From: Pseudoclavibacter triregionum
Lineage (GTDB): Bacteria > Actinomycetota > Actinomycetes > Actinomycetales > Microbacteriaceae
Assembly: GCA_910822395.1 (NCBI GenBank)
Contig: OU365335.1
Span: 1,860,001-1,924,000, forward strand
Reading direction: 5' to 3'
Length of the DNA stretch: 64,000 nt
The notes below the pieces were generated by a model. It made no database searches, was not told the DNA's origin, and worked only from the letters and a program-made list of their open reading frames with translations. This document shows, piece by piece, positions 1-64,000 of this stretch. Numbering within the stretch: the stretch's first letter is position 1; the number at the start of each line of letters is the position of its first letter. Both the position numbers and the translations under genes were made by a program.

Positions 1-1
1 G

Positions 2-262
2 GTCTCGATCTCGGCCAGCGTGACGCTCGGCGAGCTCGGCCCGGAGGACGTCGAGGTGCAGGCGCTCCTCGGCGAGAAGGACGCGAACGGCGAGCTCGTG
101 AGCCCGGAGCCGATCGTCATGGCGCTGGGGGAGGACGGCCGCTACCGCGCGAACATCCACGTCGACCGCCCCGCGACCCTCGGCTACACGGTGCGCGTCG
201 TGCCGAAGCACGAGCTGCTCCGCTCGCCGGCCCAGCTCGGCCTCGTGCGGACGCCCCACTGA
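2..262 (+). CDS. glgP: Alpha-glucan phosphorylase, C-terminal fragment
   Basis: Only the last 86 codons are present; the gene begins outside the window. The protein degrades glycogen or maltodextrin to glucose-1-phosphate in the cytoplasm. The visible tail (LGELGPEDVEVQALLG, then a GYTVRVVPKHELL segment and a final SPAQLGLV) matches the C-terminus that actinobacterial GlgP proteins of the DUF3417-containing type share. The catalytic and pyridoxal-phosphate sites lie upstream and cannot be checked. The gene stops with TGA and is followed by a strong hairpin. The family call rests on the C-terminal signature alone. Confidence 0.75.
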   Translation, partial: VSISASVTLGELGPEDVEVQALLGEKDANGELVSPEPIVMALGEDGRYRANIHVDRPATLGYTVRVVPKHELLRSPAQLGLVRTPH

Positions 263-315
263 TCCGCCAGATGGCATCCGCGCGCGACGATCCCTCGTCG
301 CCCGGATGCCGGGTG

Positions 316-347
316 AAGGGCGCGGCTCCTCCCGGGGCCGCGCCCTT
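316..347 (+). terminator. Intrinsic terminator after glgP
   Basis: A perfect 11-bp stem (AAGGGCGCGGC pairing with GCCGCGCCCTT) with a 10-nt loop begins 54 nt after the glgP stop codon. The descending arm ends in two T residues, with no longer U-tract, as is usual in this GC-rich genome. Confidence 0.75.
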
Positions 348-445
348 CGGCGTCTTCGGCCGTTGCGGGCGGCCTCTGCGCCGCCTCTCCCAGAGGATTC
401 CCAGGGGTGCGACGCCGAAACCCGCGCGAACACGCCGATCCCGGT

Positions 446-486
446 GAATCACAGGGTTGTGATTCGCCAGTAGCCTCGTGCATAAT
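446..486 (+). promoter_or_regulatory. Promoter and overlapping palindromic operator for the DUF3145 gene
   Basis: A perfect inverted repeat GAATCACA-gggt-TGTGATTC occupies 446-465. Its right half overlaps a -35-like TTGTGA (457-462), followed 18 nt later by a -10-like CATAAT (481-486). A protein bound to the palindrome would block sigma access, so this looks like a repressor site. The start codon lies about 100 nt downstream, leaving a long leader of roughly 95 nt with no obvious structure. The palindrome is seen directly; the regulatory role is inferred. Confidence 0.5.
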
Positions 487-586
487 TCCGGTGTAGGCAG
501 CCATGCCGAACGTTCTGAATACGAGTGCCGAGGTGCTCCGTTCCACCGGTCGTTGGGGAAGACGAACCACTGGAATGGAGGAGAAC

Positions 587-1090
587 ATGTCGGCACACAC
601 CGCCCGAGGAGTGCTCTACGTGCACTCCTCTCCCAAGGCGCTCTGCTCCCACGTCGAGTGGGGAGTGGGGCGCGCGCTCGGCGAGCCCGCGCAGCTGCCC
701 TGGATCGACCAGCCGATCATGCCCGGCGCGAAGCGCGCGGAGTACGAGTGGACCGGCCCGGCCGGCTCCGCCGCGGCGATCGCGTCCGATCTGCGCGGAT
801 GGATGCATCTCCGCTTCGAGGTCACCGAAGAGGCCACGCCCGGCCGCGACGGTGGCCGCTGGATGCACACGCCCGAGCTCGGCATCTTCTACACGCAGAC
901 CGACTCGGCCGGGAACGCCGTGATCCCCGAGGACCGCCTCCGCTACGCCATGGAGGTGGCCGGCGGCAACGCGGCGGAGCTCCACCGCGAGCTGCGCCTC
1001 GCCCTCGGCCAGGCCTGGGACGACGAGCTCGAGCCGTTCCGCACGGCGGGCGACGACAGCCCGGTCGTGTGGATGCACCGGGTGGGCTAG
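587..1090 (+). CDS. DUF3145 family protein
   Basis: This 167-residue protein belongs to DUF3145, a family confined to actinobacteria with no established biochemical role. The N-terminal signature RGVLYVHSSPKALCSHVEW and the C-terminal WMHR are typical. It has no signal peptide or membrane segment, so it should be cytoplasmic. The chosen ATG follows a good ribosome site (GAGGAG, 579-584); an earlier in-frame ATG at 503 lacks one. It is monocistronic, with its own promoter and a 10-bp terminator hairpin at 1136-1167. Family membership is fairly sure; function is unknown. Confidence 0.8.
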   Translation: MSAHTARGVLYVHSSPKALCSHVEWGVGRALGEPAQLPWIDQPIMPGAKRAEYEWTGPAGSAAAIASDLRGWMHLRFEVTEEATPGRDGGRWMHTPELGIFYTQTDSAGNAVIPEDRLRYAMEVAGGNAAELHRELRLALGQAWDDELEPFRTAGDDSPVVWMHRVG

Positions 1091-1135
1091 ACCCGCTTCA
1101 TCGACTTCGGCGCCTTCGCGCCGCGAGGGATCCGC

Positions 1136-1167
1136 CGAGGGGCGCTCTGGAATCAGGGCGCCCCTCG
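1136..1167 (+). terminator. Intrinsic terminator after the DUF3145 gene
   Basis: A perfect 10-bp stem (CGAGGGGCGC / GCGCCCCTCG) with a 12-nt loop lies 45 nt past the stop codon. Confidence 0.7.
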
Positions 1168-1283
1168 AGCCGTCTCCGGGCTGACGCAGCCAGGCACGAG
1201 CCTCCGATCTCGGAATGTCCGTGGTGCCGCGCATCATGGAGTCGACCCCGGATCCGGGCCCCTCCTCGCCGGAAGGTGCCGCC

Positions 1284-2819
1284 ATGGCCGCTCCCGATTT
1301 CCCCAAGCCGACCGCCTCGATTCGTCGCGACTCTGCCCAGCTCGACCGCGCCGTCGGCGCCGTCCTCGCCTCCGCCTGCGCCGACGCGCGCGGATCGCAG
1401 TACGAGTTCGGCCCCCAGCTGCCCGACTCCCAGGCCGTCGAGTTCGGCGTCGGCCACTTCGGCCACGCCCGAGGCGAGTGGACCGACGACACCTCGATGG
1501 CGATCCCGATCCTCCGGCAGCTCGCCGAGGGCGCCTCGCCGCTCGACGCCGAGTCGCTCGGACACATCGTCGGGGCCTGGGACGACTGGTCGCACACCTC
1601 GCGCGACGTCGGCATCCAGACGGCGACGGTGTTGCGCTGCCTCGACGGGATGTACACCGAGGAGGCGGCGCGCGCCTGTGCGCAGCGCGAGCACGAGCGC
1701 AGCGGGCGCTCCGCGGGCAACGGATCCCTCATGCGCACGGGGCCGCTCGCCCTCGGCTTCCTCGCGCCCGGCCGAGAGCCGGCCCTCGTCGAGGCCGCGG
1801 GCCGGGTCGCGCAGCTCACGCACTGGGAGGACGACAACCTTGACGCGTGCGCGATCTGGTGCCTGGCCATCCGCCACGCCATCCTCACGGGCGAGCTCGA
1901 CGTGCGCGGACAGCTCGCGTGGATCCCCGAGCCGCGCCGCGAGCGCTGGGCGGGCTTCATCGACGAGGCCCTCGCGCCGGGTCGGCATCCGCGTCACTTC
2001 CGCGAGAAGAACGGCTGGGTCGTTCGCGCCTTCCAGGGCGCCCTCTGCGCGATCGCGGGCGCCGAGTCGCTGCCGGACGCGGTCGACCGCGCGATCCGCG
2101 GCGGGGGAGACACCGACACCGTCGCCGCGATCGCCGGCTCCCTCGCGGGCGCCGTGCACGGGGCGGCCGCGGTGCCGGATGCTTGGAAGAAGCTCGTCCA
2201 CGGATGGCCGGGCCTGGGAGGCCGCGACCTCGAGCGCCTCGCGCGCCGAGCCGTCGCGGCGACCGAGGAGGACGGGATGACCGAGCAGATCGAGCAGCAG
2301 GCGCAGCGCGCGGAAAAGATGAAGCCGGCCGCAGCCGAGTCGAGGCTGGCGAAGAAGGTCGTCTACATCGACATGGACAACACACTCGTCGACTTCTCCG
2401 CTCGTCTCAAGGGTCTCCAGCTGCTGCCGGAGGTGCTCGAGCGGTACAAGGACGATATGGACGAGATCCCGGGCATCTTCGCCCTCATGCCGCCCGTGCC
2501 GGGCGCCGTCGAGGCGTTCAGGAAGCTCGCCGAGGTCTTCGACGTCTACATCCTCTCGACGGCGCCGTGGAAGAACCCGTCGGCCTGGCAGCACAAGGTC
2601 GAGTGGGTTCACCTCCACCTCGGCATGGACGAGGACTCGCCCGCCTACAAGCGCCTCATCCTCAGCCACCACAAGAACCTCAACCGGGGCGACTTCCTCA
2701 TCGACGACCGGCCGACGAAGCGCGGCGCGGCGGAGTTCGAGGGCGAGGTCATCGGGTTCGGAGCAGCCCCGTTCGACACCTGGGACAAGGTCGTCGAGTA
2801 CCTCCTGCCCAAGGCCTAG
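1284..2819 (+). CDS. ADP-ribosylglycohydrolase fused to a 5'(3')-deoxyribonucleotidase-like domain
   Basis: A 511-residue two-domain protein. Residues 20-300 are an ADP-ribosylglycohydrolase (DraG/ARH fold) that removes ADP-ribose. Both metal motifs are present: WTDDT at 66-70 and GGGDTDT at 273-279, plus GNGSLMR at 145-151. The usual GDALG near the N-terminus is replaced by ADARG. Residues 355-511 form a HAD-type NT5C nucleotidase with YIDMDNTLVD (D363, D365), STAPWKNPS and IDDRPTKRG. The start at 1284 has GGAAGG seven bases upstream; ATG 1215 is an alternative without a good site. An internal ATG at 2277 (M332), behind GAGGAGG, could produce the nucleotidase alone. Domains are clear; the substrate is unknown. 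Confidence 0.8.
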   Translation: MAAPDFPKPTASIRRDSAQLDRAVGAVLASACADARGSQYEFGPQLPDSQAVEFGVGHFGHARGEWTDDTSMAIPILRQLAEGASPLDAESLGHIVGAWDDWSHTSRDVGIQTATVLRCLDGMYTEEAARACAQREHERSGRSAGNGSLMRTGPLALGFLAPGREPALVEAAGRVAQLTHWEDDNLDACAIWCLAIRHAILTGELDVRGQLAWIPEPRRERWAGFIDEALAPGRHPRHFREKNGWVVRAFQGALCAIAGAESLPDAVDRAIRGGGDTDTVAAIAGSLAGAVHGAAAVPDAWKKLVHGWPGLGGRDLERLARRAVAATEEDGMTEQIEQQAQRAEKMKPAAAESRLAKKVVYIDMDNTLVDFSARLKGLQLLPEVLERYKDDMDEIPGIFALMPPVPGAVEAFRKLAEVFDVYILSTAPWKNPSAWQHKVEWVHLHLGMDEDSPAYKRLILSHHKNLNRGDFLIDDRPTKRGAAEFEGEVIGFGAAPFDTWDKVVEYLLPKA

Positions 2820-2842
2820 CGAGACTCGCGCGCCGGGGACGC

Positions 2843-2874
2843 CGGAGGGCGGCCGCCGAAGCGACCGCCCTCCG
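2843..2874. terminator. Bidirectional terminator between the ARH-nucleotidase gene and fabF
   Basis: A perfect 10-bp stem (CGGAGGGCGG / CCGCCCTCCG) with a 12-nt loop sits between two convergent genes and can serve both strands. Confidence 0.7.
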
Positions 2875-2906
2875 TGCTCCGCGCCGCGGCGCGGATGATT
2901 CGTGCC

Positions 2907-4148
2907 CTAGGCGCCGCGGAACGCCGCGACGGCGTTCACGCCGCCGAAGCCGAACGAGTTCGAGATCGCGAGCTTGCCCGAGGTCTCGACCTTCATCGGC
3001 TCCGTGACGACCGTGAGGGGGATCTCCGGGTCCTGCTGCTCGAGATTGATCGTCGGCGGCAGCACGCCTTCGTGGAGCGCGAGCACCGTGAACATCGCCT
3101 CGATCGCGCCCGCTCCGCCGAGGAGGTGGCCGGTCGAGGCCTTCGTCGCCGTGACCGGGATCTCCTTCACGCGCTCGCCGAAGACCCGCTCGAGCGCCGT
3201 GTACTCGGCGATGTCGCCGACCGGGGTCGAGGTCGCGTGGGCGTTGATGTGGATGACGTCCTCCGGCTTCGCCCCGGCCGACTCGAGCGCCTGGATGACG
3301 GCGCGGGCGGCGCCCGAGCCCTCCGGGTCCGGCGCCGTGATGTGGTAGGCGTCGCTCGTCACGCCGCCGCCCACGACGTAGGCGTAGATCTTCGCGCCGC
3401 GGGCCTTCGCGTGCTCCTCGGTCTCGAGCACGAGCGCGGCCGCGCCCTCGCCGATGACGAAGCCGTCGCGGTCGACGTCGTACGGGCGCGAGGCGCGCTC
3501 CGGCTCGTCGTTCCGCTTCGAGAGCGCCTGCATGGCGGCGAACGCGGCGATCGGCAGCGGGTGGATGACCGCCTCCGAGCCGCCCGCGATGACGACGTCC
3601 GCGCGGCCGGCGCGCAGGTGGTCGACGGCGTTCCCGATCGACTCCGTGCTCGAGGCGCATGCCGAGACGGCCGTGCGGGCGCCCGCGCGGGCCTCGAGGT
3701 CCATCGCGATCGCGGCCGCCGGGGCATTCGGCATGAGCATCGGCACCGTGAGCGGCATGACGCGGCGCGGGCCCTTCTCGCGCAGCGTGTCCCAGGCGTC
3801 GAGCATCGACCAGAGGCCGCCGATGCCGGTCGCCCAGTCGACGAGCAGGCGCTCCGGCTCGACGTCGCCCTTCTCGAAGCCGGCGTCGGCGAAGGCCTCG
3901 CGGCCCGCGATGAGCGCGAACTGGCTCGAGGGGTCGAGGCGCTTGGCCTCGTGGCGCGCGAGCACCTCCGAGGGGGGGACCTTCACCTGCGCAGCGAAGG
4001 TGACGGGCAGCTCGTACTTCGCCACCCAGTCCTGCTCGAGCGCGCGGATGCCCGTCTCGCCCCGCAGCAGGGCCTCCCACGACTCGCGAGCGGTCGCGCC
4101 GAGCGGGGTGAAGCCGCCGAGGCCGGTGACGACGATGTTCTGGGTCAT
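2907..4148 (-). CDS. fabF: 3-oxoacyl-ACP synthase II (KAS II)
   Basis: FabF condenses malonyl-ACP with growing acyl-ACP in type II fatty-acid synthesis in the cytosol. The 413-residue length is normal. The catalytic set is complete: C164 in TAVSACASSTES, H304 in NAHATSTPVGD, K336 and H341 in KASTGHLLGG, and the C-terminal SNSFGFGG loop. It is the last gene of the minus-strand operon fabD-fabH-acpP-fabF, 93 bp downstream of acpP. That gap holds two hairpins that may lower its expression relative to acpP. Confidence 0.95.
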   Translation of the reverse strand: MTQNIVVTGLGGFTPLGATARESWEALLRGETGIRALEQDWVAKYELPVTFAAQVKVPPSEVLARHEAKRLDPSSQFALIAGREAFADAGFEKGDVEPERLLVDWATGIGGLWSMLDAWDTLREKGPRRVMPLTVPMLMPNAPAAAIAMDLEARAGARTAVSACASSTESIGNAVDHLRAGRADVVIAGGSEAVIHPLPIAAFAAMQALSKRNDEPERASRPYDVDRDGFVIGEGAAALVLETEEHAKARGAKIYAYVVGGGVTSDAYHITAPDPEGSGAARAVIQALESAGAKPEDVIHINAHATSTPVGDIAEYTALERVFGERVKEIPVTATKASTGHLLGGAGAIEAMFTVLALHEGVLPPTINLEQQDPEIPLTVVTEPMKVETSGKLAISNSFGFGGVNAVAAFRGA

Positions 4149-4172
4149 GACTTCCTTGGATTCCTCAGGGCA

Positions 4173-4232
4173 CCCGGATCGGCGATCCGGGCGGGTACGA
4201 ATCGGGCGGCCCCGAGATCCGAGGCCGCCCGA
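4173..4232 (-). promoter_or_regulatory. Tandem hairpins between acpP and fabF
   Basis: Two adjacent inverted repeats fill the acpP-fabF gap. One is CCCGGATC-ggc-GATCCGGG (4173-4191). The other is a 10-bp stem TCGGGCGGCC / GGCCGCCCGA with an 11-nt loop (4202-4211 / 4223-4232). Transcription from acpP reaches the second one first. They could attenuate read-through or protect the acpP message 3' end, giving more ACP than FabF. The structures are seen; the role is inferred. Confidence 0.5.
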
Positions 4233-4241
4233 GATCGAGTG

Positions 4242-4490
4242 CTAGGCCTGCGCCTGCTCGATGTAGTTGACCGCGTCGCCGACCGTCTTGAGGTTCTGGA
4301 CCTCCTCGTCGGGGATCTTCACGTCGAACTTCTCCTCGGCGTTGACGACGATCGTCATCATCGAGATCGAGTCGATGTCGAGGTCGTCCGTGAACGACTT
4401 CTCCATCGTCACGGTGTCCGCCGCGATGCCGGTCTCGTCGTTGACGAGCTCGGCGAGGCCGGCGAGGATCTCGTCCTTGCTGAGTGCCAT
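4242..4490 (-). CDS. acpP: Acyl carrier protein
   Basis: An 82-residue acidic protein that carries fatty-acyl intermediates on a 4'-phosphopantetheine arm. The attachment serine is S41 in DLDIDSIS; Ile replaces the common Leu after it. Length and acidity are typical of ACP. It lies third in the fab operon, with AAGGAG seven bases before its ATG. A TAGAAT -10-like box 34 nt upstream suggests an extra promoter of its own, consistent with the high ACP demand of fatty-acid synthesis. Confidence 0.95.
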   Translation of the reverse strand: MALSKDEILAGLAELVNDETGIAADTVTMEKSFTDDLDIDSISMMTIVVNAEEKFDVKIPDEEVQNLKTVGDAVNYIEQAQA

Positions 4491-4523
4491 GGGATTCTCC
4501 TTGGGTGTCGTTGACCGGGTCCG

Positions 4524-4529
4524 ATTCTA
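4524..4529 (-). promoter_or_regulatory. Candidate internal -10 box for acpP
   Basis: On the minus strand TAGAAT lies 33 nt before the acpP start codon, inside the unusually wide 160-bp fabH-acpP gap. The same hexamer occurs in the fabD promoter region at 6719-6724. No convincing -35 element is visible. Confidence 0.35.
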
Positions 4530-4650
4530 CGGCCGGTCAGGTGGCGGAACTCGGGGTCCAGCCGGTCGGTGGGGCGGGTCGTGCAGGGAAGGTGGAGCGA
4601 GTCTGTGGGGGTCCGGCCGGGGCAGGTCGCCCGGAGCCGGATGGCCGCCG

Positions 4651-5673
4651 CTAGGCGGTCTGCGGGGCCTCGGGCAGGCGCACGACCTGCGCGCCGTACA
4701 CGAGCCCGGCGCCGAAGCCGATCTGGAGGGCGAGGCCGCCGGCGCACTCCGGATGCTCCTGGAGCAGCGCGTGCGTCGCGAGCGGGATCGAGGCGGCCGA
4801 GGTGTTGCCCATGTGCGCGATGTCGCGGGCGACGACGACCGATTCGGGCAGGTCGAGCTGCTTCGCGAACTCGTCGATGATGCGCATGTTCGCCTGGTGG
4901 GGGATGAACGCGGCGAGCTCGGACGGCTGGACGCCCGCGCGCTCGAGCGCCTCCCGCGCGACCTTCGCCATCTCCCACACGGCCCAGCGGAACACCGAGG
5001 GGCCGTCCTGGCGCAGCGTCGGCCACTCGACCTCGCCGCGGCGGAACTCCTGGAGCTCCGCGTTCATCGCGACGGCCTGCCAGCGCGTGCCGTCCGAGCC
5101 GAGGATCGACGCCGAGATGCCCGGCTCGTCCGACTTGCGGACGATCGCCGCGCCGGCGCCGTCGCCGAGGAGGAAGGAGATGGAGCGATCGGTGGGGTCG
5201 ATGACGTCCGAGAGCTTCTCGGCGCCGACGACGAGCACGGTCTCGGCCATCCCGGCGCGGATCATCGCGTCGGCCTGGGCGATCGCGTAGCAGTAGCCCG
5301 CGCAGCCGGCCGAGATGTCGAAGGCCGGGGCGGGGGTGGCGCCGAGCTCGCCGGCGAGGCGCGCGGCGACCGAGGGGGTCTGCATCATGTTCGTCACCGT
5401 CGCGACGAGGACGGCGTCGAGGTCCGAGCCCTGCAGACCCGCCGCGGCGAGCGCCTCCTCCGAGGCCTCGCGCGCCATGACGAGCACGTTGCGGTCGCGG
5501 CCGGCGCGGCGGCGCTCGATGATGCCGGTGCGCTGGCGGATCCACTCGTCCGAGGAGTCGATCGGGCCGATGAGGTCGGCGTTCGGGACGACGAGCTCGC
5601 CGCGCGCGGCGCCGAGCGCGACGATGCGCGAGCCGGCGGCGAGGGGCGTCTGCTGGAGTGCGGGGGCGGTCAT
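4651..5673 (-). CDS. fabH: 3-oxoacyl-ACP synthase III
   Basis: FabH starts fatty-acid synthesis by joining an acyl-CoA primer to malonyl-ACP. In actinobacteria it usually prefers branched primers. The 340-residue protein has the full triad: C124 in ISAGCAGYCYA, H259 in FIPHQAN and N290 in MGNTSAAS. The ATG at 5673 gives the normal N-terminus; longer in-frame extension upstream is proline/serine-rich read-through of the fabD end and was rejected. It sits 58 bp after fabD in the fab operon. Confidence 0.95.
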   Translation of the reverse strand: MTAPALQQTPLAAGSRIVALGAARGELVVPNADLIGPIDSSDEWIRQRTGIIERRRAGRDRNVLVMAREASEEALAAAGLQGSDLDAVLVATVTNMMQTPSVAARLAGELGATPAPAFDISAGCAGYCYAIAQADAMIRAGMAETVLVVGAEKLSDVIDPTDRSISFLLGDGAGAAIVRKSDEPGISASILGSDGTRWQAVAMNAELQEFRRGEVEWPTLRQDGPSVFRWAVWEMAKVAREALERAGVQPSELAAFIPHQANMRIIDEFAKQLDLPESVVVARDIAHMGNTSAASIPLATHALLQEHPECAGGLALQIGFGAGLVYGAQVVRLPEAPQTA

Positions 5674-5731
5674 GCGGATCCTTCTGCGGTTCGTGGCCTC
5701 GCGCGGGGGCCGGGACGTCTCGGGCGCGGCC

Positions 5732-6658
5732 CTACGAGGCGGGGGCGAGCTTGGCGCCGAGGCCCTCGAGGTCGGCGGGCGCGTTGAGCGGGGCGGCGGG
5801 CAGGCCCTTGAGGCCGCGCTTCGCGAGGCCGACGAGCGTGCCGGCGGGGGCGAGCTCGAGGAGGCCCTCGGCACCCGACTCGGCGATCGAGGCCATGCAG
5901 CGGTCCCAGCGGACGGGCTGCGCCACCTGGCGGACCATCGCGTCGACGAAGGCCTCGCCCGAGGCGACGGACGCGCCGTCCTCGTTCGACCAGATCGTCA
6001 GCGCGGGGTGGGATGCCGTGAAGCGCGCGCGCTCGGCCCCGAGGCGCTCGCGCGCCGAGGCCATGAAGGAGGTGTGGAATGCGCCCGCGACCTGGAGCGG
6101 CACGACGCGCGAGCCCTGCGGCCCGTCTGCGGCGAGGGCCTCGAGGCCGGCGGGCTCGCCGGCGGCGACGATCTGGCCGCCGCCGTTGAAGTTCGCGGGG
6201 GAGAGGCCGAGCTCCTCGAGCCGCTCGAGCACGGTCGCCTCGTCGCCGCCGACGACCGCGGCCATGCCGGTGGTCGTCGCGGCCGCGTCCTCGGCCATGA
6301 GGCGCGAGCGGAGGCCGACGAAGCGCATCGCCGTCTCCGCGTCGAGGATGCCCGCGACGTAGGCGGCCGTGATCTCGCCGACCGAGTGGCCCGCGACGGC
6401 GCCGACGCGCTCGGCGAGCTCGGGCTGCTCCTCGCGGAGCGCGTCCCAGGCGAGGATGCCGGCGGCGACGATGAGGGGCTGGGCAATCGCGGTGTCGCGG
6501 ATCGTGTCGGCGTCCGACTCGGTGCCGTGGAGGACGAGGTCGACGCCCGCCGCATCGCCGAGGGCGCGCAGCCGCTCGCGGCGGTCCTCGCGCTCGATCC
6601 ACGGGGCGAGGAATCCGGGCTTCTGGGAGCCCTGGCCGGGGCACGCGACGACGATCAT
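5732..6658 (-). CDS. fabD: Malonyl CoA-ACP transacylase
   Basis: FabD loads malonate onto ACP for type II fatty-acid synthesis. The 308-residue protein opens with the family motif CPGQGSQ. It has the nucleophile S92 in AGHSVGE and the catalytic H195 in GAFHTSF. ATG 6658 is preferred: GGAG and GGAAGG lie within 13 nt upstream. ATG 6667, which starts three codons earlier, touches the ribosome site. It is the first gene of the fab operon, directly downstream of the regulator fasR. Confidence 0.93.
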   Translation of the reverse strand: MIVVACPGQGSQKPGFLAPWIEREDRRERLRALGDAAGVDLVLHGTESDADTIRDTAIAQPLIVAAGILAWDALREEQPELAERVGAVAGHSVGEITAAYVAGILDAETAMRFVGLRSRLMAEDAAATTTGMAAVVGGDEATVLERLEELGLSPANFNGGGQIVAAGEPAGLEALAADGPQGSRVVPLQVAGAFHTSFMASARERLGAERARFTASHPALTIWSNEDGASVASGEAFVDAMVRQVAQPVRWDRCMASIAESGAEGLLELAPAGTLVGLAKRGLKGLPAAPLNAPADLEGLGAKLAPAS

Positions 6659-6714
6659 GCGCTCCATCCTTCCAGCAAGTCCGGCGGTCGCGCTGTCGAG
6701 AGCCGCCAAAGGAT

Positions 6715-6735
6715 CTTCATTCTACTTGTGTGAAG
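6715..6735 (-). promoter_or_regulatory. fab operon promoter with candidate FasR operator
   Basis: An inverted repeat CTTCA-N11-TGAAG surrounds a minus-strand -10-like TAGAAT (6719-6724), about 60 bp before the fabD start. Its position between fasR and fabD, where FasR-type regulators act in other actinobacteria, makes it a candidate operator. The repeat arms are only 5 bp, so the assignment is tentative. Confidence 0.4.
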
Positions 6736-6788
6736 CGGCAGGGCTGTGCGATGGCGAGCGCGTCGCGCCGCGTGCCGTGCGACGCCGT

Positions 6789-8108
6789 CTAGCGGCCCGA
6801 CGACGGACCGCCGCCGCGACCGGATCCGCGGGCGCCGCGCGTCCCGGCGTGGACGGCTGCGCCGGCCGACGATCCGCCCTGCAGCCCGGCTCCCCGCGAC
6901 CCCGCCCCGCCGCGGCCCCCGCGGCGCGAGTCGCCCGAGCCCGGGTCGGCGATCTGCCCGAGGATGAGCGCGCACTGGAGGATGATCGCCTCCCGCGGCC
7001 CCGTGGCGTCCCAGCCGATGACCTCGCTCGCCCGCTTGAGGCGGTAGCGCACGGTGTTCGGGTGCACGAAGAGCTCGCGGGCGGTCGCCTCGAGCGAGCG
7101 GCCGTTGTCGAGGTAGCACCAGAGCGTCGTGAGGAGGTCGCTCGGGTGGTCGGCGAGCGGCCGGTAGATGCGCGCGACGAGGGTCTGGCGGGCGAGGGGG
7201 TCGCCGGCGAGGGCGCGCTCCGGGAGGAGGTCGTCCGCGAGCGTCGGCCTGCCCGAGCGGCGCCAGGCGCCGGCGACTGCGAAGCCGGCGAGCGCCGCGC
7301 GGGCGCTGCGGGAGGCCTCGACGACGCTCGGCACGGGCGGTCCGAGCACGAGGCGCCCGGGCCCGAAGCTCGGCTCGAGCTTCTCGGCGATGTCGAGGAA
7401 GGGGATCTCGTCGGGCGCGGGCTCGCCGTCCTGCCCGCGGCGGGCGCGGCCGATGACGAGCACGAGCCGGTTGCCCTGCACGCCGACGAGGAGGTCGGCG
7501 CGGTTGTGGCGCGCGATGCGGCGCAGCTGGTCGACCTCGAGCGTCTTCGGCGTCGTGCCGACGAGCACGCTCGCCTCGCCGTGGCCCGACCAGCCGAGCG
7601 CGGCGACGCGGCTCGGGAGCTCGTCGTCGTGCTCTCCCGTGAGGATCGAGTCGACGACGAGCGCCTCGAGCCGGGCATCCCACAGCCCCCGGGCTTCGGC
7701 CGCGCGCGCGTAGACGTCGGCGGCCGCGAAGGCGATGTCGCGCGAATAGCGGAGGATGGCCTCGCGGGCCTCCTGGTCCTTCTCGGCGACCCGTTCCTCG
7801 ACGACCTCGACGACGACGCGGATGAGCTGGAGCGTCTGCTGGAGCGAGATCGATCGCAGCAGCTCGCGGGGCGCCGCCGAGAAGACGTCCGCCGCCACCC
7901 ACGGGGTGGCGTTCGGGTCCTCGAACGCGGCGACGAACGAGCTGATGCCGGACTGGGCGACGAGCCCCACGGCGGAGCGGCGCCCGGGCGGCATCTCGGC
8001 GAACCAGGGGAGGGTCTCCTCGAGACGCCGGAGCGTGGTCGAGGAGAGCTCCCCCGAAATGGCCTTGAGCCAGGCGAGCGTCTGCTCCTTGGTGCGGTTG
8101 GCGGACAA
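6789..8108 (-). CDS. fasR: PucR-type transcriptional regulator of fatty-acid synthesis
   Basis: A 439-residue regulator related to Streptomyces FasR, which controls the adjacent fabD-fabH-acpP-fabF operon. The N-terminal part (TLAWLKAISGELSS, then ETLPWFAEMPPGRRSAVGLVAQ) is characteristic. A PucR-type helix-turn-helix lies at about 333-373 (SLEATARELFVHPNTVRYRL). From about residue 385 an unusual 55-residue Gly/Arg/Ser-rich tail follows. The best start is TTG at 8108, eight bases after the aceE stop codon, since no ATG or GTG fits. It is therefore probably co-transcribed from aceE. Confidence 0.85.
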   Translation of the reverse strand: MSANRTKEQTLAWLKAISGELSSTTLRRLEETLPWFAEMPPGRRSAVGLVAQSGISSFVAAFEDPNATPWVAADVFSAAPRELLRSISLQQTLQLIRVVVEVVEERVAEKDQEAREAILRYSRDIAFAAADVYARAAEARGLWDARLEALVVDSILTGEHDDELPSRVAALGWSGHGEASVLVGTTPKTLEVDQLRRIARHNRADLLVGVQGNRLVLVIGRARRGQDGEPAPDEIPFLDIAEKLEPSFGPGRLVLGPPVPSVVEASRSARAALAGFAVAGAWRRSGRPTLADDLLPERALAGDPLARQTLVARIYRPLADHPSDLLTTLWCYLDNGRSLEATARELFVHPNTVRYRLKRASEVIGWDATGPREAIILQCALILGQIADPGSGDSRRGGRGGAGSRGAGLQGGSSAGAAVHAGTRGARGSGRGGGPSSGR

Positions 8109-8116
8109 GCCGCCGC

Positions 8117-10846
8117 CTACGCGTCTCCGCCGGCCGTGCCGGAGGTGCCGGCCGCGGCGTTGTGGAGGTCGTAGCGTTCGATCGCCTGCTTCACGAGCTC
8201 GCCGTCGACCTCGCCGCGCTCCGCGAGCTTCGCGAGAGTGCGGACGACGATCGAGTGCGAGTCGATCTTGTAGAAGCGGCGGGCGGCCGGGCGCGTGTCC
8301 GAGATGCCGAAGTCGTCGGCGCCGAGCGTGACGTAGTCGCCGGGGACGTACGCGCGGATCGACTCGGGTAGGAGGTGCGAGTAGTCGCTCACGCCGAGGT
8401 GCAGCTGGCCCTGCGAGGCCTGCAGCTTGTCGGTGAGGTACGGCACGCGGGCGGGCTGGTCGGGGCGCGACCAGGCGTCCTGCTCGCACTGGAGGCCCTC
8501 GCGGCGGAGCTCCTCCCACGAGGTGACCGACCAGACGGTCGCGGCGACGCCGAACTCGTCCTTGAGGAGCTGCTGCGCCTCGAGCGCCCACGGCACGGCC
8601 ACGCCGGAGGCCATGAGCTGGACCTTCGGGCCCTCGATCTCGGCGGCCTTGAGGTGGTAGATGCCCTTGAGGAGGCCGTCGACGTCGAGGTCCTCGGGCT
8701 CGGCCGGCTGCGGCATCGGCTCGTTGTACATCGTGAGGTAGTACATGACGTCCGGGTTCTCGTGGGAGCCGCCGTACATGCGCTCGAGGCCGGCCTCGAC
8801 GATATGCGCGATCTCGTACACGTACGCCGGGTCGTAGGCGACGACGGCCGGGTTCGTGGCGGCGATGACGTGCGAGTGGCCGTCCATGTGCTGGAGGCCC
8901 TCGCCCGAGAGCGTCGTGCGGCCCGCGGTGCAGCCCATGAGGAAGCCGCGCGCGAGCTGGTCGGCGGCGGCCCACATCGAGTCGCCGGTGCGTTGGAAGC
9001 CGAACATCGAGTAGTACATGTAGATCGGCACCATCGCCTCGCCGTGCGAGGAGTAGGAGGTGCCGGCGGCCGTGAAGGCGCTCATCGCGCCGGCCTCGTT
9101 GATGCCGACGTGCTGGATCTGGCCCTGCTCCGACTCGCGGTAGGCGAGGAGGAGCTCGCGGTCGACGGCCATGTAGTGCTGGCCGTTCGGGTTGTAGATC
9201 TTCGCGGTCGGGAAGAACGCGTCGACGCCGAAGGTGCGCGCCTCGTCCGGGATGATCGGGACGATGCGCTTGCCGAGGCCCTTGTCGCGCATGAGCTCCT
9301 TGAGGATGCGCACGAAGCCCATGGTCGTCGCGACGGGCTGGTTGCCCGAGCCCTTCTTGCCGACGTCGTAGGTCTTCGCGGCGGGCAGCTCCACCTGCGT
9401 GTACTTCGAGCGGCGCTCCGGCACGAAGCCGCCGAGCTCGCGGCGGCGCTCCTGCATGTACTGGATCGCCTCGTCGTCCTGGCCCGGGTGGTAGTACGGC
9501 GGCTGGTAGAGGTCCTTCTCGAGCTCCGCGTCCGAGATCGGGATGCGCATGGCATCGCGGAAGGTCTTGAGGTCCTCCATCTTGAGCTTCTTCATCTGGT
9601 GGGTCGCGTTGCGGCCCTCGAAGTGCGTGCCGAGGCCGTAGCCCTTGATGGTGTGGGCGAGGATGACCGTCGGCTGGCCCTTGTGCTCCGTCGCCGCCTT
9701 GTACGCGGCGTACATCTTGCGGTAGTCGTGGCCGCCGCGCTTGAGGCCCCAGATCTGGTCGTCGGTGTAGTCCTTGACGAGCTCGAGGGCGCGCGGGTCG
9801 CGGCCGAAGAAGTGCTCGCGCACGAAGGCGCCCGACTCGGCCTTGTAGGTCTGGAAGTCGCCGTCGGGGGTGACGTTCATGAGGTCGCGGAGCGCGCCGG
9901 ACTCGTCGCGGGCGAGCAGCTCGTCCCACTCGCGGCCCCAGACGACCTTGATGACGTTCCAGCCGGCGCCGCGGAAGAAGCTCTCGAGCTCCTGGATGAT
10001 CTTGCCGTTGCCGCGGACCGGCCCGTCGAGGCGCTGGAGGTTGCAGTTCACGACGAAGGTGAGGTTGTCGAGGTTCTGCATGGCGGCCCACTGGAGCGCG
10101 CCGCGCGACTCCGGCTCGTCCATCTCGCCGTCGCCGAGGAAGGCCCAGACGTGCGACTTCGAGGCGTCCTTGATGCCGCGGTTCGTGAGGTAGTTGTTGA
10201 ACTGCGCCTGCCAGATGGCGTTCATCGGGCCGAGGCCCATCGACACCGTCGGGAACTGCCAGAAGTCGCGGAGCTGGCGCGGGTGCGGGTACGAGGGCAG
10301 GCCGTGCGGGGCGCGGGACTGCTGCTGGCGGAAGCCGTCGAGCTCCTCGGCCGAGAGCTGGCCCTGGAGGAAGGCGCGCGCGTAGTTGCCGGGGGAGGCG
10401 TGCCCCTGGAAGAAGACCTGGTCGGGGCCGTCCGGGTGGTCGTAGCCCTTGAAGAAGTGGTTGAGGCCGACCTCGTAGAGGCTCGCCTGGGCGGCGTACG
10501 AGGAGATGTGGCCGCCGACGCCGACGCCGTCGCGCTGGGCGCGCTGGACGAGCATGGCCGCGTTCCAGCGGATCCACGAGCGGTAGCGGCGCTCGATGGC
10601 CTCGTCGCCGGGGAACTCGGGCTCGTCCTCGGGGGCGATCGTGTTGATGTAGTCCGTGACGGGCACCTGGGGGACGCCGAGGTGCTTCTCGCGGGAGCGC
10701 TTGAGGAGCGCGAGCATGATCTCGCGGCCGCGCTCGTGGCCCTTCTCGTCGATGACGGCGTCGAGGGACTCGCGCCATTCGGCGGTCTCCTGCGGATCGG
10801 CGTCCTCGTAGGCCTCGGAGTACGGGTCCTGGGCGTTGACCGACAT
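8117..10846 (-). CDS. aceE: Pyruvate dehydrogenase E1 component, homodimeric type
   Basis: AceE decarboxylates pyruvate with thiamine diphosphate and passes the acetyl group to the lipoyl domain of an E2 protein. The 909-residue length is standard. The ThDP motif is visible as GDGEMDEP (238-245) through NCN (267-269). Its likely partners in this window are the two-lipoyl E2 at 46973-48832 and the E3 at 48923-50296, because actinobacteria form mixed pyruvate/2-oxoglutarate dehydrogenase complexes. ATG 10846 follows AGAGG. Confidence 0.95.
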
Positions 10847-10977
10847 GCGTCGACCTCTTTTCTCTGCCTGAGCCGGCGTGGCGTGCTTCGGGCCTCTCGG
10901 CGGTGGCCGGGCCTCTGGAGGATTCCGCCAACGGTACCGCCGGAATCCGGTGGACAGCCTAGCGAGGTCCGGTCCGA

Positions 10978-11004
10978 TTGGAAGTGACGGCGGCCGTCTA
11001 GGCT
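10978..11004 (+). promoter_or_regulatory. Leaderless promoter of the peroxiredoxin-like gene
   Basis: A -10 box TAGGCT (10999-11004) ends six bases before the ATG at 11011. A -35-like TTGGAA lies at 10978-10983 with a short 15-bp spacer. Transcription should begin at or next to the start codon; there is no ribosome site. The same TAGGCT box recurs before several other genes here. Confidence 0.55.
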
Positions 11005-11010
11005 TCGGGC

Positions 11011-11505
11011 ATGCCATCGCCAGACGATCTCGCTCGGACCGCTCCGCTCATCCCCGGCGATCGCGCCGCGGGCATCGTCGCCGAGACGCACCGCGGCGGG
11101 CGCTTCCGAGGCGACGCCCCCGGCGCTCGGACGCTCCTCGTCTTCATCCCGGCGGCTTACACGCCGGTGTGCGGCCAGGAGGTCGACGAGCTCCTCCTGC
11201 TCCGCGAGCGGGCGGTCGCGAACGAAGTCGAGCTCGCGGTCGCGAGCTGCGACTCGACGGCGGTGCTCGCCGCCTGGCTCCGGGAGCACGGGGCGGACGA
11301 TGCGCTGCTCGGTGTCTCGGATTTCTGGCCGCACGGGGCGCTTGCGCGGGCCTTCGGCGCGTTCGACGAGCGCAGCGGCCAGGCCCGGCGCGTCTCTTTC
11401 GCGGTGGCGCAGGACGGGGCGGTCTGCGGCAGCGTCGCCTCGCCGCCGGGCGAGCCGCGCACGCTCGCCCAGCACGCGCTCCTGCTGCGTCGTCTGGGCT
11501 CCTGA
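11011..11505 (+). CDS. Peroxiredoxin-like (AhpC/TSA family) protein
   Basis: A 164-residue thioredoxin-fold protein that probably reduces peroxides. The peroxidatic motif appears as YTPVCGQEV with C54, close to the FTxVC of AhpE-type enzymes. The rest is shorter and more divergent than usual. Other cysteines (C79, and one near residue 137) could serve as resolving residues. It is divergent from aceE and has a leaderless promoter. The call relies on the active-site segment and fold length; substrate and reductant are unknown. Confidence 0.7.
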
Positions 11506-11599
11506 CGCCGCGCCGTCCGCCCTGGGACACGCCGACGGGACGCGCCCTCAACCTGAGGCATCATTCATGTAACGACCCTCAGCTTCGAATGGAGTTCAC

Positions 11600-12562
11600 A
11601 TGGACCGCACGCGCCCGCGTCGTCGCCTCCCGCTCGCCGGGCTCGCCGTCATCGCGGGGCTGGGATCGCTCGCCCTGATCGGAGCCCAGCCCGCCTTCGC
11701 GACGAACACCGGGACGGTGCCCGGCGACAGCACCTCCGGATGCGACGTCAGCTGGGGGGCCTCGGTGGTCCTGGACGCAGATCTCGCGAACGACGACGCC
11801 GAGTACCCGGGCCTCATGGTGGACCTTCAGGGCCAGCCGGTGCAGTACACCAATGGCGGCTACATCACCGAGGTGACGCCGGCGTTCGGCGATCCGGGCC
11901 TGTTCGAGATGAATCACTTCTACTACGGGTCGGGCAGCACGCTCACTCAGGTGTGGCGCGTCCCCACCGCGACCGACGAGGAGATCCTCGACGCCAAGGT
12001 CACGTTCACGCTCCCGCCCGAGGTCGTCGGCCAGCCGGTCGTCTTCGACGCCGTCTCCACGAACTCGCGCATGCCGGCCTGGGGCGGGAACTACGCGAAC
12101 TACACGTGGTCGCCGCGCGCGACGGCGGTCGACAACGGCGACGGCACCTGGACGGTGGACCTCGGCGACCTGCCCGCCGGCACCGGCACGGTGTACCAGT
12201 TCGCCGTGAGCCTCGGCGCGACCCAGTACGTGCCGACCGACCGCTTCGTCGCGTCGGCGGTGCTCACGGGCACCCTCGCGGACACGGCTTCCTGCGCGCC
12301 GACGCCGACGCCGACGGAGACCGCGACCCCGACGGCGACGGCCACCGAGACGGCGATGCCCACGGAGACGGCGACTGCCGCTCCGACCGCCGCCCCGACG
12401 CAGACCCCGACACCGACGGCGATGGTGACCCCGAGCGCCACGGCTGCCCCGGCGCTCGCCTCGACCGGCGCCGACGCGATGCTCCCGCTGGCCGCGGGCG
12501 GCGCCGTCCTCATGGTCGCCGGAGCCGCCGCCACGGCGATCCGCCGCACCGCGAAGCCGTAG
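11600..12562 (+). CDS. Sortase-anchored surface protein with LAxTG motif
   Basis: A 320-residue secreted protein. It has a signal peptide (RPRRR, hydrophobic stretch 11-30, cleavage near PAFA, residue 34) and an ectodomain of about 200 residues resembling Ig-like wall proteins (a DNGDGTWTVDLGDLPAG segment). A Thr/Pro/Ala-rich wall-spanning stretch covers about 232-285. A sorting signal follows: LASTG (286-290), a hydrophobic segment 295-311 and a basic tail RRTAKP. LAxTG is the motif of class E sortases, common in high-GC actinobacteria. No sortase gene is in the window. GGAG lies six bases before the ATG, and a 15-bp terminator follows. Confidence 0.8.
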   Translation: MDRTRPRRRLPLAGLAVIAGLGSLALIGAQPAFATNTGTVPGDSTSGCDVSWGASVVLDADLANDDAEYPGLMVDLQGQPVQYTNGGYITEVTPAFGDPGLFEMNHFYYGSGSTLTQVWRVPTATDEEILDAKVTFTLPPEVVGQPVVFDAVSTNSRMPAWGGNYANYTWSPRATAVDNGDGTWTVDLGDLPAGTGTVYQFAVSLGATQYVPTDRFVASAVLTGTLADTASCAPTPTPTETATPTATATETAMPTETATAAPTAAPTQTPTPTAMVTPSATAAPALASTGADAMLPLAAGGAVLMVAGAAATAIRRTAKP

Positions 12563-12576
12563 CGGCTCCCGCTCCA

Positions 12577-12611
12577 CGACGCCCCGGCCGACCTGCTCGG
12601 CCGGGGCGTCG
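12577..12611 (+). terminator. Strong intrinsic terminator after the LAxTG protein gene
   Basis: A perfect 15-bp stem (CGACGCCCCGGCCGA and its complement) with a 5-nt loop starts 15 nt after the stop codon. Confidence 0.8.
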
Positions 12612-12694
12612 GCTCTCCGGCGCACGGCTCCCCTCGGGCGAGGGCGCCCGCGCGGGAGCAGCTCGCGATCGGCTCCCGTCAAGCCCCGCCCGGC

Positions 12695-13210
12695 TCAGAA
12701 GACGGCGTGGAACGGGGTTCCCGCGAGCCGGGCGCGGCCATCGAGCTCGGGGAGCTCCATGAGCGCGGTGGCGCCCACGGGATCCGCCCCGACCTGCCGC
12801 AGCAGCTCGATGGCGGCCGCGAAGGTGCCTCCGGTCGCGAGCACGTCGTCCATGACGAGCACGCGTGGGCCCTCCGGGATGCCCGCCGGGATCTCGAGCG
12901 CCGCGTGCCCGTACTCAAGGTCGTACTCGATGCGCGCCGCGGGGCGGGGGAGCTTGCCCGCCTTTCGGATCGCGACGAGCCCGACGTCCGCGAGCGTCGC
13001 CGCCGCGCCCGCGAGGAGGAAGCCGCGCGACTCGATGCCGGCGACGAGATCGCAGCCGCCCTCGAAGGGCGCGATCATCGCATCGACCGAGCAGCGTAGG
13101 GCCGCCGCGTCGAGGAGCACGGGCGTGACGTCGCGGAAGAGGACGCCGGGCTCCGGGTAGTCCGGGATCTCGGCGATGAGCGATTCGGCGCGGGCGAGGG
13201 CGTCCTGCAT
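12695..13210 (-). CDS. apt: Adenine phosphoribosyltransferase
   Basis: Apt makes AMP from adenine and phosphoribosyl pyrophosphate in purine salvage. The 171-residue protein has IPDYPEPGVLFRDVTP near the N-terminus, a GIESRGFLLA segment and the PRPP-binding motif VLVMDDVLATGGT (D121, D122). Its ATG overlaps the stop codon of the upstream bPH2 gene by one base (TGATG), so the two are translationally coupled. Confidence 0.93.
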   Translation of the reverse strand: MQDALARAESLIAEIPDYPEPGVLFRDVTPVLLDAAALRCSVDAMIAPFEGGCDLVAGIESRGFLLAGAAATLADVGLVAIRKAGKLPRPAARIEYDLEYGHAALEIPAGIPEGPRVLVMDDVLATGGTFAAAIELLRQVGADPVGATALMELPELDGRARLAGTPFHAVF

Positions 13211-13764
13211 CAGTAGCCTCCCTGGGCCTGGTCGTACGGGGTCTGCGGGGCGATGCCTGGGTGTGCGGCGCCCGCGATGAGGTCGGACATGAGCACGTTC
13301 ACGCGCTCGACGTCGGGGATGCCGTCGAGCCGCAGCGGCGTCTCGGCCGAGGTGACGAGCACGAGCGTGCCGCAGCCGAACATGCGGTCGGTGACGCCGC
13401 GCTCGGTCGACACGTTCGAGATCGAGCGCAGCGGCAGGTCGTGGCCCTTGCGGGTGAGGATGCCCGTGCGCGTGATGATGCGGCGGTCGGTGAGCGTGTA
13501 CGTCGTCGAGCGCCAGCGCAGCCACGGCAGCACCGTCATCGGGATGAAGAGGATCGCCGCGAGCGCCCAGATGCCGATCGCGAGCCACGGCCCCCACGCC
13601 GGCGGCGCGAGCTGCGGCGCGAAGAGGGCCGCGAGCGCCGCGACGACGATGAGGACGAGGCCGCCGATGAGCGGCCACATGATGCGCTTCACGTGCGTGC
13701 GGAGCGTCGCGAGCTCGCGCTCGCCTGCGCCGAGGTGCTGCTTGGGGAGGGCCATGCCGTCCAT
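13210..13764 (-). CDS. PH domain-containing membrane protein (bPH2/DUF304)
   Basis: A 184-residue membrane protein. Two hydrophobic helices (about 28-52 and 58-82) precede a bacterial pleckstrin-homology-like domain with the family signature YTLTDRRIITRTGILTRKGHDLPLRSISNV. Such proteins are widespread, poorly characterised inner-membrane proteins. It is coupled to apt by a one-base overlap. Met 4 (13755) is an alternative start. Confidence 0.8.
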   Translation of the reverse strand: MDGMALPKQHLGAGERELATLRTHVKRIMWPLIGGLVLIVVAALAALFAPQLAPPAWGPWLAIGIWALAAILFIPMTVLPWLRWRSTTYTLTDRRIITRTGILTRKGHDLPLRSISNVSTERGVTDRMFGCGTLVLVTSAETPLRLDGIPDVERVNVLMSDLIAGAAHPGIAPQTPYDQAQGGY

Positions 13765-13859
13765 TCAATCGGTCCCGGGCGACAGGTGCCTCGGGGCGCG
13801 CGGCGGACTGCCTGGGCACGCGGCGGTACCGTGGACGTGCGCCGCCTCACGCGGCGCCG

Positions 13860-13932
13860 GGGCCTGTAGCTCAGCTGGCAGAGCGCCACGCTTACACCGT
13901 GGATGTCGTCGGTTCGATCCCGGCCGGGCCCA
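13860..13932 (+). tRNA. tRNA-Val (anticodon TAC)
   Basis: A 73-nt cloverleaf reads valine GUA codons. The acceptor arm is GGGCCTG / CGGGCCC and the D arm contains AGCTC...GAGC. The anticodon stem is CCACG / CGTGG with loop CTTACAC (TAC in the centre), and the T arm is GTCGG-TTCGATC-CCGGC. The CCA end is not encoded. The 3' side abuts the two hairpins that mark the left edge of the accessory element. Confidence 0.93.
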
Positions 13933-13983
13933 CCGGGGGGTCTTTGCGAATCCCCCGGGCAGTGTTTGCGAAACTCCGCCCGG
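13933..13983 (+). repeat. Two tandem hairpins with TTTGCGAA in each loop, left edge of the element
   Basis: Immediately 3' of the tRNA, CCGGGGG (13933-13939) pairs with CCCCCGG (13952-13958), and CCGGGC (13955-13960) pairs with GCCCGG (13978-13983). The loops both contain TTTGCGAA (13943-13950 and 13965-13972), 22 bp apart. The first hairpin may terminate the tRNA. The second copy, GTGTTTGCGAAACTC at 13962-13976, has an inverted near-copy at 23031-23045. This makes the region a plausible recombinase-binding or element-end site. Confidence 0.5.
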
Positions 13984-14086
13984 GCAGTCCCCGGAGCCAC
14001 TGCGAGGCCAACGAGCGGCCGCCGGCCCGGCTGCGGAGGCGTCTGAAGGGGCTTCGAGGGCCGGAAATGACCTCGAGAACGGGAAA

Positions 14087-14126
14087 CGCGCCCCGGCAGG
14101 CCCGGATCGGGCTGCTTCGGGGCGCG
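14087..14126 (-). terminator. Terminator after the transposase gene
   Basis: A 9-bp stem CGCGCCCCG / CGGGGCGCG encloses a second inner pairing (GCAG.CCCG with CGGGCTGC), giving a long hairpin 27 nt past the transposase stop codon. Confidence 0.65.
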
Positions 14127-14152
14127 TTCGGGAACGCCGGACGGCCCGCGGC

Positions 14153-15973
14153 CTATGCGGCGGCGGGCTTCGCGTGTCCGGGGAGCCATCCCGGAGGGGC
14201 GTTCGGCTGGGCGTGGTCGGCGAGGGTCGCATCGAGGCGGGGCTTGCGCCGGGCAGGGCCGGTCGGGGTGGGGGCCGCGGTCTCGCCGTCGTCGCGTCGG
14301 TTCGCGAGGAATGACCGGATGCGGTTGATGTTCGCGGCCGACACCATGAGCGCGATGACGATGAGCTGCTTGCCGTAGCCGCGGACGCGGCGAAGGCCCG
14401 ATTCCGCGAGGCGGCCGTACTGCGGATCCTTGGCGTGGGCGTTGTAGCTCTCGACGATGGAGCGCGGCCCCTTGTAGCGGCGGCTCCATTCGAGCGAGCG
14501 GTACTGGAGAGGCTGGTAGAGCCTCGCGAGCTGGTCGTTGGTCGCGAGGTTCATGGTGACTGACTGCTGGCGGCAGGACGGGCCGGTCTGGTCGGGCCGG
14601 GGCATGACGAGCGGGAGGCTCTTGCGGCCTTCGCGGCGGGGCGCGTCGGAATGCTCCTGGTTGCGGGAGCAGAAGACGGTCGGCGCCTTGCCGGCGGCGG
14701 GGCAGCCGACGCGGAAGCGGCCGTGCTCGTCGATCGACTGCTTGAGCTGGGCGAGGTAGGGCGCGCGCTCCGCGATCGCCGCCTCGAGCTCCTCGTCGGT
14801 GATCTGCCCCGCGGCGTGCCGCTTCGTGACGTCGTAGAGGTGCGGCGGGAGGCTCGGCGAGTAGAGGTTGCCGTCGACGAGCTTGAAGCCGTCGATGCTC
14901 GCCTGGAGGCCGAGGTTCCGCACCGGGTAGTCGAACACCGGCCGGTAGCCGAAGGCATGGACGATGCGCTGGAACTTGTCGGGCTTCGACATCGGCAGGT
15001 AGAGGCGGTCGGTGACGAGGTCGCCTCGCGGGTGCCCGCGGTCCGCGACGGAGCGCAGGAGCGTCGCCGCGTTCTCGGCTGTTCGCTTGCCTGGCGCGTC
15101 CAGGGAGAGGGCGGCGGCGAGGTACGGGAAGTCGCGGGGCGTGCGGCCATCCGCCCCCGTGGGCTGGGTCATCACGGCGAGGTGGGCCTCGTAGGCGAAC
15201 ACCGCATCGCGCAGGCTCTTTGCACCGGCCTCGCCGTGATCGCCGTCGCGGACGTACCACCCGGCATCCGGCTCCGCGGACAGGAGCTTGCTCCCGTCGC
15301 CCCGGCCGGCTCCGAACCCCGCCGGGTTGCCGCGCCGGCCGTGGACGGGGACGGGGGTCGCGTCGATGCAGACGCTCCCGTCCCACTTCTCGAAGAGATC
15401 CGGCGGCAGGAGGCGGAGCGAGGTCTCGATGAGCAGGTTCGCCAGCATGATGCCGCGGGCGAGCCGTCGGTCCTTGCCCTCGCGATCGAGCGATTCGAGG
15501 ATCGCCCGGTACTCGGCGGGATAGCGCCGCCGCCCGGCGATCCCGAGATTCGGGCTGACGAGGTTCTCGAGGTGCTGCATGCGGGAATGGACCTGCGAGT
15601 AGCGGTCGCAGTTCGACATGGGCTCGTGCGCGGGCAGGCCGAGGAGACGCCGCGACGGCGGCCGAAGCCGCTCTCGGAACGCGGCGGCGATGGAGGTGAG
15701 CAGCGCATCGTGGCCGGAGATGAGGAGGGCGTGACCGACGAGGAGCACGTCGGCCAGGTCGAGGGCGGCGGGACGGCCGCCCCGGACGGGCGGCTTCCCC
15801 TCCGCGGCGCGGTCCTCGTCGCGCAGGCGCCTGTCCTCGGCGTCCCAGTCGGCGATGACGTCCGGGATGCCGACTTCGCGGTGGAGGCGCCGGAGTTCGA
15901 AGATCATGTTGCAGTCGAGCTTCGCGGCGGGCGCGTCGAGGATGGCCGAGCGGTTCGGCGCGGGGGCGCTCAT
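14153..15973 (-). CDS. DDE-type transposase (IS1182-like)
   Basis: A 606-residue protein with the layout of a DDE transposase. The candidate catalytic residues are D204 in VCIDATPVPVHG, D322 in LVTDRLYLPMSK and E508 in RSIVESYNAHAKD, followed by basic residues and GYGKQ. The spacing, with a large insertion before the Glu, resembles IS1182-type enzymes, but I cannot fix the family. Its ATG overlaps the stop codon of the upstream recombinase gene by four bases (ATGA), so the two are translated together. Such a pairing is unusual for a simple insertion sequence. Confidence 0.7.
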   Translation of the reverse strand: MSAPAPNRSAILDAPAAKLDCNMIFELRRLHREVGIPDVIADWDAEDRRLRDEDRAAEGKPPVRGGRPAALDLADVLLVGHALLISGHDALLTSIAAAFRERLRPPSRRLLGLPAHEPMSNCDRYSQVHSRMQHLENLVSPNLGIAGRRRYPAEYRAILESLDREGKDRRLARGIMLANLLIETSLRLLPPDLFEKWDGSVCIDATPVPVHGRRGNPAGFGAGRGDGSKLLSAEPDAGWYVRDGDHGEAGAKSLRDAVFAYEAHLAVMTQPTGADGRTPRDFPYLAAALSLDAPGKRTAENAATLLRSVADRGHPRGDLVTDRLYLPMSKPDKFQRIVHAFGYRPVFDYPVRNLGLQASIDGFKLVDGNLYSPSLPPHLYDVTKRHAAGQITDEELEAAIAERAPYLAQLKQSIDEHGRFRVGCPAAGKAPTVFCSRNQEHSDAPRREGRKSLPLVMPRPDQTGPSCRQQSVTMNLATNDQLARLYQPLQYRSLEWSRRYKGPRSIVESYNAHAKDPQYGRLAESGLRRVRGYGKQLIVIALMVSAANINRIRSFLANRRDDGETAAPTPTGPARRKPRLDATLADHAQPNAPPGWLPGHAKPAAA

Positions 15974-17070
15974 GCGCGGCCGCCTCGGAGGGCGCGCATG
16001 GCCTGGTCTCGCTCGGCGTGGGCGGCGCGGAGCATGCGCTGGACGTCGGCGAACTCGGCCTCGTCGACGTACTCGGCGAGGTGGCAGAGCGACTTCGCCT
16101 CCTTGAGGCCGGCGGCGCGGACGAGCACGTCGAACGGGACTCGGCCCTTCAGGTGGTCGACCAGCCAGGTGTTCCGCATCCGGTACGGGTTCGGCGCGCG
16201 CTCCGGCATCTTCGTGGTGCGGAGGAACATGCTCGTCGCCTCGCGGAGCTGCTTCTCCGAGGCGATGCGGCCGGGGCGGAACAGGAACTCGTCGTCGCCG
16301 AGGGCGCCCGCGGCCTCGTCGATGAGCGACTCCCAGTCGGCCTTCACCGGCACGGTGCGGCCGTCATCGGGCACGCGGATGATGACCGCGCCGTCGCCGT
16401 AGATGGTGACGTCGCGCAGGCGGATGAGGTTCATCTCGCGAAGGCGCAGGCCAGCGCCGAAGCCGAGCGCGAGGATGACGCCGGCGTTCCGGCGCAGGTG
16501 CGCCGTCGGCTGGCCGGTCGCCCAGGCGTGGAAGTCGAGCACCTCCTCGGGCGTGTACGGCGCGGCGAGGGAGTGGTTGCCGAGCTTTTCGCGCGGCGGC
16601 TCGACGAACCTTGCTGGCAGCACCGTGCGGGCGACTGCGTAGAGGAGCGAGCGGTAGCTGGCCCGCGTCTTCTCGGTGTGGGTGGGGAGCTCGGTGGCGA
16701 TGTAGTGGTTGATCGCCTCGAAGCGGAACATCTCCACGTCGAGCGGGTAGCCGCGGTCGCGGTGCGCCCACACGGCGTACCGGGCGACGAGGTTCTCGAT
16801 GCCGGCGCGGCGGGCGGTCTTCGGGTTCGCCGCGCACTGGGCGAGGATGCCGTCGACGAAGGGGCGGACGACCTGCCAGGTCTCCGCGTCGCAGGAATAG
16901 GGGCAGCCAGGGGCTCGCAAAATAGTCACGCCTTCCGAGGTGGGAGCGTTCGCGGTGGAGTATGCGAGGTCGGGTGCGGATCCGTCCCCGCGGGCGCCGA
17001 GGTCGAACGACCACAGGCGAAAGACGACGTGCGGGGTGCCCCTGAGAGGGCTCGATCTGGTGCGCTTCAT
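15970..17070 (-). CDS. Tyrosine recombinase/integrase-like protein with altered active site
   Basis: A 366-residue protein with the C-terminal fold of phage-type integrases. The first catalytic Arg is R209 in GFGAGLRLREMN, the second R299 in PYRMRNTW, and the nucleophile Y334 in LAEYV. The usual HxxR reads YxxR, and the His/Trp after it is not evident, so activity may be altered. The ATG at 17070 has no clear ribosome site. It is the first gene of a two-gene operon with the DDE protein and is divergent from the helix-turn-helix gene at 17258. Confidence 0.75.
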   Translation of the reverse strand: MKRTRSSPLRGTPHVVFRLWSFDLGARGDGSAPDLAYSTANAPTSEGVTILRAPGCPYSCDAETWQVVRPFVDGILAQCAANPKTARRAGIENLVARYAVWAHRDRGYPLDVEMFRFEAINHYIATELPTHTEKTRASYRSLLYAVARTVLPARFVEPPREKLGNHSLAAPYTPEEVLDFHAWATGQPTAHLRRNAGVILALGFGAGLRLREMNLIRLRDVTIYGDGAVIIRVPDDGRTVPVKADWESLIDEAAGALGDDEFLFRPGRIASEKQLREATSMFLRTTKMPERAPNPYRMRNTWLVDHLKGRVPFDVLVRAAGLKEAKSLCHLAEYVDEAEFADVQRMLRAAHAERDQAMRALRGGRA

Positions 17071-17220
17071 GGCGGCATGTATGCGGGGCCCGTCACTTTC
17101 GGCGTCCGTTGACTCCGCGCCCGTGGACTGCCCGAGCAGAAACCCCAGCTCGGACGCCGAATCTGATTTCGGCTGCCGTCGGGCGGGCCAGCCTAGAAAT
17201 CGGCCTTCCCAGAGGGCGCG

Positions 17221-17235
17221 CCACCTGACAGGTGG
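17221..17235. promoter_or_regulatory. Palindromic operator candidate
   Basis: CCACCT-gac-AGGTGG is a perfect 6-bp inverted repeat in the divergent region between the integrase and helix-turn-helix genes, 22 nt before the latter's start. It is a natural candidate site for autoregulation by that protein. Confidence 0.45.
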
Positions 17236-17257
17236 GCTGGCATGGCAGGATTGGGAC

Positions 17258-17641
17258 ATGACCGACCGCGCGCCCCGCGACTACTTCCGCAGGCCCGGCG
17301 AGTTCGGCGTCCGCATGAATGCCGACCCGATCGACGAGCCGTACCCGAGGCGCGAGCTCGCCGAATGGCAGGCGGCCCGCCTCCACCACGCTGTCGCCGT
17401 CATCTTCCGAGAGCGCCTCGCGAGCCTCGGCAGGAGCCGAGCCCAGGCCGCGGAGGCGATCGGGACGAGCGTCTCCTACCTCGGGCGCGTGCTCCGGGGC
17501 GAGGTGTGGCTGAGCGCGCAGATGCTCGGGCTGATGGAGAGCCTCGTCGGCGACCTCGTCATCGCCGTCGAGGAGCCGCACTATCGGCTCGTGCGTCGCG
17601 TCTACAAGCTCCCGCGCGGCGCGGGACCGCGTCCGGCGTAG
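17258..17641 (+). CDS. Helix-turn-helix (XRE-like) protein
   Basis: A 127-residue protein with a central helix-turn-helix (about 47-85: LGRSRAQAAEAIGTSVSYLGR), similar to lambda-repressor-type domains. It stands divergent from the recombinase operon and 70 bp before mod. It may regulate the element or the restriction genes, as controller proteins do in other R-M systems. No Shine-Dalgarno is visible; a CAGGAT box six bases before the ATG could be a weak leaderless -10. Function is inferred from fold and position. Confidence 0.6.
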   Translation: MTDRAPRDYFRRPGEFGVRMNADPIDEPYPRRELAEWQAARLHHAVAVIFRERLASLGRSRAQAAEAIGTSVSYLGRVLRGEVWLSAQMLGLMESLVGDLVIAVEEPHYRLVRRVYKLPRGAGPRPA

Positions 17642-17711
17642 CAGGCAAGATGTTGACGACCCCGCCCCGCATACTTCCCGGGATCACCGCGCCCTCTCGA
17701 AAGGAGCCATG

Positions 17712-19688
17712 ATGGCCCGCCGCAATGTCTCCGGTCGCCTTGAGCTGACCTGGATGGGCAAGGACAAGGCGCTCATCCCGTCTGCGGAGGGCGTCTACGA
17801 CTACGACTGGGTCGACAAGAACGATCCCCGCGCCTGCCAGACGCACTACCTCATTGACGAGGGCCACGTCGGCGACCCGGACGACGGCGGCATTCACGAC
17901 AATCTGCTCGTGACGGGCGAGTCGGGCGACGTGCTCGAGGCGCTCACCCGCGTGCCGGAGCTCGCCGAGAAGTACGTCGGCCGCGTGAAGTGCGTCTACA
18001 TCGACCCGCCGTTCAACACCGAGAAGACGTTCACGCACTACGAGGACAACCTCGAACACTCCGTCTGGCTCACGATGATGCGAGACCGGCTCGTGCTCCT
18101 CAAGAAGCTCCTCGCCGACGACGGCTCGATCTGGGTCCACCTCGACGACTCCGAGAACCACCGGATGCGGGTGCTGCTCGACGAGGTGTTCGGCTCGGAC
18201 AACTTCGTCGCGGAGGTGACCTGGGAGAAGACGTACAGCCCGCGGAACGATGCCAAGGGCATTTCGTCTCGGACGGACGTCATCCTCGTCTACGGCGCAA
18301 CGGCCCAGTGGAGCCCTAATCGACTTGCGCGGACGGCCGCAATGGACGCGCGCTACTCAAATCCCGATGGCGATCCGAATGGCCCTTGGAAGACCGACAA
18401 CGCTGTCGCTCCTGGCGCGGCGACGCATCAGGGGATGGTCTACGCAATCGAGCAGCCGATCACTGGCGAACTCATTTATCCCCCGGTGGGATCCTGTTGG
18501 CGCTACGGCCAAGAGGAGATGCTCCGAATCATGCGGGGTTGGAGCGAGCAGTATGGCCTCAGTGACCTCGAAGATGACGGCGAGCGAGCGAGGCGGTGCG
18601 GTGTGCCGGAGGCCGATGTTCGGCCCGGTGTCAAGGGGATCGTGGTCTTGGGAGACAAGGACCGTGCCCGAAAGTCGGCTATGACTGTCTACGAGCGTGG
18701 CCCCTGGCCCCGGTACTTCCCTACAAAGAAGGGCGAGGGCGGTTTCGCGCGCAAGGTTTGGCTCGAGGCGCTTCCCGGCCGCACGCCCGAGAACCTGTGG
18801 CTTCATTCAGAGGTCGGCCACACCGACGGGGCGAAGAAGGAGATTCTCACCCTGTTTCCGCATCTATCTCCGTTTGCGACGCCTAAGCCTGAGAGCCTTC
18901 TCACGCGCATCATCGAGGTGAGCACAGCACCGGGCGACATCGTTCTCGACTGTTTCGCAGGCTCCGGCACTACAGCCGCCGTGTCGCACAAGCTCAGTCG
19001 ACGGTGGGTGACGTGCGAACTTCTCCCCGAAACCGTGGCTGCGTTCACCCGTGCCCGTCTCGAAAAGGTCGTCGCCGGGACGGACTTGGGCGGCGTCTCT
19101 ACGAGCGTTGAGTACGCACCATCTGGATCGCTGCCTCCCGGGACTTCAGTCGAAGAAGCGCGGACCGCGGCCACCGTCATCAACCGGGCCGCAAGGACGT
19201 TGGCGGAGTCCGGAGTTGAACTCGATGCCGACACGCTGAAGGCGCTCAAGGAGGCCCTCGCGACGAAGAAGGTGACTACGACGCGCTGGTCCGGGGGCGG
19301 CGGCTTCGATGTCGCGCGGCTCTCGCCGGTGTGGGTCGGCGTGGCGAACGGCTCGATGTTCACGACCGAGGCCGCGACCGGCGAGGTGCTCGCCCGGTCG
19401 ATCGCCGCGCACCTTCAGTTCCGATGGACCGGCGATAGCGACCCACGCTTCGCCGGCCGGAAGGGCGGCCAGCGGCTCGCGGTCGTCGAGGGCCTGCTCA
19501 CGGCCGAGAAGGCCGAGGAGCTCCGCTCGGCGCTCGAAGCTGGCGAGACCGTCACCGTCGCCTGCTTCGGGGCCGAGGAAGGCGTCGACGAGGCGCTCCG
19601 GCGGGATGTCCGGGGCTCGCGCGTGCTCGTGATCCCCGATGACCTGTTCGCGTTCGACCCGGAGGCGTCCGAGGAAGTGGAGTCGTGA
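17712..19688 (+). CDS. Type III restriction-modification methyltransferase subunit (Mod)
   Basis: A 658-residue adenine-N6 methyltransferase of the beta class. Catalytic DPPF is at 98-101 and the AdoMet motif DCFAGSGTT at about 413-421, in that order. The target-recognition region lies between them. Mod recognises and methylates a short asymmetric site and also directs Res. AAGGAG lies five bases before ATG 17712, better than for ATG 17709. It overlaps res by one base (TGATG). The central 18.3-18.9 kb part has lower GC and more A/T-ending codons than its flanks, as if the specificity domain had been exchanged. Confidence 0.88.
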   Translation: MARRNVSGRLELTWMGKDKALIPSAEGVYDYDWVDKNDPRACQTHYLIDEGHVGDPDDGGIHDNLLVTGESGDVLEALTRVPELAEKYVGRVKCVYIDPPFNTEKTFTHYEDNLEHSVWLTMMRDRLVLLKKLLADDGSIWVHLDDSENHRMRVLLDEVFGSDNFVAEVTWEKTYSPRNDAKGISSRTDVILVYGATAQWSPNRLARTAAMDARYSNPDGDPNGPWKTDNAVAPGAATHQGMVYAIEQPITGELIYPPVGSCWRYGQEEMLRIMRGWSEQYGLSDLEDDGERARRCGVPEADVRPGVKGIVVLGDKDRARKSAMTVYERGPWPRYFPTKKGEGGFARKVWLEALPGRTPENLWLHSEVGHTDGAKKEILTLFPHLSPFATPKPESLLTRIIEVSTAPGDIVLDCFAGSGTTAAVSHKLSRRWVTCELLPETVAAFTRARLEKVVAGTDLGGVSTSVEYAPSGSLPPGTSVEEARTAATVINRAARTLAESGVELDADTLKALKEALATKKVTTTRWSGGGGFDVARLSPVWVGVANGSMFTTEAATGEVLARSIAAHLQFRWTGDSDPRFAGRKGGQRLAVVEGLLTAEKAEELRSALEAGETVTVACFGAEEGVDEALRRDVRGSRVLVIPDDLFAFDPEASEEVES

Positions 19689-22258
19689 TGCTGCCCCTGT
19701 TCGGTTTCGACCCCTCGCTCATCGCGGATCTCGCGTCGCGCTTCGACCTGCGCGAGCCCAACCGCGAGGCGCTCACGAAGGTCATCAAGGAGCTCGCCAC
19801 CCAGGACGAGCCGAAGCAGCTTACCCTCGACCTCGCGACCGGCGTCGGGAAGACCTACATCCTCGCCGCGCTCCTCGAGTACGCGGCCGCCAAGGGCGTG
19901 AAGAACCTCCTCGTCGTCCTGCCGGGCAAGACGGTGCGCACGAAGACGATCGCGAACTTCACGCCAGGAGCGCCCGGCTTCATCGAGGGCGCGGAGATCC
20001 CGAAGGTCGTCATCACGCCCGACAACTTCGCCGACCACGGCCAGGACCTCTCCGACCCGAGCGCGGTCAAGCTGTTCCTGCTCAACATCCACAACCTCGT
20101 CGGTGTCGACGAGGAGGGCTATATCGCGCCCGACTCCGCGAAGGCCCGCGAGCTCCGCACCGCTCGCCCGCAGGAGGCGCTCGGGAGCTCGCTCCTCGAC
20201 TACCTCGCGGGCGCGGACGACCTGCTCATGGTGCTCGATGAGTCGCACTCGTACTCGGCCTCCGCGAAGACGTGGGCGCCGGCGCTCGAGCGGCTGCGTC
20301 CCGCCGCCCGGGTGGGGCTCACCGCGACCCCGGTGAAGGGCGACCAGGTCATCTACCGCTACACGCTGCGGCAGGCGATCGAGGATCGGCTCGTGAAGGC
20401 GCCCGTCCTCGCGATGCGCGCAGGCGGCTACCCCGACAACGCCGAGCGGGGGCAGCTCCGCGACGCCAAGGAGATCCTCGACCGGAAGGCCCGCGAGTAC
20501 CGCGAGTTCGAGTCCCTCCACCCGGATGCGAAGCCGATCAACCCGATCATGCTCGTCGCCTGCACCGACACCGGGCACGCGGACGAGGTCGCCGAGTTCC
20601 TGCGGACGCAGGTCTTCCACGATGAGGACGCAGTGCTCGCGATCCACTCGAAGGTGCTCACCGACGCCGTCGAGTCCGACCTCGCCGCCGTCCAGGAGCC
20701 GGGGTCCAAGGTTCGCGCGGTCGTGCAGGTCGACATGCTCAACGAGGGCTGGAACGTCCACAACGTCGCGGTGCTCGTGCCGCTGCGCGCGCTCGCGTCG
20801 ACGACGCTCACCGAGCAGCTCATCGGCCGGGGCCTTCGTCTGCCCTATGGCAAGCACACCGGCAACGGATGGGTCGACGCGCTCGACATCATCTGGCACA
20901 CGAGCGTCCGCGGAGTGCTCGCGCAGAAGGGCATCGAGACCGGCCGGACGGTCGAGGAGCCAGTCGCGCCCGAGCCCACGCCTGAGCCGACTCCCGCGCC
21001 CGAGGCCGGCGAGGAGCGGCTCGCGACCGGCTCCGGCGATGCGCCGGCCCGACCGGCGTCGACGGACGAGGGCGGCGCCGCCGCCCCGGCCCCGGTGGAC
21101 GAGTTCCCCGCCGACGTGACGGTTCCCTTGCCCGAGGGCGAGGCGACCGGCGACACAATGCTGGACGCGGCCTCGGGCCTCCACGGCCGCGTGCGGCAGA
21201 CCGACGAGGTCGTCAACCGGCCCGCGGACGCGCCCCCGCCGCCGAAGCGGTACGAGGTCGTGATGCGCGAGGGGTCCGAGTTCGACTTCCCGAAGGCCAT
21301 CTTCAAGCACCAGTCCGGCCAGCTCGTCCTCTCCACCCTCGACGACGACTGGGTGAAGGCGACCGCCGACAAGGTGGCCGGCCCGATCACCGCGACTCTG
21401 CTGCGGGAGAAGATCGTCTACCGCTCCGACGACGGCAAGGTGAAGCTGGTCAACGCGGGCACCGAGGCGCTCTCCGACTTCCCGATCGACTTCGACGACG
21501 TCGTCGCGAACATCGTGCGGATCATCCTCAAGGAACCGATGCTGAAGAACGGCCCCGCCAGGGCCTCGAACGAGGCGCAGGCGGAGCCGCTCGCGCGACG
21601 CATCCTCAAGCTCGTCCCGGGCGAATGGACGGTCCGCCGTGCCGAGGACGCCGCATCGAAGATCCGGACGGAGGTCCGGAAGAAGATCTCGGAGGCCGCG
21701 AAGGCCGCGCCCGTCGCCCCGGAGATCACGGCTCTGCGCCTGCCTATGCGGCGGCCCAGCTACTACCTGCCTGCCGGCGAGCCCGTCCCGAGCCGCCACG
21801 ACGTGCCCGACCCCGAGCCGTTTGTCGTCGGCCGTCACTACGAGGGCTGGGAGCGCGGCCTCTACGGGGCCGCCTCGTTCGACGCCTACGAGACCGAGTT
21901 CCGCATCGCGACATTGCTCGACTCGTCCTCCCGCATCGAAGCGTGGACGCGCCTCTACATCGAGGACGGGGCCTCCATCGAGTACGGCGTGAACCGCCGC
22001 TACTTCCCGGACTTCGTCGCCATCGAGACCGACGGCACGCACTGGATCATCGAGGGCAAGGCCGACGCGGGCCGCGATGATGACACCGTCCAGGAGAAGC
22101 GCGACGCTGCCCTCACTGTGATCCGCGAGATGGAGGGCCTGCCCGGCTGGAAGGACACCTGCTGGGGCTACGTCATCTGCTACCAGGACGACGTCAAGCG
22201 GTCCCAGAAGTGGGAGGACCTCATCGCGTTCTCCGACGGTCGGACGATGAGCCGCTAG
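19688..22258 (+). CDS. Type III restriction subunit (Res), helicase-nuclease
   Basis: An 856-residue SF2 ATPase and endonuclease that forms a complex with Mod and cuts unmethylated DNA. Walker A is LATGVGKT (K55), motif II is DESH (184-187), motif III is TAT (212-214), and motif VI is QLIGRGLRLPYG near 380. A Pro/Ala/Glu linker covers about 425-475. The C-terminal PD-(D/E)xK nuclease is intact: D775 in FPDF and E789, K791 in IIEGK. GTG 19685 is an alternative start. It is translationally coupled to mod. The system looks functional. Confidence 0.88.
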   Translation: MLPLFGFDPSLIADLASRFDLREPNREALTKVIKELATQDEPKQLTLDLATGVGKTYILAALLEYAAAKGVKNLLVVLPGKTVRTKTIANFTPGAPGFIEGAEIPKVVITPDNFADHGQDLSDPSAVKLFLLNIHNLVGVDEEGYIAPDSAKARELRTARPQEALGSSLLDYLAGADDLLMVLDESHSYSASAKTWAPALERLRPAARVGLTATPVKGDQVIYRYTLRQAIEDRLVKAPVLAMRAGGYPDNAERGQLRDAKEILDRKAREYREFESLHPDAKPINPIMLVACTDTGHADEVAEFLRTQVFHDEDAVLAIHSKVLTDAVESDLAAVQEPGSKVRAVVQVDMLNEGWNVHNVAVLVPLRALASTTLTEQLIGRGLRLPYGKHTGNGWVDALDIIWHTSVRGVLAQKGIETGRTVEEPVAPEPTPEPTPAPEAGEERLATGSGDAPARPASTDEGGAAAPAPVDEFPADVTVPLPEGEATGDTMLDAASGLHGRVRQTDEVVNRPADAPPPPKRYEVVMREGSEFDFPKAIFKHQSGQLVLSTLDDDWVKATADKVAGPITATLLREKIVYRSDDGKVKLVNAGTEALSDFPIDFDDVVANIVRIILKEPMLKNGPARASNEAQAEPLARRILKLVPGEWTVRRAEDAASKIRTEVRKKISEAAKAAPVAPEITALRLPMRRPSYYLPAGEPVPSRHDVPDPEPFVVGRHYEGWERGLYGAASFDAYETEFRIATLLDSSSRIEAWTRLYIEDGASIEYGVNRRYFPDFVAIETDGTHWIIEGKADAGRDDDTVQEKRDAALTVIREMEGLPGWKDTCWGYVICYQDDVKRSQKWEDLIAFSDGRTMSR

Positions 22259-22294
22259 GCGATGCACCGATAGTCCGACGCACCTAGCGATTGT

Positions 22295-22930
22295 CTACGG
22301 CTGAGCCTCTGATTGGCCTGGCTCGGCCGCACCGCCGTCGTGACGTTGCCTGTAGGCACGCATCTCGGCGCCGCTCGGCGGCACTGGGCTCTGGCGCACC
22401 CGCTCAGCCATCGTTGGGCCGGTCTCAAACGAGATGGTCGTGGCGAACTGGCTGATCGAGAAGGTTTGAGAGCGCACGCCGGCGAGACGCTTGCAGCGCA
22501 CCGCAGACTTCGTCGAACGCTGGTACGTCACCGTGACGTCAAGGAAGGCGCTGAGTCGCCGGGCATTCCCTGATTCGTCGAGGGTGACCCACCCAACGCT
22601 GACTGAGCCGCCTGGCTCGAGGGCCTGCAACGAGTACCGGGCCTGCGGCCAGTCGCCGCGACCGTGGGCGGGATCCGTAGGCCACGCCGACACCTCGATG
22701 TTGAACGCAGTGCTGGCTCCAGAGTTCGTCACGCGCACGGTGCCGGGACCGTCGTCAGCGCATCGCGGCGGCCCGGCCGAGACGATCAGCACGGGACTTG
22801 ACTCGCTGCGCGCTACCGTCAGCGCCACCAGGGCAGCGATCGCGGAGACAAGGCCCACAAGGACGAGTGCCCAGGTCGCGTTGGCGGTGCTCCACGCAGC
22901 AGATACCGAGGCAAGTTCGCGTGCGATCAC
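22295..22930 (-). CDS. Small single-pass membrane protein of unknown function
   Basis: A 211-residue protein with one transmembrane helix (about 18-40) and a soluble part with beta-rich character (VRVTNSGASTAFNIEVSAWP). The latter suggests an Ig-like fold of the kind seen in uncharacterised integral proteins. It starts with GTG. A -10-like TAAGTT on the minus strand (22937-22942) ends six bases upstream, so it may be leaderless. It faces the end of res inside the accessory element and has lower GC than the chromosome. I do not recognise a family; an accessory role in defence is only a guess from location. Confidence 0.6.
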   Translation of the reverse strand: MIARELASVSAAWSTANATWALVLVGLVSAIAALVALTVARSESSPVLIVSAGPPRCADDGPGTVRVTNSGASTAFNIEVSAWPTDPAHGRGDWPQARYSLQALEPGGSVSVGWVTLDESGNARRLSAFLDVTVTYQRSTKSAVRCKRLAGVRSQTFSISQFATTISFETGPTMAERVRQSPVPPSGAEMRAYRQRHDGGAAEPGQSEAQP

Positions 22931-23030
22931 GAGAAGAACTTACCGACTAGAGCCTGCGGTAGCGGTCGGGGAACTCTCACGCTTAGCTTGGGGACGGGGT
23001 CGCGGACCCCTCGCTCAACCCCAGGTCAGC

Positions 23031-23045
23031 GAGTTCCGCAAACAC
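23031..23045 (-). repeat. Right-edge inverted copy of the element-end repeat
   Basis: GAGTTCCGCAAACAC is the reverse complement of GTGTTTGCGAAACTC (13962-13976) with one mismatch in 15. It lies just past the last gene of the accessory element and 58 bp before the EamA start signals. Short length means chance cannot be excluded. Confidence 0.4.
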
Positions 23046-23166
23046 CCCACCGATCCGAGCCGCGCCCGCGCAGCGCCTTCGACGAGCGAGAGGAGCGAGG
23101 CGATGCCCGAGACGCGGCACGCGACGGACGCCCGCCCGAGCGCCCCCCGGCATCCTGCCCTGGCTC

Positions 23167-24111
23167 ATGGCCTGCGCCGCGATGTTGTCCGTCCAGCTCG
23201 GCAACGCGCTCTCGACCTTCATCGGCGCGCAGGTCGGCGCGGGCGGCGCGACGTGGCTGCGGACGATCTTCGGCGCGCTCATCATCGTCGCGATCGCGCG
23301 GCCGAGCCTGCGGCGCGTCCGTCGCGCCGACATCCCGGTCCTCCTCGGCCTCGGGGCCGCGACGGCGTGCATGAGCCTCGGCTTCCTCGCCGCGCTCGAG
23401 CGCATCCCGCTCGGCACGGCGGTCGCGATCGAGTTCCTCGGCCCGCTCCTCGTCGCGGCCATCCGCAGCGGCTCGGTCAAGCGGCTCATCTGGCCCGCCC
23501 TCGCGCTCGCGGGCGTTGTCGTCCTCACCGACCCGTGGCAGGGCGGCGCCGACCCGATCGGCGTGCTCCTCGCGGCCGGCGCGGGCGCCGCGTGGGGGTC
23601 GTACATCCTCCTCACCCAGGCGGTCGGCGATCGCTACGAGGGGCTCGACGGGCTCGCGATCACGCTGCCGATCGCCGCGGTCGTCACCGCGTTCGTCGGC
23701 ATCCCGGAGGCCTGGGGGCACCTCGACCTCGGCATCGTCGCCGCGGGGGCCGGCCTCGCCATCCTCATGCCGGCGCTGCCGTTCGCCCTGGAGATGCTCG
23801 CGCTCAAGCGCATGACGCCGACCGCTTTCGGCACGCTCATGGCGCTCGAGCCCGCCTTCGGGCTCATCATCGGCGCGCTCGTGCTCGGCCAGATGCCGGC
23901 GCCGCTCCAGCTGCTCGGCATCGTGCTCGTCGTCGTCGCGGGCGCCATGGCCCAGCTCGGCGGGCGTCGGGACGCCGGCGCCACGGCCACCGTGGAAGCC
24001 GAGGCCGCCGCGGCCCGCGCGCCCGAGGGCGGCATCCTGCCCCTCGAGGAGTCCGATGAAACGCCGCACGAAGGCCCCGCCGAGCCTTCCTCGCGTACGA
24101 CCAGAGGATGA
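23167..24111 (+). CDS. EamA/RhtA-type exporter, apparent frame break at the N-terminus
   Basis: A ten-helix drug/metabolite transporter with two EamA repeats; the nearest described relatives export amino acids such as homoserine. The open frame starts at M 23167 inside the first helix. The natural start signal is upstream: GAGGAG followed by ATG 23103, reading MPETRHATDARPSAP in another frame. A run of six C at 23143-23148 separates the frames. Removing one C joins them into a normal N-terminus ending GILPWLMAC. So either there is a sequencing or real frameshift here, or translation begins at 23167. The C-terminal 50 residues are hydrophilic. Confidence 0.75.
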   Translation: MACAAMLSVQLGNALSTFIGAQVGAGGATWLRTIFGALIIVAIARPSLRRVRRADIPVLLGLGAATACMSLGFLAALERIPLGTAVAIEFLGPLLVAAIRSGSVKRLIWPALALAGVVVLTDPWQGGADPIGVLLAAGAGAAWGSYILLTQAVGDRYEGLDGLAITLPIAAVVTAFVGIPEAWGHLDLGIVAAGAGLAILMPALPFALEMLALKRMTPTAFGTLMALEPAFGLIIGALVLGQMPAPLQLLGIVLVVVAGAMAQLGGRRDAGATATVEAEAAAARAPEGGILPLEESDETPHEGPAEPSSRTTRG

Positions 24112-24282
24112 TCGCGGCCCCCGAGATCCCCGGAATCACGCGGATCTCGCCATCCCCCGCGAACAATCTCGCCGACCCGGGAACCTTCCCGCCCGCCCGC
24201 GCATCCAATCAGTGAACGCAGCGAGGGACAGCGAAGAAGCCCCCGCAGCGGACCAGACACCGAGCGAAAGGGAGCGGGGACC

Positions 24283-25083
24283 ATGAGCTACTACTACGAC
24301 GACACGTACTACGACAGCGACTACGGCTACGGCTACGGCTGGGACACCAACCTGGACGGCGCCACCGACACGATCGCCTACGACGTCGACGACAACGGCT
24401 GGATCGACCACTGGGAGACCGACACCGACGGCGACGGCTACACGGACACCTGGTACACCGACTGGAACGAGAACGGCATCGACGACTACACGGGCACCTC
24501 GTTCTACGACTCCACGGGCGACAGCTACTACGCCGACACGAGCTCCTACTCGTACTACGACGCCTCGACCTCCTCGAGCGACTACACGTACCAGGGCTAC
24601 GACTACGACGCCGACGGCGACGGCATCAAGGACACCGAGCTCTTCGACACCGATGGCAACGGCTGGGCCGACGCCTGGATCACCGACGCGGACCAGGACG
24701 GCGTCGCCGACTACTACGGCTACGACTGGAACGAGGACGGCTACGACGACTACGACGGCGAGACCACCTGGTCGGCCGCGACGTCGGACGGCTACTACAG
24801 CTACACGTCCTCGTACGACTCGGACTCGAGCACAGGCTACGACACGACCTCATACTCGGCCGGCACCGACGAGTACTACGTCGACACGGACGGCGACGGC
24901 TACGAGGAGTCGGTCGTCGCGGACGACGACGGCGACGGCTACTACGAGACGGTCGCGGCCGACACGGACGGCGACGGCTGGGCGGACGTCGAGGTCGTCG
25001 ACTCGGACGAGAACGGCACCTTCGACACGGTCTACTCCGACACGGACGGCGACGGCGACTACGACGACGTCTCCTACCTCTAG
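24283..25083 (+). CDS. Acidic protein with thirteen 13-residue calcium-loop repeats
   Basis: A 266-residue, extremely Asp/Tyr/Gly-rich protein with one Lys. It contains 13 copies of the loop D-x-[DN]-x-[DN]-G-x-x-[DE] (for example DTDGDGWAD), spaced every 13 residues. They form three blocks of four, four and five repeats, separated by Ser/Tyr/Thr-rich linkers. Blocks one and two each end DWNE-x-G-x-DDY. The loops resemble those of thrombospondin type 3 and dockerin repeats, so calcium or another hard cation is the probable ligand. There is no signal peptide or anchor. It has a good ribosome site (AGGGAG) and its own terminator. Function is unknown. Confidence 0.75.
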   Translation: MSYYYDDTYYDSDYGYGYGWDTNLDGATDTIAYDVDDNGWIDHWETDTDGDGYTDTWYTDWNENGIDDYTGTSFYDSTGDSYYADTSSYSYYDASTSSSDYTYQGYDYDADGDGIKDTELFDTDGNGWADAWITDADQDGVADYYGYDWNEDGYDDYDGETTWSAATSDGYYSYTSSYDSDSSTGYDTTSYSAGTDEYYVDTDGDGYEESVVADDDGDGYYETVAADTDGDGWADVEVVDSDENGTFDTVYSDTDGDGDYDDVSYL

Positions 25084-25140
25084 GCCTACGCTCCGCCAGG
25101 AGCGCACGGCGGCCGGCCGCTCGCACGGTCGGCGGACAGA

Positions 25141-25176
25141 GAGCGCGGGGTCCCGGAACACCGGGGCCCCGCGCTC
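25141..25176 (+). terminator. Terminator after the calcium-loop protein gene
   Basis: GAGCGCGGGG pairs with CCCCGCGCTC and an inner CCCGG with CCGGG, giving a 16-bp stem with one G-T wobble and an AACA loop. Confidence 0.75.
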
Positions 25177-25235
25177 GCGTTCGCGCGGCGCGCTGCCGGC
25201 GACACCGCGGACCCACCCGCCGCGCCGCCCCTGGC

Positions 25236-25241
25236 TAGGCT
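25236..25241 (+). promoter_or_regulatory. Leaderless -10 box of the Nif3 gene
   Basis: TAGGCT ends seven bases before ATG 25249, with no ribosome site between, as in the other leaderless genes of this window. Confidence 0.55.
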
Positions 25242-25248
25242 GAGCCGC

Positions 25249-26067
25249 ATGGCGACGCTCCGCGAGATTCTCGACACGACCGAACGACTCTGGCCCGCAT
25301 CAGGCGCGGAGGACTGGGATCGCACGGGGCTCTGCACCGGCGACCCGAGCCTCGAGGTCCGGCGCATCCTCCTCGCAGTCGATCCGGTGCGGGCCACCGT
25401 CGACGAGGCGATCTCGACGGGCGCGCAGCTGCTCATCACCCACCATCCGCTCATGCTCCGCGGCGTGACGACCGTCCGTGAGGACCAGGCGAAGGGGAAG
25501 CTCGTCGCCGACCTCATCCGCGCCGGCGTCGCGCACCTCTCGGCACACACGAACGCCGACGTCGTCGAGGAGGGGCCGACCGGCGTCGTCATGCGGAAGC
25601 TCGGCGTCGAGGGCCTCGAGCCCATCAGGCCGCTCGCGGACGCCCCGCAGCGCGGCATCGGCCTCGTCGGCGAGCTGCCGGAGGCGGAGTCCCTCGGCCT
25701 TCTCGCCGGCCGCATCGCGCGCCTCTACCCGGCCACCGCGACGGGCGTGCGCGTCGCGGGGGAGTTCGAGCGGCCCGTGCGCCGGATCGCCATGTGCTCC
25801 GGGGCGGGCGACTCGCTGCTCTCGCACCCGGCCGTCCTCGGCGCCGACGTCTACCTCACGAGCGATCTCCGCCACCACCCGGCGTCCGAGGCGCTCGAGC
25901 AGGCGCTCGTCGCGGGCGGCCCCGCGCTCATCGACACCTCCCACTGGGCGAGCGAGTGGGTCTGGCTCGACGGGGCGGCGGATCGCCTCCGCGAGGCGCA
26001 CCCGGACAGCGAGGTCGAGGTCTCCGAGCTCTCGACCGATCCGTGGACCTTCGCGATCGCGCAGTAG
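25249..26067 (+). CDS. Nif3-like dinuclear metal centre protein
   Basis: A 272-residue member of the Nif3/YbgI (DUF34) family, widely conserved hexameric metal-binding proteins whose physiological reaction is unsettled. The metal ligands appear as H65 and H66 in LLITHHPLM, D104 in HTNADVVEEG and the C-terminal DTSHWASEW. The gene is leaderless. It is followed by the zinc-ribbon coiled-coil gene and then rnpB, an order also found in mycobacteria for the first two. Confidence 0.88.
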   Translation: MATLREILDTTERLWPASGAEDWDRTGLCTGDPSLEVRRILLAVDPVRATVDEAISTGAQLLITHHPLMLRGVTTVREDQAKGKLVADLIRAGVAHLSAHTNADVVEEGPTGVVMRKLGVEGLEPIRPLADAPQRGIGLVGELPEAESLGLLAGRIARLYPATATGVRVAGEFERPVRRIAMCSGAGDSLLSHPAVLGADVYLTSDLRHHPASEALEQALVAGGPALIDTSHWASEWVWLDGAADRLREAHPDSEVEVSELSTDPWTFAIAQ

Positions 26068-26138
26068 CGCCCCGGCACCGCCCGCGCACCTCGGCCGATG
26101 CCCCGCCCGGCCCCGCGATACGCGAGAATGGCGAGACC

Positions 26139-26873
26139 ATGAGAGCCGCACCCGACGCCCAGCGCCGCCTCCTCGACCTCGCCCGGGTCGACGCCGCGCG
26201 CGCCCGCCTCCAGCACACCGCGAACACCCTCCCGGAGCAGCAGCACCTCGGGAAGCTCGAGGGCGAGCGCTCCGAGCGCCGCGCCGAGGTGGCCCACCTC
26301 ACGGGCGTCGTCGAGGGCTCCGAGGCCGAGCTCACGCGCATGCAGTCGGACGTCGAGCTCGTCGAGGCGCGCATGGAGCGCGACCGCCAGCGGATGGCGA
26401 CCTCGTCGAGCGCGAAGGACCTCCAGGGTCTCGAGCACGAGCTCGCGACCCTGCAGAAGCGCCGCAGCGACCTCGAGGACATCGAGCTCGAGATCATGGA
26501 GCGGCTCGACGCCGAGCGCGCCCAGCTCGCCGAGGCCACCGCGCAGCGCGACCGCATCGAGTCAGAGGCCGCGGAGCTCGCCGTCCTCCGCGACAAGGCG
26601 ATCGAGTCGCTCAAGCAGGAGGCGAAGGTGCTCGCCGGCGAGCGCCGCTCGCTCCTCGCGGAGCTGCCCGCCGAGCTCGTCGAGCTCTACGAGTCGCGCC
26701 GCATGCGCGGCGTCGGCGCGGCCGAGCTCGTCGGGAACGTCACGATGGCGACCGGCGTCGAGCTCGACCACGCCGACCTCGTCCGGATCGCGGCCGCGGC
26801 GCCCGATGAGGTCGTCATGTGCCCCGACTCGGGCGCCATCCTCGTCCGCACCGAGCGCTCCTCCAAGGGCTGA
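26139..26873 (+). CDS. Coiled-coil protein with a degenerate C-terminal zinc ribbon (DUF164/CdsZ-like)
   Basis: A 244-residue protein: long antiparallel coiled coil (about 10-170), then a C-terminal region that in relatives is a C4 zinc ribbon. Here only one Cys remains (VVMCPDSGAI), so zinc binding is probably lost. Homologues next to Nif3 are conserved in actinobacteria without a firm function. The start at 26139 is the only ATG giving the usual N-terminus. Its stop codon overlaps the rnpB promoter region. Confidence 0.8.
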   Translation: MRAAPDAQRRLLDLARVDAARARLQHTANTLPEQQHLGKLEGERSERRAEVAHLTGVVEGSEAELTRMQSDVELVEARMERDRQRMATSSSAKDLQGLEHELATLQKRRSDLEDIELEIMERLDAERAQLAEATAQRDRIESEAAELAVLRDKAIESLKQEAKVLAGERRSLLAELPAELVELYESRRMRGVGAAELVGNVTMATGVELDHADLVRIAAAAPDEVVMCPDSGAILVRTERSSKG

Positions 26874-26875
26874 CG

Positions 26876-26881
26876 TAGACT
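26876..26881 (+). promoter_or_regulatory. -10 box of rnpB
   Basis: TAGACT begins two bases after the stop codon of the coiled-coil gene and ends seven bases before the inferred 5' end of RNase P RNA at 26889. Confidence 0.5.
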
Positions 26882-26888
26882 CGCGAGC

Positions 26889-27254
<366 letters not shown>

Positions 27255-27317
27255 CCCTTCTCTGCGTCGGCGCCTTCTCGGTGCTGACCGAGCCGGATGG
27301 CGAGGGCCGCGGCTCCG

Positions 27318-28292
27318 CTAGCGCCGCGCGACCCCGTCCTCGAGCTCGTCGGCCGCGAGCGCCGCGGTGCCGACGATCCCCGCGTTGTTGCGCAGCACCG
27401 CCGGCACGATCGGCGTCTCGATGTCGATGCAGTGGAGGAAGTCCTCCGCCTGCTTCGAGATGCCGCCCGAGAGCACGAAGAGGTCGGGGGAGAAGAGCGC
27501 CTCGAGCTTGCGGTAGTACGCCGTGAGCCGATCGCCCCACGCCTCGAAGCTCAGCCGCTCGCGCTCGCGCACCTTCGCCGAGGCGTACTTCTCGTAGTCG
27601 GGGTGGCCGGGCAGGTCGAGGTGGCCGAGCTCGGCGTTCGGGAAGAGCCGGCCGCCGTAGATGAGCGCCGAGCCGATGCCGGTGCCGAGGGTCGTGACGA
27701 GCACCGAGTCCTTCCGCCCCTTCGCGGCGCCGTAGCGCACCTCGCCGAGGCCGGCGGCGTCGGCGTCGTTCACGATCGTGACGGGCTGGTCGAGCGCCTC
27801 GCCGAAGAAGTGGGCGGCGTCGAGGCCGATCCAGCGGGGCGAGATGTTCGCGGCCGAGCGCGTGACGCCGCCCCGGACGATCGAGGGCAGGCAGATGCCG
27901 AGCGGCGCGGTCGTGCCGCGCACCGACTTGTGGTGGCGGAGCTTCTCGGCGAGCTGGATGACCGCGTCGAGGATGTCCTCCGGCGTGCCGCCCTCGGGGG
28001 TGTCGATCTTGCGGCGCTTCGAGAGCAGCTCGCCCGTCTCGAGGTCGACGACGGCGCCCTTGATGCCGGTGCCGCCGATGTCGATGCCGATCGCGGGTCG
28101 GGCCGCGTGGTCGTGGAGGTCCTCGCCCTCTTCGTCGGGCTCGGAGAGCGGGACGCCGGGCTCGGGGATGCCCGGGCGGTCGGCCACGCTCGGCGCCTCC
28201 GCCTCAGGGGCGGGCATGCCCTCGGCGCGCTCGGCCTCGAGGTGGTCCTGGGCGGCCTGCGCGTCCTCGCGCGGCTCGGCTTCGCTCGTCAT
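27318..28292 (-). CDS. ppgK: Polyphosphate glucokinase (ROK family)
   Basis: PpgK phosphorylates glucose using polyphosphate or ATP. The 324-residue protein has the phosphate loop DIGGTGIKG (71-79), the catalytic NDADAAG (D178), LGTGIGSA and the PpgK-typical C-terminus (SGGISKQAEDFLH, RNNAGIVGTA). A hydrophilic, acidic extension of about 65 residues precedes the kinase domain; its role is unknown. Gene order map-ppgK is as in related actinobacteria. Confidence 0.88.
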   Translation of the reverse strand: MTSEAEPREDAQAAQDHLEAERAEGMPAPEAEAPSVADRPGIPEPGVPLSEPDEEGEDLHDHAARPAIGIDIGGTGIKGAVVDLETGELLSKRRKIDTPEGGTPEDILDAVIQLAEKLRHHKSVRGTTAPLGICLPSIVRGGVTRSAANISPRWIGLDAAHFFGEALDQPVTIVNDADAAGLGEVRYGAAKGRKDSVLVTTLGTGIGSALIYGGRLFPNAELGHLDLPGHPDYEKYASAKVRERERLSFEAWGDRLTAYYRKLEALFSPDLFVLSGGISKQAEDFLHCIDIETPIVPAVLRNNAGIVGTAALAADELEDGVARR

Positions 28293-28358
28293 GCCGCCAG
28301 GGTAGCGAGGCGAGCTGACGCGGAGCCGGTGGCCGAGCAGTCGGGTTAGGAGGCTGCG

Positions 28359-29267
28359 CTACGCCTCGTCCGGCAGTGCGTTGGGACGGCGTCCGCTCGC
28401 CGGCAGCGTGAGGATCTCCGGGCCGTCCTCGCGCACGACGACCGTGTGCTCCCACTGCGCGGTTGCCGAGCCGTCGGCGGTGACGACCGTCCAGTCGTCG
28501 TCCCACATCCGCCACTCGGGGCCGCCGCCGAGCGTGAGCATCGGCTCGATGGTGAAGACCATGCCGGCCTCGATGACGTCGTCGCGGCTCGGGTCGTCCC
28601 AGTGAGGGATGATGAGGCCCGAGTGGAAGGCGGCGCCGACGCCGTGGCCGGTGTAGTCCTCGACGACGCCGTAGCCGAAGCGCTTCGCGTAGGCGGCGAT
28701 GACGCGGCCGATGATGTTCACGCTGCGGCCGGGCTTCGCGGCGCGGATGCCGCGGATCATCGCCTCGTGGGTGCGCTCCACGAGCAGGCGCCGATCCTCG
28801 CTGACGTCGCCGACGAGGAACATCCGGTTCGTGTCTCCGTGCACGCCGTCGAGGTAGGCGGTGATGTCGACGTTGAGGATGTCGCCGTCCTCGAGCACGG
28901 TCGAGTCGGGGATGCCGTGGCAGATGACCTCGTTGAGCGAGGTGCAGATGGACTTGGGGAAGCCCCGGTAGCCGAGGCAGGAAGGGTAGGCGCCGCGCTC
29001 GACGAGGAACTCGTGCGCGATCGCGTCGAGCTCGTCGGTCGTCGTGCCCGGCACGGCGTAGGGCTCGAGGTGCTCGAGCGCGTCGGCGGCGAGCTGCGAG
29101 GCGCGGCGGATGCGGCCGATCGCCTCCTCGTCGTAGACGTCGCCGCCGGTCCACTTCGCGGGGGCGGGGCGTCCCACGTACTCGGGGCGGGCGATGCCGG
29201 CGGGCACCGTCCGCTCGGGCGAGAGCTCACCGGGAACGAGCAGGCCGGTCGCAGGATCCTTGGGCAT
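28359..29267 (-). CDS. map: Type I methionine aminopeptidase
   Basis: Removes the initiator methionine from nascent proteins. The five metal ligands are present: D134, D145, H208, E241 and E273, with substrate-binding H117. The 302-residue length includes the N-terminal extension (about 45 residues) common in actinobacterial MetAPs, but without an SH3-binding Pro motif. The ATG at 29267 is only 11 bp from the divergent ATG at 29279; the two genes share an overlapping leaderless promoter. Confidence 0.94.
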   Translation of the reverse strand: MPKDPATGLLVPGELSPERTVPAGIARPEYVGRPAPAKWTGGDVYDEEAIGRIRRASQLAADALEHLEPYAVPGTTTDELDAIAHEFLVERGAYPSCLGYRGFPKSICTSLNEVICHGIPDSTVLEDGDILNVDITAYLDGVHGDTNRMFLVGDVSEDRRLLVERTHEAMIRGIRAAKPGRSVNIIGRVIAAYAKRFGYGVVEDYTGHGVGAAFHSGLIIPHWDDPSRDDVIEAGMVFTIEPMLTLGGGPEWRMWDDDWTVVTADGSATAQWEHTVVVREDGPEILTLPASGRRPNALPDEA

Positions 29268-29281
29268 ACGATCAGCCTATG
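29265..29281. promoter_or_regulatory. Bidirectional leaderless promoter with interlocked -10 boxes
   Basis: The 17-bp CATACGATCAGCCTATG holds both start codons. On the plus strand TACGAT (29267-29272) precedes ATG 29279 by six bases. On the minus strand TAGGCT (29279-29274) precedes ATG 29267 by six bases. Each -10 box begins on the base opposite the A of the other gene's ATG. Sigma could occupy only one direction at a time. The arrangement is seen in the sequence; exclusivity is inferred. Confidence 0.6.
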
Positions 29282-29470
29282 ACGCACGATCGCCACGAGT
29301 TCTGGTTCAACACGTCCACCGGCGAGGTCGAGGAGGGGCAGCAGTCGCTCGCCTCCGAGCTCGTCGGCCCCTTCGCGACGCGCGAGGAGGCCGCGAAGGC
29401 CCCGGAGCGCCTCCAGGAGCGCGCCCGCCAGTGGGCCGAGGAGGAGGCGGCGGAGGAGGCCGACCGCTAG
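29279..29470 (+). CDS. Small conserved protein encoded beside map
   Basis: A 63-residue acidic protein (HEFWFNTSTGEVEEGQQ, then GPFATREEAAKAPERLQERA). Proteins of this pattern, resembling a short SPOR-like domain, commonly lie next to map in actinobacteria; their role is not established. No ribosome site is present because the start codon lies directly after a -10 box. Two REP-like repeats follow. Confidence 0.7.
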   Translation: MTHDRHEFWFNTSTGEVEEGQQSLASELVGPFATREEAAKAPERLQERARQWAEEEAAEEADR

Positions 29471-29484
29471 GTCGTCGTCGCGCC

Positions 29485-29577
29485 GGTGGTTTCGAGACAG
29501 GTCCTGCTGGCCCTCCTCAACCACCTCAGTACGTCAGGTGGTTGAGGAGCGGGCGCAGCCCGCGTCTCGAGACCACC
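29485..29577. repeat. Head-to-head pair of 41-bp REP-like repeats (copies A and B)
   Basis: Copy A (29485-29525) starts GGTGGTTTCGAGAC and ends CTCCTCAACCACC. Copy B (29537-29577) is its inverse, starting GGTGGTTGAGGAG. The 11-bp spacer lets the inner 13 bp of the two copies pair as a stem. Both ends of each copy are themselves inverted (GGTGGT/ACCACC). The same pair recurs at 34090-34185. Confidence 0.75.
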
Positions 29578-29590
29578 GACCGCCAGACCG

Positions 29591-29629
29591 ACGAGGGGCC
29601 CGGGAGCACATCGCTCCCGGGCCCCTCGT
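29591..29629 (-). terminator. Strong terminator of the amidase operon
   Basis: A perfect 17-bp stem (ACGAGGGGCCCGGGAGC and its complement) with an ACATC loop, just past the stop codon of the minus-strand amidase gene. Confidence 0.75.
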
Positions 29630-29682
29630 CGTGCGCCGGCCGCCGGATCGCGGTGCGGGAGGCCGGCCTCGACGGGGAGCGG

Positions 29683-30969
29683 CTAGGCCCCGCGCTCCCC
29701 GTCGAGGGCTCCGCGGGTCATCCGGTCGAGCACCTCCGCGAGGTGGCGGACGCCCTCCACGAGGTCCTCGTCCTTCGTGAGCTCGCGCTCGTTGTGCGAG
29801 ATGCCCTCGACGCTCGGGATGAAGAGCATGACCGTCGGCACGAGGTCCTTCATGTTCGTCGAGTCGTGGCCCGCGACCGTCTGCGCGCGGTCGTTGGAGA
29901 GCCCGAGGTCGTCGGCGCACTGGCGCGCGAGCTCGACGCCGGCCTCCGGGTACGGGTTCGCGCCCCAGGAGTGCGACTCGCGCTGCTCGATCGCGACGGC
30001 GACCTCCTGCTCGATCTTCGTCCACCGCTCGCGCAGGAGCGCGTCGGCCTTCTGGAGCAGCTCGAAGTCGTAGGAGCGGAAGTCCATGAGCATCCGCACC
30101 TCGCGCGGGATGACGACGGGGGAGTTCGGCAGCACCGTGAACTCGCCGCAGCTCGCGATGACGGGCGTCTCCTCGGTCGAGACCTCCTCGGCGACCTCGC
30201 GGCCGAGCACGACGAGGCGGGCGGCGCCGAGGAGCGCGTCGTGGCGGTCGGCGTAGCTCATGGCGCCCGTGTGCGACTGGTCGCCGCGCACGACGATGTC
30301 GTACTTCACGGCGCCCCAGGTCGAGTCGACCAGGCCGATCGCGAGCTCGCGGTCCTCGAGCGAGCGGCCCTGCTCGACGTGGATCTCGGCGTAGCCGGCG
30401 ACCTCGGGCATCTCGAAGTCGCCGATCGTCGAGACGGCCTCGAGCGCCTCGCGGACGCTCACGCCCGCGACGTCCGTCGTCTCCAGGGCCGTCTCGAGCT
30501 CGAGCTTGCCGGTGAAGACGCTCGAGCCCATCATGGACGGCTTGAAGCGCGAGCCCTCCTCGTTGAACCAGTTCACGACGGCGAGGTTGTACTTGGGCGC
30601 CTCGCCGCCCTGCTCGAGCGCGTCGACCCAGCGCATGGCGGCGTGGGCGGAGGCGAGCACGCCGTACGCGCCGTCGAAGCGGCCCGCGAGCGGCTGCGAG
30701 TCGAGGTGCGATCCCGTGAGGATGTACGGGGCGCCGGGCACGGCCTCGTAGAGCGCGAACTGGTTGCCGATGGCGTCGTAGCCGACGCGGAAGCCGCGCG
30801 ACTCGAGCAGGCCGCGTAGCCAGGTGCGGGTCTGGGCGTCCTCGGGGGTGCCGGCCTGGCGGTCGACGCCGCCGCCGGCGGTCGCCCCGAAGGTCGACAT
30901 GGAGGCGAAGTCGGCGAGGAAGGCGGCGTCGAGGGCGTCGTCGCGGCGGGAGGCGTGGCTCGTGGTCAT
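29683..30969 (-). CDS. M20-family Zn-dependent amidase/carbamoylase
   Basis: A 428-residue hydrolase of the hydantoinase/carbamoylase branch of M20 (N-carbamoyl-amino-acid hydrolases, allantoate amidohydrolases). Metal ligands are evident: H88 in TGSHLDS, D99 in GRFDGAYG, the NEEGSRF Glu pair 137-138, H197 in IHVEQG, and a C-terminal His in GISHNERE. It would cleave a C-N bond of a carbamoyl or ureido substrate. It lies 95 bp downstream of the ThDP enzyme gene on the same strand. The exact substrate cannot be told from sequence. Confidence 0.85.
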   Translation of the reverse strand: MTTSHASRRDDALDAAFLADFASMSTFGATAGGGVDRQAGTPEDAQTRTWLRGLLESRGFRVGYDAIGNQFALYEAVPGAPYILTGSHLDSQPLAGRFDGAYGVLASAHAAMRWVDALEQGGEAPKYNLAVVNWFNEEGSRFKPSMMGSSVFTGKLELETALETTDVAGVSVREALEAVSTIGDFEMPEVAGYAEIHVEQGRSLEDRELAIGLVDSTWGAVKYDIVVRGDQSHTGAMSYADRHDALLGAARLVVLGREVAEEVSTEETPVIASCGEFTVLPNSPVVIPREVRMLMDFRSYDFELLQKADALLRERWTKIEQEVAVAIEQRESHSWGANPYPEAGVELARQCADDLGLSNDRAQTVAGHDSTNMKDLVPTVMLFIPSVEGISHNERELTKDEDLVEGVRHLAEVLDRMTRGALDGERGA

Positions 30970-31064
30970 GGTGGCTCTTTTCGCTCGAGGTGCGGCTCGC
31001 GGGGTGCGCGAGGGGGTGCGGACGCCGTCGTCCGCGGGGTCGCCGGCGCGGGGCCGGCGGACGG

Positions 31065-32759
31065 CTAGGCGGGATCGGCCGCCGGGGCCGCCGAGTTGTC
31101 GGTGGAGGGCGACATCGTCGCCGGGTCGGTGACGAGGTGGATGAGGCGAGGTCCGTCGAAGGCGAGCGCGCGCTCGACCGCGCCGGCGACGTCCCCCGTC
31201 GCCTCGATGCGCTCGCCGAAGCCGCCGAAGGAGCGCATCCACGCGCCGAAGTCGGGGTTCGTCATGCCCGTGCCGGAGGGACGGCCCGGGTACTCGCGGC
31301 GCTGGTGCTCGACGATCGTGCCGTAGATGCCGTTGTCGACGACGAAGACGAGCGGGCTCGCGCCGTAGCGGGTGGCGACCGCGAGCTCCTGCGCGTTCAT
31401 GAGGAAGTCGCCGTCGCCGCAGATCGCGACCGCGAGGCGCTCCGGGTAGCAGAGCGAGGCCGCGACGGCCGCGGGCACCGAGAGGCCCATCGCGCCGTTG
31501 CGGGGGCCGACGACCGAGCGCGCGCGGCGGTGCGGGAGGTAGCGGTGCCCCCAGATCGTCGCGTTGCCCGCGCCGTAGCAGAGGATGGCGTCCTCGGGCA
31601 GGAGATCGCGGACGGCGGGCATGGCCGCGCCGAGGTCGACGTGCTCGCCGCCGTCGGGGCGCGGCTCGCGGTAGCGCAGCTCGGCGTCGCGGAGCTCGCG
31701 GACGCGGGCGTCGTCGGCGCCGCGGCGGCCGTCGAGCGCGTCGAGGCTGGCCGCGAAGCCCGCGGGCGTCGCGTGGATGTGGAGGTCGAGGCGCCCGGCG
31801 TGGGCCTCGAGGTCGGGGTCGGCGCCGACGACGACCGTCGGCGTCTCGAGGCCGGCCTTGTAGCCCTCGGAGGCGACGTCGGTGCGGGCGCAGCCGACGA
31901 AGACGAGGAGGTCGGCCTCGCGGTAGGCGTCGACGAGGGTGGAGGCGCGTCCGTAGCCGAGCCAGCCGACGTAGGCGGGGGAGTCGTGCGAGATGGCGTC
32001 GTAGGCGCGCCAGTCGCAGGCGACGGGGACGGCGTGCGACTCGGCCCAGGCGGCGAGCGCGGCGGCGGAGGCCTCGTCCCAGCAGTCGCCGCCGGCGACG
32101 AGGAGCGGGCGCTCGGCCTTCGCGAGGAGGCCGTCGAGCTCGGCGAGCTCCTCGGGGTGGGGCTTCGCGAGGGGGAGGGCGCGCGGGGCGACGACGTCGT
32201 TCGCCGTCTCGCGGCGGATGACGTCCTCGGGCAGGCCGATGACGACGGGGCCGGGGCGGCCGCTGGAAGCGAGGTGGAAGGCATCCCGGACGTACTCGGC
32301 GGCGCGGCCCGGGTCGTCGAGGATCATGACGCGCTTCGCCGTCGAGCCGAACCAGGCGCGCAGGTCGAACTCCTGGAACGACTCGCGGTCGCGGTCCGCG
32401 ACGGGGATGAGCCCGACGAAGAGCACCATCGGCGTCGCGTCCTGCCAGGCGGTGTGGATGGCGATGAACGCGTTCGCGGCGCCCGGGCCGCGGGTCACCA
32501 TCGCGACGCCGGGGCGGCCCGTCAGGCGGCCCTCGGCGAGCGCCATGAAGCCCGCGCCGCCCTCGTGGCGGCAGACGATGGTGCGGATCGACGAGTCGTG
32601 GAGGCCGTCGAGCACGTCGAGGTAGCTCTCGCCCGGCACGCCGTACACCCGCTCGACGCCCATCGCCTCGAGCTGGGCCACGAGGAGGTGGCCGCCGCTG
32701 CGCCGCGCCCCCGGCGTCGTCTGCGAGCTCGGCGTCGTCTGCGTCGTCTGCTCGGTCAA
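31065..32759 (-). CDS. Thiamine-diphosphate-dependent enzyme, acetolactate synthase-like
   Basis: A 564-residue three-domain ThDP enzyme of the acetolactate synthase/benzoylformate decarboxylase superfamily. The activating Glu is E44 in YGVPGESYLD; the ThDP/Mg motif is GDGDFLMNAQ...DNGIYG at about 445-475. It retains the Glu, which argues against glyoxylate carboligase. TTG at 32759 is preferred because GGAGG precedes it by a few bases; the frame is open further upstream but without start signals. No acetolactate synthase small subunit is adjacent, so a catabolic 2-oxoacid decarboxylase or ligase role fits the neighbours better than branched-chain synthesis. Confidence 0.8.
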   Translation of the reverse strand: MTEQTTQTTPSSQTTPGARRSGGHLLVAQLEAMGVERVYGVPGESYLDVLDGLHDSSIRTIVCRHEGGAGFMALAEGRLTGRPGVAMVTRGPGAANAFIAIHTAWQDATPMVLFVGLIPVADRDRESFQEFDLRAWFGSTAKRVMILDDPGRAAEYVRDAFHLASSGRPGPVVIGLPEDVIRRETANDVVAPRALPLAKPHPEELAELDGLLAKAERPLLVAGGDCWDEASAAALAAWAESHAVPVACDWRAYDAISHDSPAYVGWLGYGRASTLVDAYREADLLVFVGCARTDVASEGYKAGLETPTVVVGADPDLEAHAGRLDLHIHATPAGFAASLDALDGRRGADDARVRELRDAELRYREPRPDGGEHVDLGAAMPAVRDLLPEDAILCYGAGNATIWGHRYLPHRRARSVVGPRNGAMGLSVPAAVAASLCYPERLAVAICGDGDFLMNAQELAVATRYGASPLVFVVDNGIYGTIVEHQRREYPGRPSGTGMTNPDFGAWMRSFGGFGERIEATGDVAGAVERALAFDGPRLIHLVTDPATMSPSTDNSAAPAADPA

Positions 32760-32903
32760 GGGTCCTCCGGGGGCTGTGGCGGGCTCGTCGGCCGGGACTC
32801 GTGGCCGGGCCGGGTCGAGGCCGATCGACGTCGACCGGCATCCGCCATCGTCCATCGGGCCGGACGCCGCGGCGATGGATCCCCGTCACGCCTGTCACTG
32901 CAG

Positions 32904-32909
32904 TAGCAT
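32904..32909 (+). promoter_or_regulatory. Leaderless -10 box of the PucR gene
   Basis: TAGCAT ends six bases before ATG 32916. The divergent region also holds the palindrome TCGACGTCGA (32825-32834), a possible operator for the regulator. Confidence 0.5.
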
Positions 32910-32915
32910 GGGCAC

Positions 32916-34079
32916 ATGCACAGTGACGTGGCGAGGCCCGCTGATGGCCGGTGGGACGAGCTCGTGGCCGCCGCCGCGAGCCACCTCGACCAGATCTCCG
33001 ATCGCTTCGCCGAGCGAGCGAAGCGGCTCCCCGCCTACGCCGACAGCCCGGTGCCCGCCTCGGACATCCGTCGGACCGCGATGGACTCGCTGCGAGGGCT
33101 CCTGCGCCAGATCGCCGACTCGCCGAGCGGCGCCGACCCCGCCGAGGAGCTCGAGGAGATCGCGACGAGCCTCGGCGCGCGCCGCGCTCGGGCGGGCATC
33201 CCCATCGAGTCGCTCATGTCGGCGGTGCGCCTCGACTTCTCGATCCTCTGGGACGAGATCAGCGAGGTCGCGAGGCCCGAGGACGCGCCGCTGCTTGTGC
33301 GGCGCGCGAGCACCCTCTGGCACGCCGTCGACGCCTACGCCGAGCGCGTCCGCGCGAGCTACTCGGCCGAGGTGCAGCGCATGGAGCAGGAGGCCTCGAG
33401 CCTCCGGCAGGACCTGGTCGCCGCCGTGTTCGGCCCGAGCCTCGAGACGGCCGAGGGGCGGCGGCGCGTCGCCGAGGGGCTCGGCATCGGCGAGGACGAC
33501 GCGTACGCGGTCGCCGTCGCGCGGCCGGAGGACCTCCCCGAGCTGCGCGAGGCGATGTCGCGCATCCGGCGGCAGGGCGAGGAGGAGCACGTGCACGGGC
33601 GCGGGGCCGACTCCGTCGTGTTCTGGCGGATGCCGAAGGTGCGCGAACGCCGGCAGGCGATCGAGCGCATCCTCCTCGGCGTCCGCTGCGGGCTCGTGCT
33701 CGACGTGCCCGGCCTCGCGGGCGTCGCGGCGGCCGCGCGCACGGCGACCCAGCTCGCGGGGGTGCTCGAGTCGGATGACCGCGCCCTCACGATCGACCGC
33801 GGCTGGACGCGCCTCGCCCGCGCCGCCCTCGCGGAGGCGGGCGTCGACCTGCGCGGCACGGCCGAGCGGGCGCTCACGCAGGCGCGGCCCGGAGACCGGG
33901 AGGTGCTCATCGAGACGGCGCGCTGCTATCTGAGGACCGGCTCCGTCGCGACGGTCGCGAGCGAGCTCTACTGCCACCGCAACACGGTGCTCAACCGCCT
34001 GCGCCGCATCGAGGAGCTCACGGGCCTCGACGTCACCGTCCCCGACGAGGCCGCCCGCCTCGTCGTCGCCTGGGGCTAG
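32916..34079 (+). CDS. PucR/CdaR-type transcriptional regulator
   Basis: A 387-residue regulator with a long N-terminal sensor part and a C-terminal helix-turn-helix of the PucR type (about 345-375: GSVATVASELYCHRNTVLNR). It is divergent from the ThDP enzyme/amidase operon and upstream of the transporter and RidA-RraA genes. This makes it the likely local regulator of this catabolic cluster. PucR itself controls purine degradation in Bacillus. The gene appears leaderless. Confidence 0.85.
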   Translation: MHSDVARPADGRWDELVAAAASHLDQISDRFAERAKRLPAYADSPVPASDIRRTAMDSLRGLLRQIADSPSGADPAEELEEIATSLGARRARAGIPIESLMSAVRLDFSILWDEISEVARPEDAPLLVRRASTLWHAVDAYAERVRASYSAEVQRMEQEASSLRQDLVAAVFGPSLETAEGRRRVAEGLGIGEDDAYAVAVARPEDLPELREAMSRIRRQGEEEHVHGRGADSVVFWRMPKVRERRQAIERILLGVRCGLVLDVPGLAGVAAAARTATQLAGVLESDDRALTIDRGWTRLARAALAEAGVDLRGTAERALTQARPGDREVLIETARCYLRTGSVATVASELYCHRNTVLNRLRRIEELTGLDVTVPDEAARLVVAWG

Positions 34080-34089
34080 CCGGACACCA

Positions 34090-34185
34090 GGTGGTTGAGG
34101 AGGCGGCGCAGTCGCCGTCTCGAAACCACCGGGGGCGCGAGGGCGGTGGTTTCGAGACGCTCGCTGCGCTCGCTCCTCAACCACC
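34090..34185. repeat. Pair of 41-bp REP-like repeats (copies C and D)
   Basis: Copy C (34090-34130, GGTGGTTGAGGAG...) and copy D (34145-34185, GGTGGTTTCGAGAC...) face each other across 14 bp. They lie 11 bp after the PucR stop codon. Length and ends match copies A and B at 29485-29577; only the centre differs. All four copies lie just downstream of genes. Confidence 0.75.
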
Positions 34186-34333
34186 GGAGGTGCGGAGCGC
34201 CTGTGTGCAAATGCCTAGATTCGCGGGTGCGGCGAGTGGTGCTCAGCGCATTGCAGGGCACTCCGACGGCTCGCCAATTGGGGAGACGCCGAATTCCCGG
34301 CGATCCGATCGCATCACAGCAATGGAGCTCATC

Positions 34334-35698
34334 ATGCGCGCCACCCAAGCCACGACCCCGCCGGGGGCCGTCGACGCCCGCGTCGACAGCACCTCGATGA
34401 CGAGGATCGCCGTCTCCAGCGTCATCGGCACCTCGGTCGAGTGGTACGACCTCTACCTCTTCGCGACCGCCTCGGCGCTCGTCTTCGACAAGGTCTTCTT
34501 CCCCGACTTCGACCCCGCCGTCGGCACGATGCTCGCCTTCGGCACCTTCGCCGCCGCCTACGTCGCCCGCATCCTCGGCGCGATGATCTTCGGCCACTTC
34601 GGCGACCGCATCGGCCGCAAGTCGATGCTCCTCATCTCGCTGCTCGGCATGGGCGCCGCGACCTTCCTCATCGGCTGCCTGCCGAACTACTACCAGATCG
34701 GCATCTGGGCGCCGATCCTCCTGCTCACGCTCCGCATCATGCAGGGCCTCGCGCTCGGCGGCGAGTGGGGCGGCGCCGTCCTCATGACGGTCGAGCACGC
34801 CCCCGAGCACAAGCGCGGCTTCTTCGGCTCGTGGGTGCAGATCGGCGTCCCCATGGGCACGCTCCTCGCGAACGGCGTCTTCCTCATCATCGCGGGCATG
34901 ATGCCCGAGGAGCAGCTCGTCGAGTGGGGCTGGCGCATCCCGTTCCTCGCCTCGATCATCCTCATCGCGATCGGCCTCTACATCCGCCTCACCATGGAGG
35001 AGACGCCGGCCTTCCAGAAGGTGAAGGAGGAGGGCGCGAAGGCGAAGATCCCGCTCGCCGACCTCCTCAGGAAGTACTGGAAGCAGGTCATCCTCGGCGG
35101 CCTCGCGACGGTCTCGACCGGCACGAGCTTCAACCTGCTCGTCGGCTCCGGCATCAACTACGGCACGAAGGACCTCGGCTTCTCGAAGCCCGAGATGCTC
35201 ATGGCCGTCATGATCGCCTGCGCCGTCTGCGTCATCCTGCTGCCGATCTTCGGCGCCCTCTCGGACCGCGTGGGCCGCAAGCCCATCATCATCGCGGGCA
35301 TCGTCGCCGAGGCCGTCGTGGCCTTCCCGATGTTCTTCCTCATGGACCAGAAGGTCCTCGGCCTCGTCGTCGCCGCGTACCTGCTCATGATGACCGCGTT
35401 CGCCGCGAACTACGGGCCGATCGCGACCTTCCTCGCCGAGCTCTTCGGCGCGAAGGTGCGCTACTCGGGCCTCTCGATCGCCTACATGCTCTCGGGCCTC
35501 ATCGGCTCGGCCGCGACCCCGGCGGTCACCACGTGGCTGTTCAGCCTCACCGGCAACGGCAGCTCGGTGGCCTGGTACATGATCATCTCGGCGATCGTCT
35601 CGCTCGTGTGCCTCCTGCTCCTCACGGAGACGCGCTACGGCGACATCGACGCCGTCGACGCGGCGCCCGTCGAGGCCGCCCGCGCGGAGGTCCGCTAG
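34334..35698 (+). CDS. MHS-family MFS transporter (metabolite:proton symporter)
   Basis: A 454-residue, 12-helix transporter of the metabolite:H+ symporter branch (ProP/ShiA/KgtP relatives). Signature segments are TSVEWYDLYLFATA in helix 1, GHFGDRIGRKSML in the first loop, LGGEWGGAVLM in helix 4 and GALSDRVGRKP in the second half. It probably imports an organic acid or zwitterion that the neighbouring enzymes break down. ATG 34334 has GGAG six bases upstream; ATG 34322 is an alternative. The RidA-RraA gene follows after two bases. Confidence 0.88.
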   Translation: MRATQATTPPGAVDARVDSTSMTRIAVSSVIGTSVEWYDLYLFATASALVFDKVFFPDFDPAVGTMLAFGTFAAAYVARILGAMIFGHFGDRIGRKSMLLISLLGMGAATFLIGCLPNYYQIGIWAPILLLTLRIMQGLALGGEWGGAVLMTVEHAPEHKRGFFGSWVQIGVPMGTLLANGVFLIIAGMMPEEQLVEWGWRIPFLASIILIAIGLYIRLTMEETPAFQKVKEEGAKAKIPLADLLRKYWKQVILGGLATVSTGTSFNLLVGSGINYGTKDLGFSKPEMLMAVMIACAVCVILLPIFGALSDRVGRKPIIIAGIVAEAVVAFPMFFLMDQKVLGLVVAAYLLMMTAFAANYGPIATFLAELFGAKVRYSGLSIAYMLSGLIGSAATPAVTTWLFSLTGNGSSVAWYMIISAIVSLVCLLLLTETRYGDIDAVDAAPVEAARAEVR

Positions 35699-35700
35699 CC

Positions 35701-36711
35701 GTGGGCGTCGCGCGCGCCTCGGCGTTCCCCGGCTCCGTCGAGGTCGGGCCGTACAGCCAGGCCTCGCTCGTCGACGGGCTGCTCTTCACCACGGGGCAGA
35801 TCCCCGCGCGGGACGGCGGGCTCGAGACGGTGCCCGAGGACTTCGCCGCCCAGGCGCGCGCGACGCTCGAGAACCTTCGTGCCCTCCTGGCCGCGAACGG
35901 CGCCGAGCTCGCCGACGTCGTGAAGGTGAACGCCTACCTCACGGCGAAGGAGCAGCTCGACCCCTTCAACGCGGCCTACCGCGAGATGTTCGGCGAGGTG
36001 CGGCCGTCCCGCACGACCGTCTGCATCGCCGCCCTCTGGGGCGTCGCCCTCGAGGTCGAGGCCGTCGCCCGGCCCTCGCGCCTCCCCGGCGCCGTGACGC
36101 CGGACGGCGTCGACGAGCGCTTCGAGCGGGTCGAGCTCGCCACTCTCGGGCACACGCTCGAGGAGGGCTTCCTCGAGGCGGGCCTGCGCCGCATCGCGGG
36201 CGTCGGGAAGATCGTCGGCCGGGCGCGCACGCTCCGCCTCGCCGAGCCCGACGCGATCGCCGTGAACGAGGCCATCCGCGCCCTCGAGCCCGGCGACGTC
36301 CTCTGCATCGACCTCGGCGAGCACGCGGCGCACGCGCCCGTCGGGGCGGTCACGCAGGCCGCCGTTCGCGCCCAGGGCGGCCGGGGCATCCTCGTCGAGG
36401 GGATCGTCACCGACCGGCAGGCGCTCGAGGACGGCCTCCTGCCCGTGCACGCCCGAGGCGTCGGCGCGCGCACGACGAAGCGGCTCGGGGCCGGGGCGCA
36501 CGAGCTCGACGTGCCCGTGACGATCGGCGGGCAGACGATCCGCCCGGGCGATCTCGTGCTCGCCGACGCCGACGGCGCCCTCGTGCTCGACGAGGCGCGG
36601 ATGGCGGAGGCCGTCGCCCTCCTCGACGACGCGCTCGCCTCCGACGAGGCCGAGCCGGAGCTCCTGCGTCGCCTCGCCGCGGGGGAGCGGGTCGGCCCGC
36701 TCGCGGGCTAG
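35701..36711 (+). CDS. RidA-RraA fusion protein
   Basis: A 336-residue two-domain protein. Residues 1-123 are a RidA (YjgF/UK114) domain (PGSVEVGPYSQASLVDGLLFTTGQIP, then NAAYREMFGEVRPSRTTV), whose relatives hydrolyse enamine/imine intermediates. Residues 130-336 match the RraA-like fold (GDVLCIDLGEHAAHAPVGAV, GILVEGIVTDRQALEDGLLPVHARG), which includes 4-hydroxy-4-methyl-2-oxoglutarate aldolase/oxaloacetate decarboxylases. The start is GTG, two bases after the transporter stop codon, with GGAGG 11 bases upstream. Both domains look complete, so the fusion may channel one unstable intermediate. Confidence 0.82.
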   Translation: MGVARASAFPGSVEVGPYSQASLVDGLLFTTGQIPARDGGLETVPEDFAAQARATLENLRALLAANGAELADVVKVNAYLTAKEQLDPFNAAYREMFGEVRPSRTTVCIAALWGVALEVEAVARPSRLPGAVTPDGVDERFERVELATLGHTLEEGFLEAGLRRIAGVGKIVGRARTLRLAEPDAIAVNEAIRALEPGDVLCIDLGEHAAHAPVGAVTQAAVRAQGGRGILVEGIVTDRQALEDGLLPVHARGVGARTTKRLGAGAHELDVPVTIGGQTIRPGDLVLADADGALVLDEARMAEAVALLDDALASDEAEPELLRRLAAGERVGPLAG

Positions 36712-36733
36712 CGGCGAGTCCTCGCGACCGACG

Positions 36734-36765
36734 AAGGCGGCGGAGCGATCTCGCTCCGCCGCCTT
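36734..36765. terminator. Bidirectional terminator between RidA-RraA and panB
   Basis: A 15-bp inverted repeat (AAGGCGGCGGAGCGA and its complement, 2-nt centre) between convergent genes; the A- and T-ends suit both directions. Confidence 0.75.
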
Positions 36766-36778
36766 CCTCGTCGTCCGG

Positions 36779-37687
36779 CTACTGCGCCTGCGGCGGCGCG
36801 TCCGGGTAGCTCTCGGCCTCGCCCGGGAAGGTCCCGTCGAGGACATCCTGGCGATAGCGGCCGACCGCGTCGAGGAGCTGCTCGCGGAGGTTCGCGTAGA
36901 CGCGCACGAACTTCGGCAGGCGCCGGTCGTCGAGGCCGAAGGCGTCCTGCCACACGAGGATCTGCCCGTCGCAGCCCGCGCCCGCGCCGATGCCGATCGT
37001 CGGGATGTCGAGGAGCTTCGTGACCTCCTCGGCCACGCTCGCCGGCACCATCTCGAGCACGATCGCGAAGGCGCCCGCCTCCTGCACGGCGAGCGCGTCG
37101 GCGATGAGCTGCTCCTTCGCCGCGCCGCGGCCCTGGATGACGTGGCCGCCGAGCCCGTGCTCGGACTGCGGCGTGAAGCCGACGTGGCCGACGACGGGGA
37201 TGCCCGCGTCGACGATCCGGCGGATGATGCCCGCCGAGCGCACGCCGCCCTCGAGCTTCACCGCGTGGGCGCCCGTCTCCTTCATGAAGCGGACGGCCGT
37301 GTCGAGGCCCTGCTTCGTGTCGCGCTCGTAGGAGCCGAAGGGGAGGTCGGCGACGACGATGGCGCGCTGCGCGGCCTTCGCGACGGCGCGGGCGAGCGGG
37401 ATGAGCTCATCGATCGTGATGCCGAGCGTCGTCTCCTCGCCGAACACGACGTTCGCGGCGGAGTCGCCGACGAGGAGGAGGTCGATGCCGGCCTCGTCGA
37501 AGATGCGCGCGGTCATCGCGTCGTAGGCCGTGAGGCAGGTGATCTTCGTGCCGGAGGCCTTCGCCTGCGCGAAGTGGCGCACGCGCACCCGCTTCGGCGG
37601 GCCGGAGGGGGACTGCGGGGCGGGGGCGGCGCCGTAGGGCGCCTGGCCCTCGGCGGCGGCGGGCTCGGGGCGAGGGGTGTCGGCCAT
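36779..37687 (-). CDS. panB: 3-methyl-2-oxobutanoate hydroxymethyltransferase
   Basis: PanB makes ketopantoate, the first step of pantothenate (coenzyme A) synthesis. The 302-residue protein has the family segments [27 protein letters not shown] (metal ligand D75), VKLEGG and GHVGFTPQS. About 32 extra hydrophilic residues precede the domain. The start at 37687 is supported by a TACGAT -10 box seven bases upstream (leaderless); ATG 37696 is an alternative inside that box. Confidence 0.93.
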
Positions 37688-37694
37688 GCGCGCC

Positions 37695-37700
37695 ATCGTA
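37695..37700 (-). promoter_or_regulatory. Leaderless -10 box of panB
   Basis: On the minus strand TACGAT ends seven bases before the panB ATG. The divergent glnA2 promoter starts 77 bp away. Confidence 0.5.
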
Positions 37701-37776
37701 GCGGCGGCCCCGGGGGCGGCCCGGAGACCGTCCCGGCGACCGCACCCGACCGCCCCGGGCGCCCGGCCCCGCGGAC

Positions 37777-37782
37777 TAGGCT
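37777..37782 (+). promoter_or_regulatory. -10 box of glnA2
   Basis: TAGGCT in the context CTAGGCT, identical to several leaderless promoters here, but followed by a leader of about 25 nt with a GAAGGAG ribosome site before GTG 37813. Confidence 0.45.
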
Positions 37783-37812
37783 GGCGGGGAACGCCGACGC
37801 GAAGGAGCTCCC

Positions 37813-39150
37813 GTGGACAAGCAGCAGGATTTCGTCCTCCGCACGATCGAGGATCGCGGGGTGCGCTTCGTCCGCCTCTGGTTCACCGACGTCACGGGCA
37901 CACTGAAGTCGGTCGCCATCGCGCCGGCCGAGGTCGAGGGCGCCTTCGCCGAAGGCATCGGCTTCGACGGCTCCGCGGTCGAGGGATTCGCGCGCATCTC
38001 CGAGTCGGACATGCTCGTCCACCCCGACCCGACGACCTTCCAGGTGCTCCCGTGGCGCGGCGACGTCGACCAGACCGCCCGCATGTTCTGCGACATCACG
38101 ACGCCGGACGGCCAGCCCTCGCCGACCGACCCGCGCAACGTCCTCCGCCGCACGCTCGACCGCGCGGCCGAGGAGGGCTTCACCTTCTACACGCACCCCG
38201 AGATCGAGTTCTACCTCCTCGCCTCGGCCGAGTACGGCCCCGAGGGCCCCCAGCCGGTCGACTCGGCGGGCTACTTCGACAACGTCCCCGGCGGCACGGC
38301 GCACGACTTCCGCCGCCGGGCGGTGCGGATCCTCGAGGACCTCGGCATCTCCGTCGAGTACAGCCACCACGAGGCGGGCCCCGGCCAGAACGAGATCGAC
38401 CTCCGCTACGCCGACGCGCTCACGATGGCCGACAACATCATGACCTTCCGCACGGTCGTGAAGGAGGTCGCCATCGAGCAGGGCGTCTACGCGACCTTCA
38501 TGCCGAAGCCCATGTGGAAGCACCCGGGCTCCGGCATGCACACGCACCTCTCGCTCTTCGAGGGCGACGCGAACGCCTTCTACGACGCGGGCGCCGAGCA
38601 CCAGCTCTCGACGACCGGGCGCCGCTTCGTCGCCGGCCTGCTCCGCCACGCGCCCGAGATCACGGCCGTCACGAACCAGTGGGTGAACTCGTACAAGCGC
38701 CTCTGGGGCGGCGACGAGGCCCCGAGCTACGTGTGCTGGGGCCACTCGAACCGCTCCGCGCTCGTGCGCGTGCCGCGCTACAAGCCGAACAAAGGCTCCT
38801 CGGCGCGCGTCGAGTACCGCGCCATGGACTCGGCCGCGAACCCGTACCTCGCCTTCTCGCTCCTGCTCGCCGCGGGCCTCAAGGGCATCGAGGAGGAGTA
38901 CGAGCTGCCGGCCGAGGCGGTCGAGGACGTCTGGGCGATGACGCCCCGCGAGCGCTCGGTGCTCGGCTACCAGCCGATGCCGACGAGCCTCGACGAGGCC
39001 GTCCGCCTCATGGAGGAGTCGGAGCTCGTCGCCGAGACGCTCGGCGAGCAGGTGTTCTCGTACTTCCTCGCGAACAAGCGCGAGGAGTGGAACCAGTACC
39101 GCGGCCAGGTCACGCCCTTCGAGCTCGAGTCGAGCCTCCGCGCCCTCTAG
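37813..39150 (+). CDS. glnA2: Glutamine synthetase, second type I paralogue
   Basis: A 445-residue glutamine synthetase like GlnA2 of Mycobacterium. Visible features are [33 protein letters not shown] (metal Glu), NEIDLRY, the HxH segment [11 protein letters not shown] and [16 protein letters not shown]. It lies upstream of glnE in the same direction (48-bp gap). A YELP motif resembling the adenylylation loop occurs near residue 361, but whether GlnE acts on this enzyme is unknown. The start is GTG. Confidence 0.9.
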
Positions 39151-39198
39151 CGCGCGGCTCGGGAGCGACGGGCGAAGGCGAGAGGCGAGGCGCCGAGC

Positions 39199-42100
39199 GT
39201 GGCGATGGGCGATCGACGAGCGGGGGAGCCCGAGCGGGAGCCTGCCCGCGTCCCGGGCCGCGGCGAGCGCGCCGAGCTCGTCCGCGCCGGCTTCGCGAGC
39301 CTCGACGAGGCCGCGGCGCACCTCGACGAGCTGGCGGAGGCCTCGGGCGTCACGGTCGAGGAGCTGCGCGCCTCGATCGGCCCGGCCGTCGCCGACCCGG
39401 ACCTCGCGCTCGCGACGGCCTCGCGCCTCGCGCGGCGCCACACCGACCACGCGCGGCGGATGCTCCGCGACGAGGGCCTCCGCGAGACGCTCCTCATCGT
39501 CGCCGGCGGCTCGATGGGCCTCGGCGAGCTCGCCCTCCGCGACCCGGAGTCGATCGACGCAGCCCACGAGGGACGCGACGGCCTCGATGACCCCGAGGCG
39601 ATGTCCGGCCGGATCGTCGACGCCGTCGGCCTCAGGGACGGCTCCGACCCCGGCGCCCCGACGGCCGCGCTCGAGGGGGAGGCCGGCCGCACGGCGCTGC
39701 GCCGCGCGTACCGGCGGGAGCTCGCGCGCATCGCCCGCTTCGACCTCGCCCACGACGATCCGGCCTCGATCGTGCCGGAGGTCTCGCGCGCCTGCACGGC
39801 CATCGCGGAGGGCGCGCTCGAAGCCTCGCTCCGCGTCACGCGCGCCGACCTCTCGGCCTCGCCCGCCGGATTGGGGCGATTCCCCGCGGAGCAGATCGCG
39901 GCCGTGCGCCTCGGCGTGCTCGCGATGGGCAAGTGCGGCGCCCGCGAGCTCAACATCATCAGCGACGTCGACGTCGTCTTCGTCGTCGAGCCCGCCGAGG
40001 GCTCGGACCTGCCGGCGCAGCGCGCCATCGAGATCGGCACGCGCCTCGCCTCGAAGCTCATGCAGGGCATCGCCGAGGCCGGGCACGAGCCGCCGCTCTG
40101 GGAGGTCGACGCGAACCTCCGGCCCGAGGGCAAGGACGGCGCCCTCGTGCGCAGCCTCGACTCCTACGCGAAGTACTACGAGCGCTGGGCGAAGAACTGG
40201 GAGTTCCAGGCCCTCCTCAAGATGCGGCCCGCCGCCGGCGACCTCGAGCTCGGGCAGGACCTCATCGACCGCCTCTCGCCGCTCGTCTGGGCGAGCGCGG
40301 CCCGCGCCGACTTCGTCGAGCAGGCGCGCGCCATGCGCGAGCGGGTCACCGACCACATCCCCGACGACGAGCTCGACATCCAGCTCAAGCTCGGGCCGGG
40401 AGGCCTGCGCGACATCGAGTTCACGGTGCAGCTGCTCCAGCTGGTGCACGGCCAGGTCGACGAGACGCTCCGCGTGCGCCGCACCTTCGACGCCATCGCA
40501 GCGCTCTCCGAGGGCGGCTACATCGGGCGCGACGACGCCGCCCGCTTCGACGAGGACTACCGCGCGCTGCGCCTCATGGAGCACCGCCTCCAGCTGCGCC
40601 GCCTCAAGCGCACGCACCTCATGCCGCGCGACGCCGACGAGCTGCGCATCCTCGCGCGCGCCTGCCGCGCCGAGAACGCGGACGCCCTCGTCGCGAGCTG
40701 GCAGCGGACGAAGATCGAGGTCCGCGGCCTGCACGAGAAGGTCTTCTACCGGCCGCTCCTCTCCGCCGTCGCGGCGCTGCCGTCGGACAGCTTCCACCTC
40801 ACGAGCGAGCAGGCGGAGGCGCGCCTGCGCGCGATCGGCTTCCGCGACCCGAAGGGCGCCCTCGGGCACCTCTCGGCGCTCGTCGGGGGCGTCTCGCGGC
40901 GCGCGCAGATCCAGCGCACGCTCCTGCCGGTCATGCTCGACTGGTTCGCCGAGCGCGCGAACCCCGACCAGGGCCTCCTTGCCTTCCGCAAGCTCTCCGA
41001 GCAGCTCGGGGACACCTCGTGGTACCTCCGCACGCTTCGGGACTCGAGCGCGGCGGCGAAGCGGCTCACGCGCCTGCTCGGCGACTCCCGCTTCGTCGCG
41101 ATGTTCCTCGAGCTCCACCCGGATGCCGTCCGCTGGCTCGACGACGACCGCCAGCTCGAGCCGAGGCCCCTCGAGGCGCTCGTCGGGGAGCTGCGGCGCA
41201 CCGTGCGCCGTCACGACGACGAGGAGTCGATCCGCCGCGCCATCCGCACCTTCCGGCGCCGTGAGGTCCTCCGCCTCGCGATCGGCGGCATGCTCGAGGT
41301 CGCGACGATCGAGCAGACCGGGCAGGGCCTCTCCGACGTCGGCACGGCCGTGCTCCGGGCGGCCCTCGCGACCGCCGAGCGGCTCGACGAGGCGGAGTAC
41401 CCGCCCTTCGCGATCATCGCCATGGGCCGCTACGGCGGCGCGGAGCTCGGCTTCGGCTCGGACCTCGACGTGCTCTATGTGACGGACGTCGCGGGGGCGG
41501 ACGATCCCGATGCGGCGATGCGCCGCGCGACGCAGCTCGTCTCGCGCGTGGGCGCGATCCTCCAGGACCCGCGCCTCCCGCTCGAGCTCGACGCGGATCT
41601 CCGGCCGGAGGGGCGCAAGGGGCCGCTCGTGCGCTCGCTCGAGGCCTACCGAGCCTACTACGAGAAGTGGTCGCTCGGATGGGAGGCGCAGGCGCTCCTC
41701 CGCGCCCGGCCCGTCGCCGGCGACGAGGAGCTCGCGGGCCGCTTCATGGAGCTCGCCGACGCCATCCGCTACCCCGCGACGCTCGCGCCCGCGGAGCTCG
41801 TCGAGATCCGCCGCATCAAGGCCCGCGTCGAGTCGGAGCGGCTGCCGCAGGGCGCCGACCCCGCCCGCCACCTCAAGCTCGGCCGCGGCTCGCTCAGCGA
41901 CGTCGAATGGCTCGTGCAGGCGCTCCAGCTCCAGCACGCCGCCCGCATCCCCGAGCTGCGCACGACCTCGACCCTCGGGGCCCTCCAGGCGGCCGTCGAC
42001 GCGGAGCTCCTCGCCGCCGGCGACGCCGCGACGCTGCGCGAGGCGTGGACGCTCGCCTCGCGCCTGCGCTCGGCGGTCTTCCTCCAGACGAACAAGGCGA

Positions 42101-42252
42101 CGGACGTGCTGCCGCGCGACCTCGGCCAGCTCTCCTCGATCGGCCGGCTCATCGGCATGCCGCCGGGCTCGGGCGCGAAGCTCGACGACGAGTACCTCGG
42201 CGTGACCCGCCGGGCGCGGCGCGTGTTCGAGCGCGTCTTCTACGGGCAGTAG
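39199..42252 (+). CDS. glnE: Bifunctional glutamine synthetase adenylyltransferase/deadenylyltransferase
   Basis: GlnE switches glutamine synthetase off by adenylylating a tyrosine and on again by phosphorolytic removal. The 1017-residue protein has the expected two nucleotidyltransferase halves: ISDVDVVFVVE near residue 255 (deadenylylase) and GSDLDVLYVTD near 753 (adenylylase), separated by helical regulatory regions. Its likely target is Y402 of GlnA1 encoded just downstream on the other strand. The start is GTG 39199; ATG 39205 is possible. Confidence 0.93.
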   Translation: MAMGDRRAGEPEREPARVPGRGERAELVRAGFASLDEAAAHLDELAEASGVTVEELRASIGPAVADPDLALATASRLARRHTDHARRMLRDEGLRETLLIVAGGSMGLGELALRDPESIDAAHEGRDGLDDPEAMSGRIVDAVGLRDGSDPGAPTAALEGEAGRTALRRAYRRELARIARFDLAHDDPASIVPEVSRACTAIAEGALEASLRVTRADLSASPAGLGRFPAEQIAAVRLGVLAMGKCGARELNIISDVDVVFVVEPAEGSDLPAQRAIEIGTRLASKLMQGIAEAGHEPPLWEVDANLRPEGKDGALVRSLDSYAKYYERWAKNWEFQALLKMRPAAGDLELGQDLIDRLSPLVWASAARADFVEQARAMRERVTDHIPDDELDIQLKLGPGGLRDIEFTVQLLQLVHGQVDETLRVRRTFDAIAALSEGGYIGRDDAARFDEDYRALRLMEHRLQLRRLKRTHLMPRDADELRILARACRAENADALVASWQRTKIEVRGLHEKVFYRPLLSAVAALPSDSFHLTSEQAEARLRAIGFRDPKGALGHLSALVGGVSRRAQIQRTLLPVMLDWFAERANPDQGLLAFRKLSEQLGDTSWYLRTLRDSSAAAKRLTRLLGDSRFVAMFLELHPDAVRWLDDDRQLEPRPLEALVGELRRTVRRHDDEESIRRAIRTFRRREVLRLAIGGMLEVATIEQTGQGLSDVGTAVLRAALATAERLDEAEYPPFAIIAMGRYGGAELGFGSDLDVLYVTDVAGADDPDAAMRRATQLVSRVGAILQDPRLPLELDADLRPEGRKGPLVRSLEAYRAYYEKWSLGWEAQALLRARPVAGDEELAGRFMELADAIRYPATLAPAELVEIRRIKARVESERLPQGADPARHLKLGRGSLSDVEWLVQALQLQHAARIPELRTTSTLGALQAAVDAELLAAGDAATLREAWTLASRLRSAVFLQTNKATDVLPRDLGQLSSIGRLIGMPPGSGAKLDDEYLGVTRRARRVFERVFYGQ

Positions 42253-42296
42253 GGGAGCAGGGGGCGTTCAGCCCTCCGGCATCCGCGCCCCCAACG

Positions 42297-42334
42297 GCGA
42301 AGGCCGCCGCCCTGGATGGGACGACGGCCTTCGC
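42297..42334. terminator. Bidirectional terminator between glnE and glnA1
   Basis: A perfect 10-bp stem (GCGAAGGCCG / CGGCCTTCGC) between convergent genes. Confidence 0.7.
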
Positions 42335-42345
42335 GCGCGCTCCGG

Positions 42346-43770
42346 CTAGACGCCGAAGTAGAGCTCGTACTCGTACGGGTGCGGGCGCTGCGCGAGCGGC
42401 TGCACCTCGTTGACGCGCTTGTACTGGATCCACGTCTCGATGAGCTCCTCGTCGAAGACGCCGCCCTGCGTGAGGTACTCGTGGTCCTGCTCGAGCGCGT
42501 CGAGCGCCTCGGTGAGGCTCGTCGCGAGCTGCGGGATCGACTTCGCCTCCTCCGGCGGGAGCTCGTAGAGGTCCTTGTCGATCGGCTCGTGCGGCTCGAT
42601 GCGGTTCTGGATGCCGTCGAGGCCGGCCATGAGCTGCGCGGCGAAGGCGAGGTACGGGTTGCCCGAGGCGTCCGGCGCGCGGAACTCGATGCGCTTGGCC
42701 TTCGGGTTCGAGCCCGTGATCGGGATGCGGATCGCCGCCGAGCGGTTGCCCGCCGAGTAGACGAGGTTGATCGGGGCCTCGAAGCCCTTCACGAGGCGGT
42801 GGTACGAGTTCGCCGTCGGGTTCGTGAACGCGGCGAGCGAGTTCGCGTGCTTGAGGATGCCGCCGATGTACCAGCGCGCGACGTCCGAGAGGGAGCCGTA
42901 GCCGGACTCGTCGTAGAAGAGCGGCTCGCCGTCCTTCCAGAGCGACTGGTGCGTGTGCATGCCCGAGCCGTTGTCGCCGTAGAGCGGCTTCGGCATGAAG
43001 GTCGCGACCTTGCCCCACGCCTCGGCGACGTTCTTCACGATGTACTTGAACTTCAGCACGTCGTCGGCCGCGTGGACCATCGTGTCGAAGCGGTAGTTGA
43101 TCTCGCCCTGGCCGCCCGTGCCGACCTCGTGGTGGCTGCGCTCGAGCTTGAAGCCCGACTCCATGAGCTGCATGCAGATCGCGTCGCGGAGGTCGGCGTG
43201 CTTGTCGACCGGCGAGACGGGGAAGTAGCCGCCCTTGAAGGGGGTCTTGTTCGCGAGGTTGCCGCCCTGCTCCTCGCGGCCGGTGTTCCAGGCGCCCTCG
43301 TCGGAGTCGACCTGGTAGAACGAGCGGTGCTGCGAGACCTCGTAGCGGACGTCGTCGAAGATGTAGAACTCGGCCTCGGGCGCGAAGAACGCGGTGTCGG
43401 CGATGCCGGTCGAGGCCAGGTAGGCCTCGGCCTTCTTCGCGACCTGGCGCGGGTCGCGCTTGTAGATCTCGCCCGTGCGCGGGTTGGTGATGTCGAAGAT
43501 CATGACGAGCGTCGTCTCGGTCCGGAACGGGTCGAGGTACGCGGTCGTGACGTCGGGGATGAGCTGCATGTCGGACTCGTCGATCGTCGCGAAGCCGCGG
43601 ATCGAGGAGCCGTCGAACAACTGGCCCACCGAGAAGAACTCCTCGTCGACCATCGCGGCGGGGATGTTGAAGTGCTGCTGGACGCCCGGCAGGTCCGTGA
43701 ACCGGATGTCGAGGAACTTGACGTCGTGCTCCTCGATGTAGGCGAGGACTTCGGAGGGTTCGGTGAACAT
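42346..43770 (-). CDS. glnA: Glutamine synthetase type I (main assimilatory enzyme)
   Basis: A 474-residue GlnA1 that forms glutamine from glutamate, ammonia and ATP as a dodecamer. Motifs: [47 protein letters not shown] and [16 protein letters not shown]. The adenylylation tyrosine is Y402 in [10 protein letters not shown], the substrate of GlnE. A four-element GlnR box lies 68 bp upstream of the start codon, which fits nitrogen control. Confidence 0.96.
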
Positions 43771-43837
43771 GGCGCTCCTGGTGAGGGTCGGGGGAGCCGC
43801 GGGGGCGGCTCCGATGGCACGAGCGTAGGCGCGCGCC

Positions 43838-43875
43838 GTGTCCCGGTCGTGACTCGGGTGTTTCCTCGATGTTAC
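43838..43875 (-). promoter_or_regulatory. GlnR-binding site of glnA
   Basis: On the minus strand the elements read GTAAC-n6-GAAAC-n6-GTCAC-n6-GACAC, a near-perfect match to the actinobacterial GlnR consensus GTnAC-n6-GAAAC repeated twice. GlnR activates glnA under nitrogen limitation. The site also lies just upstream of the divergent RDD gene's promoter (43883-43888), so both genes might respond. Confidence 0.8.
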
Positions 43876-43896
43876 GGGGAACTAGGCTTGATCCCC

Positions 43897-44307
43897 ATGA
43901 CCGCCAGCCCGACGACCGCCCAGGACCGCCGCTATCCCGGGGAGCGTCTGGGCCTCCCGGAGTCGGGCCCCGGCTCGATCGCCGGCCTCGGCCGCCGCAT
44001 CGGCGGGCTCGTCGTCGACTGGGCGATCGCGCTCGGCGCGGGGCAGCTCCTTGCGGGCGGCGATCCGCTCGCGACCTCAGGCCTCTTCGTCGTCGTCACG
44101 GCGCTGCCGCTGCTCGTGTTCGGCTCGACGATCGGGCACCTGCTCTTCGGCATGCACCTGCGGCGCGTGAACGGCGAGGCCGCGGGGTGGTGGCGGCCGA
44201 TCCTGCGGCAGGCGTTCCTCGCACTCGTCATCCCGGCGGTCGTGTGGGACACGGACCAGCGCGGGGGCCACGACATCCTCGCGGGGACGGTCCTGCGGCG
44301 GCGGTAG
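43897..44307 (+). CDS. RDD family membrane protein
   Basis: A 136-residue membrane protein of the RDD family with about three hydrophobic helices (residues 33-50, 58-80 and around 104-116). The typical charged motif is RRIGGLVVDW. Function is unknown. The gene is the classic divergent neighbour of glnA1 in actinobacteria. TAGGCT (43883-43888) lies eight bases before the ATG, so the mRNA has at most a one- or two-base leader. Confidence 0.82.
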   Translation: MTASPTTAQDRRYPGERLGLPESGPGSIAGLGRRIGGLVVDWAIALGAGQLLAGGDPLATSGLFVVVTALPLLVFGSTIGHLLFGMHLRRVNGEAAGWWRPILRQAFLALVIPAVVWDTDQRGGHDILAGTVLRRR

Positions 44308-44339
44308 CGCGCCGGCGGCCGACCCTCGGCATGCGAGAT

Positions 44340-44368
44340 GGCCCCGCGAGCGGAAGCTCGGCGGGGCC
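44340..44368. terminator. Terminator between the RDD and DUF4191 genes
   Basis: GGCCCCGC / GCGGGGCC, an 8-bp stem between convergent genes. Confidence 0.6.
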
Positions 44369-44400
44369 CTCTCGGTGTGCGCGGCGGCGCGGGGGCGCGG

Positions 44401-45123
44401 CTAGCGCATGCCCTTGCGGCTCGGGCGCATGCGCATCGGGTCGATGCCCTTCGGGATCGGCATGGCGTTCGTGCGGAGCGAGGCGAGGCGGTTCGCGACG
44501 GCCTGGATCTCGGGCTTCGTGAGCTTGCCCTCGAGGCGGTTCATCTCGCGGCGGAGCTTGAGCAGCGCGACGTCGCCATCGCCGGTGCCGACGTGGAGCG
44601 TGTGGATCGGGACGTTCGGCGCGACGCGCTGGGCCTTGCGGCGCTCGTCGTCGACGAGGCGCTTCACGGACTGCTTCGAGCCCTCGGAGACGAAGACGAT
44701 GCCGGGCTTGCCGATCGCGCGGTAGACGCAGTCCTGCGTCTTCGGGTTGAAGGCGACGGGCATGTCGCTCGAGACCCACTGGCCGCGGAGCGTCGTCGAG
44801 AGGACCTGGCCGGCGGCGCCGGTGCGGCCCTCGATCTGCTTGAAGGCGACCTTCTCGGCGCGCCAGTTCAGCGCGAACATGAAGAGGAGGAGCCCCGCGA
44901 GCACGCCGATGACGAGCAGGAGGACCCACATGAGGACGTTGCCCGGGTAGAGGATCGCGCAGAGGACGATCGCGGCGATGACGGGGACGAGGAAGGCGGC
45001 CGCGAAGATCCAGACGGAGGCTCGATCGTGCTTCGCGGTCATCTGGAGCACCTGGAGGATCTGGCGGATCCGGCCGGGCTCCTTCGCGGGCGCGGCAGTC
45101 GCGCCGGAGGTCGTGTTGGCCAT
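44401..45123 (-). CDS. DUF4191 family membrane protein
   Basis: A 240-residue protein with two transmembrane helices (about 38-60 and 65-85) and a long cytoplasmic C-terminal part (GKPGIVFVSEGSK, then RREMNRLEGKLTKPEIQAVANRL split by charged stretches). It belongs to DUF4191, conserved beside glnA1 in actinobacteria with no known role. GGAG lies close before the ATG, and TAGCCT on the minus strand gives a very short leader. Confidence 0.82.
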   Translation of the reverse strand: MANTTSGATAAPAKEPGRIRQILQVLQMTAKHDRASVWIFAAAFLVPVIAAIVLCAILYPGNVLMWVLLLVIGVLAGLLLFMFALNWRAEKVAFKQIEGRTGAAGQVLSTTLRGQWVSSDMPVAFNPKTQDCVYRAIGKPGIVFVSEGSKQSVKRLVDDERRKAQRVAPNVPIHTLHVGTGDGDVALLKLRREMNRLEGKLTKPEIQAVANRLASLRTNAMPIPKGIDPMRMRPSRKGMR

Positions 45124-45254
45124 AGTGCTCCAAGGCTACCCGGCCGCGTCAGTCTCCATTCACATTCCGGACTCCTGCCGTCCATCCACCGCTCGAGGCG
45201 TCTCGAGGTGCGGGTTCGGCGGAGATCGGCGAGCCTGCTCGCGGAGGTGATGAT

Positions 45255-46859
45255 GTGGGCAGGCGGGGGATGGCGGTCGGCGCGCGATCAGGGGATCCTT
45301 CGGGCGGCCTGCCGCTCGAGGTGTGCGGATGGCGGATCGTGCGGCGCCTCGCGCCCGAGCCCGGCAGGCGCCGGCTCCTCGCCTGCCTCGGCGCGCCGCC
45401 CGCGGAGGACAGCTGGCGCGTCGCGGGCGCGGCGGGGCTCGGCGGGCTCGTGCTCGGGCCCTCTGGGCGGCGCGTGGAGCCAGGGGAGCTCGTCGAGCTC
45501 GTGCTCGACGACGCGGGGCCGGAGGAGCTGCCGCTCGCCGCGGAGCTCGCGCTGCTCGAGCGGCTGGAGCGCTCGGGCGGCCCGCTCGCGGCGGCCGCGG
45601 AGACCCTCGACACCTCCGCGGATGCCTCGGGCCGGACGGTCGTCGTGCGACCCCGCTCCGAGCCCCTCGCCGACGCCGTGCTCGCCGGCGAAGAAGGGCT
45701 CGTGCCGGGGCAGCTCGTCACGCTCCTCGCGCCCCTCGCCGAGCTGCTGGTCCGTCTCCACGGGGCGGGCTGGGCGCACGGGTCGGTGACCCTCGGCAGC
45801 CTCGCGGTCGAGGACGGCGGACGGCCCGTGCTCGGCGGCTGGCATGCGGCGGGGGAGCCCGAGCCCTCGCGCGCCGCGCAGGCACGGGCCGCCGACTGGC
45901 GAGGACTCGCCAGGGCCGCGCGGGCGCTCGGCGGCGCGTCGCTCGAGGGCGCCGGGCGCGTCTCCGGCCTGCTCGATCGCTGCGAGCGGGGGCAGGGGGA
46001 TGCCGAGCTGGGCGAGGCCCTCGTCGACGCGCTCTTCGAGTGGGCGCCCGCCGAGCCGCTGCCGGATGGCGGGACGGCGGCGTCCCGCCCGCCGGGGCCG
46101 CTGACGGGAGGCTTCGAGACGGCCGGCTTCGACGTGCCGAGCGCCGGGGCGTCGATCTTCGCCGCGCTCGCCGACGCCTCGGATCTCGGCGACGAGGAGC
46201 CGCTGCATCGCGCCGCCGAGGAGGCCGGGGAGATGCCGCAGCGCACGACGGACACGGTGCGTCGGCGCGTACTCAGCGCCTTCGCCGACGCCAGGGAGAA
46301 GGCCTCGGCTCGGCAGAGCGGCGAATCGAGGGCGCGCGGATGGCCACCGGCTCGGCAGACGGCGCTGGCCGCCGTCGGCGTCCTCGCGCTCGGCGCGGCG
46401 GCCGTCCTCGGGCTCGGCGCGGCGGCGCGAGGGGGCCCGCCGGCCGTTGCGGCGGAGTCGACGTCCACGTCCGCCGAAGCGGGCTCGGCATCGGCCGAGG
46501 TGTCGTCCGCGCCCGCAGAGGCCGGGGGAGTCGGTGCCGCAGCCACCGCCGCCCCGTCGCCCGACGACCCCCTCGCCGCCCTGACCGGCCTGCTCGCCTG
46601 CCGCGAGCGCGCCCTCGCCGAGTCGGACGCCCGCGCGCTCGCCGGCTGCTACGCGAGCGGCGCGCCCGGCCTCGAGCGGGATCTCGCCCGCCTCGCCGTC
46701 GGCGGCGGGGTCGCCGGCGATCCGCCCGGCTCGAGCTGGCGGCTCGTCGATCGGCTGGGCGGGGTGGCGGTGCTCGAGCGCTCGGACGGCCTCCTCGTGA
46801 CGCTCTCGCAGGGCGAGGACGGCTGGCGCCTCCGCGACCTCAGGGAGCCCGGCCGGTGA
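45255..46859 (+). CDS. Pseudokinase-like single-pass membrane protein
   Basis: A 534-residue protein. The first 260 residues resemble a bacterial Ser/Thr protein kinase that has lost its catalytic residues. The loop that normally reads HxDLxxxN is HGSVTLGSLAVEDG (about 175-188), and the DFG position reads LGG. One transmembrane helix lies near 368-391, then a Ser/Ala/Glu linker and a small extracytoplasmic domain (CRERALAESDARALAGCYASGA...). It may bind a peptide or scaffold rather than phosphorylate. GTG 45255 follows GGAGG. In related genomes lipB and lipA occupy the interval between sucB and DUF4191; here this gene alone does. Confidence 0.6.
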   Translation: MGRRGMAVGARSGDPSGGLPLEVCGWRIVRRLAPEPGRRRLLACLGAPPAEDSWRVAGAAGLGGLVLGPSGRRVEPGELVELVLDDAGPEELPLAAELALLERLERSGGPLAAAAETLDTSADASGRTVVVRPRSEPLADAVLAGEEGLVPGQLVTLLAPLAELLVRLHGAGWAHGSVTLGSLAVEDGGRPVLGGWHAAGEPEPSRAAQARAADWRGLARAARALGGASLEGAGRVSGLLDRCERGQGDAELGEALVDALFEWAPAEPLPDGGTAASRPPGPLTGGFETAGFDVPSAGASIFAALADASDLGDEEPLHRAAEEAGEMPQRTTDTVRRRVLSAFADAREKASARQSGESRARGWPPARQTALAAVGVLALGAAAVLGLGAAARGGPPAVAAESTSTSAEAGSASAEVSSAPAEAGGVGAAATAAPSPDDPLAALTGLLACRERALAESDARALAGCYASGAPGLERDLARLAVGGGVAGDPPGSSWRLVDRLGGVAVLERSDGLLVTLSQGEDGWRLRDLREPGR

Positions 46860-46915
46860 CGTGGGCGGGGTCTCACCATCCGCTGCGCTCGCGCGCCGCG
46901 TCGCCCCTGAATGGC

Positions 46916-46949
46916 GACGCGGCCCCGTCCCGGAGGACGAGGCCGCGTC
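46916..46949. terminator. Terminator between the pseudokinase gene and sucB
   Basis: GACGCGGCC / GGCCGCGTC, a perfect 9-bp stem between convergent genes. Confidence 0.65.
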
Positions 46950-46972
46950 GGAGCGTGTCGTGCGACAGGCGG

Positions 46973-48832
46973 CTAGATGCCGAGGTCGCCCTCGAAGGCG
47001 CCCTGCTCGAGGCGCTCCTTCATCTGGCCGAGGAAGCGGGCCGCGTCCGCGCCGTCGATGATGCGGTGGTCGTAGCTCAGCGCGAGGTAGACGAGCGAGC
47101 GGATCGCGATCGCCTCCTGACCGTCCTCGGTCTTCACGACCGCGGGGCGCTTCGCGACGATGCCCGTGCCGAGGATGGCGCTCTGCGGGAGGAAGACGAC
47201 CGGGGTGTCGAAGAGCGCGCCGCGCGAGCCCGTGTTCGTCACCGTGAAGGTGCCGCCCGCGAGCTCGTCAGGGAGGAGCTTGTTGTCGCGGGTGCGGCCG
47301 GCGAGGTCGGCGATCGCGGCCGTGAGGCCGGCGATGTCGAGCTTCGCCGCGTCCTTGATGACCGGCGTGAGCAGGCCGCGCTCCGTGTCGACCGCCATCG
47401 AGACATTCTCGGTGCCCGGGTAGACGATCTCGTCGCCCTCGACCGTCGCGTTGATGATCGGGTACGTCTGGAGCGCCTCGATCGCGGCGAGCGTGAAGAA
47501 GGGGAGGAACGAGAGCTTGTTGCCCGTCTTCTTCTGGAAGTCGCCCTTCACGCGGTCGCGCAGCTGCGCGATGCGCGTGACGTCGACCTCGACGACCGTC
47601 GTGAGCTGCGCGGTCGAGGTCATCGACTCGACGGCGCGGCTCGCGATGACCTTGCGGAGGCGCGACATCTTCTGGCGCGTGCCGCGGAGCTCGGATACCT
47701 CGACGGGCTTGGGGCCCTGGGCGGCCGCGGGTGCGGCGGCGCCGACCTGCGGGGTCTGCGCAGCGGCCTCGGCCGCGGCGAGGACGTCCTCCTTGCGGAT
47801 GCGGCCGCCGACGCCCGTGCCCTGGATCGAGCCGAGGTCGACGCCCTTCTCGTTCGCGAGCTTGCGGACGATCGGGGTGACGTAGCGGGCCGCGTCGCCG
47901 GGGCGCGAGGCCTCGGCCTTCGGCGCGGCGGGGCCGTCCTGCTTCGGGGCGGCCGGGGCCTCAGGGGCCTTCGGCGCCTCGGGCGCCTTCGGGGCCTCCG
48001 CGGCCGGAGCCTCGGCGGCGGGGGCCTTCTCCGGGTCCTTCGCTTCGGCGGGGGCCTCGCCCTGCTCCTGCTTCGCCTCGAGCGCCTCGGCGTCCTCCTT
48101 GGCCTGGACGGCCTCGTCGGCGGCGTCCTGCTTCGGGGCGTCCTGCTTCGAAGCCTCGGCCGGAGCCTCCTCCGCCGGGGCGGCCGAGCCGTCGCCGATG
48201 CGGGCGAGCACGCCGCCCACCTCGGCCGTCTCGTCCTCGCCGACGAGGATCTCGACGAGCGTGCCGGCGACCGGCGACGGGATCTCCGTGTCGACCTTGT
48301 CGGTCGAGACCTCGAGCAGCGGCTCGTCGACCTCGACCTCGTCGCCGACGGCCTTGAGCCAGCGGGTGACGGTGCCCTCGGTGACGGACTCGCCGAGCGC
48401 GGGGAGGGTGACGTCCTGCGTCGCGCCGCCGGCGGCGGGCTTCGCGTCCGACTTCTCCGGGGCGTCCTCGGCCGGGACGTCCTGCTTCGGAGCCTCGGCG
48501 GTCTCCTCGGCCGGGGCCTCCTCGGCGGGAGCCTGCTCCTGCGCGGGAGCCTCCTCGGCGGGGGCGTCCTCGGCCGGGGCCGAGCCCTGGCCGGAGCCGT
48601 CGCCGATGCGGGCGAGGACGCCGCCGACCTCGGCGGTCTCGTCCTCGTCCACGAGGATCTCCTCGAGCACGCCCGCGACGGGCGAGGGGATCTCGGTGTC
48701 GACCTTGTCGGTCGAGACCTCGAGCAGGGGCTCGTCGACCGCGACCTCCTCGCCGACCTTCTTGAGCCAGCGGGTGACGGTGCCTTCGGTGACGCTCTCG
48801 CCGAGCGCCGGGAGGACGACGTCTTCGCTCAT
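46973..48832 (-). CDS. sucB: Dihydrolipoyl acyltransferase (E2) with two lipoyl domains
   Basis: The E2 core of the pyruvate/2-oxoglutarate dehydrogenase complexes. The 619-residue protein has two nearly identical lipoyl domains with lipoyl-lysines K43 and K179 in STDKVDTEIPSP. Ala/Pro/Glu-rich linkers follow, then the subunit-binding domain (317-352) and the catalytic domain ending SYDHRIIDGADA with H589 and D593. Actinobacteria use one E2 for both complexes, so aceE at 8117-10846 is a likely partner. It lies 90 bp after lpd on the same strand. Confidence 0.93.
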   Translation of the reverse strand: MSEDVVLPALGESVTEGTVTRWLKKVGEEVAVDEPLLEVSTDKVDTEIPSPVAGVLEEILVDEDETAEVGGVLARIGDGSGQGSAPAEDAPAEEAPAQEQAPAEEAPAEETAEAPKQDVPAEDAPEKSDAKPAAGGATQDVTLPALGESVTEGTVTRWLKAVGDEVEVDEPLLEVSTDKVDTEIPSPVAGTLVEILVGEDETAEVGGVLARIGDGSAAPAEEAPAEASKQDAPKQDAADEAVQAKEDAEALEAKQEQGEAPAEAKDPEKAPAAEAPAAEAPKAPEAPKAPEAPAAPKQDGPAAPKAEASRPGDAARYVTPIVRKLANEKGVDLGSIQGTGVGGRIRKEDVLAAAEAAAQTPQVGAAAPAAAQGPKPVEVSELRGTRQKMSRLRKVIASRAVESMTSTAQLTTVVEVDVTRIAQLRDRVKGDFQKKTGNKLSFLPFFTLAAIEALQTYPIINATVEGDEIVYPGTENVSMAVDTERGLLTPVIKDAAKLDIAGLTAAIADLAGRTRDNKLLPDELAGGTFTVTNTGSRGALFDTPVVFLPQSAILGTGIVAKRPAVVKTEDGQEAIAIRSLVYLALSYDHRIIDGADAARFLGQMKERLEQGAFEGDLGI

Positions 48833-48922
48833 GTGATTCTCTCCTTGCGTGAGCCGACCTCGTCGGCTCGATCTGCCCGGCCGCCTGGGCGCCCGGAAGC
48901 TGGGGACTTGTGTCTCGGGGTC

Positions 48923-50296
48923 CTACATGGCGTGGAGCGGGCGGCCGGCGAGCGCCATGTGCGCCTCGCCGATCGTCTCTACCTGGGTCGGGTGGGGGTG
49001 GATGAGCTGCGCGACGTCCTCCGGGTAGGCCTCCCAGTTGACGATGAGCTGCGCCTCCGAGACGAGCTCGCCGACGCGGGCGCCGATCATGTGGATACCG
49101 ACGACCGGGCCGTCGTTCACGCGGACGACTTTGACCGAGCCGGCCGTGCCGAGGATCGAGCTCTTCGCGTTGCCGGCGAGGTTGTACTCGTAGGTCGAGA
49201 CCTTGTCGTCGCCGTACTGCGCCTTCGCGTCCTTCTCCTTGAGGCCGACCGAGGCGATCTGCGGCTCGCAGTACGTGATCTTGGGGATGTTCACGTCCTT
49301 GACCATGATCGGGTTGAGGCCCGCGATCTGCTCGGCGACGAAGATGCCGTGCTGGTACGAGCGGTGCGCGAGCTGGAGACCCGGCGTGATGTCGCCGATG
49401 GCGTAGACGCCCGGGACGTTCGTCTGGAGCTGCTCGTCGACGAGGACGAAGCCGCGGTCCATCTTGATGCCCGCCTCCTCGAAGCCGAGGTTCTGCGTGA
49501 CGGGGCCGCGGCCGACGGCGACGAGGAGGAGGTCGGCGTCGACGATCTCGCCCGACTCGAGCGAGACGTGCACGCCGTCGTCGTCCTGCGTGACGCCCGA
49601 GAAGCGGACGCCGAGCTTGAAGTCGATGCCGCGCTTCTTGTAGGCGCGCTCGAGCTGCTTCGAGATCGACTCCTCCTCGGCGGGGGCGAGGTGGGGGAGG
49701 CCCTCGATGATCGTGACCTCGGCGCCGAAGGAGCGCCACATCGAGGCGAACTCGAGGCCGATGACGCCGCCGCCGAGGATGGCGGCGCGCTTCGGGATCC
49801 GCGGGAGGGTGAGCGCCTGGTCGCTCGTGATGACGTTGCCCGTGATCTCGAGGCCCGGGAGCGACTTCGCGTACGAGCCCGTCGCGAGGACGACGTTCTT
49901 GCCCGTGAGGGTCTGGCCGTCGACCTCGACGGTCGTCGGGGAGGTGAGCTTGCCCTCGCCCTGGAAGATCTCGATCTTGCGGGCCTTGAGGAGGCCCTGG
50001 AGGCCCTTGAACTTGGAGGAGACGATGCCGTCGCGGAACGCGCCGACCTTCTCGATGTCGATGCCGTCGAGCGTCGTGTTGATGCCGAGGGCCGCGCCCT
50101 CGCGGGCGCCGTCGGCGAGCTCCGCGGCGTGGAGCATGGCCTTCGTCGGGACGCAGCCTCGGTGGAGGCAGGTGCCGCCGAGCTTGTCCTTCTCGACGAG
50201 GGCGACCGTGCTGCCGAGCTGGACGGCGCGGATGGCGGCCGCATAGCCGGCGCTTCCGCCGCCGAGGACGACGAGGTCGAAGTTCTGATCTGCCAC
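48923..50296 (-). CDS. lpd: Dihydrolipoyl dehydrogenase (E3)
   Basis: E3 reoxidises the dihydrolipoyl groups of E2 and reduces NAD. The 457-residue flavoprotein has the FAD motif GGGSAGYAAA, the redox pair C43/C48 in GGTCLHRGC, a second nucleotide motif GGGVIGLEFASMW and the C-terminal His-Glu pair in HPHPTQVE. The start is GTG 50296 with GGAG nine bases upstream; further in-frame sequence upstream lacks signals. It is the first gene of the lpd-sucB pair. Confidence 0.94.
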   Translation of the reverse strand: MADQNFDLVVLGGGSAGYAAAIRAVQLGSTVALVEKDKLGGTCLHRGCVPTKAMLHAAELADGAREGAALGINTTLDGIDIEKVGAFRDGIVSSKFKGLQGLLKARKIEIFQGEGKLTSPTTVEVDGQTLTGKNVVLATGSYAKSLPGLEITGNVITSDQALTLPRIPKRAAILGGGVIGLEFASMWRSFGAEVTIIEGLPHLAPAEEESISKQLERAYKKRGIDFKLGVRFSGVTQDDDGVHVSLESGEIVDADLLLVAVGRGPVTQNLGFEEAGIKMDRGFVLVDEQLQTNVPGVYAIGDITPGLQLAHRSYQHGIFVAEQIAGLNPIMVKDVNIPKITYCEPQIASVGLKEKDAKAQYGDDKVSTYEYNLAGNAKSSILGTAGSVKVVRVNDGPVVGIHMIGARVGELVSEAQLIVNWEAYPEDVAQLIHPHPTQVETIGEAHMALAGRPLHAM

Positions 50297-50388
50297 GCTG
50301 ATGTGCTCCTTGATGGTGAACGAGGACTGCGGGCGCACCGGGATCGCGGCGCCGCGCGGACGCTGTGGACGCACGGACGAGCCTACAC

Positions 50389-50424
50389 CTGGGGCCCGAC
50401 GCGAAACTCCGCGTCGGGCCCCAG
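50389..50424 (-). terminator. Strong terminator after pepA
   Basis: A perfect 15-bp stem (CTGGGGCCCGACGCG and its complement) with a 6-nt loop separates pepA from lpd. Confidence 0.8.
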
Positions 50425-50461
50425 ATCCGCGGGGATGTCGCCGCCCTCGGCGAACAGGCCG

Positions 50462-52000
50462 CTAGGCGCGCTCGGCCTCGCGCTCGAGCAGCTCGACGAG
50501 CGTGCGCACCATGGCGCCGGTCGCGCCCTTGGGGTTCACGCCGAAGGGCTTCGACTCGTTGAACGCCGGGCCCGCGATGTCGAGGTGCGCCCACGGGATG
50601 GGCGAGCCCGAGGCGTCCGCGCCCACGAACTTCTCGAGGAACGCCGCGGCCATGAGCATGCCGCCGTTGCGGTTGCCGGGGCGCGCGTTCGCGAAGTCGG
50701 CGACGTCCGAGCGCAGCGGCTCGAAGATCTCCTCCGGGATCGGCATGGGCCACGCGGCCTCGCCCGCGCGCTCGGCGGCGTCGAGGATGCGCGAGCGCAG
50801 CTCCTCGTCGTTGCCCATGACGCCGGTCGTCCGCTCGCCGAGCGCGATGAGCTGGGCGCCGGTGAGGGTCGCGATGTCGATGATCGCGTCCGCGGGGAGC
50901 TCGTCCGCGGAGGCCGCGGCGAGGCCGTCGGCGAGGACGAGACGGCCCTCGGCGTCGGTGTTCGTGACCTCGACGGTCGTGCCGCCCTTGATCGTGATGA
51001 CGTCGTCGGGGCGCGTCGCGACGCCCGACGGCATGTTCTCGGCGATGCAGAGCCAGCCGGTGACGTTGATCTTCGCGCCGATCGCGGAGAGCGCCTGGAC
51101 GACGCCGAGGATCGACGCCGCGCCCGCCATGTCGGTCTTCATGTTGATCATCGAGGCGGCGGGCTTGAGCGAGAGGCCGCCGGTGTCGAAGGTGATGCCC
51201 TTGCCGACGAGCGCGACGTGGCCCGTCGCGCCCTCGGGGCGGTACGCGATGCGGACGAGGCGGGGCGGGCGGACCGAGCCGCGGCCGACGCCCATGTGGC
51301 CGCCGAAGCCCTCGGCCTCGAGCGCGGCCTCATCCCACACCTTCGCGTCGCAGCCGGGCGCCTCGGCGACGGCGACGGCGCGCTCGGCGAGCTCGGCCGG
51401 GCCGAGGGCGTTCGGCGGGGTGTTCACGAGGTCGCGGACGAGCTCGACGGCGGCCGCGATCGCGCGGGCGCGCTCGAGCGCCGGCTCGAGCGCGTCGTCG
51501 GCATCCGGGGCGGCCAGGGAGAGGGCAGCGGCCGCGGAGCGCTCCTCGCCCGACTTGAACGCGTCGAAGCGGTAGGCGCCGAGGGCGTAGCCGGTCGCGG
51601 CGGCCTCGGCGAGCTCGGCGTCGAGGGCCGGCACGAGGAGGGCGATGCGCTGGGCCTCGGGGCGGGCCCGGCCGAGGGCGCCGGCCGCGCGGCGCAGCTC
51701 GTCGAGGCCGAGCTCGAGCTCGGAGTCCGCGTCGCCCTCGCCGAGGCCGAGGAGGATGACCGGAGCCAGGGCACCGTCGACGGAGATCGCGCCGCGGACG
51801 ACCTCGTCCGCGCGGCCGCTCGCGCCGAGCGTCACGGCGAGGGCGCGGAGGTCCTCGAGCTGGGGGAGTCCCGGGGCGAGCACCTCGGGGGCGTCGTCGC
51901 CCGCGGCGGCCCGGAGGCACACGGCGGTGAGCGCGCCCGGGTCGATCGAGTATCCGGTGAGGGTGAGGTCGGGAGTGCGAGTCGTCTCGGGGGTCGTCAT
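50462..52000 (-). CDS. pepA: Leucyl aminopeptidase (M17)
   Basis: A 512-residue cytosolic metallo-aminopeptidase that frees N-terminal residues from peptides. The M17 signature NTDAEGRL is at about 344-351. The metal-binding KGITFDTGGLSLKP and the KTDMAGA segment are intact. The start codon at 52000 is leaderless: TATGGT on the minus strand ends seven bases before it and overlaps the -10 box of the divergent PAC2 gene by two bases. Confidence 0.93.
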   Translation of the reverse strand: MTTPETTRTPDLTLTGYSIDPGALTAVCLRAAAGDDAPEVLAPGLPQLEDLRALAVTLGASGRADEVVRGAISVDGALAPVILLGLGEGDADSELELGLDELRRAAGALGRARPEAQRIALLVPALDAELAEAAATGYALGAYRFDAFKSGEERSAAAALSLAAPDADDALEPALERARAIAAAVELVRDLVNTPPNALGPAELAERAVAVAEAPGCDAKVWDEAALEAEGFGGHMGVGRGSVRPPRLVRIAYRPEGATGHVALVGKGITFDTGGLSLKPAASMINMKTDMAGAASILGVVQALSAIGAKINVTGWLCIAENMPSGVATRPDDVITIKGGTTVEVTNTDAEGRLVLADGLAAASADELPADAIIDIATLTGAQLIALGERTTGVMGNDEELRSRILDAAERAGEAAWPMPIPEEIFEPLRSDVADFANARPGNRNGGMLMAAAFLEKFVGADASGSPIPWAHLDIAGPAFNESKPFGVNPKGATGAMVRTLVELLEREAERA

Positions 52001-52027
52001 GGGCCCCACCATACGATGAGCCGCATG
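51998..52027. promoter_or_regulatory. Second bidirectional leaderless promoter (pepA/PAC2)
   Basis: Plus strand: TACGAT (52012-52017), seven bases, ATG 52025. Minus strand: TATGGT (52013-52008), seven bases, ATG 52000. The two -10 boxes share positions 52012-52013, and the start codons are 24 bp apart. Confidence 0.55.
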
Positions 52028-53023
52028 TCCCCCTTCGAGCGCCTCCATGACGAGCTCCCCGGCTTCGACCGCGTGCCGCCCGGGCTGCCGCTCGTCGCCG
52101 CGCTCACGGGCTTCCGCGACGCCGGCGGGGTCGTGCACCAGGTCAGCGACGTCCTCCTCGACGTCGAGCAGCAGGAGACCGTCGTCGCCTTCGACGCCGA
52201 CGTCCTCATCGACTATCGCGCCCGACGCCCTACCGTCCTCATCGACGCGGGGCGCATCCAGGCGCTCACGATGCCGCGCCTCGACATCCGCCTCCTCCGC
52301 GACGAGCTCGGCGCGCCCTTCCTCTTCCTCTCCGGATACGAGCCCGACTATCGCTGGGAGCAGTTCGCCGACGAGGTCGCCGCGCTCGCCGCGGCGCTGC
52401 AGGTGAGCACGACGACGTGGATCCACTCCATGCCGATGCCCGTGCCGCACACGCGGCCCATCCGCATCTCCGCGACGGGCAACCGCACCGAGCTCGTCGA
52501 GGCGATCTCCGTCTGGTCGCCGACGACCGAGGGCCCGGCGCACGCGCTCCACCTCGTCGAGCACCGGCTCGCGGAGCGCGGGCATCCGGTCGCGGGCCTC
52601 GTCATGCTCGTGCCGCACTACGTCGCCGACGCCCCCGTGCCGGGCGCCGGCCTCGCCGCCCTCGCGGCGATCGGCACGGCGACCGACCTCATGCTCCCCA
52701 CGGAGCCGCTCCGCGAGAAGGAGCGCGACTTCGTGCGCCGCGTCGACGAGCAGGTCGCGGAGTCGGAGGAGGTGCAGCGGCTCATCGAGGCGCTCGAGCG
52801 CCAGCATGACGCCTACCTCGAGTCGCTCCCGCAGGGCGGCGGCCTCGCCGACGCGAACGGCGAGCTGCCCTCGGCGGACGAGATCGCCGCCGAGCTCGAG
52901 CGCTTCCTCGCCGTCCGCGGCCGCCACGAGGCGGAGGAGGGGCGCGACGGCCGCGACGGCCGCGGCGACGGCCCGGGGCGGACGAACCGCCCCTGGGGCC
53001 TCGACGACGACGAGCGGCGCTAG
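52025..53023 (+). CDS. PAC2 family protein (proteasome assembly chaperone-like)
   Basis: A 332-residue protein of the PAC2 family, related to eukaryotic proteasome assembly chaperones and common in actinobacteria, including genomes without a proteasome. Typical segments are LPLVAALTGFRDAGGVV, DYRARRPTVLID, LSGYEPDYRWEQF and HYVADAP. The last 50 residues are charged and disordered-looking. ATG 52025 suits the leaderless promoter; ATG 52016, three codons earlier, lies inside the -10 box. Confidence 0.85.
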   Translation: MSPFERLHDELPGFDRVPPGLPLVAALTGFRDAGGVVHQVSDVLLDVEQQETVVAFDADVLIDYRARRPTVLIDAGRIQALTMPRLDIRLLRDELGAPFLFLSGYEPDYRWEQFADEVAALAAALQVSTTTWIHSMPMPVPHTRPIRISATGNRTELVEAISVWSPTTEGPAHALHLVEHRLAERGHPVAGLVMLVPHYVADAPVPGAGLAALAAIGTATDLMLPTEPLREKERDFVRRVDEQVAESEEVQRLIEALERQHDAYLESLPQGGGLADANGELPSADEIAAELERFLAVRGRHEAEEGRDGRDGRGDGPGRTNRPWGLDDDERR

Positions 53024-53114
53024 CCGGGCCGACGCGGGCTGACCGCGGCGGGATCGCGGCGACAGCGCGACATGATCGCGGTGGCTGCGCGCGTCCGGGC
53101 CCGCGGCGCGCGCC

Positions 53115-53120
53115 TATCAT
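53115..53120 (+). promoter_or_regulatory. Leaderless -10 box of the MFS gene
   Basis: TATCAT ends six bases before GTG 53127; no ribosome site is present. It also shows that GTG can serve as a leaderless start here. Confidence 0.5.
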
Positions 53121-53126
53121 CGTCGG

Positions 53127-54428
53127 GTGCGGACTCGAGCGGCGACCTTCATCCTCGTCCTCTCGACCGTCGCCTACCTCGTCGCGGTCATGCAGCGCTC
53201 CTCGCTCGGCGTCGCCGGCGTCGACGCCGCCGAGCGCTTCGGCACGAACGCCACGCAGCTCTCGACCCTCGCGGTCGCCCAGCTCGCCATCTACGCCGGA
53301 CTGCAGATCCCGGTCGGCATGCTCCTCGACCGCCACGGCCCGACCCGCCTCATCGCCGGCGGCGCCGTGCTCATGGCGCTCGGCCAGAGCGTCGTCGCCC
53401 TCGCGCCCGACCTCGGGGGAGCGGTCGCCGGCCGCGTCATGGTCGGCGCGGGCGACGCGACGACCTACGTCTCGGGACTCCGGCTCATCGCCTCCTGGCT
53501 GCCGCCGCGGCGGGTCCCCATCGCCTCGCAATGGTACGGCTCGGTCGGCCAGCTCGGGCAGGTGCTCTCGGCGATCCCCTTCGCGGCGCTCCTCCACTGG
53601 GAGGGCTGGGTGCCGGCCTTCCTCTCGCTCGCCGCCTGCTCGGCGATCGTCGCGGTCGCGGTGTTCCTCCTCATCGCCGACCACCCGGAGCATCGCCGCC
53701 ACGGGCACGCCGTGCCGATCCGCGAGGTGCTCATGAAGTCGCGGCGGGCGCTCGCCCGCCCGGGCACGCAGCTCGGCTTCTGGTCGCACTTCACGCTGCA
53801 GTTCCCCGGCACCGTCATCGGCCTGCTCTGGGGTTACCCCGCCATGGTCGAGGGGCTCGGCTACGAGCCGGCGCTCGCCTCGGGGCTCCTGCCCGTGCTC
53901 ATGGTCGCGGGCGTCATCGCGGGCCCCCTCGTCGGCATCTTCGCGGCGCGGTACCCTGTGCGCCGCTCGAACCTCGTGCTCGCCCTCGCCGGGCTCGGCA
54001 TCGGCGCGTGGGTCGTCGTGCTCGTCCTGCCCGGACGCCCGCCGCTCTGGCTCGTCATCGCGCTGCTCGCGGTCACCGGCGCGACGACGATCGCCTCGAA
54101 CATCGGCTTCGACTTCGCGCGCACCTTCAACCCCCATCACTCGTACGGATCGGCCTCTGGGATCGTCAACGTGGGCGGCTTCACGGCGTCCTTCCTCACG
54201 ATGTTCCTCATCGGCGCCGTGCTCGACCTCGCCTCGCACAGCGGCCCTCGGGAATGGGATGCCTATCGCGCGGCGTTCTGGGTGATCCCGGCGGTCGCCG
54301 CCGTCGGGTCGATCGGAGTCCTCATCGCCCGCACGCGCACCCGCACGCGGATGGCCGAGGAGGACGGCATCGTCGTGGCGCCGCTGTGGAAGGCGCTCGT
54401 CCGCCGCTGGCGGAACGGCCGGGGCTGA
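53127..54428 (+). CDS. MFS transporter
   Basis: A 433-residue protein with about 12 transmembrane helices and the major-facilitator loop motif GMLLDRHGPTRL between helices 2 and 3. The N-terminus starts directly in helix 1 (TFILVLSTVAYLVAVMQRSS). It resembles the nitrate/nitrite-porter-like and oxalate/formate-like branches, but the substrate is not evident. The gene has a leaderless GTG start and stands alone between PAC2 and rpoD. Confidence 0.85.
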   Translation: MRTRAATFILVLSTVAYLVAVMQRSSLGVAGVDAAERFGTNATQLSTLAVAQLAIYAGLQIPVGMLLDRHGPTRLIAGGAVLMALGQSVVALAPDLGGAVAGRVMVGAGDATTYVSGLRLIASWLPPRRVPIASQWYGSVGQLGQVLSAIPFAALLHWEGWVPAFLSLAACSAIVAVAVFLLIADHPEHRRHGHAVPIREVLMKSRRALARPGTQLGFWSHFTLQFPGTVIGLLWGYPAMVEGLGYEPALASGLLPVLMVAGVIAGPLVGIFAARYPVRRSNLVLALAGLGIGAWVVVLVLPGRPPLWLVIALLAVTGATTIASNIGFDFARTFNPHHSYGSASGIVNVGGFTASFLTMFLIGAVLDLASHSGPREWDAYRAAFWVIPAVAAVGSIGVLIARTRTRTRMAEEDGIVVAPLWKALVRRWRNGRG

Positions 54429-54550
54429 CCCTGGCCCCGTGGCATACTTGACCGACGGTCCCAGCGAGCTCCCGATCAGGGGGTCTTGACATGGGCCTTC
54501 CTTGTGCCCGCGACTGCAGCGCGGGCCGCACCGGCAGTGAGGGGTAGTTC

Positions 54551-56446
<1,896 letters not shown>

Positions 56447-56450
56447 GCCC

Positions 56451-57758
56451 GTGCGGTACGCGATCCCCGTCGCCATCGGCCGCGCCGTCCGCGTCGCCGC
56501 CCGCATCCGCAAGCCGGGCGGCGGCTCGGCCATCCCGGGCGTCGTCGTGAACCGGATCGCGCCGGGCTACCTGCGCGCGACCCTCGACGGCTTCCCGGGC
56601 GGGCTCGCCATCGTCACCGGCTCCTCCGGGAAGTCGACGACGACGAAGATGCTCGTCGAGATCCTCCGCGCCCACGGCGCCGACCTCTTCACGAACCCCT
56701 CGACCGCGAACATCGCGCAGGGGCTCACCTCGGCCGTCATCGAGCAGGCCGACTGGAAGGGGGAGGTGGCGGGGGAGATCGGCGTCCTCGAGATGGATGA
56801 GGGCCACGGCGCGGTCGTCACGCGCGGGCTCAGCCCGAAGGCCGTCGTGCTCACGAACGTCATGGTGGACCAGATCGACCGCTTCCACGATCCCGAGATG
56901 GTCGCGGAGATGCTCCGGAAGATCGCCTCGCGGGCGACCGGCGCCGTCGCCTACAACGCCGACGACGCGCTGCTGCTCACGCTCGTCGCGGGCCTCGACG
57001 CCTCCGTCGAGCGGCTCCCCTTCGGCGCGAGCCGCGAGCTCGTCGAGGCCGCCCCGCACGGGCTCGGACTCGCGCAGACCGCCGCCGAGCGGCTGCCGGA
57101 CGGCACGGGCGTGCGCCTCGTCGCGCTCGACGGCCGCCGGGCGACGCTCGAGGTCGAGGGCGCGCCCCTCGAGCTCACGATGCCGGCGCGCGGCCTCCAC
57201 TACGGCATGGACGCCGCGGGCGCGATCGCCGGCGCCCTCGCCATCCTCGGCCGGGATCGCTTCGACCTCGCCACCGCGAAGGCCGCGTTCGAACGCCTCG
57301 AGCCCGTCTTCGGCCGCGGCGAGCAGACCGTCGTGCGGGGGAAGACCGTCGAGTTCGTGCTCGTGCAGAACCCAGCCTCCCTGCAGCTCAACATCGACGG
57401 GCTCGACGAGGGCCTCGAGCAGGTGCTCTTCGCCGTCGGCTCCGACGTGCGCGACGAGTCGTACCTCTGGAGCACCGACCTCGCCCGCCTCGGCCGCGTG
57501 CAGATCGTCACGGGATCGAAGGCGCACGACGCCGCGCTCCACCTCGCCTACGACGACGTCGAGATCGAGCGCGTCGAGCCGGACCTCCACCGCGCCCTCG
57601 ACGACTTCCTCGCCCAGCCCGAGCCCTCGCGCGGCGTGAAGACGATCATCTTCACGGCGGACGCCATGCGCCGCACGCGCCTCCACCTCGGGCTCGCGGG
57701 CGGCGACAAGGACGCCGCCCCGAAGGTCGGCGCAGCGCAGAAGGGCGACGCCTCGTGA
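56451..57758 (+). CDS. murT: MurT-like Mur ligase (lipid II amidotransferase subunit), without zinc ribbon
   Basis: A 435-residue Mur-ligase-fold protein. In the MurT-GatD complex MurT activates the alpha-carboxyl of D-Glu in lipid II with ATP. The ATP loop is TGSSGKSTTTK (about 57-67), followed by NPSTANIAQGL, VVLTNVMVDQIDRF and YGMDAAGAIAGAL. Characterised MurT proteins carry a four-Cys zinc ribbon in the central domain. This protein has no cysteine at all and a short substitute around residues 195-230. The start is GTG, four bases after rpoD; it overlaps gatD by four bases. Confidence 0.85.
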   Translation: MRYAIPVAIGRAVRVAARIRKPGGGSAIPGVVVNRIAPGYLRATLDGFPGGLAIVTGSSGKSTTTKMLVEILRAHGADLFTNPSTANIAQGLTSAVIEQADWKGEVAGEIGVLEMDEGHGAVVTRGLSPKAVVLTNVMVDQIDRFHDPEMVAEMLRKIASRATGAVAYNADDALLLTLVAGLDASVERLPFGASRELVEAAPHGLGLAQTAAERLPDGTGVRLVALDGRRATLEVEGAPLELTMPARGLHYGMDAAGAIAGALAILGRDRFDLATAKAAFERLEPVFGRGEQTVVRGKTVEFVLVQNPASLQLNIDGLDEGLEQVLFAVGSDVRDESYLWSTDLARLGRVQIVTGSKAHDAALHLAYDDVEIERVEPDLHRALDDFLAQPEPSRGVKTIIFTADAMRRTRLHLGLAGGDKDAAPKVGAAQKGDAS

Positions 57759-58513
57759 CCCGGACGATCCGCATCCTCAGCCTCGCCCACTCGCTCGCGA
57801 ACGCCCACGGCGACGCCGAGAACGCCGACGTGCTCGTGCGACGCCTGCGCTGGCGCGGGCTCGACGCCGAGCTCGTGCGCGTCGACGCCGTCTCGGACTG
57901 GCCCGCCGAGGGGCCGGACGCCATCGTCATCGGCGGCCCCACCGACCCCGAGCTGCCGCGCGCCGCGGCGCTCCTGCGCGAGCTCGAGTCGACAGGGCGC
58001 CTGTCGTCCGCACGGGAGTCGGGCGTCCCCACGCTCGCGGTCGCCGGCGGCTGGGAGCTGCTCGGCGGCGGCGCGGAGCTCGCGGACGGCTCGCGCGTCG
58101 CGGGCCTCGGGCTCGCGCCCGGCCGCGGCGTCCCGCGCGGCTCTCGCGCTGCGGACGACCTCATCGTCGACGGTGCATTCGGCCGCCTCGTCGGCTTCGA
58201 GAACCACGACCGCGACCTTCTCGTCGAGGGCGAGGGCACGGGGCAGGACCTCGGCTCCGTCGCCTTCGGCGTCGGCCGCGGCGACGGGCGCGAGGGGCTC
58301 GTGCTCGGGCCGCTCACGGCGACCCGGATGCACGGGCCGGCGCTTGCGCGGAACCCGATCCTCGCCGACCGCATGCTCGCCGCGATCCTCGAGCGGATGC
58401 CCGAGCCGATGGCGCTGCCGGACGCCGACGAGCGGACCGCCCGCGTCGACGGGTACGCCCGCGAGACGCGGCTGCGGACGCTCCGCGAGCGGGGGCTCGA
58501 GGAGACGGCGTAG
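57755..58513 (+). CDS. gatD: GatD-like glutamine amidotransferase subunit lacking the catalytic cysteine
   Basis: A 252-residue CobQ/CobB-type glutaminase subunit, partner of MurT. Family landmarks are present: VIGGPTDPE, GFENH and the catalytic-His segment MHGPALARN. The nucleophile loop, normally LxxCGGYQxLG, reads LAVAGGWELLG, with Ala97 (codon GCC, 58043-58045) where Cys should be; the protein has no Cys. It should therefore not hydrolyse glutamine. GTG 57755 overlaps the murT stop codon (GTGA). The family is clear; the loss of activity is inferred. Confidence 0.85.
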   Translation: MTRTIRILSLAHSLANAHGDAENADVLVRRLRWRGLDAELVRVDAVSDWPAEGPDAIVIGGPTDPELPRAAALLRELESTGRLSSARESGVPTLAVAGGWELLGGGAELADGSRVAGLGLAPGRGVPRGSRAADDLIVDGAFGRLVGFENHDRDLLVEGEGTGQDLGSVAFGVGRGDGREGLVLGPLTATRMHGPALARNPILADRMLAAILERMPEPMALPDADERTARVDGYARETRLRTLRERGLEETA

Positions 58514-58691
58514 GTCTCGTCTCCACCGGCCCGCACGTCACCTGCACGCGCCCGCCCGCCGCGCGCCTGCCCGGCGCGCGCCCGCCCGGCCGGTATCGTG
58601 CCGAGAGCCGCGCTCGGGCCCGCCCGCGCGCGCATCCCCACCGCCATCCGCCTCGACACCCACTATCCGCCTCGACCCCCAGAGGAGCCCC

Positions 58692-60782
58692 GTGGCCGCC
58701 GCCGAGCCGTACTCCGCCCGCCATCTCTCCGTCCTCGACGGCCTCGAGGCGGTCCGGAAGCGCCCCGGCATGTACATCGGCTCGACCGACTCGCGCGGCC
58801 TCATGCACTGCCTCTGGGAGATCATCGACAACTCGGTCGACGAGGCCCTCGCCGGCTTCGGCGACACGATCACCATCGGCCTCGAGCGCGACGGCTCCGT
58901 CTCGGTCGCCGACCGCGGCCGCGGCGTCCCCGTCGACATCGAGCCGAAGACCGGCCTCTCCGGCGTCGAGGTCGTCTACACGAAGCTCCACGCGGGCGGC
59001 AAGTTCGACGCCGCGAACTACGGCGCGGCCGGCGGCCTCCACGGCGTCGGCGCCTCCGTCGTGAACGCGCTCTCCGCCCGCCTCGACGTCGAGGTCGACC
59101 GCGGCGGCAAGACCTACGCCATGAGCTTCCGCCGCGGCGAGCCCGGCGTCTTCGCCGACGGAAAGGACGGCCCGAGCCCCGACTCGCCCTTCACCCCCTT
59201 CACGAGCGGCTCCGAGCTCAAGGTCGTCGGCAAGGTCGCGAAGGGCGTCACCGGCACGCGCGTGCGCTACTGGGCCGACCCGCAGATCTTCATCAAGGAC
59301 GCCGTCTTCTCGCTCGACGACCTCCTCGGCCGCGCCCGCCAGACCGCCTTCCTCATCCCGGGCCTCGAGATCGTCCTCGAGGACCGCCGCGGCGAGGGGA
59401 CGCCCGAGCAGCACTCCTTCAAGTTCGACGGCGGCATCTCCGAGTTCGCGGAGTACCTCGCGCCCGACGCCCCGACGACCGACACCTGGCGGCTCGAGGG
59501 CGACGGCGACTACCGCGAGACCGTCCCGATGCTCGACGACGAGGGCCACATGGTCTCGCGCGAGGTCGAGCGCACGATGCACGTCGACGTCGCGATGCGC
59601 TGGGGCACCGGCTACGACACGACCGTGAAGAGCTTCGTGAACATCATCGCGACGCCGAAGGGCGGCACCCACCTCGCCGGCTTCGAGCAGGGGCTGCTCC
59701 GCACCGTGCGCTCCGAAGTCGAGAAGAACGCCCGCCGCCTCAAGGTCGGCAACGACAAGCTCGAGAAGGAGGACGTGCTCGCGGGGCTCACCGCGGTCGT
59801 CACCGTGCGCATCCCCGAGCCGCAGTTCGAGGGCCAGACGAAGGAGGTGCTCGGCACGCCGCCGGCGCGCGCGATCGTCGCGAACGTCGTCGCGCAGGGC
59901 CTCCGCGAGCGCTTCGCCGCGACCGGCCGCCAGCAGAAGGCCGAGACCTCGATGCTCCTCGACAAGGTCGTCGCCGAGATGAAGTCCCGCATCTCCGCGC
60001 GCGCCCACAAGGAGACGCAGCGCCGCAAGAACGCGCTCGAGTCGTCGTCCCTCCCGGCGAAGCTCGTCGACTGCCGCACGAACGACGTCGCCGCCTCCGA
60101 GCTCTTCATCGTCGAGGGCGACTCGGCGCTCGGCACCGCGAAGCCCGCGCGCAACTCCGAGTTCCAGGCGCTCCTGCCCATCCGCGGCAAGATCCTCAAC
60201 GTGCAGAAGGCCTCGCTCGCCGACATGCTCTCGAACGCCGAGTGCGCGAACATCATCCAGGTCATCGGGGCCGGCTCCGGCCGCAGCTTCGACCTCGATG
60301 CGGCGCGCTACGGCAAGGTGATCCTCATGTCGGACGCCGACGTCGACGGCGCCCACATCCGCACGCTCCTGCTCACGCTCTTCTTCCGCTACATGCGGCC
60401 GATGCTCGACGCCGGGCGCGTCTACGCCGCCGTGCCGCCGCTGCACCGCGTCATCGTCATGAACCAGGGCAAGAAGCCGAACGAGACGATCTACACGTAC
60501 TCGGAGCAGGAGCTGCACGCGCTCATCAAGAAGCTCGAGCGGGCGGGCAAGCGCTACGCCGACCCGATCCAGCGCTACAAGGGCCTCGGCGAGATGGACG
60601 AGGACCAGCTCTGGGAGACGACGATGAACCCCGCCGCGCGCCTGCTGCGCCGCGTCACCGTGCAGGATGCCGCGGCCGCGGAGCGCGTCTTCGAGCTCCT
60701 CATGGGCAACGAGGTCGCCCCGCGCAAGGACTTCATCGTGCAGGGCGCCCAGCACATCGACGCTGAGCTCATCGACGCCTGA
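58692..60782 (+). CDS. parE: DNA topoisomerase IV subunit B
   Basis: The ATPase subunit of a type IIA topoisomerase. The 696-residue protein has the GHKL ATP site (EIIDNSVDEALAG, GGLHGVGASVVNALS), the TOPRIM motif EGDSALG near residue 474, DADVDGAHIRTL near 548 and the C-terminal RYKGLGEMDEDQLWETTM. Location beside rpoD, away from an origin, favours ParE over GyrB; gyrB would be expected elsewhere. GTG 58692 follows GAGGAG. Its stop codon overlaps the azlC start (TGATG). Confidence 0.88.
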   Translation: MAAAEPYSARHLSVLDGLEAVRKRPGMYIGSTDSRGLMHCLWEIIDNSVDEALAGFGDTITIGLERDGSVSVADRGRGVPVDIEPKTGLSGVEVVYTKLHAGGKFDAANYGAAGGLHGVGASVVNALSARLDVEVDRGGKTYAMSFRRGEPGVFADGKDGPSPDSPFTPFTSGSELKVVGKVAKGVTGTRVRYWADPQIFIKDAVFSLDDLLGRARQTAFLIPGLEIVLEDRRGEGTPEQHSFKFDGGISEFAEYLAPDAPTTDTWRLEGDGDYRETVPMLDDEGHMVSREVERTMHVDVAMRWGTGYDTTVKSFVNIIATPKGGTHLAGFEQGLLRTVRSEVEKNARRLKVGNDKLEKEDVLAGLTAVVTVRIPEPQFEGQTKEVLGTPPARAIVANVVAQGLRERFAATGRQQKAETSMLLDKVVAEMKSRISARAHKETQRRKNALESSSLPAKLVDCRTNDVAASELFIVEGDSALGTAKPARNSEFQALLPIRGKILNVQKASLADMLSNAECANIIQVIGAGSGRSFDLDAARYGKVILMSDADVDGAHIRTLLLTLFFRYMRPMLDAGRVYAAVPPLHRVIVMNQGKKPNETIYTYSEQELHALIKKLERAGKRYADPIQRYKGLGEMDEDQLWETTMNPAARLLRRVTVQDAAAAERVFELLMGNEVAPRKDFIVQGAQHIDAELIDA

Positions 60783-61522
60783 TGCGCTCGACCTTCCGGG
60801 CGATGCGCGAGGAGCTGGGTCCGGACACGACTCGCGGCATCCTCGTCGTCCTCCTCTCGCTCGCCGTCGTCGGCGTCTCGTACGGCGCGATCGCGCACAC
60901 GGCCGGCTTCCCGATGTGGCTCACCGTCGCGATGGCGGCGCTCGTGCTCGCGGGCTCCTCGGAGATCCTCTTCGTCGGCCTCGTCGCGACCGGCGCGAGC
61001 CCGATCGTCTCGGCGCTCGCCGCAGTGCTCGTGAACTCGCGGAACCTGGCCTACGGCATCCACGCCTCGACCTTCCTCGCGAAGACGCCGTGGCGGCTCG
61101 TCGGCGCGCACATCGCGAACGACGAGTCCGCGGCGCTCGCGCTCGCGCAGGAGGGGGTCTCGGCGCGTCGCGCGGCGTACTGGCTCACGGGCCTCGGCGT
61201 CTTCCTCACGTGGCCGACCTCGGCGTTCCTCGGGACGCTCCTCGGCCAGGTCATCCCCGACCCGGGCGTGCTCGGCCTCGACGCCGCCCTGCCCGCGCTC
61301 TTCTTCGCGCTCGTCGTGAAGAAGCTCCGCACGGACCGCGCGACGCTCTGGTCGGCCGTGCTCGGCGGCGTCATCGCCTTCGTCGCGACGCCCTTCGTGA
61401 CCGCCGGCGTCGCGCCGGTGCTCGCGCTCGCGGGCATGGCCGTGGGCTGGGTCATGGATCGCCGCCGCGGCGGCGCGATGGGGCCCGGCGCCGACGTGCC
61501 GCCCGTGTCAGGGGAGGAGTAG
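60782..61522 (+). CDS. azlC: AzlC family branched-chain amino acid exporter subunit
   Basis: A 246-residue polytopic membrane protein of the AzlC family. Landmarks are GVSYGAIAHTAGFPMWLTVAMA, GSSEILFVGL and NSRNLAYGIHAS. AzlC with AzlD forms an exporter of branched-chain amino acids and analogues in described cases. It is translationally coupled to parE by a one-base overlap and followed by azlD after three bases. Confidence 0.88.
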   Translation: MRSTFRAMREELGPDTTRGILVVLLSLAVVGVSYGAIAHTAGFPMWLTVAMAALVLAGSSEILFVGLVATGASPIVSALAAVLVNSRNLAYGIHASTFLAKTPWRLVGAHIANDESAALALAQEGVSARRAAYWLTGLGVFLTWPTSAFLGTLLGQVIPDPGVLGLDAALPALFFALVVKKLRTDRATLWSAVLGGVIAFVATPFVTAGVAPVLALAGMAVGWVMDRRRGGAMGPGADVPPVSGEE

Positions 61523-61525
61523 CGG

Positions 61526-61849
61526 ATGATCGACCTCGGGCGGATCCTCCCCGCCGTCGCGATCATGGTCGTCGGCGGCTACGCGCTGCGCCTCATCGGC
61601 ATGCAGCTCGGCGGGCGCATGAGGGACCCGGCGCGCTCGATGCGCCTCGTCGACCGAGCGGTCGCCGTGCTCATCCTCGCCGTCCTCGTCGCGACCGCCC
61701 TCTTCGACGGCCAGGAGCTCGCCTCGCCCGCGCGCCCGATCGGCGTCGGCGCGGGCATCGTCGCCGCGCTGTGCAAGGCGCCGCTCGTCGTCGTCATCCT
61801 CGTCGCGATGGGCGTCACGGCGCTGCTGCGGCTCATCGGGATCCCGTAG
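61526..61849 (+). CDS. azlD: AzlD family small exporter subunit
   Basis: A 107-residue protein with about three to four hydrophobic helices and the AzlD pattern (ILPAVAIMVVGGYALRLIG, KAPLVVVILVAMGVTALLR). It is the obligate small partner of AzlC. The three-base gap after azlC indicates joint translation. Confidence 0.85.
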   Translation: MIDLGRILPAVAIMVVGGYALRLIGMQLGGRMRDPARSMRLVDRAVAVLILAVLVATALFDGQELASPARPIGVGAGIVAALCKAPLVVVILVAMGVTALLRLIGIP

Positions 61850-61924
61850 GGGCGGGCGCGCGACACGCCGACGGGAAGATTGTCCGTCCGAGCTGTCCGT
61901 CGCGCCGGGCCCCGTTCGTCCCCT

Positions 61925-61951
61925 TGTCGACGCCGTCTCCGGCGCCACGAC
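61925..61951 (+). promoter_or_regulatory. Candidate ECF-type promoter of the SRPBCC-YciI-sigma cluster
   Basis: TGTCGA (61925-61930), 17 bp, CGAC (61948-61951) resembles the promoter reported for the ECF42 sigma group, which pairs with YciI-like (DGPF) genes. It lies very close to the start codon (61964), so the leader would be only a few bases. A second motif, TGTCCGTC, occurs twice near 61880-61905. Autoregulation is a hypothesis. Confidence 0.3.
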
Positions 61952-61963
61952 GAAAGGACCGAC

Positions 61964-62437
61964 ATGCCCACCACGCACACCATCCGGCGGACCGGCTCCG
62001 CCGCGGCCTCGCCGGCTGAGCTCCGCGGGCTACTCGCCTCGACGGCGGGCTTCACGAGCATCAACCCCCATCGCACCGCGGACCCGCGCCTGCGCATCGA
62101 ACCCTTCGGCCCTGACTCGGGCGTCGGCGCCGGCTTCGTCTTCGAGGGCAAGGGCGGCAAGGGCACGCAGACCGTGGCCGCCGTCGCCGACGACGCCGTC
62201 GACTACGAGATCGACATGGGCTCGATGGGCCGCTCGCGACAGCGCATCGAGTTCCGGGCCGGCGACGGCGCGACCGACGTGGTCTGGTCGCAGACGCTCA
62301 TCGCCGAGACGCTGCCCCAGCGAGTATTCACCTGGTTCGCGGATCTTGTGCTTGGCGGCGCCCTCGAGACGGGCATCCGCAACCTCGCTGCTCTCGACGC
62401 CGACGCCGACGCCGACGAGGACCGCTCCGCCGCCTAG
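61964..62437 (+). CDS. SRPBCC (START/polyketide cyclase-like) family protein
   Basis: A 157-residue protein with the hydrophobic-cavity fold of SRPBCC proteins (FEGKGGKGTQTVAAVADDAVDY split across the sheet, then the long C-terminal helix around VFTWFADLVLGGALETGIRNL). Relatives bind or transform small hydrophobic ligands. AAAGGA precedes the ATG. With YciI and the ECF sigma factor it forms a typical small regulatory cluster. Confidence 0.75.
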   Translation: MPTTHTIRRTGSAAASPAELRGLLASTAGFTSINPHRTADPRLRIEPFGPDSGVGAGFVFEGKGGKGTQTVAAVADDAVDYEIDMGSMGRSRQRIEFRAGDGATDVVWSQTLIAETLPQRVFTWFADLVLGGALETGIRNLAALDADADADEDRSAA

Positions 62438-62472
62438 CGGCGGGCATCGAGGCTCCGCCCCCCGACGTTCAT

Positions 62473-62556
62473 CCCCCACTCCGGCTTCACCCCCACTTCG
62501 GCTTCACCCCCACTTCGGCTTCACCCCCACTTCGGCTTCACCCCACTTCCGCTTCA
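62473..62556 (+). repeat. 17-bp minisatellite, five copies
   Basis: CCCCCACTTCGGCTTCA is repeated in tandem at 62473, 62490, 62507, 62524 and 62541 (last copy 16 bp). The first and last copies have one change each. The array fills the leader of the yciI gene, ending 26 bp before its start codon, so copy number could change expression. The C-rich tract continues to about 62563. Confidence 0.85.
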
Positions 62557-62582
62557 CCCCCCCATCTGAAAGGACCACTCCC

Positions 62583-62936
62583 ATGCGCTACACCTTCCTC
62601 CTCTACAGCGACCCCGCCGAGCAGCACGAGCCGACCCCCGAGCAGGCCGCCGAGGAACTCGCGGCCTACGGCGCCTACATCCAGGCGCTCCAGGAGGCCG
62701 GCGTCCTCGTCCACACCGACTGGCTCGCGCCCGAGGCGACGACGGTCTCGCTCGTCGACGGCCAGCCGGTCGTGCAGGACGGCGCCTTCGTCGACACCCG
62801 CGAGGAGCTCGGCGGCGAGTTCGTCGTCGACGTTCCCGACCTCGAGGCGGCCCTCGACTGGGCCAAGCGCTGCCCCGCGCTGTACGGGGGCAAGATCGTC
62901 GTCCGCGCCTCGGCGATGCCCGCCGGCGAGGCCTGA
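62583..62936 (+). CDS. YciI-like (YCII/DGPF) family protein
   Basis: A 117-residue protein of the YCII-related family (MRYTFLLYSDPAE, YGAYIQALQEAGVLVHTDWLAP, GGKIVVRAS). Members are small ferredoxin-like-fold enzymes of uncertain substrate that accompany ECF sigma factors of the ECF42 group. The gene overlaps the sigma gene by one base (TGATG). Confidence 0.85.
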   Translation: MRYTFLLYSDPAEQHEPTPEQAAEELAAYGAYIQALQEAGVLVHTDWLAPEATTVSLVDGQPVVQDGAFVDTREELGGEFVVDVPDLEAALDWAKRCPALYGGKIVVRASAMPAGEA

Positions 62937-64000
62937 TGCCCGCGCCGCGCGATCCCGCGCACGCGCGCCTCGACGAGGTCGTGCGCACGTGCCGGGATCG
63001 CGTGGTCGGCGCCACCGCGAGGTGGTGCGGCGACGGCGAACTCGCGGCCGACGCCTTCGGCGACGCGGTGCTCCGCGCGATGGAGCGCTGGAGCCGCGAC
63101 GGGGTCCCCGATGATCCCGAGGCGTGGCTCATCACCGCGACGCGCAATCGCATCCGCGATGTGCTCGGCTCGGCGGCCGTGCGCCGGGGCGCCGTGCTCG
63201 AGGAGGCCGAGGACGCGGTCGCCGCCGATGGGGCAGATCCTGCGGGGGAGGCCGCACCGCACTTGGGGCACGCGGCGATCGATCCCGCGCTCGTCGTCCT
63301 CTTCGCGTGCGCCGATCCGGCCGTCGAGGCCTCGGTGCGTGCCCCCCTCATGCTCCAGGGCGTCCTCGAGGTGCCGACCGAGGAGGTGGCGCGCGCCTTC
63401 GGGCTCTCCGCGGACACGCTCACGAAGCGCATCTCCCGCGCGCGCCGCCGCATGCGGGAGGCCCGCGTCGACGTCGCCGTGCCGGAGCGGCTCGACGAGG
63501 ATCGCCTCCCCGCGGTCCTCGAGGCGATCTACGCGCTCTCCGCCCTCGACGTCGCCGCGCCGCTCCTGGACGATCTCGCCGAACTCCGTGTCGACGCGGC
63601 CGTCCACCTGAGCCAGCTCCTGCTCGGCGCCTTCCCCCGGGACGGGGAGGTGAGGGGACTCGCGGCGCTCCTGCTCTACCTGCGATCCCGCGTCGGGGCC
63701 CGCTACGAGGACGGCGTGCTCATCCCCGTGTCCGCGCAGCGCGTGGATCGCTGGGACCACGCGCTCATCGACCGGGCCGAGCAGATCCTCCGCGCGACCG
63801 CCGAACATGGGTCCGCGGGTCGCTTCCAGATCGAGGCCGCCATCCAGTCGGCGCATGCGGCGCGGCGGCGGGGGCCCGTGGACTGGACGGCGATCGCCAT
63901 GCTCTACGAGGTGCTCGTCGCCGTCGCTCCCACGCGCGGCGCCCAGGTCGCGCGAGCCGTCGCCATCGGGCGGGTCGCGGGCCCCCGCCCTGCGCTCGAG
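62936..64000 (+). CDS. ECF RNA polymerase sigma factor, ECF42/DUF6596-like (partial)
   Basis: The frame is open from ATG 62936 to the window end (355 codons). The sigma-2 region comprises ARWCGDGELAADAFGDAVLRA and AWLITATRNRIRDVL. The sigma-4 region (EEVARAFGLSADTLTKRISRAR) is at about 160-181. The long C-terminal helical extension that marks the ECF42 group follows (SALDVAAPLLDDLAEL..., DWTAIAMLYEVLV). It probably directs the SRPBCC-yciI-sigma operon and other targets. No anti-sigma gene is visible, as expected for this group. Confidence 0.85.
   Translation, partial: MPAPRDPAHARLDEVVRTCRDRVVGATARWCGDGELAADAFGDAVLRAMERWSRDGVPDDPEAWLITATRNRIRDVLGSAAVRRGAVLEEAEDAVAADGADPAGEAAPHLGHAAIDPALVVLFACADPAVEASVRAPLMLQGVLEVPTEEVARAFGLSADTLTKRISRARRRMREARVDVAVPERLDEDRLPAVLEAIYALSALDVAAPLLDDLAELRVDAAVHLSQLLLGAFPRDGEVRGLAALLLYLRSRVGARYEDGVLIPVSAQRVDRWDHALIDRAEQILRATAEHGSAGRFQIEAAIQSAHAARRRGPVDWTAIAMLYEVLVAVAPTRGAQVARAVAIGRVAGPRPALE

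Follow-up and report, generated by a model that had tools for sequence, protein, structure and literature searches.

The window, by which we mean the whole 64,000-nucleotide stretch of DNA analysed here, carries a pair of genes resembling murT and gatD, set between a gene that we take to be rpoD from its similarity among loci and from familiar motifs, and a gene that is presumably parE, judged by its sequence. The genes of the locus are arranged as follows:

54551..56446, + strand: rpoD (sigma A) as assumed here, the upstream border of the locus in conserved synteny
56451..57758, + strand: murT-like open reading frame, Mur ligase subunit, GTG start, 435 amino acids, Cys-free
57755..58513, + strand: gatD-like open reading frame, Cys-less subunit, GTG start, 252 amino acids
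58692..60782, + strand: presumed parE (topoisomerase IV subunit B), the downstream border in conserved synteny

The murT-like and gatD-like reading frames are both open, lie on the same strand and overlap by 4 nt. Pfam profiles recognized Mur_ligase_M and MurT_C in the former and GATase_3 in the latter, with every domain above its cut-off, and the scores against the NCBIfam equivalog models were far too low (82.4 vs 800 bits for NF045635 and 47.5 vs 400 bits for NF045636). The AlphaFold2 model of GatD reached a mean pLDDT of 96.2. In the source genome (2,360,996 bp, one contig), the single MurT_C match is the murT of the window, and the only near-full GATase_3 match (profile positions 27-195 of 196) is its gatD. 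Four further GATase_3 matches, three of them above cut-off, cover only 33-111 profile positions and presumably represent other class I amidotransferases. Searches with MurT_C and GATase_3 thus returned no second intact murT/gatD pair in this 90.29% complete genome.

The initial annotation had read Ala97 (GCC) at the position of the nucleophilic Cys of GatD, with the His loop and the FENH motif retained, and had stated that neither protein contains any Cys; it suggested that the complex may use ammonia or, more interestingly, may be a lipid II amidase converted into a candidate ligase for group B cross-bridges. Alignment with S. aureus GatD by phmmer, in which the S. aureus segment GLTICGGYQFLG is paired with TLAVAGGWELLG of the window GatD, confirmed that Cys94 corresponds to Ala97, and a recount found zero Cys residues in the MurT-like and zero in the GatD-like protein. 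Three positions of the GatD site are referred to below:

58043..58045, + strand: GCC codon of Ala97, which stands where S. aureus GatD has its catalytic Cys94
58145..58147, + strand: Arg131, equivalent to the glutamine-docking residue Arg128 of S. aureus, kept in 144 of 151 Cys-less GatD proteins
58331..58333, + strand: His193, equivalent to S. aureus His189, present here and lost in 59 of 151 Cys-less GatD proteins

The Cys-His catalytic pair of class I amidotransferases is therefore incomplete in the window GatD, in which the Cys is missing and His193 (within MHGPALARNP), FENH and Arg131 are retained. Excerpts from work on S. aureus GatD describe the loss of glutaminase activity in the C94A variant and likewise in H189A and R128A (PMC5871853), and the loss of amidation in C94S and C94G (PMC6113224). 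By analogy with C94A, the window GatD should be unable to release ammonia from glutamine.

The loss of this Cys extends far beyond the source genome into its family, the Microbacteriaceae, bacteria of soil and water. Of 149 sampled Microbacteriaceae genomes, 108 yielded GatD relatives in a protein search, and a MurT profile found strong matches (E below 1e-30) in 122, including two (G035 and G143) whose GatD was not read. From all loci we aligned 209 distinct MurT/GatD pairs, after removal of ten duplicates among the loci, of sequences identical to others and of any locus without a reading of both subunits; L164, where GatD is absent, was left out of the pair counts. The Cys is kept in all 41 GatD proteins from other families of the order (f3, f4, f6, f8, f12, f15, f17 and f19), whereas 151 of the 168 Microbacteriaceae pairs are Cys-less, with Gly, Ala, His, Ser, Asn or Thr in its place, and 17 are of the Cys type. 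A recurrence so far beyond chance upholds the earlier judgment that a read error is unlikely. Among the families sampled, the Cys-less pairs are confined to Microbacteriaceae, the one family from which the association is drawn, and within it Cys loss tracks the family imperfectly.

The Cys-less pairs were divided into types II to V by a scripted motif assignment. In the two genomes sharing the genus code of the source, the Cys-less pairs (L053 and L060) belong to another type, and two different Cys-less pairs occur together in G111 and again in G145. In a quick MurT tree built from 106 rows, types II and III (99) and types IV and V (95) fell into two separate clades, and an AU test did not reject a single Cys-less clade (p 0.348); Cys loss may have evolved once or perhaps twice.

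Selection on the Cys-less GatD has not relaxed. The median dN/dS was 0.16 for 12 type II pairs and 0.12 for 16 type III pairs, compared with 0.15 for Cys-type Microbacteriaceae (four finite values from five pairs, the fifth giving no finite dS) and 0.16 for 11 other Cys-type pairs, so that purifying selection on the Cys-less GatD is undiminished. The constraint within the site is uneven, since the His189 equivalent is kept in 92 of 151 Cys-less GatD proteins, vs 144 for the Arg128 equivalent. This stronger constraint on the Arg suggests, at the level of sequence, that the pocket may still bind something resembling an amino acid.

The catalytic positions of the MurT subunit were compared in the same manner:

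56631..56633, + strand: Lys61 of the P-loop (GSSGKS), present in all 151 Cys-less MurT proteins
57201..57212, + strand: Tyr251 and Asp254, in place of an Asn pair, common to most type II/III Cys-less MurT proteins
57378..57380, + strand: Ser310 in QNPAS, where 54 of 58 Cys-type MurT proteins have Gly
57453..57455, + strand: Asp335, matching Asp349 of S. aureus and retained by all 139 type II/III MurT proteins

Similar to Lys61, the Mg-binding Glu is invariant across the 151 Cys-less pairs. The Asp349 equivalent, by comparison, is found in none of the 12 pairs of types IV and V. Six positions switch between the Cys-type and the type II/III proteins (Thr58Ser, Thr62Ser, Asn251Tyr, Asn254Asp, Gly310Ser and Arg357Lys), each residue being required to exceed 80% in its own set of 139 type II/III or 58 Cys-type sequences. 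Positions 251 and 254 align with N270 and N273 of S. pneumoniae MurT, the numbering offset being our own deduction, and these two residues are thought to contact adenine (PMC6085368, in excerpt). The S. aureus N267Y variant is described as inactive (PMC6113224, in excerpt), and N267 would correspond to N270 of S. pneumoniae. Since a Tyr nonetheless occupies this pocket in most Cys-less MurT proteins, their use of the nucleotide has presumably been changed or lost, and the Tyr/Asp pocket could reflect either a switch of nucleotide or a site that no longer works.

The absence of the zinc ribbon, which had also been put forward as a sign of new function, proved true of the window MurT and carries no weight as evidence. 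A CxxC motif is likewise absent from MurT in 33 of the 41 Cys-type pairs of other families and in 14 of the 17 Cys-type Microbacteriaceae pairs, and the ribbon is described as limited to a subset of bacteria (PMC6113224, in excerpt). Because most Cys-type relatives share its loss, zinc-ribbon loss is uninformative and was ruled out as a mark of altered function.

The genomic position of the Cys-less pairs is strongly conserved. A read of 500 nt or more on the upstream side made 119 of the 151 pairs testable (30 had a shorter read and two lacked a feature call), and rpoD lies directly upstream in 115 of these, the exceptions being L071, L081, L175 and L177. Downstream, parE was found for 97 of the 119, inverted in some genera, and the remainder were mostly short of downstream sequence or had racemase genes there. 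Neither rpoD nor parE flanks any of 16 Cys-type pairs from Microbacteriaceae (one of the 17 being too short for the flank test) or any of the 41 from other families, with 0.9-2 kb read upstream. In the 14 Microbacteriaceae genomes that hold only a Cys-type pair, the gap between rpoD and parE measures mostly 460-700 bases (about 0 to 1.6 kb overall) and contains no match to any gene of the modules described here.

A second, unrelated module can occupy the same interval. The MurT profile found no strong match in 27 of the 149 Microbacteriaceae genomes, and a CofE-like profile matched 21 of these 27 vs three of the 122 MurT-bearing genomes (Fisher p 3e-17, with genomes treated as independent despite their kinship). 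As kinship inflates such statistics, the better evidence is provided by swaps between the modules within single genera, which occurred in eight genus codes (g7, g9, g54, g55, g70, g73, g77 and g78); the MurT genome of g77 has an additional weak CofE-like match elsewhere, and G049 and G112 carry both modules. We re-tested 35 genomes, chosen among the MurT-less ones and order-level draws and including two partial carriers. Of these, G005 was the only one matched by the type IV/V GatD profile and the only one with MurT_C above cut-off, and four genomes gave weak MurT_C matches below it. Among 20 rpoD-parE stretches from such genomes, 18 contained a CofE-like gene (PF01996), 17 an ATPgrasp_ST gene and 12 an alanine-racemase-like tandem, usually of one full-length and one truncated gene. 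A class III aminotransferase (Pfam Aminotran_3), which we read as EctB-like, was present in two stretches, both of them CofE-like loci. The L207 stretch was empty, and the CofE-like gene of L205 lies just outside the fetched stretch.

A further set of 80 named loci, treated as Microbacteriaceae although some bear unhelpful or wrong titles, was reduced to 76 with both rpoD and parE by setting aside L213, L229, L239 and L287, which gave no rpoD match. The interval contains MurT/GatD in 47 of the 76 and the CofE-like gene in 29, with no locus having both or neither. All 47 MurT/GatD pairs are Cys-less (41 with Gly, four with Ala and two with His at the Cys position), and their carriers include Microbacterium, Agromyces, Cryobacterium, Curtobacterium, Plantibacter, Herbiconiux, Subtercola, Agreia, Leifsonia and Labedella, among others. 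An Ala_racemase N/C tandem accompanies 12 of the 47 MurT/GatD loci, including the Agreia locus L233, and 17 of the 29 CofE-like loci; an ATP-grasp gene accompanies two and 28, respectively. The other 35 MurT/GatD loci have no racemase alongside, and a search of the source genome with Ala_racemase_C gave one match and no racemase tandem; both observations speak against a ligase reading.

This layout is not universal. L213 and L229 are short contigs, and L239 and L287 have stretches of about 5.2 and 7.0 kb ahead of parE that contain neither rpoD nor either module, which argues against a layout common to all. In the genome sample, 20 of the 149 Microbacteriaceae genomes are without both modules, namely the 14 with only a Cys-type pair and six with neither module, ruling out a module in every genome of the family. 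These 20 genomes and the two named loci do not fit a universal rule, and any group B wall among the Cys-type-only or module-free genomes would imply that another route exists. Both modules also occur within Microbacterium, so that, viewed at the genus level, no simple correspondence was seen between the choice of module and wall subtype or diamino acid.

Taxonomists have for decades used group B cross-linking as a marker; in such walls the interpeptide bridge starts at the alpha-carboxyl of D-Glu. Excerpts from the literature describe Microbacteriaceae as B-type (PMC3655929) and report D-Orn in Agreia (PMC5945732), the genus of the racemase-bearing locus L233, and D-Orn or Dab in Subtercola and Agreia (PMC5945732), Rhodoluna (PMC4156110), Microbacterium, where L-Lys occurs too (PMC10757982), and Agromyces (PMC5217419). 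Glycine on the D-Glu alpha-carboxyl is also reported for a group A wall, that of Intrasporangium calvum (PMC3035309, in excerpt). Among the matches listed in open-licence PMC papers, none names a ligase that builds the group B bridge.

The interchange of two unrelated carboxylate activators at one locus, partly beside a racemase, suggests that they share one job. CofE is described as activating a carboxylate by phosphorylation with GTP before joining it to an amino acid (PMC10861534, in excerpt), and the shared job would be the amide-bonding of an amino acid. We therefore consider it probable that the MurT/GatD pair of the window is an amino-acid ligase acting on the alpha-carboxyl of D-Glu to build the cross-bridge of group B walls, GatD serving as a docking subunit. 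The pair would be a derived MurT/GatD complex that has lost glutamine hydrolysis. Its MurT would convert the D-Glu alpha-carboxyl of a peptidoglycan precursor into an acyl phosphate, the intermediate of Mur ligases and the one thought to form in MurT itself (PMC6085368, in excerpt), and the amino group of glycine or of a diamino acid (Orn, Dab or Lys) would attack in the stead of ammonia, giving the first bond of the cross-bridge. GatD would stay on in a structural role, and the site that once bound glutamine, including Arg131, may now dock the amino acid to be added; we infer the substrate, the reaction and this docking role from the comparisons above. The earlier proposal of an amidase turned bridge ligase thus keeps its footing in the Cys loss (151 of 168 vs 0 of 41 pairs), the rpoD-parE locus, the CofE-like swap and the racemase neighbors, and loses its zinc-ribbon argument.

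A broader reading, which we regard as plausible and put forward tentatively, is that the rpoD-parE interval of Microbacteriaceae is an assembly locus for the group B cross-bridge. It would hold one of two unrelated and interchangeable amino-acid ligases, either a Cys-less MurT/GatD, perhaps evolved twice, or a CofE-like enzyme, mostly with an ATP-grasp protein, joined in part by a two-gene alanine-racemase-like enzyme making a D-diamino acid and occasionally by an EctB-like enzyme making Dab. Under this reading the GatD glutaminase would have become a docking subunit, and the Tyr/Asp pocket of MurT may use GTP, as CofE does.

Several alternatives to the ligase reading were weighed. The pair could be an isoglutaminyl synthase fed by free ammonium, in which MurT amidates D-Glu and GatD is a mere scaffold; the S. 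aureus complex is indeed reported to accept ammonia at pH 8.5 while still requiring GatD (PMC6085368, in excerpt), and the window MurT retains the P-loop and the Asp349 equivalent. We nevertheless find it unlikely, as it leaves the CofE-like alternation, the racemase neighbors and the consistent MurT active-site switches unexplained. In group B walls, moreover, the carboxyl that such an enzyme would amidate is occupied by the bridge. An amino-acid ligase with another substrate or another step, such as the second bridge residue or a different envelope polymer, is also rather improbable. The ATPgrasp_ST protein, a further possible ligase often present at the locus, and the two different Cys-less pairs of G111 and G145 imply that steps may be divided, but descent from an enzyme of the D-Glu alpha-carboxyl, together with the CofE-like alternation, would favor the same carboxyl. 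Very improbable is a catalytically dead pair retained for structure or regulation, to which the lost Cys, the His lost in 59 of 151 and the Tyr/Asp replacement of the adenine-pocket Asn residues in most type II/III proteins could be ascribed; it is at odds with the invariant P-loop Lys and Mg-binding Glu, with dN/dS values resembling those of Cys-type relatives and with the alternation of the pair with a ligase. Local inactivation or a sequencing error in the source genome, for which nothing was found in favor, is refuted by the family-wide pattern of Cys loss, by the open reading frames and by the two base changes required, leaving it a negligible prospect.

If the bridge-ligase reading is correct, it would provide a gene for the group B bridge ligase and its non-homologous replacement, perhaps together with the supply of racemized residues and Dab, and would explain the unusual wall cross-links of Microbacteriaceae. 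It would also present a glutaminase subunit that stays in its enzyme after losing its chemistry, and whose Mur ligase partner has switched from ammonia to an amino acid.

Among known systems, the closest is the MurT/GatD lipid II isoglutaminyl synthase of S. aureus, S. pneumoniae and M. tuberculosis, which has the same gene pair in the same order, the Mur ligase core with MurT_C, the GATase_3 fold, the P-loop and the Mg-binding Glu, as well as MurT Asp349, GatD Arg128 and GatD His189 (here Asp335, Arg131 and His193). Unlike that synthase, the window pair lacks the catalytic Cys and, by analogy, should have no glutaminase activity; it further differs in the six MurT switches, including the replacement of the adenine-pocket Asn pair by Tyr251 and Asp254, in its sub-cut-off equivalog scores and in its own rpoD-parE locus. 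The F420-0:gamma-glutamyl ligase CofE/FbiB (PF01996) resembles the proposed reaction, in which a carboxyl would be turned into an acyl phosphate and joined to an amino acid, and a CofE-like gene, likened to it by profile, substitutes for the pair at the same locus, although CofE/FbiB belongs to a different protein family. Interpeptide bridges of group A walls are made by the FemX/FemA/MurM transferases, which use aminoacyl-tRNA and attach to an amino group on the third residue rather than to the D-Glu carboxyl. MurC-F and folylpolyglutamate synthase, which add an amino acid through an acyl phosphate, share the middle and C-terminal Mur ligase domains with MurT. Unlike these enzymes, MurT has a truncated N-terminal domain, as described in an excerpt of PMC6113224, and is partnered by GatD.

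At rpoD-parE loci of both ligase backgrounds, those with MurT/GatD and those with CofE-like (PF01996) ligases, an alanine-racemase-like operon recurs in which one full-length gene overlaps a truncated partner, and the two may possibly form a heteromeric diamino acid racemase. Examples among the loci read from relatives (L-numbers) are:

L108, 3210-4990: alanine-racemase-like two-gene operon
L192, 3932-5535: alanine-racemase-like two-gene operon
L044, 598-2426: alanine-racemase-like two-gene operon

Two rpoD-parE loci also hold an EctB-like class III aminotransferase gene:

L188, 2705-4030: EctB-like gene
L206: EctB-like gene

Both share the locus with a CofE-like ligase, and their presence there suggests that diaminobutyrate is made available locally.

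Genomes G111 and G145 each carry a second Cys-less MurT/GatD pair (L071 and L081), different from the first, with rpoD absent upstream. The window's own rpoD contains an N-terminal tandem repeat encoding Ala/Lys-rich units:

Window, 54614-55104: 102-bp unit, 4.8 copies, 93% matches

Microbacterium-like rpoD-parE loci were also found in records titled Planococcus sp. APC 4015 (L208) and Stenotrophomonas maltophilia P13 (L224), where ParE is 91% and 86% identical, respectively, to a Microbacterium-type query; these records are probably mislabelled or contaminated.

Within other families of the order, a CofE-like domain forms the C-terminus of a frame (L288, L290, L292-L294 and L297), and the 16 genomes with such a frame yielded no strong MurT match. 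Judging by a Pfam run on three frames, the protein looks like an asparagine-synthetase-type amidotransferase.
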